A stretch of DNA of 23,173 nt from a virus. The DNA is taken from IMG/VR virus record IMGVR_UViG_3300029319_000537, positions 1-23,173 of that record; one strand, 5' to 3'. Under the pieces are notes generated by a model. The model saw only the letters and a program-made list of their open reading frames with translations. It had not been told where the DNA came from and searched no databases. The position numbers were made by a program, and so were the translations under genes. Positions 1-23,173 of this stretch are shown here, in pieces. Each line of letters starts with the position of its first letter. Positions within the stretch are counted from its first letter, which is position 1.

Positions 1-1
1 C

Positions 2-58
2 TACACAGACGAGGAGGACGAGTACGTTGACTACGGTAGACGGGGAGACTACTACTGA
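2..58 (+). CDS. C-terminal end of an upstream phage protein (partial)
   Basis: An open frame enters from the left edge and ends at TGA 56-58, overlapping the next ATG (58-60) as TGATG. The 18 visible residues are dominated by Asp, Glu and Tyr (YTDEEDEYVDYGRRGDYY), so this is a strongly acidic, probably disordered C-terminal tail. The TGATG coupling matches the gene junctions seen throughout the window, which supports it as a real gene end. In related phages the gene upstream of this block is often the large terminase, but nothing visible here proves that. Confidence 0.5.
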   Translation, partial: YTDEEDEYVDYGRRGDYY

Positions 59-801
59 TGACCGAAATAAGCGCAGAGGTCAACGCTTGGCACGGCAAAG
101 TCGATGCCATAGAGCGATGGCTTAGGCCGCTTTTTCGTCGGCACTCTCGATTGGGTGGGCCAGCCTATTTTGATATCAAGGACTTTCCTGTAGCGAAGAC
201 GCTAAGCGAAAGTCACTCTGTTATCAGGGCTGAGTTCGACAAGGCCAGAGTCCGCATGGATGATTTTCCGTTGTTTCAGGATATTAGCCCTGAGCAGGTG
301 TATATCTCCAACGACGACAAGTGGAAGATGTTTTTCTTGAAGTCAAACAACATTCGCTTTGAGAAAAACTGCGAGCAGTTTCCAGAGACAATGAAGGCCG
401 TGGATAGCGACCCAAGCATTGTTTCTGCTTATTTTTCCATACTGGATTCCAACAAGATGCTGGTGCCCCACGAGGGTCCGTGGTCTGGCGTGCTGAGAAT
501 GCACTTGGGCGTGGATATCCCAACTGATGGAGAGGGCTGTACCTTGTCCGTCAGGGGTGAGCAGTATCAATGGAAGGATGGCGAAGTCGTGGTGTTTGAT
601 GACACCTACGAGCATTTTGCAATCAACCTTACGGATCACCCTCGGGTGGTCTTGTTCATGGATTACATGCGACCGCTACCGTGGCCGCTCCATGCTCTTA
701 ACAAGTTCTGTATATACATTGGTCGATTTTTTCCGTATTACAAGGTTCCGCTTACTAGACACAAAGAGTGGGAAAAGAAGTTTTACGGGGAGGACAGCTA
801 A
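58..801 (+). CDS. Aspartyl/asparaginyl beta-hydroxylase-like Fe(II)/2-oxoglutarate oxygenase
   Basis: 247 aa. The C-terminal half matches the Asp/Asn beta-hydroxylase (AspH, PF05118) family. PHEG gives a candidate iron ligand at His138, and LRMHLG carries Arg147 and His149. FDDTYEHFAIN gives a second candidate iron ligand at His186. Arg196 in HPRVVLFMDYMRP is in the place of the 2-oxoglutarate-binding arginine. The spacing follows the family pattern, in which iron is held by two histidines. The N-terminal ~115 residues are not recognised. A hydrophobic, aromatic segment near 212-230 could contact membrane. Known members hydroxylate Asp/Asn side chains in proteins or act on lipid-linked groups; the phage substrate is unknown. 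The start at 58 overlaps the upstream stop and the stop overlaps the next start, so the gene is translationally embedded in the late operon. I am confident of the fold and have no evidence for a substrate. Confidence 0.85.
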   Translation: MTEISAEVNAWHGKVDAIERWLRPLFRRHSRLGGPAYFDIKDFPVAKTLSESHSVIRAEFDKARVRMDDFPLFQDISPEQVYISNDDKWKMFFLKSNNIRFEKNCEQFPETMKAVDSDPSIVSAYFSILDSNKMLVPHEGPWSGVLRMHLGVDIPTDGEGCTLSVRGEQYQWKDGEVVVFDDTYEHFAINLTDHPRVVLFMDYMRPLPWPLHALNKFCIYIGRFFPYYKVPLTRHKEWEKKFYGEDS

Positions 802-1496
802 TGGCGTTTTTGCAGAGCAACATTCCACACTTCAAGTGCTGGGTGCGGCGTGAATACACGCACAATCACCAGAAATATCACGGTGAGTTTCTTCATGCGA
901 TGGCGATAGCAGTCACCACGATGCCATGCCGCTGTCTGAGCTTTCAGGTCATCTTCACTGGCGCTGAAACCTACGACAACGACGACCCGAATGTGCATGG
1001 AGGAGCAATGTGGGCAAGGATGCCCATAACGGCGTTAATGGCTGATACCCCCGTTGAGGAGTGGCCAGAGCCTATGCCGGTGTATGCGGCCCAGCCTTGG
1101 GACTGCTCCTCCCGCGAACACGCTGTATATGTCCTTGATAGGGCGACACCGTGTCCGTGGCTGGCAAAGATCGACGGCGAGTTCTATCCCGCCAAGTACA
1201 TGTTCACGGTGGACTACACCGATAGCGAGATTGCTGATGACCCTGCACAGCACAAGCAGAGCCATGTGATGGAGCTGTTGGATGCAGGACCGTGGACAGG
1301 GAATATCGTGGCGCTACCCAACAACCGAGTCCGGGTGACACATCCGGCGTGGTTTGAGACTGGGGAAGGGGCGCCAGACTTTAGACCGTCACAGCATGTT
1401 CACTACTCCAAGTCGGATTTGGACTATACGCTGGACGTAAACAGAGTGTTTGACAACCTATACGCAGGTACCGGTCATGATGAAGAAAATGTCTAA
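801..1496 (+). CDS. Conserved phage protein of unknown function
   Basis: 231 aa from ATG 801, which overlaps the previous stop (TAATG); an in-frame ATG at 768 would extend into the oxygenase gene and is less likely. The protein is soluble, with no signal peptide or TM segment. It is rich in Trp, His and Pro, with phrases such as MWARMPI, QPWDCSS and NRVRVTHPAWFETG. From memory it resembles a conserved protein found near terminase and portal genes in uncultured marine phages, so a packaging or head-assembly role is plausible by position only. No catalytic motif is evident. Five cysteines are present but not in a recognisable metal-binding spacing. Confidence 0.75.
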   Translation: MAFLQSNIPHFKCWVRREYTHNHQKYHGEFLHAMAIAVTTMPCRCLSFQVIFTGAETYDNDDPNVHGGAMWARMPITALMADTPVEEWPEPMPVYAAQPWDCSSREHAVYVLDRATPCPWLAKIDGEFYPAKYMFTVDYTDSEIADDPAQHKQSHVMELLDAGPWTGNIVALPNNRVRVTHPAWFETGEGAPDFRPSQHVHYSKSDLDYTLDVNRVFDNLYAGTGHDEENV

Positions 1497-1779
1497 GATG
1501 TACGCCGCTGGCGGGAAAACGGGCGATAAGCTCAAGATGGTCAAGAACAAAGAGGGCAAAGAGGTGCCTTTCTTTGCGGCTGACGGTGAAGGCAAGATGA
1601 TGGGCGGTGGCATGGTCCCTAAGACCAAGGGCTACTTTAAGGGCGGCAAAACAAAAGGTTACTCCAAGGGCGGGAAAATTCCTGACGTGGGGGAGCCGGT
1701 GCCTTTTCACCCAATGAAGCCTCCGCGGGGGCCGAAGCCCCCGAAGGCTAGAAAAGGGCCCAAAAGGCGCAAAGCGTAA
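1477..1779 (+). CDS. Small basic Lys/Gly-rich phage protein with KGGK repeats
   Basis: 100 aa from ATG 1477, overlapping the previous gene by 20 nt; an in-frame upstream start at 1450 would add nine residues inside the previous gene. The sequence is low-complexity: Lys, Gly and Met in the first half (GYFKGGKTKGYSKGGK around residues 54-69), then a Pro/Lys/Arg tail ending PKRRKA. No fold is recognised and it is probably largely disordered. Its YxKGGK phrase recurs at the N-termini of two other small proteins in this window (genes at 8896 and 9483). It lies 2 nt upstream of the portal gene. A nucleic-acid-binding or capsid-interior role is an inference from charge alone. Confidence 0.7.
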   Translation: MMKKMSKMYAAGGKTGDKLKMVKNKEGKEVPFFAADGEGKMMGGGMVPKTKGYFKGGKTKGYSKGGKIPDVGEPVPFHPMKPPRGPKPPKARKGPKRRKA

Positions 1780-1781
1780 TA

Positions 1782-4223
1782 ATGGCTATTGATCGGGCGC
1801 TAGGCGCCGAAATGCCCAGCCCAGATGAGTCTGCGTTGGAGATAGTGATCGAGAATCCTGACTCTGTCGGCATCTTTGATGATGACGGCGGTATGGTGAT
1901 CGACCTTGACCCGCAAGGCTCACCCCTGATGGGTATTCAGCATGACTCCAATCTTGTTGATTACCTGTCTAACGGGGATTTGGACATGCTGGCGTCCGAG
2001 CTTGTTGGCGCTTTTGAGGCGGACAGGAACAGCCGAGCAGATTGGGAAGACTCGTATATCCGGGGTCTAGACCTCTTGGGCCTCAAGTTTGAGGATAGGT
2101 CTACCCCTTGGGAGGGCGCTTGTGGTGTTTTCCACCCAATGCTGTCAGAGGCTGTTATTCGCTTTCAGGCGCAGACAATACAGGAGATTTATCCTGCAAG
2201 CGGCCCTGTAAAAACGACCATTGTCGGCAAGATTAACGACGACAAGACAAAGCAGGCCCATCGGGTACAGAACTACCTTAACTACCTGATTACACAGAGA
2301 ATGACGGAGTATCGCACCGAGACGGAGAAGCTCCTGTTTTCTCTGCCGATTGCCGGTTCCGCATTCCGAAAGGTGTATTACGACCCCAGTATGGGGCGTC
2401 CATGCGCCATGTTTGTGCCGGCTGAAGACTTCGTGGTCAGTTATGGTGCGTCCGACCTGTCAACGTGCGAGCGTGCAACCCATGTAATGAAGCGCACTGC
2501 GAACGAGATTCGCAAGTTACAGGTTGCGGGCTTCTATGCGGATGTAGATCTACCGGCGCCGTCTCCTGACTTGTCAGAGATACAGGCCAAGTACGACCGC
2601 CTGACCGGAGACTCAGAGAATTACGATTACGACAACCGGCATACCCTCTTGGAGATGCAGGTTGACATAGACCTTGTCGGCTTTGAAGACACAGACAAGG
2701 GCCAGCCCACAGGCATCGCACTGCCGTATGTCGTTACGATTGACAAGTCATCAAGAACAATCTTGTCTATTCGTCGCAACTGGCACGAGGGCGATGACCG
2801 TAAGATGCGGCGTGAGCACTATGTCCACTACCAGTATCTGCCCGGACTCGGATTTTACGGGTTCGGTCTAGTCCATATGATTGGCGGGCTGTCTAAGTCT
2901 GCCACAGCAATACTCAGGCAGTTGGTTGACGCGGGCACCCTGTCCAATCTTCCGGGTGGACTAAAGTCTCGCGGCTTGAGAATTAAGGGTGACGATACCC
3001 CGATCATGCCCGGAGAGTTCCGGGATGTGGATGTTCCCGGCGGTGCCATCAGGGACAACATAGCATTCTTGCCATACAAAGAGCCTAGCGGCGTCCTGTA
3101 TCAGCTCCTTGGCGATATCGTGCAGGAAGGCCGTAGATTCGCGTCAGCGGCGGATGTGAAGGCGTCCGATATCAATGGCGAGGCCCCTGTCGGCACTACG
3201 CTGGCGGTCCTTGAGCGGGAGATGAAGGTGTTGAGCGCGGTTCAGAGCCGTGTCCACCATGCCGTCTCGCGGGAGCTGAAGATCCTTTCTGGGCTTGTCC
3301 GTGATTACGGCCCAGAGGTGTACCCATATGAGCCCGACGAGGGTCCGCTGGTGGAGGCGGACTTTGACGACAGGATAGACATTATTCCGGTCAGCGATCC
3401 AAATGCAGGGACGATGGCGCAGAGAATTATGCAGTATCAGGCGGCGTTGCAGTTGGCGTCTCAGGCACCCCAGATGTATGACATGCCACTGCTTCACCGC
3501 CAGATGTTAGAGGTACTGGGCATTCAAGACGCAGACAAGGTCGTTCCGCTTGAGGATGACCTGAAGCCGACTGACCCTGTTAGCGAGAACATGAACCTGA
3601 TCAATGGTGAGCCGGTCAAGGCGTTTATTTACCAAGATCACGAGGCGCACATTCAGGTTCACATGTCTCTGACAGAGAACCCTGAGGTCATGAAGCTGAT
3701 GGCGAAAAGCCCCGGAGCCAAGGCGGCTCAAGCGGCTATGGCCTCCCACATCGCTGAGCACGTTGCATTTGCGTATCGTCAGCGCATTGAGAAGGAGCTG
3801 GGCGTACAGCTACCGCCACCAGACGAGCCGATGCCTGAGGATATCGAATATCGCATCTCTCAACTGGTTGCCCCTGCCGCCGCTCAGGTTACAGGCAAGG
3901 CACAGCAACAGGCTCAGGCTGAGCAAAATGCACAGCAACAACAAGATCCTGTTATCCAGATGCAACAGAAAGAGCTTCAGATCAAGGAGCAAGCGGCTCA
4001 GGCCAAGGCACAGACAGAGATGGCCAAGATTCAGGCTGACCTGCAAAAGGCCGAGGGCAAGGCCATGCTCGACATGCAGAAGATGGAGCAGGAAGAGCGC
4101 CTTGAGGCGGCGAAGCTCGCGGCCAAGATCGACTCAAACAAAGACAATATCCAATCTCGTGAGGAGATCGAAGGATTTAAGTCAGGATTTAATCTCGTTA
4201 GGGACTTGATTGACAATGACTGA
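1782..4223 (+). CDS. Portal protein (P22-type large portal)
   Basis: 813 aa. The portal forms the dodecameric ring at one capsid vertex through which DNA enters and leaves. The region around residues 95-260 (DRSTPWEGACGVFHPMLSE, then IQEIYPASGPVKT and a PAEDFVV segment) is typical of large P22-like portals in podoviruses. A central region with PGGLKSRGLRI and a GEFRDVDVPGG turn resembles the crown/stem-loop area. The last ~110 residues are Gln/Ala/Lys/Glu-rich and strongly coiled-coil forming (repeated AQ and KAQ), consistent with a helical barrel. It is longer than the P22 portal (725 aa), mainly because of acidic N-terminal and coiled C-terminal extensions. It starts 2 nt after the previous stop and its end overlaps the next gene. 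Confidence 0.92.
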   Translation: MAIDRALGAEMPSPDESALEIVIENPDSVGIFDDDGGMVIDLDPQGSPLMGIQHDSNLVDYLSNGDLDMLASELVGAFEADRNSRADWEDSYIRGLDLLGLKFEDRSTPWEGACGVFHPMLSEAVIRFQAQTIQEIYPASGPVKTTIVGKINDDKTKQAHRVQNYLNYLITQRMTEYRTETEKLLFSLPIAGSAFRKVYYDPSMGRPCAMFVPAEDFVVSYGASDLSTCERATHVMKRTANEIRKLQVAGFYADVDLPAPSPDLSEIQAKYDRLTGDSENYDYDNRHTLLEMQVDIDLVGFEDTDKGQPTGIALPYVVTIDKSSRTILSIRRNWHEGDDRKMRREHYVHYQYLPGLGFYGFGLVHMIGGLSKSATAILRQLVDAGTLSNLPGGLKSRGLRIKGDDTPIMPGEFRDVDVPGGAIRDNIAFLPYKEPSGVLYQLLGDIVQEGRRFASAADVKASDINGEAPVGTTLAVLEREMKVLSAVQSRVHHAVSRELKILSGLVRDYGPEVYPYEPDEGPLVEADFDDRIDIIPVSDPNAGTMAQRIMQYQAALQLASQAPQMYDMPLLHRQMLEVLGIQDADKVVPLEDDLKPTDPVSENMNLINGEPVKAFIYQDHEAHIQVHMSLTENPEVMKLMAKSPGAKAAQAAMASHIAEHVAFAYRQRIEKELGVQLPPPDEPMPEDIEYRISQLVAPAAAQVTGKAQQQAQAEQNAQQQQDPVIQMQQKELQIKEQAAQAKAQTEMAKIQADLQKAEGKAMLDMQKMEQEERLEAAKLAAKIDSNKDNIQSREEIEGFKSGFNLVRDLIDND

Positions 4224-4416
4224 ACATGCTACTAATAACATGTTAGGAGCACTACAAGCTGTTATTCGTGGTCATATGAACGAAATTACGGATCATTTAG
4301 CAACGGGTTCGTGTCGTGACATGAATGAGTACAGCAAGTGCGTAGGAATTATTGAAGGCTTGGCATATGCCGAGCGCGAACTGCTCGACCTTAACGCAAG
4401 GATAGATCGGGAATAG
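4216..4416 (+). CDS. Small helical protein following portal
   Basis: 66 aa from ATG 4216, which overlaps the portal stop (TGA 4221-4223); an in-frame TTG at 4210 would add two residues. The protein is predicted all-helical, with motifs MNEITDHLATGSCRDMNEY and VGIIEGLAYAERELLDL. It resembles short helical proteins encoded just after portal in many marine podovirus-like genomes. No function is established that I know of. Tight coupling to portal suggests it is made together with the portal or procapsid proteins. No TM segment or signal peptide. Confidence 0.8.
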   Translation: MTEHATNNMLGALQAVIRGHMNEITDHLATGSCRDMNEYSKCVGIIEGLAYAERELLDLNARIDRE

Positions 4417-4419
4417 TTT

Positions 4420-4464
4420 CGCCGCAGGAAGCGGCGCTAGGCGACTCCGAACGCCACTATTCGG
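4420..4464 (+). other. Two tandem hairpins in the leader before the co-chaperonin gene
   Basis: The only sizeable gap in the head block before the capsid gene (4417-4481) holds two inverted repeats. The first is CGCCGC(4420-4425)-AGGAA-GCGGCG(4431-4436), a perfect 6-bp GC stem. The second is CCGAA(4447-4451)-8 nt-TTCGG(4460-4464). Neither is followed by a T-run, so a classical terminator is unlikely. They may act as mRNA processing or stability elements, or adjust translation of the co-chaperonin gene, whose GGAAG ribosome site begins 5 nt after the second hairpin. Confidence 0.4.
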
Positions 4465-4481
4465 TGCATGGAAGTAACACT

Positions 4482-4832
4482 ATGGAAGAGCCAAAAACGG
4501 CCAGCCAGCTCCCAGAACCCAAGGGGTACAAGCTACTTATCGCACTGCCAGAGCCCGACGAAGTTACCGAGGGCGGCATTATCAAGGCAAAGCAGACGAT
4601 GGAGATCGAAGAGATCGGGTCGATCTGCGGCTTTGTTCTGAAGATGGGTCCAGATGCCTATGAGGACGAAAAAAAATTTCCACATGGCCCTTATTGCAAA
4701 GAGGGTGATTGGATTTTGATGCGTTCTTATAGCGGCACTAGATTCAAGATTCACGGTAAAGAGTTTCGTTTGATCAACGACGACAGCGTTGAAGCAGTTG
4801 TCGAAGACCCGAGGGGGATTGAGAAGGTATGA
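4482..4832 (+). CDS. GroES-like co-chaperonin
   Basis: 116 aa from ATG 4482, preceded by GGAAG at 4470-4474 with a 7-nt spacer; an in-frame GTG at 4464 is possible but less well placed. It matches the phage co-chaperonin family related to GroES and T4 gp31. Features are GYKLLIALPEPDE at the start of a beta-barrel, an EGGII phrase (residues 30-34) where the GroES mobile loop carries its GGI-V-L GroEL-binding tripeptide, then GFVLKMGPDAY, a CKEGDWILMRSYSGTRFKI strand pair, and a C-terminal ND-DSVEAVV strand as in GroES. Known relatives cap GroEL and enlarge the folding chamber for capsid protein. Its place between portal and scaffold/capsid genes supports that role. The ATGA overlap couples it to the scaffold gene. 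Confidence 0.85.
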   Translation: MEEPKTASQLPEPKGYKLLIALPEPDEVTEGGIIKAKQTMEIEEIGSICGFVLKMGPDAYEDEKKFPHGPYCKEGDWILMRSYSGTRFKIHGKEFRLINDDSVEAVVEDPRGIEKV

Positions 4833-5881
4833 GCGAAGAACAGGCACAGTTTGAAGAATCGCCAATGTCTGCTGAAGAGAAGTTCCTAGGCGTCAAAACG
4901 ACTATTGGTGACAAGTCAGAGCCATCCGATGTTGACATTGAGGTGGTTGACGACCGCGAGCCGCAGGACCGCAAGCCGCCGCCAAAGCAGACAAAGTCTG
5001 ATGAGGATGACGAGCTTCAAGGCTATGGCGAAAAGGTCAAAAAGCGAATAAACAAGTTACGCTACGAGCAACACGAAGAGCGTCGGCGTCGTGAAGATGC
5101 CGAGAGGATGCGTGAAGAGGCCGTCCGCGTAGCCAAGCAGTATGCAGAGCAGAACCAGAATCTCCAGAAGATTTTGAGTCAGGGCGAAGGCGTACTGCTG
5201 AATCAGTCTCAGAAGCGTGCTGAGATGCAGATGCAAAACGCCGAGGCGCGTTTGCGACAGGCGGTAGAGGAGGGCAACACAGAGGCCCAGATTCAGGCTC
5301 AAAAAGACCTGAACTCAGCGCAGATGGAGGTTGATAGTCTTGGTAAGAGAACCACAGACTACAAGCAAAATCGCGCTCCTCGGCAGGAGTCTGATGAGGC
5401 TAGACGGTATCGCGAGCACCAGCAGATGCTTGCACAGCAGTATGCCGCCCAGCAGGCCCAGCAAGCTCAGCAAGCTCAGCAGGCTCAGGTAAAGCCTAGC
5501 GAGAAGGCGATGAACTGGGCTGAAAACAACAAGTGGTTTCAGTCAGACGACCATATGGAGATGACGGCCTACGCCTACGGGGTGCACGAAACCCTGATCA
5601 GGCAAGAGGGCGCTGATCCAGAGTCTGATGAGTATTACGACGAGCTGGACAAGCGTGTCCGGTCTCGTTTTCCAGAATACTTCGATGAGGAAAGTACCGG
5701 CTCGGTGGAGCAATCCACCTCTTCGACCTCTCGGAGCCCCTCCGTGGTGGTGGCGCCTTCCGCAAGGAACAATGGTGCCAAACCACGCAAAGTGAAGTTG
5801 AGCCGTACCCAAGTCGCACTCGCTAAGCGGCTTGGTCTAACCCCGGAACAATATGCCAACCAGTTACTCAAGGAGAGCTAA
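4829..5881 (+). CDS. Procapsid scaffolding protein
   Basis: 350 aa, start overlapping the previous stop (ATGA). The N-terminus is acidic and disordered (~1-70). A long charged coiled coil follows (~70-180, with EEHRRRREDAERMREE-like heptads), then a Gln/Ala tract (QQAQQAQQAQ, ~203-216). A conserved helical part follows (WAENNKWFQSDD, TAYAYGVHETLI, DEYYDELDKRVRSRFPEYF). A basic C-terminus ends in VKLSRTQVALAKRLGLTPEQYA. Helical, charged, with a basic helix-turn-helix-like C-terminus and located before the major capsid gene: this is the standard profile of phage scaffolds, which bind capsid protein through the basic C-terminus and leave before DNA packaging. The QA tract comes from a CAGCAAGCT-type DNA repeat (about 5450-5490), a possible length-variable site. 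Confidence 0.85.
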   Translation: MSEEQAQFEESPMSAEEKFLGVKTTIGDKSEPSDVDIEVVDDREPQDRKPPPKQTKSDEDDELQGYGEKVKKRINKLRYEQHEERRRREDAERMREEAVRVAKQYAEQNQNLQKILSQGEGVLLNQSQKRAEMQMQNAEARLRQAVEEGNTEAQIQAQKDLNSAQMEVDSLGKRTTDYKQNRAPRQESDEARRYREHQQMLAQQYAAQQAQQAQQAQQAQVKPSEKAMNWAENNKWFQSDDHMEMTAYAYGVHETLIRQEGADPESDEYYDELDKRVRSRFPEYFDEESTGSVEQSTSSTSRSPSVVVAPSARNNGAKPRKVKLSRTQVALAKRLGLTPEQYANQLLKES

Positions 5882-5883
5882 TT

Positions 5884-6336
5884 ATGGCAGAAGAGCGCAC
5901 AAAGCGAGAAGCAGAGTCTCGCACCGCTGAGGAGCGTCCCTCAGACTCGTGGTTGCCGGCATCTATCTTGCCCAACCCTGATCCTGTGGACGGATGGGTG
6001 TTCCGTTGGATAAGAACCAGCACGCTGGGGAAGGCCGACAACACCAACGTCTCTCAGAAGTTTCGTGACGGCTGGGTCCCGGTGAAAGCCGAGGATCATC
6101 CTGAGCTGGAGGTCATGTCAGATATCGACTCTCGTTTTGAGGGCAATATCGAGATTGGCGGATTGCTGTTATGCAAGGCGCCAGAGGCCAAAGCCAAACA
6201 GCGTGACAGATACTATGAGCAAGTGGCCGCAAGCCAAATGGAGTCTGTGGACAACAACTTCCTCAAGCAAAACGACCCCCGAATGCCCGTTCTACAACCA
6301 GAGCGGTCCACTCGGACAACCTTTGGTCGAAGCTGA
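5884..6336 (+). CDS. Conserved virion-associated protein between scaffold and capsid
   Basis: 150 aa, preceded by AAGGAGAG, a good ribosome site. It contains WLPASILPNPDPVDGW, FRWIRTSTLGKADNTNV, KFRDGWVPVKAEDHPE and a C-terminal NNFLKQNDPRMP phrase. I recall this pattern from proteins encoded just before the capsid gene in many marine podovirus-like phages. No enzymatic motif, signal peptide or TM segment. Position and conservation suggest a minor capsid or head-assembly factor, but its function is not known to me. The N-terminal ~20 residues are highly charged and probably disordered. Confidence 0.75.
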   Translation: MAEERTKREAESRTAEERPSDSWLPASILPNPDPVDGWVFRWIRTSTLGKADNTNVSQKFRDGWVPVKAEDHPELEVMSDIDSRFEGNIEIGGLLLCKAPEAKAKQRDRYYEQVAASQMESVDNNFLKQNDPRMPVLQPERSTRTTFGRS

Positions 6337-6385
6337 CTTCGTTAGTCGGAGCGGCTTCGTTATCTGATCCTTTAAGGAGATAAAG

Positions 6386-6973
6386 ATGGCTAGTACAGCT
6401 ACTCCAATGGGTGCGGAACCCGTAGGCACTCTCAGTGCTTCCGGCTCCTTCACCGGTAAGGTTCGCCACATCAAGATTGCCAACAACTATGGCACGGCAA
6501 TCTTTTATGGCGATTTTGTCAAGTTGGTTAGTTCTGGTACGGTAGAAAAGTCGGCGATTACCACTGCCGTTGTTGCAGGAACTGTTGGCATTTTTGTCGG
6601 CTGTGCCTACACCGATCCCAACACCAACCAAAAGACCTTTAACCAGCAGTATCCGGCTTCAACTGCGGCGGATGACATCGTGGCATACGTCGTAGATGAT
6701 CCTAAGCTGGTGTTCCAGATGCAGGGTGATGGCTCTATCGCTCAAACTGGTTTAGGTAACAACGTAAAGGCAATCAGCACTGCCGGCTCAACCTCTATTG
6801 GCCGCAGTAAGAACGCGCTTGACGCTGATTCGATTGCTGTTACCAACACGTTCCCACTCCGAATCATAGACTTTGTTGACGGGCCTAACAGTGCGGTAGG
6901 TGATTCATTCACCGATTGCATTGTTACTTGGGCGCCCGGAAGCCATGCCTATGACGTAACACTTGGCGTTTAA
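6386..6973 (+). CDS. Structural protein, probable head decoration or minor capsid protein
   Basis: 195 aa with a strong ribosome site (TTTAAGGAGATAAAG before ATG 6386). The composition is Gly/Thr/Ala/Val-rich and beta-strand-like. It starts MASTATPMGAEPVGTL and continues through NNYGTAIFYGDFVKLV, AYTDPNTNQ and VVDDPKLVFQMQ. This pattern is common in marine phage proteins encoded next to the major capsid gene and usually labelled structural. A capsid-decorating role is an inference from position, strong translation signals and beta-rich composition. No signal peptide or TM segment. Confidence 0.75.
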   Translation: MASTATPMGAEPVGTLSASGSFTGKVRHIKIANNYGTAIFYGDFVKLVSSGTVEKSAITTAVVAGTVGIFVGCAYTDPNTNQKTFNQQYPASTAADDIVAYVVDDPKLVFQMQGDGSIAQTGLGNNVKAISTAGSTSIGRSKNALDADSIAVTNTFPLRIIDFVDGPNSAVGDSFTDCIVTWAPGSHAYDVTLGV

Positions 6974-6986
6974 GGAGACCTAAGAA

Positions 6987-7895
6987 ATGGCTATTTCACG
7001 CGCACAAATGCTGAAAGAACTGCTCCCCGGTCTGAACGCCCTGTTCGGTCTGGAGTATGAGCGGTACGATGACGAGCACACGATGATTTACGAAACTGAA
7101 TCATCCGAGCGTTCGTTTGAAGAAGAGGTGAAGCTGTCTGGATTCGGTGCGGCACCGGTCAAGGCTGAAGGCGCCGCCATCAGCTACGACTCTGCCCAAG
7201 AGTCTTTCACTGCTCGCTATAACCACGAGACCATCGCTCTTGGCTTCTCCATCACGGAAGAGGCTATGGAGGATAACCTGTATGACTCACTGTCTGCTCG
7301 TTATACGAAGTCGCTGGCTCGGGCTATGGCTCATACGAAGCAGGTCAAAGCGGCCAACCCGCTTAACGACGGCTTCAACAGCTTCAACTCTGGTGACGGC
7401 GTAACGCTGTTCAGCACATCTCACCCGCTGGTAAACGGTGGCACCAACGCCAACCGTCCTACCACTGCGGCTGATTTGAATGAGACCTCTCTGGAAGATG
7501 CAGTGATTAACATCGCCGCATTTACCGATGAGCGTGGTCTGCTGATCGCGGCACGTCCCCGTCGTTTGATCGTTCCACCCGCGCTTCAGTTTGTGGCAAC
7601 TCGCTTGCTTGAGACTGATGGACGTGTTGGCACGGCTGACAACGACATCAACGCCCTTCGCAACAACGGTTCGATCCCGGAAGGCTACTCAGTCAACCAC
7701 TTCCTGACTGACACCAACGCCTTCTTCATCATTACCGATGTACCGAACGGCATGAAGCACTTCCAGCGTACCGCGCTGGAGACCTCGATGGACGGCGACT
7801 TTGACACCGGCAATGTTCGGTACAAGGCTCGTGAGCGATACAGCTTCGGCGTATCCGATCCTCTGGGCATCTACGGATCACCCGGAACGTCCTAA
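6987..7895 (+). CDS. Major capsid protein (Mu gpT-like, HK97 fold)
   Basis: 302 aa, preceded by AAGGAGACC, a strong ribosome site. It starts MAISRAQMLKELLPGLNALFG and continues with FGLEYERY, FEEEVKLSGFG and ISYDSAQ. The segment FTARYNHETIALGFSITEEA is characteristic of the Mu-like major head subunit gpT family. AARPRRLIVPPALQF and YKARERYSFGVSDP near the end also fit that family. The size fits capsid proteins of this type. It follows scaffold genes and is followed at once by a strong terminator, both as expected for a highly expressed capsid gene. No processing protease is visible in the window. The N-terminal ISRAQM peptide recurs in a 41-aa basic protein at 9757. Confidence 0.92.
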   Translation: MAISRAQMLKELLPGLNALFGLEYERYDDEHTMIYETESSERSFEEEVKLSGFGAAPVKAEGAAISYDSAQESFTARYNHETIALGFSITEEAMEDNLYDSLSARYTKSLARAMAHTKQVKAANPLNDGFNSFNSGDGVTLFSTSHPLVNGGTNANRPTTAADLNETSLEDAVINIAAFTDERGLLIAARPRRLIVPPALQFVATRLLETDGRVGTADNDINALRNNGSIPEGYSVNHFLTDTNAFFIITDVPNGMKHFQRTALETSMDGDFDTGNVRYKARERYSFGVSDPLGIYGSPGTS

Positions 7896-7901
7896 TCTTA
7901 C

Positions 7902-7926
7902 GGGGGCTTCGGCCCCCTTTTCTTTT
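7902..7926 (+). terminator. Intrinsic terminator after the capsid gene (UUCG tetraloop)
   Basis: GGGGGC (7902-7907), TTCG loop (7908-7911), GCCCCC (7912-7917), then TTTTCTTTT. The C(UUCG)G tetraloop is an exceptionally stable hairpin closure, and the stem is a perfect 6 bp of G-C. It begins 7 nt after the capsid stop codon. It probably ends or strongly attenuates the head-gene transcript, letting capsid mRNA outnumber downstream messages. Confidence 0.9.
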
Positions 7927-7936
7927 CCTGACTAAT

Positions 7937-7952
7937 TGTTCCATGTGGAACA
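7937..7952. promoter_or_regulatory. parS-like palindrome, putative protein-binding site
   Basis: TGTTCCATGTGGAACA is a 7-bp perfect inverted repeat around a 2-bp centre. The bacterial ParB-binding parS consensus is TGTTNCACGTGNAACA, and this site differs only at the eighth base (C to T). The flanks extend the dyad (CTAA on the left, TTAG on the right, with one extra T on the left). As RNA it could also fold into a ~10-bp hairpin with an ATGT loop. It lies in the only stretch between two virion genes with room for an operator, 11 nt after the terminator T-run and 28 nt before the next ATG. Binding by host or phage ParB, or by a repressor, is an inference; no parB gene is in the window. Confidence 0.45.
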
Positions 7953-7980
7953 TTAGACCAACCCAAGACAGGAGCACATC

Positions 7981-8445
7981 ATGGGTACTACTACTTTTTC
8001 AGGTCCCGTAAGGTCTGAGCGCGGCTTCACTCCCGTCGGATCTAACGCTGTGGTGGAGATTACCGCCGAAACAACTCTCACCTACGCCGACCATGTTGGC
8101 CGCATCATTGAGATCAATGACGCAGATGGTGCAGTAACTCTCCCAACAATCACCTCCGACACGATTGGCGCAACATATAAGTTTTTTGTTGGGACCGACT
8201 CAACCGACCTAGACATCAAGACCGATGGTACTGACAAGTTTGTTGGCACCCTTGCTGTAATGGGTACTACGACAAAGGCGTTTGCGCCTGCCGCCTCCAA
8301 TGACGTTATCTCAATGAACGGCACCACTACTGGTGGCGACAGGGGTTCGATCATTGAAGTCACCGCTATTGCTACCGCAGAGTACATGGTATCCGGCACA
8401 CTGGCTGGCTCAGGCACAGCCGCGACTCCATTCGCCGATTCCTAA
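7981..8445 (+). CDS. Small virion protein, possibly capsid or fibre decoration
   Basis: 154 aa, preceded by GACAGGAG with good spacing. The protein is beta-rich and Thr/Gly/Ala-rich. It starts MGTTTFSGPVRSERGF and has an IIEINDADGAVTLP segment and a long run of short strands ending SGTAATPFADS. The MGTTTFSGPVR start is common in proteins next to capsid genes in marine phages. No catalytic motif, signal peptide or TM segment. It sits alone between two terminators, so its level is set separately from the capsid gene. A decoration role is inferred from composition and position. Confidence 0.75.
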   Translation: MGTTTFSGPVRSERGFTPVGSNAVVEITAETTLTYADHVGRIIEINDADGAVTLPTITSDTIGATYKFFVGTDSTDLDIKTDGTDKFVGTLAVMGTTTKAFAPAASNDVISMNGTTTGGDRGSIIEVTAIATAEYMVSGTLAGSGTAATPFADS

Positions 8446-8458
8446 TAGCCAAATGACA

Positions 8459-8477
8459 GGGGCGTAAGCCCCTTTTT
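8459..8477 (+). terminator. Intrinsic terminator (GNRA tetraloop)
   Basis: GGGGC (8459-8463), GTAA loop (8464-8467), GCCCC (8468-8472), then TTTTT (8473-8477). The GTAA loop is a stable GNRA type. It begins 14 nt after the stop of the upstream gene, and the ribosome site of the next gene (CGGAGG) overlaps its 3' side. No obvious promoter follows, so read-through is likely and the element probably reduces downstream transcription rather than ending it. Confidence 0.85.
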
Positions 8478-8488
8478 CGGAGGTCAAG

Positions 8489-8896
8489 ATGGCTGATACA
8501 GTCACGAGCAAAACTATTGAGGACGGCCCTCGGACAGCGATTATGGCGTTTACCAATGTCAGTGATGGCACTGGTGAGTCTGCTGTTACCAAGGTGGACG
8601 TTTCGGCACTGTCCTCAGACCCAATGGGCAAGGGCGCCTGCACTGGCGTCAACATAGAGTGTATCTGGTTCTCTACTGTCGGCATGGGTGTAAAGATACT
8701 GTTTGATGCCAGCACCGACGTTCTGGCATGGGAACTGCCTGCTGATTATGCCGACACCCTAGATTTTTCTGAGTTTGTTGGTCTTGTTAACAACTCTGGC
8801 GCAGGCAAGACTGGCGATATTCTGTTCACAACAGTGGGTCACTCTTCTGGCGACTCGTACAGTATCGTTCTCAAGCTGAAGAAGAGCTACGGCTGA
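8489..8896 (+). CDS. Conserved virion protein
   Basis: 135 aa, preceded by CGGAGG. It has a compact beta-rich sequence with TAIMAFTNVSDGTGESAV, TKVDVSAL, IECIWFSTVGMGVKILFD, LAWELPADY and a GDILFTTVGHSSGDSY segment before a basic KLKKSYG end. I recall this as a widespread small protein of marine podovirus-like phages, always in the structural block. Function is not established. A head-tail or decoration protein is plausible. Its stop overlaps the first gene of the small basic gene island (TGATG). Confidence 0.78.
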   Translation: MADTVTSKTIEDGPRTAIMAFTNVSDGTGESAVTKVDVSALSSDPMGKGACTGVNIECIWFSTVGMGVKILFDASTDVLAWELPADYADTLDFSEFVGLVNNSGAGKTGDILFTTVGHSSGDSYSIVLKLKKSYG

Positions 8897-9111
8897 TGAG
8901 ACAGTATTACAAGAAGGGCGGCAAGACTAAGAAAAAGTCTAAGTCTCGCGTGAATGAGGCTGGTAATTATACAAAGCCGACCATGCGTAAGCGCCTGTTT
9001 AACAAGATAAAAGCTGGGGGAAAAGGTGGCAAGCCGGGGCAGTGGTCTGCCCGCAAGGCACAAATGCTTGCTCAACAGTACAAGAAGGCTGGTGGTGGGT
9101 ACAAAGACTGA
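8896..9111 (+). CDS. Small basic phage protein with KKGGK N-terminus
   Basis: 71 aa, ATG 8896 overlapping the upstream TGA. It begins MRQYYKKGGKTKKKSKS, almost the same leader as the gene at 9483. It continues with TMRKRLFNKIKAGGKGGKPGQW and ends in ARKAQMLAQQYKKAGGGYKD, a likely helix. Lys, Arg and Gly dominate. No known domain. The basic N-terminal half could bind nucleic acid. Overlap with both neighbours shows it is translated as part of a coupled set. Role unknown. Confidence 0.75.
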   Translation: MRQYYKKGGKTKKKSKSRVNEAGNYTKPTMRKRLFNKIKAGGKGGKPGQWSARKAQMLAQQYKKAGGGYKD

Positions 9112-9239
9112 TGGCGGAACTAACTTTGGCGCAAAAGCGCAAGATGATTGCTGAGCTGAAGAAAGCGTCGAAAACGCACGCGGCCCAAGCGGCACGGCTC
9201 GAAAAGACGCTTCCCAAGAAAAAGAAGAATGGCTCTTAA
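9111..9239 (+). CDS. Very small basic helical phage protein
   Basis: 42 aa from ATG 9111 (TGATG overlap with the previous gene). An in-frame ATG at 9042 would force a long overlap and is less likely. The first ~30 residues (LTLAQKRKMIAELKKASKTH) form a probable amphipathic helix, followed by a polylysine end (LPKKKKNGS). Its stop lies inside the next gene, whose ATG is at 9229. No function is known. It could be a DNA-condensing or capsid-lining peptide, by charge only. Confidence 0.65.
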   Translation: MAELTLAQKRKMIAELKKASKTHAAQAARLEKTLPKKKKNGS

Positions 9240-9483
9240 AAAATCGCAAAAGTCGCTCAAGAAGTGGACTAAGCAGAAGTGGCGCACAAAGTCTGGCAAG
9301 CCCAGTACTCAGGGCAAAAAAGCCACGGGTGAGCGTTATCTGCCCGAAAAGGCGATTAAGGCGCTGTCTGATAAGGAGTACGCGGCAACCAGTCGCAAAA
9401 AGCGAGCCGACACCAAAAAGGGCAAGCAACACTCCAAGCAACCCAAGAAAGTGGCCAAGAAGACGGCGAGGCACAGAAAGTAA
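9229..9483 (+). CDS. DUF5872-like lysine-rich protein
   Basis: 84 aa with about 25 lysines, overlapping the previous gene by 11 nt. The motifs KKWTKQKWRTKSGKPS, GERYLPEKAIKALSDKEYAA and a C-terminal KQPKKVAKKTA match the small DUF5872-type family as I remember it from marine phages, bacteria and large algal viruses. The conserved core is the WxxQKWRTKSGKPS and YLPEKAIKALS pair. The biochemical role is unknown; the chromatin-like composition suggests nucleic-acid binding. The next gene begins on its stop codon (TAATG). Confidence 0.8.
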   Translation: MALKKSQKSLKKWTKQKWRTKSGKPSTQGKKATGERYLPEKAIKALSDKEYAATSRKKRADTKKGKQHSKQPKKVAKKTARHRK

Positions 9484-9752
9484 TGCGTGCGTATTACAAG
9501 TCCGGCGGCAAGGTCAAGAAAAAGTCCATGTCGTGCAACAAGCCGAAGCGGACGCCGGGACACTCAAAGAAAAAGTTTGTGGTCAAGGCGTGCGAGGGTG
9601 GTAAGGAGAAGCTGATCCGTTACGGCGACAAGAACATGAAGATCAAGAAGAGCCAGCCGGGAAGACGCAAGTCCTTCCGCGCTAGGCACAAGTGTGATTC
9701 CAATCCGCCAAGCAAGCTATCTGCTCGCTACTGGTCGTGTAAAAACTGGTGA
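9483..9752 (+). CDS. Small Cys-containing basic protein with RRKSFRARHKC motif
   Basis: 89 aa. The leader MRAYYKSGGKVKKKSMS resembles the 8896 protein. The core holds KEKLIRYGDKNMKIKK, then PGRRKSFRARHKCD (60-72) and a tail ARYWSCKNW. Four cysteines (18, 37, 71, 86) and two histidines (27, 69) could bind a metal, though the spacing is not a standard zinc finger. I recall the GDxNMxI...RRKSFRARHxC...ARYWSCKxW pattern as strongly conserved in marine phages, where it is annotated hypothetical or structural. That conservation in so short a basic protein points to a specific nucleic-acid or virion contact, not mere bulk charge. Confidence 0.8.
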   Translation: MRAYYKSGGKVKKKSMSCNKPKRTPGHSKKKFVVKACEGGKEKLIRYGDKNMKIKKSQPGRRKSFRARHKCDSNPPSKLSARYWSCKNW

Positions 9753-9756
9753 TGAC

Positions 9757-9882
9757 ATGCCGATAAGCAGAGCGCAGATGGGCAAGCAGGTTAAGAATGC
9801 GCCCAAGTCGAAAAGGATAAAGGCGGCTAAGTGCAGGAATGGCTTGGCGCGTAGGGGCAGGACAAGAGGAAGGAAGGTCTAA
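9757..9882 (+). CDS. 41-aa basic protein sharing its N-terminus with the capsid protein
   Basis: 41 aa from ATG 9757, 4 nt after the upstream stop; an in-frame ATG at 9694 lies inside the previous gene and is less likely. It begins MPISRAQMGKQVKN, then becomes very basic (KSKRIKAAKCRNG, ending RRGRTRGRKV). The ISRAQM-K peptide equals that at the start of the major capsid protein (MAISRAQMLK). The tail resembles arginine-rich nucleic-acid-binding peptides. Its stop overlaps the ATG of the adaptor gene, so it is coupled to head-completion genes. A capsid-interior or DNA-binding role is an inference. Confidence 0.7.
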   Translation: MPISRAQMGKQVKNAPKSKRIKAAKCRNGLARRGRTRGRKV

Positions 9883-10577
9883 TGGCGACCAGCGGGACAA
9901 CCAACTTTACTCTTGACTTGTCAGATATTATAGAAGAGGCATATGAGCGTGCGGGCCTTGAAGCCAGAAGCGGGTACGACTTCAGGACTGCCAGACGTAG
10001 TCTCAACCTGCTTATGCTTGAGTGGCAGAACAGGGGGCTGAACCTCTGGACCGTCAAGAGCGGGACACAGGCCCTCACTGCGGGAACAGGCTCGTATGAC
10101 CTTACCGCTGAGAAGCTAGACATAATAGAGGGGCTGTTACGCACCGACGCGGGTGACACGTCCAAGCAATCTGACCTGACTATGCAAAGAATATCTGTCA
10201 GTCAGTATGCCCATCAAACAAACAAGCTGACGCAGGGGCGACCGCTACAGTACTACGTTGAGCGTAAGTCCACGGGTATCACCATACACTTCTGGCCTGT
10301 GCCCGATGACACTACAAGCTACACCTTTGCCTACTACTACATGGACCGCATTGAGGATGCCGGAAAGCCTGCGTCCAACAACATGGAGGTGCCCGAGAGG
10401 TTCCTGCCGTGCTTGGTCTCTGGGTTGGCGTATCAGATAGCCAGCAAGCGCCCAGAGTCATTGCAGTTAGCTCCGGCGCTAAAGCAGGTCTATGAGGAGC
10501 AGTGGAGTCTTGCGGCAGATGCGGCAAGAGAAAAAGCGTCCCTGTATGTTGCGCCCGGAGGCTACAGCAACATATGA
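9882..10577 (+). CDS. Head-tail adaptor / head completion protein (P22 gp4-like)
   Basis: 231 aa, with AGGAAGG before ATG 9882. The N-terminal helices (LDLSDIIEEAYERAGLEARSG, RTARRSLNLLMLEWQNRG) and later segments (QRISVSQYA, GRPLQYYVER, IHFWPVPDD, Tyr-rich) match the podovirus adaptor proteins that dock under the portal, as P22 gp4 does. The helical C-terminus (YEEQWSLAADAAREKASLYV) is also typical. Adaptors form a dodecameric ring that seals the head after packaging. A second adaptor-like protein is encoded at 11729, so the assignment of the two rings is provisional. The end overlaps the next gene by ATGA. Confidence 0.8.
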   Translation: MATSGTTNFTLDLSDIIEEAYERAGLEARSGYDFRTARRSLNLLMLEWQNRGLNLWTVKSGTQALTAGTGSYDLTAEKLDIIEGLLRTDAGDTSKQSDLTMQRISVSQYAHQTNKLTQGRPLQYYVERKSTGITIHFWPVPDDTTSYTFAYYYMDRIEDAGKPASNNMEVPERFLPCLVSGLAYQIASKRPESLQLAPALKQVYEEQWSLAADAAREKASLYVAPGGYSNI

Positions 10578-11050
10578 GTAGCTTTGCCAAGGGTAAGCAC
10601 GCATACGGATTTTGCGACAGAACTGGCTTTAGATACCCGATCCGCGATCTAGTGCGGCAAATCGAAGATGGTCGATGGAATGGCCTTCTTGTTGGGCGTG
10701 ACGTGGTTGATCAGGACCAGCCTCAGTTAAAACTGGGGGATGTCAACGCATCTGACCCGCAGGCACTGCGGTTCCCAAGACCCGATGATGCAATAGATGA
10801 AAGCCGATCCCTTTCGGCATTTGACCCTGTGGGCGGCGGAAACACCGCTTTGGGTAGCCGCACCGTTGGTCTTGACATGTCAGGTGCAGTGGGTCGCGTC
10901 ACGATTACAACGACCGCGCCAACACCAACTGTGACCGGTGCGGTTGGCACAGGCTCTGTTGGTAGCGTGAGCGTTGGTTCTACGGCTGTAAGATTTGATA
11001 GCTCTAGTGCCACGCTCGATGGCACTGGCGACACTTTTGATGAGGGTTAA
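10574..11050 (+). CDS. Virion protein with FCDRTGFRYP domain and a VTG repeat tail
   Basis: 158 aa from ATG 10574 (ATGA overlap with the adaptor gene); an upstream in-frame ATG at 10502 is unlikely. The N-terminal ~75 residues (SSFAKGKHAYGFCDRTGFRY, LVRQIEDGRWNGLLVGRDV, DPQALRFPRPDD) match a widespread marine phage module. The C-terminal part is Gly/Thr/Val/Ser-rich and contains a unit starting VTGAVGTGSVG that aligns with the 22-residue repeats of the protein at 17521. It is probably a neck or fibre-attachment protein, on position and composition. No catalytic motif is visible. Confidence 0.72.
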   Translation: MSSFAKGKHAYGFCDRTGFRYPIRDLVRQIEDGRWNGLLVGRDVVDQDQPQLKLGDVNASDPQALRFPRPDDAIDESRSLSAFDPVGGGNTALGSRTVGLDMSGAVGRVTITTTAPTPTVTGAVGTGSVGSVSVGSTAVRFDSSSATLDGTGDTFDEG

Positions 11051-11725
11051 ATGGCTAAGCAATCACTAGGTCTTGGCTCAAGCGCGAATGACGGAACGGG
11101 CGACACCCTTCGTGTTGGCGGAGACAAGATAAATGACAACTTTGACGAGATATACAACGCTCTCGGCAATGGCTCAACGCTTACCGACATAATCAACTCT
11201 AGCGGTGAGGTTGATGTTGCGAGCGGAGAAAACAAGCTCGTATTTCTTTACTCGGCAGAAAGCGATCTGCCGTCTGCCAGTACCTATCACGGCGCCGTAG
11301 CGCACGTTCATGCGACAGGGGCCCTGTATTATGCCCATGGCGGCGCATGGCGAAAGGTGATGACAGATGTGTCTGGCGGTCCCGTGTCCAACTACACAGC
11401 GCCGGGGCCTCAGATTTTGTACGAAACTACAGACTCAACTACCTCGTCAGCGTATTATTTTAGCGGCCCCGGTGCCGGCACTGGCACAAACCCTGCGTTT
11501 ACCTTCTACAGGGGGCATACATACATCATCGACAACACGACAAACCACAGTTCTCACCCCATGCAGATCAGGGTTTCGGATGGTGGCTCGGCATTTACCG
11601 AGGGCGTAACCGCACCGGCCACGGGGGTCATTAAGTTTGTTGTGCCTCACTCGCCAAGCGACACCTCTCTTGTCTATCAGTGCACGAACCACTCAGCGAT
11701 GGTCGGCACCATAACTATTGTGTGA
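11051..11725 (+). CDS. Virion protein with C-terminal cupredoxin-like domain
   Basis: 224 aa starting directly after the previous stop. The N-terminal phrase SSANDGTGDTLRVGG...NDNFDEIYNAL (10-38) is a common N-terminal module of phage fibre or tail proteins. The C-terminal ~90 residues look like a cupredoxin: PAFTFYRGHTYIIDN, SHPMQI with candidate ligand His169, and a final YQCTNHSAMVGTITIV with Cys211, His214 and Met217. Blue copper proteins use His, Cys, His and Met in that order, the last three usually as C-x2-H-x(2-4)-M. The residues needed for a type 1 copper site are therefore present, but copper binding is untested. The domain may instead serve only as a beta-sandwich decoration. No signal peptide. 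Confidence 0.78.
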   Translation: MAKQSLGLGSSANDGTGDTLRVGGDKINDNFDEIYNALGNGSTLTDIINSSGEVDVASGENKLVFLYSAESDLPSASTYHGAVAHVHATGALYYAHGGAWRKVMTDVSGGPVSNYTAPGPQILYETTDSTTSSAYYFSGPGAGTGTNPAFTFYRGHTYIIDNTTNHSSHPMQIRVSDGGSAFTEGVTAPATGVIKFVVPHSPSDTSLVYQCTNHSAMVGTITIV

Positions 11726-11728
11726 TCT

Positions 11729-12370
11729 ATGAGCTATACATTCACCACGCTCAAGCAGGCGATACAGGACTACACGGAGTCTAGCGAGACCAGCTTCGTC
11801 AATAATCTGTCTCGGTTTATTGTTCAGGCCGAAGACAGAATATTGAAAAGGTGCCAGCTACCAGACTTCCGCAAAAATGTTACGGGTAGCGTGGCCTCGG
11901 GCAATCAGTATGTGATCATGCCGTCGGACTTTCTTACGCCGTACTCCATGGCGATAGACAATTCCGGCTACGAGTACCTGATGTTCAAGGATGTCAATTA
12001 CATCCGGGAGGCGTATCCGGCGTCATCGACGCAGGGTGTGCCCAAGTATTACGCGATATTCAGTGATACGTCATTTATTGTTGGTCCAACCCCGGATAGC
12101 GGCTACGCGGTGGAGTTGCATTACTTTCACAAGCCAGAGTCGATCACGGTTTCATCCAGCGGGTCAAGCTGGCTGGGCACGAACGCTGATTCGGCGCTTC
12201 TGTACGGCTCCCTGATGGAGGCATATACCTACCTGAAGGGCGACCCAGACATTATGCAGTTATATGCTCAGCGGTTTGAAGAGGCTGTGTCGCGGCTAGA
12301 AGAGCTTGGCGAGGGATATAGCACAACGGACAGCTATCGCTCTGGCGCTGTAAGGAAGCCCAGAACGTAA
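11729..12370 (+). CDS. Tail adaptor protein (T7 gp11 / SU10-type adaptor-like)
   Basis: 213 aa. It begins with helices (YTFTTLKQAIQDYTE, NLSRFIVQAEDRILKR) followed by CQLPDFRKNVTGSV, YVIMPSDFLTPYSM, YPASSTQGVPKYYA and HYFHKPESI. The order, long N-terminal helices around a beta-rich PxxF/GxPxYY core with a helical C-terminus, fits podovirus adaptors that link portal to tail nozzle. It may act together with the P22 gp4-like protein at 9882, one as head-completion ring and the other as tail adaptor. Its stop overlaps the next start (TAATG). Confidence 0.8.
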   Translation: MSYTFTTLKQAIQDYTESSETSFVNNLSRFIVQAEDRILKRCQLPDFRKNVTGSVASGNQYVIMPSDFLTPYSMAIDNSGYEYLMFKDVNYIREAYPASSTQGVPKYYAIFSDTSFIVGPTPDSGYAVELHYFHKPESITVSSSGSSWLGTNADSALLYGSLMEAYTYLKGDPDIMQLYAQRFEEAVSRLEELGEGYSTTDSYRSGAVRKPRT

Positions 12371-12648
12371 TGCTTGAGCTTGCAGTAGGGACTGTTGGGG
12401 TTGAGACCACGTCCAACAGGGGATTTACCCCGGAAGAGATCGCCGAAAGGTGTCTCAACAAGATAATCAATGTATCTGAGGATGCTGGGCCTGCTGTCAA
12501 GGCTCAGGCAGATGCCTTTAGAGATCAGATAAGGGCCGTTCTCGTGCTGTACATGAGAGAGGCCATTAGCAGTGATCGCACGACGGTGTGCAATGCGCTT
12601 GCAGAGGCGGGCCAACAAGACTTAGCCAATATGATCAGGAGACTTTGA
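12370..12648 (+). CDS. Small helical conserved phage protein
   Basis: 92 aa. It has a short N-terminus, then GFTPEEIAERCLNKIINVSED, AFRDQIRAVLVLYMREAI and NALAEAGQQDLANMIRRL, all predicted helical. I recall this pattern as a conserved small protein next to adaptor genes in marine podovirus-like phages. Function unknown. It overlaps the adaptor stop and lies 1 nt before the next ATG, so it belongs to the head-tail connector group. No TM segment. Confidence 0.78.
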   Translation: MLELAVGTVGVETTSNRGFTPEEIAERCLNKIINVSEDAGPAVKAQADAFRDQIRAVLVLYMREAISSDRTTVCNALAEAGQQDLANMIRRL

Positions 12649-12649
12649 C

Positions 12650-13084
12650 ATGGCGTTTAGTGGAAACTTTATGTGCACGTCCTTCAAGAAGGAGTTGATG
12701 GAAGGTGTGCACAACTTCAAGAACTCTGGTGGTAGCACATTTAAGCTGGCCCTGTATGACAACAATGCGAGCTTCACTGCGGCAACCACTGCGTACACAA
12801 CCAGCAATGAGGTTAGTGGAACGGGTTACAGCGCCGGCGGGGGCACCCTCACAAGAGTTGACCCCAGCACATCTGGTACAACTGCTCTGACTGATTTTGC
12901 TGACCTGACGTTTAGTTCGGCGACAATTACTGCCAGAGGGGCTCTAATTTACAACGATTCAGCGTCAGGCGATCCCACGGTCGTTGTGCTTGATTTTGGT
13001 GCAGACAAGACATCCAGTGCTGGCGATTTCACCATTGTTTTCCCCACAGCGGATGCGTCTAATGCGATTATCAGGATCGCCTAA
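12650..13084 (+). CDS. Small virion protein (tail or fibre-associated)
   Basis: 144 aa, preceded by AGGAG about 8 nt upstream. It starts MAFSGNFMCTSFKKELMEG. Then it shows STFKLALYDNNASFTAATTAY, GTGYSAGGGTLTRVD and a beta-rich remainder, including a RGALIYND segment and VLDFGADK. This is a familiar small structural protein in marine phage tail blocks, usually encoded before a fibre gene, as here. Role unknown beyond probable virion location. No signal peptide; one cysteine. Confidence 0.75.
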   Translation: MAFSGNFMCTSFKKELMEGVHNFKNSGGSTFKLALYDNNASFTAATTAYTTSNEVSGTGYSAGGGTLTRVDPSTSGTTALTDFADLTFSSATITARGALIYNDSASGDPTVVVLDFGADKTSSAGDFTIVFPTADASNAIIRIA

Positions 13085-13086
13085 AC

Positions 13087-14991
13087 ATGGCTCTTGTTGT
13101 AGCTGATCGGGTCAAAGAGACCACTACAACCACAGGCACAGGTGCAATCACCCTCGCCGGGGCAGAAACAAACTTTGTTACGTTTTCCTCTGTCCTATCA
13201 AATGCGGATACGACGTATTACGCGATTGTGGACAATACAAACTCTGCGTTTGAGGTGGGGTTGGGGACATATGCCAGCTCTGGCAACACGATCACCCGGA
13301 CAACCATCATATCCAGCTCTAACAGCGACAATGTTGTTAATCTTCAGGCTGGGTCCAAAGATGTCTTTATCACCCTTCCCTCTAACAAGTTCCCGCTACT
13401 TGATGCATCTGGCAATGTAGACATTAACGGCGGCACTATTGATGGCACCACGATTGGCGGATCTTCTGCCGCCGCCGGCACGTTTACTACGTTTACCTCA
13501 AACGGCATCGACGATAATGCTTCCAGCACTTCTGTCACGGTGTCGTCTGGGGGTAAGGTAACCATTGACCCAGCAGGGTCTACGCAAGGCACTCACGAAT
13601 TAAGCGTGAGGGAGGCGGATAGTCCAAGGATTAGCATCGACGATATTAACGGCTCAGACACCGATGTTAATGCTTCACTGTTGCTTAGGGCAGGCGTGAC
13701 GAACAAGGGCGTGGTTGGTTACTCAGGATCGGATGACCTTCGCCTCGAAAACAAAACCGCCGCAGGCTCGACGATCCTTGCCACAAACGATATTGACAGG
13801 CTGACCGTTGATAGCTCTGGTAATGTGGGGATTGGCAACACAGCACCTTATGATGTTCGTGTGCACATCACTGGTGATCAAAACGATGAAGATCCTACTC
13901 TTGGCTCCCCAACTGGTGCACTAGTTGTATCAAATACAGATACGGCCTACGGCCTTCAAATGGGTGTGTCTTCCGATGGCAACGGATGGATACAGCAAGG
14001 CCGTGTAGACGGAACCGCAACTGCGTATAACTTAAACTTACAGCCAGTAGGCGGTAACGTAGGTATTGGCGTACAGGCACCAACCTCAAAACTTGAGGTC
14101 GGGATGACGAACGGCGATGTTATAACGCTAAAAGACACCAACTTGACCGCAAGCTCAAGCAATATCGGTAACGTCCGTGTTGCGTGGGATGACAGCGCAG
14201 GCACAAGAGTCGCTTATGTTGGAACGGTGAATAGCGATGAGTTTTGGATAAATAATCAGTATTCAGAAGTAGTTTTGACATATGCAGGCTCGCGTATGTT
14301 TGAGACTAGAGATTACGGCGCAAAGCTGTACGGCAAGCTGAACATTAACGATAGCGAATACGACAACCACCTAGAGTTAAATCGCTCAAGCGAGCAGTGG
14401 CGATTCAGCCCATCAACCGATGGATCGCTAGACATACGACGTATTAGCGGCACATCGACGGCCTATTTAGATGTACAAAGCCTAATGCGCGTTGCACCGA
14501 CCGACGGCTCTGTAACAATAGGCCCGCAGAACACTAGCTTTTGTCATTTCAGCACGGACAGAGCAAAGCACTATTTCAACAAGCCTGTCTACATGGATGG
14601 CGGTGCTGTCGATTACGACACGGACGATCACTTCTTACTGCCTAACGCTGATAACAGCGAATCACCAAATTTAAGCACTGCAAGAAGCGGCGGCGCGATT
14701 AACTACATCTATAACCGTGGCAGTGATGTCACGCTTACACGCGGAGACTTCGCTCATCACATCATTCAGCAGTGGAGCGGCACCGCCACATTTACGATTA
14801 CGTCATCGACGTTTTTGCGAGGCGACATTATTGAGTTTATTAACGTCAGGGGAACGGTAACAATAACTGTTGTCGGTACAAGGATTTATTTGCCAACGGG
14901 ATCGTATGACACAACGCTGACGCTTTCACAGAAAGGCAAATTCAGATTGCTTAAATACAGCACAAGTGCTGGCTATTGGATGGTGGGTTAA
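13087..14991 (+). CDS. Tail fibre protein
   Basis: 634 aa. The N-terminal ~105 residues (MALVVADRVKETTTTTGTGA through DVFITLP) are a widespread phage fibre-attachment module. A DINGGTIDGTTIGGSSAAAG unit follows (112-133), shared with the fibre-like protein at 18231. Two NVGIG-type shaft repeats follow, ending in APYDVRVHI and APTSKLEV. Fibres with these repeats commonly end in a peptidase S74 intramolecular chaperone; I see no S74-like end here. The last ~200 residues are unrelated beta-rich sequence ending GYWMVG, probably the receptor-binding part, encoded in more AT-rich DNA than the shaft. This suggests that tip and shaft have different histories. Confidence 0.85.
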   Translation: MALVVADRVKETTTTTGTGAITLAGAETNFVTFSSVLSNADTTYYAIVDNTNSAFEVGLGTYASSGNTITRTTIISSSNSDNVVNLQAGSKDVFITLPSNKFPLLDASGNVDINGGTIDGTTIGGSSAAAGTFTTFTSNGIDDNASSTSVTVSSGGKVTIDPAGSTQGTHELSVREADSPRISIDDINGSDTDVNASLLLRAGVTNKGVVGYSGSDDLRLENKTAAGSTILATNDIDRLTVDSSGNVGIGNTAPYDVRVHITGDQNDEDPTLGSPTGALVVSNTDTAYGLQMGVSSDGNGWIQQGRVDGTATAYNLNLQPVGGNVGIGVQAPTSKLEVGMTNGDVITLKDTNLTASSSNIGNVRVAWDDSAGTRVAYVGTVNSDEFWINNQYSEVVLTYAGSRMFETRDYGAKLYGKLNINDSEYDNHLELNRSSEQWRFSPSTDGSLDIRRISGTSTAYLDVQSLMRVAPTDGSVTIGPQNTSFCHFSTDRAKHYFNKPVYMDGGAVDYDTDDHFLLPNADNSESPNLSTARSGGAINYIYNRGSDVTLTRGDFAHHIIQQWSGTATFTITSSTFLRGDIIEFINVRGTVTITVVGTRIYLPTGSYDTTLTLSQKGKFRLLKYSTSAGYWMVG

Positions 14992-14993
14992 TT

Positions 14994-15473
14994 ATGACAA
15001 CTGATATGGCAACGTTTTTCGGCACTGGGATTGCCGCCACTACAGGTACACAAAACCAAACAAGTGAAACAGGCCATAGTGCTTTTGGTGAGCCTAGTGA
15101 TACTAGACATAATGTATTTCGGGCAGAACCGATACTACCGCAAAACACTACCACAAACGTTTTAAGTTTAACTGCGTCAGGTTACTTGTGTTGTTTCTAC
15201 ATGAAAAATGATTGTGGCTCAACCATTAGTGACCTAGAGGGTAATGTTGTTATAGACGGGACAGAAGTTATTGACATTAACTTTAACAACGTGGCAAACA
15301 ATGATGGTGGACTTATTTGGCCTCCGTACATTTTTGAAACTGCTGACACTGACCGTTATCTGCCAATGGGTGGATTTCCGTTAAGATTTAAAACGTCTTT
15401 AGTTCTCCGAATGCGGAGCGATCGGTCTGGAAATAGCCAGTGCAGGGCGTACTACGCTTACATTTTAGATTGA
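14994..15473 (+). CDS. Unknown protein, probable fibre tip or fibre accessory
   Basis: 159 aa from ATG 14994, 2 nt after the fibre stop; an in-frame start at 14976 would overlap the fibre gene. No known domain. It is Thr/Asn/Gly-rich, beta-strand-like, with a CCFYMKNDCGS segment and four cysteines overall. The DNA is AT-rich compared with the head genes. Position directly after the fibre suggests a receptor-binding tip or a chaperone for the fibre. I do not recognise the family. Confidence 0.65.
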   Translation: MTTDMATFFGTGIAATTGTQNQTSETGHSAFGEPSDTRHNVFRAEPILPQNTTTNVLSLTASGYLCCFYMKNDCGSTISDLEGNVVIDGTEVIDINFNNVANNDGGLIWPPYIFETADTDRYLPMGGFPLRFKTSLVLRMRSDRSGNSQCRAYYAYILD

Positions 15474-15485
15474 GGCCGTAAAAGA

Positions 15486-15821
15486 ATGAGTGAAGAGCTT
15501 AATAGACAGGTAGAAATAACGCACAAAGGTGAGGTTATTGGATATTACCTTGAGCCGGTAAACCCACCGCCAGCAAAAACACATGAAACTACAATGCGAT
15601 TAAGTGACTTTCGCGCACTGTTTACTCGCGCAGAAATGACAGCAATTTATACAGCAGCTAACACTGACGTTGAGGTAAAAATGTTTCTTGACGATATTTC
15701 TGCCATGAAAACAGTTAGCGTAGTAAATCAAGTAATCATTGACGATATTAACTACCTCAAAGATCAGTCAATAATCACTGCGGAAAGAGCGGCAGAAATC
15801 CTTCTGGGCAAGCCCATATAA
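15486..15821 (+). CDS. Unknown small protein after the fibre genes
   Basis: 111 aa, with GAGG about 10 nt before ATG 15486. A short beta-like N-terminus (ITHKGEVIGYYLEPVNPP) is followed by a predicted helical domain (LSDFRALFTRAEMTAIYTAA, DDINYLKDQSIITAERAAEI). It lies at the AT-rich low point of the window. By position it could be a fibre assembly chaperone, but no homology to known fibre chaperones is evident to me. No signal peptide or TM segment. Confidence 0.65.
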   Translation: MSEELNRQVEITHKGEVIGYYLEPVNPPPAKTHETTMRLSDFRALFTRAEMTAIYTAANTDVEVKMFLDDISAMKTVSVVNQVIIDDINYLKDQSIITAERAAEILLGKPI

Positions 15822-15837
15822 AAAGAAGCGATGAATA

Positions 15838-16308
15838 ATGGACCCACTCTCAATGATCGCTATGGCGTCTACCACCTTCAAGGGTATACAGACGCTCGTA
15901 AATCAAGGCGCAGAGATTGAGCGCGTAGCCCAAAAGCTAGGCTCTTGGTATAGCTATGCGGCAGACATAAAGCAGGCTGAGAAGGAGGCTGAGAGCCCCG
16001 GACTATTTAAGAAGCTGTTTGACGGGAATACCGTAGAACAGCAGGCCCTTAACAGTGTTATAGCCAAAAAAAAGCTGGAGGAGCAGGAAAAACAGATTCG
16101 TGAGCTAATAGTGTGGGCTTACGGGGTAGAAACATATCAAGAGATGATCATGTTGCGGCGCAAGATTAAGGCGCAACGTGAAGAGGCAATTTACAAGCAA
16201 CGCAAGAGAAGGCGATTTTTTCTAGACAGCGTTTTTGTTTTTGTTGGCGTGCTTGTTAGTGGTGGTATTATCTACGGAACAGTTGCGTTCATTAGGGGAG
16301 CGGCATGA
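15838..16308 (+). CDS. Tail-anchored membrane protein with coiled coil
   Basis: 156 aa. The N-terminal ~120 residues are helical and charged, with a coiled coil at ~75-92 (KKKLEEQEKQIREL) and later RRKIKAQREEAIYKQ. A basic patch KQRKRRR (120-126) precedes one TM helix at ~130-151, so the bulk should face the cytoplasm by the positive-inside rule. I recall similar MDPLS-starting proteins in marine phages; function unknown. It overlaps the lipoprotein gene by ATGA, so the two may work at the envelope together, for example in exclusion or lysis. A run of eight A residues (16066-16073) at codons 77-79 contains the A AAA AAG slippery heptamer. Confidence 0.75.
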   Translation: MDPLSMIAMASTTFKGIQTLVNQGAEIERVAQKLGSWYSYAADIKQAEKEAESPGLFKKLFDGNTVEQQALNSVIAKKKLEEQEKQIRELIVWAYGVETYQEMIMLRRKIKAQREEAIYKQRKRRRFFLDSVFVFVGVLVSGGIIYGTVAFIRGAA

Positions 16309-17138
16309 AGAAGTTATTGATTTTTGTGTTTTTTTTGTTGGCTGGGTGCACATCAACAACGACCCAGTATTATGAGGCGGTTACGGCGGCGGCAAACGCT
16401 AATGCTACCGCCTCTCAGGCTAAGTTTGACGCTTTGGCGGCGATTGCCGCTTCCGGGGACGGACAAGCGGCCAGTGCGGCTGTGATGGCCTTGGCCCTAA
16501 CACAGACACCTACAATAAACCCTGTGCCTCAAAAGTCACAGGCTTTGCAGTGGGCATCTATTTTGGCTACCCCGGTTACATCGCTCGGTATGATGTGGAT
16601 GCAGTCAGATTCTGCGAAGACAATGGCAAAGTATAATGCTGACGTGTCACTAGCAAGAGTTCAGGCGACATCGCAAAGCAACGCGGCGCTGTATGGCACC
16701 TTTGCGGATATGAATCAAGCTACTGCGAATGTGGGCATGGCTGGTTTGGATGCGGCAGGAAATGCAGATTATTCAGCGTTTATTGATGGCATGGTCACGC
16801 TTGGCACGGCTGGAATTACGGGTGCTGTAGACCTAGGCACCGCAGGTTTTGGGGCTAATGTCGATATTGCTACGGCGGGTATGACCGGCCTTGTCGATCT
16901 GGGTAACGCGGGCATTACAGGCGTTGTAGACATGGGTAATGCCGGGATTACAGGAGTGACAACCGTGTCGCTTGATGCGTTTGACACCCTGCTTAATCTA
17001 GACACTGGAAACAACTCGTTGCTTGAGGGCGTCTGGACCAACTACACAACATCAATCCAAGACATTATCGACGGGGTGCCAAGACTATGCCAGCCAATTA
17101 CGGACGCAAATGGCGTAACCACGCTCGTCTGCGAGTAA
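16305..17138 (+). CDS. Phage-encoded lipoprotein with 11-residue repeats
   Basis: 277 aa. MKKLLIFVFFLLAGC is a textbook lipoprotein signal, with lipobox LAGC giving a modified Cys15. Ala-rich helical sequence follows (~22-65, including a MALALTQ segment), then a hydrophobic ALQWASILATPVTSLG stretch. Residues 164-218 form five exact 11-residue repeats of the type VDLGNAGITGV. The C-terminus holds two cysteines (262, 276) that could form a disulphide. Lipoproteins with this Ala-rich N-terminal part are frequent in marine phages, but the role is unsettled: superinfection exclusion, outer spanin-like lysis protein and virion component are all possible. Coupled by ATGA to the TM protein upstream. 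Confidence 0.8.
   Translation: MKKLLIFVFFLLAGCTSTTTQYYEAVTAAANANATASQAKFDALAAIAASGDGQAASAAVMALALTQTPTINPVPQKSQALQWASILATPVTSLGMMWMQSDSAKTMAKYNADVSLARVQATSQSNAALYGTFADMNQATANVGMAGLDAAGNADYSAFIDGMVTLGTAGITGAVDLGTAGFGANVDIATAGMTGLVDLGNAGITGVVDMGNAGITGVTTVSLDAFDTLLNLDTGNNSLLEGVWTNYTTSIQDIIDGVPRLCQPITDANGVTTLVCE
16794..16958 (+). repeat. Five 33-bp coding repeats (11-aa units) in the lipoprotein
   Basis: Codons 164-218 of the lipoprotein break exactly into five units: VTLGTAGITGA, VDLGTAGFGAN, VDIATAGMTGL, VDLGNAGITGV and VDMGNAGITGV. Units are conserved in protein but differ in codons, so this is an old repeat rather than recent slippage. The pattern V-D-hydrophobic-x-x-A-G-hydrophobic-T-G could form a beta-solenoid turn or an 11-residue amphipathic helix. 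Confidence 0.85.
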
Positions 17139-17251
17139 ACAGTGCCAAGTCTCGCTGGCGCAAGTTTAGGCGCTGGCTGGATGGCTTGTGGTTTGACATA
17201 AAGTACTTGCTGAAAGTTCTGAAGAAAAGGTGGTCGCGGCTGTGGAGGTAA
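17087..17251 (+). CDS. Possible 54-aa Trp/Arg-rich peptide
   Basis: An ORF from ATG 17087 to TAA 17249-17251 overlaps the lipoprotein's end by 52 nt and the next gene's start by 22 nt, and fills the gap between them. The product starts MPANYGRKWRNHARLRV and contains RWRKFRRWLDGLWF, DIKYLLKVLKKRW and a final SRLWR. With seven Trp and about eighteen Arg/Lys it would be strongly cationic and amphipathic, like membrane-active or nucleic-acid-binding peptides. A GGGGTG tract about 9 nt upstream could serve as ribosome site. Without homologues it remains tentative; it could be chance coding. Confidence 0.45.
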   Translation: MPANYGRKWRNHARLRVNSAKSRWRKFRRWLDGLWFDIKYLLKVLKKRWSRLWR

Positions 17252-17514
17252 ACGAGCAGAGGCTTGAGCGGATTGAGAGCAAGCTCGATAAGGTCTCGTA
17301 CTCTGTTGCTGACTTTGCTCGGATTGAGGAGCGACTGCTGTCTGCTTTTAAGCGTCTTGAGCGACACGAAAAGCAGATAGATCGTCACGCAGAAGATATT
17401 AAAACCCTTACCAGTAGCGTGTTAACAAATTCACGAACGCTACAGTTTGGTGAGCGTATGTTTTGGATTGTTGTTACAGCGTCGATTTCTCTGGGCGTTT
17501 ATTTGACGGGATAA
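17230..17514 (+). CDS. Coiled-coil protein with C-terminal TM segment (XhlA-like architecture)
   Basis: 94 aa from GTG 17230 (alternative GTG 17242, which would start MEVNEQRLERI). Residues ~8-68 are heptad-rich (VNEQRLERIESKLDKVS, RLERHEKQIDRHAEDIKTL). One TM helix follows (~77-93, MFWIVVTASISLGVYL). This layout resembles XhlA-type and similar phage membrane proteins that assist holins, though I cannot claim sequence homology. It would present its coiled coil in the cytoplasm or periplasm depending on orientation. Adjacent to envelope-directed genes, so a lysis or exclusion role is plausible. Confidence 0.72.
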   Translation: MVAAVEVNEQRLERIESKLDKVSYSVADFARIEERLLSAFKRLERHEKQIDRHAEDIKTLTSSVLTNSRTLQFGERMFWIVVTASISLGVYLTG

Positions 17515-17520
17515 ACTAGC

Positions 17521-18222
17521 ATGATATTTGGCGCATCAGCATTTGCGGAAACACCTTTTGCCGCTTCTGCGGGTCTAGCGCCAATAGTCGTTACTGGTCA
17601 GCAGGCAACAGGGTCTGTTGGCGCCGTAATTGTACACATACCGGTTAGCTTCTCGGTTACAGGTGTATCTGGTACGGGTCAGGTTGGCACTGTAGCGATT
17701 GATGCTGACGGTGAGGTAAACGTACAGGGTGTTGCCGGGACTGGAACGGTCGGTGATGCCACTGTAAGCACAGACGCAAATGTCCCCGTAACGGGGCTTT
17801 CGGCAACCGCATCTGTTGGGTCTGCCGTTGCAACTGGCGGCGCCACAACAAGCGTAGACGGCCTAGAAGCGACTGGTGCCGTAGGCGATGTAACCGTAAC
17901 CGGCATAGCCAATGTCTCTGTCACTGGCGTGTCAGGAACAGCGGCTGTTGGTTCTGCCATAGCCACGGGCGGTGCAAAAGCCAACGCTGTTGGACTTGGC
18001 GTTACCGGTAAGGTCGGCGTTGCCGACACATTTACTCAAACAAATGTAACCGTCACTGGCGTTTCGGCGACCGGTGTCGTTGGCTCAGCACAAGTAATCA
18101 TCTGGAACGAGATTGACCCATCTCAGGTGCCAAACTGGGTAGAGGTCACAACGTCTCAGACACCGGGATGGACTGAAGTTGTACCGTCTCAAGACCCAGA
18201 CTGGACAGACGTAGCGGCGTAG
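17521..18222 (+). CDS. Repeat-rich fibre-like virion protein (22-aa x 8)
   Basis: 233 aa. The N-terminal IFGASAFAETPFAASAG is a short module frequent in marine phages. Residues 24-199 are eight exact 22-residue units on the theme VTGVSATGxVGxAxVxxxANVx, without insertions or gaps. Residues 197-229 are three 11-residue units of the form EVxPSQxPxWT, each with one Trp, ending DVAA. Such regular Thr/Gly/Val repeats suggest a beta-solenoid or beta-prism shaft; the Trp-rich tail may be an attachment or binding point. It lies between membrane-protein genes and another fibre-like gene. No signal peptide, so virion location is more likely than export. Confidence 0.75.
   Translation: MIFGASAFAETPFAASAGLAPIVVTGQQATGSVGAVIVHIPVSFSVTGVSGTGQVGTVAIDADGEVNVQGVAGTGTVGDATVSTDANVPVTGLSATASVGSAVATGGATTSVDGLEATGAVGDVTVTGIANVSVTGVSGTAAVGSAIATGGAKANAVGLGVTGKVGVADTFTQTNVTVTGVSATGVVGSAQVIIWNEIDPSQVPNWVEVTTSQTPGWTEVVPSQDPDWTDVAA
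17590..18117 (+). repeat. Eight 66-bp coding repeats (22-aa units)
   Basis: Codons 24-199 divide into eight units of exactly 22 residues, starting at residues 24, 46, 68, 90, 112, 134, 156 and 178. Most begin VTG or V-x-G, carry TG-x-VG at positions 7-11, and end in N-V-x or similar. Units vary in sequence and codons, so the fixed period is kept by structure, not by recent duplication. Confidence 0.88.
18109..18207 (+). repeat. Three 33-bp coding repeats (11-aa Trp units)
   Basis: Residues 197-229 of the same protein read EIDPSQVPNWV, EVTTSQTPGWT and EVVPSQDPDWT, an exact period of 11 with invariant Ser-Gln, Pro and Trp. They overlap the end of the last 22-residue unit. Confidence 0.85.
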
Positions 18223-18230
18223 AGGCTCAA

Positions 18231-19205
18231 ATGACAAGCACATATACGACAAACCTAGGTATTGAAAAGATCACAACAGGTGATCAGGCAGGTACTTGGG
18301 GAAACACCACTAACACGAACTTTGACATTATTGATCAGGCTATAAACGGGATAGGGTCATCCACCCTTACCTCATCCCACACCAGCTCAGGCGGGGCCTT
18401 AGCCATTGCAATCACTGATGGCGCAGTGTCGGCAGGGCGTAACGCATTTATAGAGTTTTCTGACGGAGGGGATATTGGCGGGACAGGGTATGTCCAGCTT
18501 ACACCCAACAACGCCGAAAAGATCCTGTATGTCAGGAACAGCCTGTCGGCATCGCGCTCTGTAATTATCTTTCAGGGAACGTATAACGCATCAAATGACT
18601 TTGAACTTGCGAATGGCAAGGACGCCGTCATCAAGTTCAGCGGCGGCGGCTCTGGAGCCACAGTCACGCAAGTATTTGCTGATCTCACCGCGACCAACAT
18701 AACAGCCCCCCTCACGGGGAATGTGACGGGAAATGTGACCGGGAATGTTACAGGTGCAGTGACCGGGAATGTTACTGGTGACTTGACAGGAGCAGTGACG
18801 GGTAACGTAACCGGCAACTTGACCGGCAACGTCACCTCTACCGGCACGTCAACATTTGCGACGGTAGACATCAATGGCGGCGCAGTTGACGGAACCACTA
18901 TTGGCGCCAGCAGTGCCGCCGCAGGCACCTTCACCAATGTCACCGCAACAGGAACCGTGACGATTGCCACCGCTGACATCAATGGTGGGGCCATAGACGG
19001 AACAAATATAGGCGCAAGCACGGCAGGTACAGGTAAATTTTCTGCCCTGACCACGAGTGGTGACCACATTCTTGTCGAAACATCGCAGACGCCAGCCTCT
19101 GTTTCCGCCTCAGGAACTCAGGGTGAGATTGCGTGGGACGCAAACTACATATATGTCTGTGTCGCTAACAACACTTGGCGCCGTGCGGCAATATCTAGCT
19201 GGTAA
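18231..19205 (+). CDS. Tail fibre-like protein with GNVT repeats
   Basis: 324 aa, with AGAGG before ATG 18231. The N-terminus TYTTNLGIEKITTGDQAGTW...NTNFDIIDQAING is a common marine phage fibre module. Residues 163-202 are ten tetrapeptides of GNVT type. Residues 213-234 and 249-270 are two copies of a DINGGxxDGTxIGAS unit (36-residue period), also found in the fibre at 13087. The C-terminus SGTQGEIAWDANYIYVCVANNTWRRAAISSW is a frequent fibre ending, sometimes serving as a tip. It probably forms trimeric fibres or whiskers. It precedes the lysis cassette. Confidence 0.82.
   Translation: MTSTYTTNLGIEKITTGDQAGTWGNTTNTNFDIIDQAINGIGSSTLTSSHTSSGGALAIAITDGAVSAGRNAFIEFSDGGDIGGTGYVQLTPNNAEKILYVRNSLSASRSVIIFQGTYNASNDFELANGKDAVIKFSGGGSGATVTQVFADLTATNITAPLTGNVTGNVTGNVTGAVTGNVTGDLTGAVTGNVTGNLTGNVTSTGTSTFATVDINGGAVDGTTIGASSAAAGTFTNVTATGTVTIATADINGGAIDGTNIGASTAGTGKFSALTTSGDHILVETSQTPASVSASGTQGEIAWDANYIYVCVANNTWRRAAISSW
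18717..18836 (+). repeat. Ten 12-bp coding repeats (GNVT tetrapeptides)
   Basis: Codons 163-202 encode GNVT (x6), GAVT (x2), GDLT and GNLT in a row. The DNA units vary at third positions but keep a GGNAAYGTNAC theme, so slippage or recombination could change the length. Such G-N-V-T tracts are typical flexible or spiral shafts in phage fibres. Confidence 0.85.
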
Positions 19206-19222
19206 GACTAGGAGAAAGACCT

Positions 19223-19597
19223 ATGCTACAAGCCCTTATCGGCCCAATCGCTAATCTGGCATCTGGATATCTTAGCAACAAGCACGAGCAGGCTCAGGCC
19301 AAACATCAAGCCAAGCTACAGGTGATACAAAATGACGCGGATTGGGAATCAAAAATGGCTGATGCGTCAGCTAATAGCTGGAAAGACGAGTGGTTTGCAA
19401 TTTTGCTGTCTGCTCCTATCGTCGCTGTTTTGTATGGCGTTGGCTTCAATGATCCTGCTGTCATGGGGCGGGTGCATGATGCTTTTGAGGCTCTCGGCAA
19501 TCTTCCAGAATGGTACCAGTACCTCCTTTTTATCGCCGTCACAAGTTCATTCGGCATAAGGGGTGCGGATAAACTGATGAAGTTAAGAAAGCGATGA
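19223..19597 (+). CDS. Holin (GTA-type 3-TM holin family)
   Basis: 124 aa, preceded by AGGAG. It starts MLQALIGPIANLASGYL, an amphipathic hydrophobic N-terminal segment, then a charged helical part. Hydrophobic segments lie at ~57-74 (WFAILLSAPIVAVLYGVGF) and ~97-112 (EWYQYLLFIAVTSSFGIRG). The segments WKDEWFAILLS, LGNLPEWYQYLL and SSFGIRGADKLMK match the holin family first named from gene transfer agents (PF11351 as I recall). Holins permeabilise the inner membrane at lysis. The endopeptidase gene two positions downstream supports this. ATGA overlap with the next gene. Confidence 0.85.
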   Translation: MLQALIGPIANLASGYLSNKHEQAQAKHQAKLQVIQNDADWESKMADASANSWKDEWFAILLSAPIVAVLYGVGFNDPAVMGRVHDAFEALGNLPEWYQYLLFIAVTSSFGIRGADKLMKLRKR

Positions 19598-19794
19598 CTC
19601 CAGAGACGTTCGATAAATGGCGGGTTGTCCCGCGAGTCCTAGTATTGATGATGGCGTGGGCCACATGGGATGTAATTCATTGGTTTACAACCCTGTCAGA
19701 GCCCACGTTTGAGCAGGCCGGCTTGGTCTCTGTGTGTACGGGCGCCATGACGGCTGTCTTTGGGCTGTTTTTGGGGCAGGGCAAGAAGGAGTGA
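19594..19794 (+). CDS. Small two-TM protein, probable second holin or antiholin
   Basis: 66 aa, ATG 19594 overlapping the holin stop. Two hydrophobic segments lie at ~11-31 (VVPRVLVLMMAWATWDVIHWF) and ~42-61 (AGLVSVCTGAMTAVFGLFLG). A short loop (TTLSEPTFEQ) separates them and a basic KKE tail follows. The size and topology suit a holin or antiholin; the WKVVPR...WDxVHWF pattern is familiar from marine phage lysis modules. It is wedged between holin and endopeptidase genes, both overlapping, so co-expression is expected. Confidence 0.8.
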   Translation: MTPETFDKWRVVPRVLVLMMAWATWDVIHWFTTLSEPTFEQAGLVSVCTGAMTAVFGLFLGQGKKE

Positions 19795-20144
19795 GCTACT
19801 TCTCAGAAGACGAGCTGAAGTGCCAGCACTGCGGCAAATACAAGTTTGATGAGGGCGTGCTCAAGATCCTAAATGCAATTCGCAGAGAGTTTGGGCCAAT
19901 GCCTGTTAATAGTGGATATCGCTGTGTCGATCACCCGATAGAGGCAAAAAAGCAAAAGCCGGGAGCGCATACTACCGGCAAGGCGGTCGATATTGGAGTT
20001 AGCCGTGCTGATGCCTATAAGCTGATAGAGGTTGCCTTGGCGCACGGGTGCCCAAGGATTGGTGTAAATCAGCGAGGCGAGGGTAGGTTTGTGCACTTGG
20101 ATTGGGATTATGACCGGCCATACCCAACTGTTTGGTCGTATTAG
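19791..20144 (+). CDS. Endolysin: M15-type peptidoglycan endopeptidase
   Basis: 117 aa from GTG 19791, which overlaps the previous stop (GTGA); upstream in-frame starts lie inside the holin-like gene. The protein matches the peptidase M15A family that cleaves peptidoglycan peptides. SGYRCVDHPIEA is followed by PGAHTTGKAVDIGV and RFVHLDWD. Candidate zinc ligands are His60, Asp67 and His102. A CQHCGKYKF segment near the N-terminus (Cys11, Cys14) is usual in marine phage members. No signal peptide, so release needs the adjacent holin. The end PYPTVWSY is the typical family C-terminus. Confidence 0.9.
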   Translation: MSYFSEDELKCQHCGKYKFDEGVLKILNAIRREFGPMPVNSGYRCVDHPIEAKKQKPGAHTTGKAVDIGVSRADAYKLIEVALAHGCPRIGVNQRGEGRFVHLDWDYDRPYPTVWSY

Positions 20145-20156
20145 TGAGGTGTATTT

Positions 20157-21995
20157 GTGCCGCTATCTAAGATCGCATTTGCTCCGGGTATAGACAAGGA
20201 GGGTACCCAGTACACCGCTGACTCCGGGTGGTTTGACTCAGACAAGATACGTTTCCGAAAGGGTAGGGTTGAGAGTATTGGTGGCTGGGCCAAGTATGTT
20301 GAGACTACGATAAAGGGGGTTTGCCGCTCTCTTTTTGACTGGGGTGCCGCCTCAGGTGATAAATACTTGGGCATTGGCACCAACCTAAAATTCTATATAG
20401 AGAACGGCGGGAGCATTTTTGATGTTACGCCACTCAGGCTGACAACTGCGGCAGGGGATGCCACGTTTAGCGCAAGCAATGGCTCATCTACCATCACTGT
20501 TACTGAAGCGGGCCATGGTGCCGTAGAGAATGATTTCGTTACGTTTTCTGGTGCGGTCTCTCTGGGCGGCAACATTACGGCGGCAGTGCTCAACAAAGAG
20601 CACCAAATTGTTAGTGTCACTGACGCAAACACATACACATTCACAGCAACCGCTACGGCTAACTCGTCAGACACAGGCGATGGCGGCTCGTCAACGGTTG
20701 CAAAATATCAGATAAACACCGGCACCAACTTCTATATCGACAGCACGGGCTGGGGTGTAGGAGGCTGGGGTGAGTCTGCTTGGGGGGAGGCTGTTGATAT
20801 CACAGTCACAAACCAGCTAAGACTGTTTAGTCAGGACGCTTTTGGGGATGACCTGATATTTAACGCCAGAGGTGGTGGTGTTTTCTTCTGGGACGAAAGT
20901 GGCGGCACAGGAGCGAGAGCTGTAAGCCTAGGTGATCTTGTTGGCGCATCAAACACGCCAACTGCGGCTCTCCAAGTCATGGTGTCGGACATTGACCGAC
21001 ATGTGATTTGTTTTGGTTCAAACCCTATAGGTGGCACAACGCTAGATCCGCTTTTGGTTCGGTGGTCAGATCAGGAGAATGCGGCAAACTGGACCCCAAC
21101 AGCAACAAACAGTGCCGGTGGTCAGGTGCTTTCTACGGGCACAGAGATTGTCGGGGCGGTAAAAACAAGGCAGGAAATACTGATCTTTACTGACGAAGGC
21201 ATACAGTCGATGCGATTTGTCGGGGCGCCATTTATCTACTCATTTACACCGGTGGCGGAGAATGTGAGCATGATCTCGCCAAATGCGGCGATTGCGGCGG
21301 CAGACTCGGTCTTCTTTATGGACCGAGAGGGCTTCTATGTTTATCGCGGCTCAGTTCAGAGACTACCGTGCTCTGTTCTCGATCATGTTTTTAATGGCGT
21401 CCAGTTTGACCAGAGGCACAAGATATTCGCTCTCAGTAATCCTGACGATTCAGAGGTAACGTGGTTTTACCCTGTTGGTGACCCGAGCGCAGATGTAACC
21501 AATTACGTCACGTTTAATTATCAGGAAAACAACTGGTCTATTGGCACTCTGGATCGCGGAGCGTATATACACGCACCAACAAAAGAGTACCCGATTGCGG
21601 CAAGCAATGACTTGGTCAATCTAGACACAAACTACTTGTATATACATGAGTTTGGTCATGACGCAGACGGCGAGCCCTTGAATGCATTCGTAGAGTCGGG
21701 CGGCATCGGCATAGCAGACGGCGATCAGTTTGTGCATGTTAGTCGCATTGTGCCGGACTTTACGTTCCGGGGAGCGCAAAGCAGTGCTGACATCACGATT
21801 ACGCTGAAGGGCAGGGACTTTCCGTTGTCCACGGAGACAACATTGTCAACGTCAAGCGTGTCAAACACCACAGGTCAGGCGTTTGTCAGAGCCAGAACCA
21901 GAGAGATGCTGGTCAGAGTTGAGTCTGGCGGCACCGGCTATGGCTGGACCTTGGGTGATCTCAGGTTTGATATTAGAACGGACGGAAGACGTTAA
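20157..21995 (+). CDS. P22 gp10-like tail hub / DNA stabilisation protein
   Basis: 612 aa from GTG 20157, with GAGGTG 6 nt upstream. It begins LSKIAFAPGIDKEGTQYTA, then WFDSDKIRFRKGRVESIGGW (25-44), the standard start of P22 gp10-like and podovirus nozzle proteins. A beta-rich body follows, with blocks such as VRWSDQENAANWTPT, EILIFTDEGIQSMRF and FFMDREGFYVYRG, consistent with a beta-propeller. Residues ~100-183 look like an inserted Thr/Ser/Gly-rich domain, partly explaining the length compared with P22 gp10 (about 470 aa). A GWGVGGWGESAWGEA loop (~198-211) is typical of this family in marine phages. It should form the hexameric hub under the adaptor, closing the DNA channel. Confidence 0.85.
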   Translation: MPLSKIAFAPGIDKEGTQYTADSGWFDSDKIRFRKGRVESIGGWAKYVETTIKGVCRSLFDWGAASGDKYLGIGTNLKFYIENGGSIFDVTPLRLTTAAGDATFSASNGSSTITVTEAGHGAVENDFVTFSGAVSLGGNITAAVLNKEHQIVSVTDANTYTFTATATANSSDTGDGGSSTVAKYQINTGTNFYIDSTGWGVGGWGESAWGEAVDITVTNQLRLFSQDAFGDDLIFNARGGGVFFWDESGGTGARAVSLGDLVGASNTPTAALQVMVSDIDRHVICFGSNPIGGTTLDPLLVRWSDQENAANWTPTATNSAGGQVLSTGTEIVGAVKTRQEILIFTDEGIQSMRFVGAPFIYSFTPVAENVSMISPNAAIAAADSVFFMDREGFYVYRGSVQRLPCSVLDHVFNGVQFDQRHKIFALSNPDDSEVTWFYPVGDPSADVTNYVTFNYQENNWSIGTLDRGAYIHAPTKEYPIAASNDLVNLDTNYLYIHEFGHDADGEPLNAFVESGGIGIADGDQFVHVSRIVPDFTFRGAQSSADITITLKGRDFPLSTETTLSTSSVSNTTGQAFVRARTREMLVRVESGGTGYGWTLGDLRFDIRTDGRR

Positions 21996-22189
21996 TGAGA
22001 TATACGACATTGCCTGTCGCTCGGCCTGAGTATGACAGCGAGAATGAACAGGTAACACGAAGAACCATAGAGCAAGCACTGCAAGATGTGACCACTATCG
22101 TGGAGGGCAATCGCAACAAGACAAGCAAGCCGTCTTCCCTTGCGATACGGCGCTTTCAGTTCTTGTTGATGGGGGCAAGTGGTGGCTGA
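21995..22189 (+). CDS. Small conserved phage protein next to tail hub
   Basis: 64 aa, ATG 21995 overlapping the hub stop (TAATG). It begins RYTTLPVARPEYDSENEQ, then a helical segment RRTIEQALQDVTTIVEGN, and ends LAIRRFQFLLMGASGG. The Arg/Lys-rich helix and RRFQFLLMG ending are familiar from small proteins following gp10-like genes in marine phages. Its function is unknown. The next gene starts within its last codons. Confidence 0.75.
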   Translation: MRYTTLPVARPEYDSENEQVTRRTIEQALQDVTTIVEGNRNKTSKPSSLAIRRFQFLLMGASGG

Positions 22190-22511
22190 CTCAGTCAAGG
22201 TTCTTGGTCAGCTTGACGTAAGCGCCACCACCACAACTACGCTGTACTCGGTCCCGGATCTAACGCAGACAACCTGTAGCTCACTTGTTATATGCAACAG
22301 GGGTGGATCAGCGATTACTTTTCGCGTCAGCATTCATGTGGACAATGCAGGCGCAGACAATAAGCAGTTTATTTTTTTCGATGAAGACTTAGCGGCAACC
22401 ACAACAAGAACTGTGGTGATTGGCCTGTGTTTAGGCCAGAAGGACGTGGTTAAGGTGTATTCAAGCGCGGCCAATGTCAGCTTTAATTTATTCGGTGTAG
22501 AGACGGTATAG
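22179..22511 (+). CDS. Small beta-rich virion protein
   Basis: 110 aa from GTG 22179 (GTG 22182 is an equally plausible start), with a GGGGG tract just upstream, overlapping the previous gene. The sequence VKVLGQLDVSATTTTTLYSV, LVICNRGGSAITFRVSIHVD and a C-terminal VYSSAANVSFNLFGVE matches a very common phage virion protein family, predicted as a beta-sandwich. Members occur in head, tail and fibre neighbourhoods, so the precise role is uncertain. Two nucleotides separate it from the next start. Confidence 0.75.
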   Translation: MVADSVKVLGQLDVSATTTTTLYSVPDLTQTTCSSLVICNRGGSAITFRVSIHVDNAGADNKQFIFFDEDLAATTTRTVVIGLCLGQKDVVKVYSSAANVSFNLFGVETV

Positions 22512-22513
22512 TT

Positions 22514-23173
22514 ATGAACCAATATCCAGCCAAGCCAATGATGGACCGGATGGCACAGCACGGACGCTACGGCGACTCCATGCTTGTGCACATGAACCCT
22601 GTTGAGGTTGCGGGCATCGCCGCAATGTCTCCGACTGGGCGACTAACAACCAATCCGGTTACTGGCCAGCCCGAAGCGTTCCTTCCCCTCCTCTTTGGCG
22701 GTCTCGGCAGTCTCCTCAAGCTCAGTCCGTTGATGACCGGTGCTCTGACCGGAATCGGCACTGCGGCTGTTACAGGAGACCTGAAGCGCGGCTTGATCAG
22801 CGGATTGACTGCTGGCTTTGGTGCCGCCGCTGGTGATGCGTTAAATCTTGGCGAGGTAGGGGCAGGCACGGAGCTTGGTAGCGCAATAGATGCGGCAGAT
22901 GACGCTATTCTGGATCAAGGCTTAAACATCACCTCAGAGGTGGCGGCAACGGACGCTAGTGTTTTAGCGGGTGCTACGCCAACGGCAGAACTTGCCGAGG
23001 CCACGGGCCTTTCTATTGAGCCCGGATCTACTCTTGGGTCGTTTGGCGAGGGGCTAGAGCAGTTGAGAGGGTCTATGCCAGACGCTCTCACCCAAAGACC
23101 AGATTTTCTCAAGAACGTGGCGCCGAACCTTGATCCCACCTTCACTCAGGCGATGGTCCCCGCCGTTGTGGGT
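22514..23173 (+). CDS. Large virion protein, N-terminal part (runs off the window)
   Basis: The frame is open for 220 codons from ATG 22514 to the right edge. The start holds HGRYGDSMLVHMNPVEVAGI, AAMSPTGRLTTNPVTGQPEA and FLPLLFGGLGSLLKL, a conserved opening in marine phages of large proteins encoded after the tail-hub gene. Residues ~70-120 are glycine/alanine-rich and hydrophobic (TGALTGIGTAAVTGD, SGLTAGFGAAAGDAL), suggesting membrane-active segments. Podovirus proteins in this place are commonly internal virion or ejection proteins that enter the host envelope with the DNA, so that is the likeliest role, though the C-terminal part is not visible. Confidence 0.75.
   Translation, partial: MNQYPAKPMMDRMAQHGRYGDSMLVHMNPVEVAGIAAMSPTGRLTTNPVTGQPEAFLPLLFGGLGSLLKLSPLMTGALTGIGTAAVTGDLKRGLISGLTAGFGAAAGDALNLGEVGAGTELGSAIDAADDAILDQGLNITSEVAATDASVLAGATPTAELAEATGLSIEPGSTLGSFGEGLEQLRGSMPDALTQRPDFLKNVAPNLDPTFTQAMVPAVVG

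Follow-up and report, generated by a model that had tools for sequence, protein, structure and literature searches.

The virus record IMGVR_UViG_3300029319_000537 of IMG/VR contains, within the 23,173-nt stretch analyzed here in full (hereafter, the window), a gene for a 233-aa protein composed of short repeated units and flanked by tail genes. The question raised by this locus is what such a protein does in the virus and how far the regularity of its units reflects a structure. A preliminary description, made from the sequence alone, took the eight indel-free units to imply a fixed structural period, such as that of a beta-solenoid coil, and suggested an undescribed phage shaft or whisker. 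The repeat itself, its variation among relatives, its predicted fold and its gene neighborhood are considered in turn. The features referred to are listed in Table 1.

Table 1. Features of the repeat gene and of the surrounding structural genes in the window
Feature	Position	Strand	Basis or remark
Repeat gene, whole, 233 aa	17521..18222	+	ORF list; dN/dS; 52 IMG/VR relatives in first scan
N-terminal aromatic motif MIFGASAFAETPFA and short linker	17521..17586	+	Alignment of relatives
Eight 22-residue units, aa 23-198, consensus xVTGxxATGxVGxVxVxxxANV	17587..18114	+	Autocorrelation, unit alignment
C-terminal Trp repeats, period 11 (W195, W206, W217, W228), end WTDVAA	18103..18219	+	
Tail-fibre gene, fibre B	18231..19205	+	Starts 9 nt after repeat gene
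phrog_644-like protein, 144 aa (12650)	12650..13084	+	Directly upstream of repeat gene in most relatives
Second fibre gene, fibre A	13087..14991	+	Between 12650 gene and repeat gene here
P22-gp10-like packaged-DNA stabilisation (tail hub) protein	20157..21995	+	phrog_3287 virion structural protein, E 3.8e-67
Second, short VTG-repeat gene with TGAVGTGSVGSVSV motifs	10502..11050	+	Adjoins adaptor gene

When the protein was cut at aa 23, it fell into eight back-to-back blocks of 22 aa reaching aa 198, with zero indels. Identity autocorrelation of this core was highest at lag 44 (0.447), followed by lags 66 and 22 (0.364 each). All three values exceeded the maximum of 0.281 obtained over lags 5–69 in 2000 composition-preserving shuffles, and a chance origin of the repeat was therefore rejected. 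The units were as diverged as had been claimed: identity between them averaged 39% (23–68%) at the protein level and 48% (maximum 67%) at the DNA level. A 44-residue (132-nt) super-period, absent from the preliminary description, was stronger than the 22-residue period, with units 4, 6 and 8 in register. Because lag 44 was the strongest and the register was 132 nt, the units appear to have arisen, or the array to have grown, at least partly in pairs. The four C-terminal Trp residues were spaced exactly 11 apart, giving three 11-residue steps, and because W195 sits within unit 8, the unit array and the Trp repeat overlap. Both the indel-free array of eight units and the three Trp repeats were thus exactly as first described; the limits given for them together, 17590–18207, were a few codons off.

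Compared with the closely related gene at locus L001 (98% protein identity), the repeat gene showed 26 codons with single-base differences, a dN of 0.010 and a dS of 0.116 (ratio approximately 0.09); the ratio was 0.07–0.30 in five other close pairs of relatives. A ratio of approximately 0.09 indicates that the frame is coding and under purifying selection at the protein level. An antisense ORF (17679–18029, minus strand) was set aside, being taken as a reflection of the codon usage on the coding strand.

Relatives were found at 52 loci in the first IMG/VR scan, and a second query gave 95 confirmed matches, the best 80 of which were listed. No Pfam, PHROG or NCBIfam model matched the window protein or the scanned relatives at the curated cut-off, which agrees with the earlier remark that there is no recognized receptor domain; the receptor-binding, enzymatic or chaperone domains expected of a tail fibre or tailspike were not found with these three libraries. 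The repeat protein had no match among PDB sequences, and no cellular relative turned up when 84,980 genomes of bacteria and archaea were scanned twice. Among annotated phage records, tblastn found only DSL-LC04, HTVC023P, ct7L0027 and, weakly, CRP-345. A search of open-access journal papers returned no description of the family. On the basis of these searches, the family is widespread among viruses and has no name in Pfam, PHROGs or NCBIfam.

A three-part architecture was common to the relatives: an aromatic N-terminal motif, VTGxxATGxVGxVxV units and Trp/Tyr repeats. The number of detected units ranged from 2 to 48 (median 8) in 101 nonredundant genes preceding a fibre gene, a set in which one gene (L036, 322 aa) probably encodes a Gly-rich protein outside the family. 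The N-terminus was one of two types, FGxxxFAxxPFA or GWGxGxWGxxxWG, which were interchangeable in the family; when 101 relatives were classified by rule, 55 were W-type, 37 were F-type and 9 were not caught. All 101 relatives had Trp/Tyr pairs spaced 9–13 residues apart within their final 60 aa, and the period-11 repeats mostly ended in WxEIAA. Both ends were kept even in the 103-aa versions with approximately one unit (L279 and L281). CRP-345 gp55 belongs to a small group apart, in which the C-terminus is different and has a KRRTV-like motif.

Two relatives were unusual in other respects. The protein of L042:3577-7263 is a giant of 1229 aa, with an array of approximately 50 units that vary in length. 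Several further copies of the N-terminal FSDSPFS motif occur within this array, which gives the impression of a tandem fusion of whole genes. At L032:1-2535, the array ends in a globular domain of approximately 110 aa and not in Trp repeats; this domain is tail-terminator-like by eye only. Two apparent likenesses outside the family were discarded: Paenibacillus tape-measure proteins matched the Trp repeats alone (35%, E approximately 0.004), which was taken as composition-driven, and the MJing1 "tail repeat like protein" has a different repeat.

The preliminary description had proposed looking for other proteins with 22-residue VTGxxxTGxVG units. The family was indeed there, and its unit length varied. 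Among 562 scored unit steps, drawn from 57 nonredundant ORFs of which some are probably outside the family, the most frequent length was 22 residues (332 steps), followed by 20 (103), 21 (28), 18 (26) and 24 (23), with 50 steps of other lengths; units of 18–25 residues occurred. Some relatives had 20-residue units, others had mixtures of 18, 20, 21, 22 and 24, and one protein had approximately 50 units of mixed length. Homologues with irregular unit lengths, which had been named in advance as counting against a fixed period, therefore exist in the literal sense. A fixed period held for the window protein and its nearest relatives and failed across the family. The idea that lengths shift in steps of two, in a hairpin-like manner, was prompted by an apparent dominance of 18, 20, 22 and 24; it was dropped because even and odd lengths were about equally frequent (61 vs. 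66) once 20 and 22 were removed.

A weaker form of the fixed-period idea survives in the alignments, in which the core is constant in length and close relatives differ by whole units. The ten-residue core TGVEATGAVG did not vary in length, positions 11–22 absorbed the length change, and the glycines at positions 2 and 10 were near-invariant. Among the 52 pairs that were at least 90% identical, 50 aligned without any internal gap; each of the other two had one gap, which measured 24 aa (one unit) in one pair and 66 aa (three units) in the other. In the L015/L017 pair there were two gaps of 66 aa each, again whole units. Whole-unit length change is what would be expected of a unit that acts as the building block of the structure, in a protein whose overall length can change freely during evolution. 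Positional correspondence of units was clear only in a close pair. For the distant relatives L006, L022, L009 and L002, diagonal and off-diagonal identity were equal, and L019 showed a slight positional excess (0.35 vs. 0.31).

Structure prediction from an ordinary alignment was poor for the full-length protein (AlphaFold2, pLDDT 49), and this first model was not interpreted. In a second run, aa 23–198 were modeled from 26 eight-unit rows aligned in register; this resulted in an all-beta model with two strands per unit (pLDDT 70.1, pTM 0.68), a right-handed beta-solenoid of moderate confidence, in line with the fold first suggested. Foldseek gave no match at E 0.001 or better against the PDB for either model or against a viral-structure library for the second. 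When the Foldseek list was re-ranked by VIA-align, the best structural neighbors were HxuA (Z 14.5, rmsd 2.0, 152 aligned) and the secretion domains of filamentous haemagglutinin (FHA; Z 14.5, rmsd 2.3, 158 aligned), followed by other solenoids, including the phage HK620 tailspike (Z 10.7). The likeness is that of the predicted model and lies in repeated coils and inward hydrophobic positions. These beta-helix proteins differ from the repeat protein, which has no sequence match in the PDB and no catalytic or receptor domain; an 11-residue Trp/Tyr end and an aromatic N-terminus are not known as features of HxuA, FHA or the HK620 tailspike.

In a study of such predictions, AlphaFold2 is described as over-predicting beta-solenoids, with confident but unrealistic models for near-perfect repeats, and models of diverged natural repeats as agreeing between methods and being more reliable (PMC11795689). 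The sequence tally bears on the same point. Among the 332 units of 22 residues, positions 9, 14 and 20 were hydrophobic in 92–94% and positions 3, 5, 12 and 18 in 79–85%; charge fell mostly at positions 4, 11 and 17, with the highest frequencies at 17 (50%) and 4 (34%). Hydrophobicity thus has the coil periodicity of a beta-helix, as counted from sequence positions and not from inward-facing residues of the model. Independently of the model, the coil reading fits this hydrophobic/polar alternation and the near-invariant glycines. The repeat domain is likely to be a right-handed beta-solenoid with one coil per unit, as predicted by the in-register model.

A flexible chain of Val, Thr, Gly and Ala, disordered for the most part and keeping the aromatic end motifs apart as a spacer, would also account for the low full-length pLDDT, the simple V, G, A, T and S composition and the tolerance of unit lengths of 18–25. 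It is quite unlikely, since the strict hydrophobic alternation, the near-invariant glycines at positions 2 and 10, the purifying selection and the restriction of length changes to whole units in close pairs are all hard to explain for a disordered chain.

Gene order placed the repeat gene inside the virion structural module across the relatives. The usual order was adaptor (9882), 11729, 12370, 12650, repeat gene and fibre. With the N-terminus of fibre B as bait, the directly upstream gene contained at least four units at 73 of the 78 new loci listed; of the remaining five, two had 2–3 anchors, and two of the other three were short versions with the same architecture. The 12650 protein as bait gave 68 listed loci with at least 400 nt downstream (twelve more ended too soon), and the next gene was a repeat gene by rule in 56 of them, including one (L205) that on inspection was a fibre gene with repeats; four other loci had a repeat gene further on, and eight had none in the available DNA. 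The bait listings represent the best 80 of approximately 590 confirmed matches, with near relatives sampled and not de-duplicated. Starting from the repeat gene, an automatic rule labeled a fibre gene as following at 31 of 54 loci, and by-eye reading of the 21 rows classed as "other" raised this to 44 of 54. At L034 and L076, the next gene was unreadable but matched fibre genes in the neighborhood comparison. Eight of the 54 loci were not followed by a fibre gene, and two of these (L041 and L093) were wrong ORF picks.

Fibre B has an N-terminal GTWGNTTNTN anchor and approximately ten four-residue TGNV-type repeats in mid-protein. Its C-terminus is mosaic, with matches of the last 46–66 aa to cyanophage virion structural proteins and to Klebsiella phage tail proteins. 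It belongs with the tail fibres starting MASTYTTNxGIExxATGEQSGTWGxTTNTN, which are encoded by the adjacent gene and are presumably part of the same virion substructure. The repeat protein differs from these fibres in being encoded by a separate gene and in having no GTWG anchor domain. Between the 12650 gene and the repeat gene, the window has fibre A along with a number of small genes; in the group with 20-residue units, fibre A comes directly after the repeat gene.

The ORF at 16305–17138 (plus strand) encodes a lipoprotein-like product that starts with MKKLLIFVFFLLAGC and has its own repeats of approximately 12 residues (AGITGAVDLGTAGFGANVDIATAGMTGLVDLGNAGITG); its matches were weak only (phrog_6073, Rz-like spanin, E 0.19; NF045606, E 0.0076, below the cut-off). 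Elsewhere on the plus strand, several small and very Lys/Gly-rich ORFs were found in close proximity, at 8896–9111, 9229–9483, 9483–9752, 9694–9882 and 1450–1779 (e.g., KTKGYFKGGKTKGYSKGGK), the products of which are possibly DNA- or capsid-binding. The product of the ORF at 58–801 (plus strand) resembles, by eye, a 2OG enzyme of the aspartyl/asparaginyl beta-hydroxylase-like kind; the tail regions of DSL-LC04 and HTVC023P also have annotated 2OG oxygenases.

The P22-gp10-like hub gene was present in 15 of 15 large records, chosen for length from the 52 loci of the first scan, and in 8 of 14 further records, the six misses all being fragments of 11–21 kb. Its homologues are annotated as "stabilization protein" in DSL-LC04 and others. 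P22 gp26, a trimeric coiled coil, docks on the gp10 hub, and the repeat protein could be an analogous tail needle or plug whose length is set by the repeat number. A gp10-like hub gene in the tail module and a single elongated component are what such a needle would call for, and none was recognized among the window proteins scanned, in a search that was not exhaustive and in a window that is a fragment. A needle is nevertheless unlikely, given that the repeat gene adjoins the fibre gene and not the hub gene and that its model is an all-beta solenoid, unlike gp26.

The repeat module has also been placed elsewhere in the structural region. The cultured Roseobacter phage CRP-901 has no repeat gene between its 12650 homologue and its fibre gene; instead, VTG units are fused to the protein beside the adaptor (gp53, approximately ten VTG units, ending in WGNNAWGNGTWGNGL), which by eye is related in its N-terminal domain to the product of the second VTG-repeat gene of the window. 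Because the units of CRP-901 lie beside the adaptor instead, the module appears to be mobile within the structural region. These adaptor-side genes, together with the structural-gene neighborhood as a whole, would suit a whisker on the head or collar, a decoration fibre separate from the tail fibre. The most tightly conserved partner of the repeat gene is the tail-fibre gene, however, which makes such a whisker very unlikely.

The same direct coupling with the fibre gene would be expected if the product were not in the virion at all, acting as an assembly factor for the neighboring fibre or being exposed on the infected cell. The gene for a fibre chaperone usually follows that for the fibre, such chaperones are not known to be repeat proteins that vary in length, and no signal peptide was seen by eye at the N-terminus; a non-virion protein is accordingly very improbable.

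Similar genes in named phages had the same position. In the Pelagibacter phage HTVC023P, gp68 (QGZ17697.1) combines an N-terminus of the LG...PIA type with VTG units of 22 residues and a period-11 Trp tail, and its gene lies directly before a GTWG-type tail gene (by eye); its identity with family members is only 33–37% (tblastn). HTVC027P gp68 (QGZ17849.1) and URG13121.1 of phage 023Pt_psg01 are, by eye, versions that have degenerated or are shorter, and the gene immediately following is a tail gene of the GTWG or GLWG type. All three proteins are annotated as "hypothetical protein." In DSL-LC04, WJZ48131.1 has VTG units and three Trp repeats like the window protein, and differs in that several GWGxGxWG motifs interrupt its repeats. 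The gene order is shared: adaptor, 12650 homologue, repeat, GTWG protein, holin, M15 peptidase and stabilisation protein. DSL-LC04 is an assembly from a lake-water metagenome, not an isolate (PMC10611076). For phages with the repeat gene, no proteomic or microscopic evidence on virion location was found in the literature.

Taking the three-part architecture, the units, their whole-unit length change, the purifying selection and the gene pairing as support at the sequence level, we hold with moderate confidence that the protein is a virion component associated with the tail of a short-tailed marine phage, an extendable beta-solenoid stalk with the fibre as its likely partner. An extendable stalk beside the tail fibre is probable because relatives at the same tail-gene position vary from two to dozens of copies of the unit. 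Phage tails are already known to include shafts and spikes with a beta-solenoid fold. The shaft or whisker first proposed for the virion is plausible. We infer that the protein is present in the virion, contacts the fibre and functions as a spacer. In such a stalk, the aromatic N-terminal motif and the 11-residue Trp/Tyr repeat would be the two ends, attaching to tail proteins or capping the solenoid; the units of approximately 22 residues would stack as one right-handed coil each, their variable number giving the length; and fibre B would be the likely partner at the tail. Length would evolve through gain or loss of whole coils, and the stalk could therefore set the reach of the receptor-binding part from the tail hub.

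Phages of the HTVC023P type are counted among the most abundant ocean phages in two sources (PMC9599517, PMC10149686). Their host-contacting proteins are mostly annotated as "hypothetical protein." In the related contigs that were examined, the repeat gene was almost always adjacent to the tail-fibre gene, and it is missing from three family libraries. Because the cultured SAR11 phages HTVC023P and HTVC027P carry divergent versions, its role is testable now, and the number of coils is a simple natural variable that could be compared with host range or with the length of the appendage. More tentatively, this virus-only family may provide abundant marine podophages that have a P22-type hub, among them the HTVC023P group of SAR11 phages, with a fibre-paired, extendable beta-solenoid stalk; its aromatic ends would remain unchanged, and the gain or loss of whole coils would serve as a genetic ruler for how far the receptor-binding part reaches.
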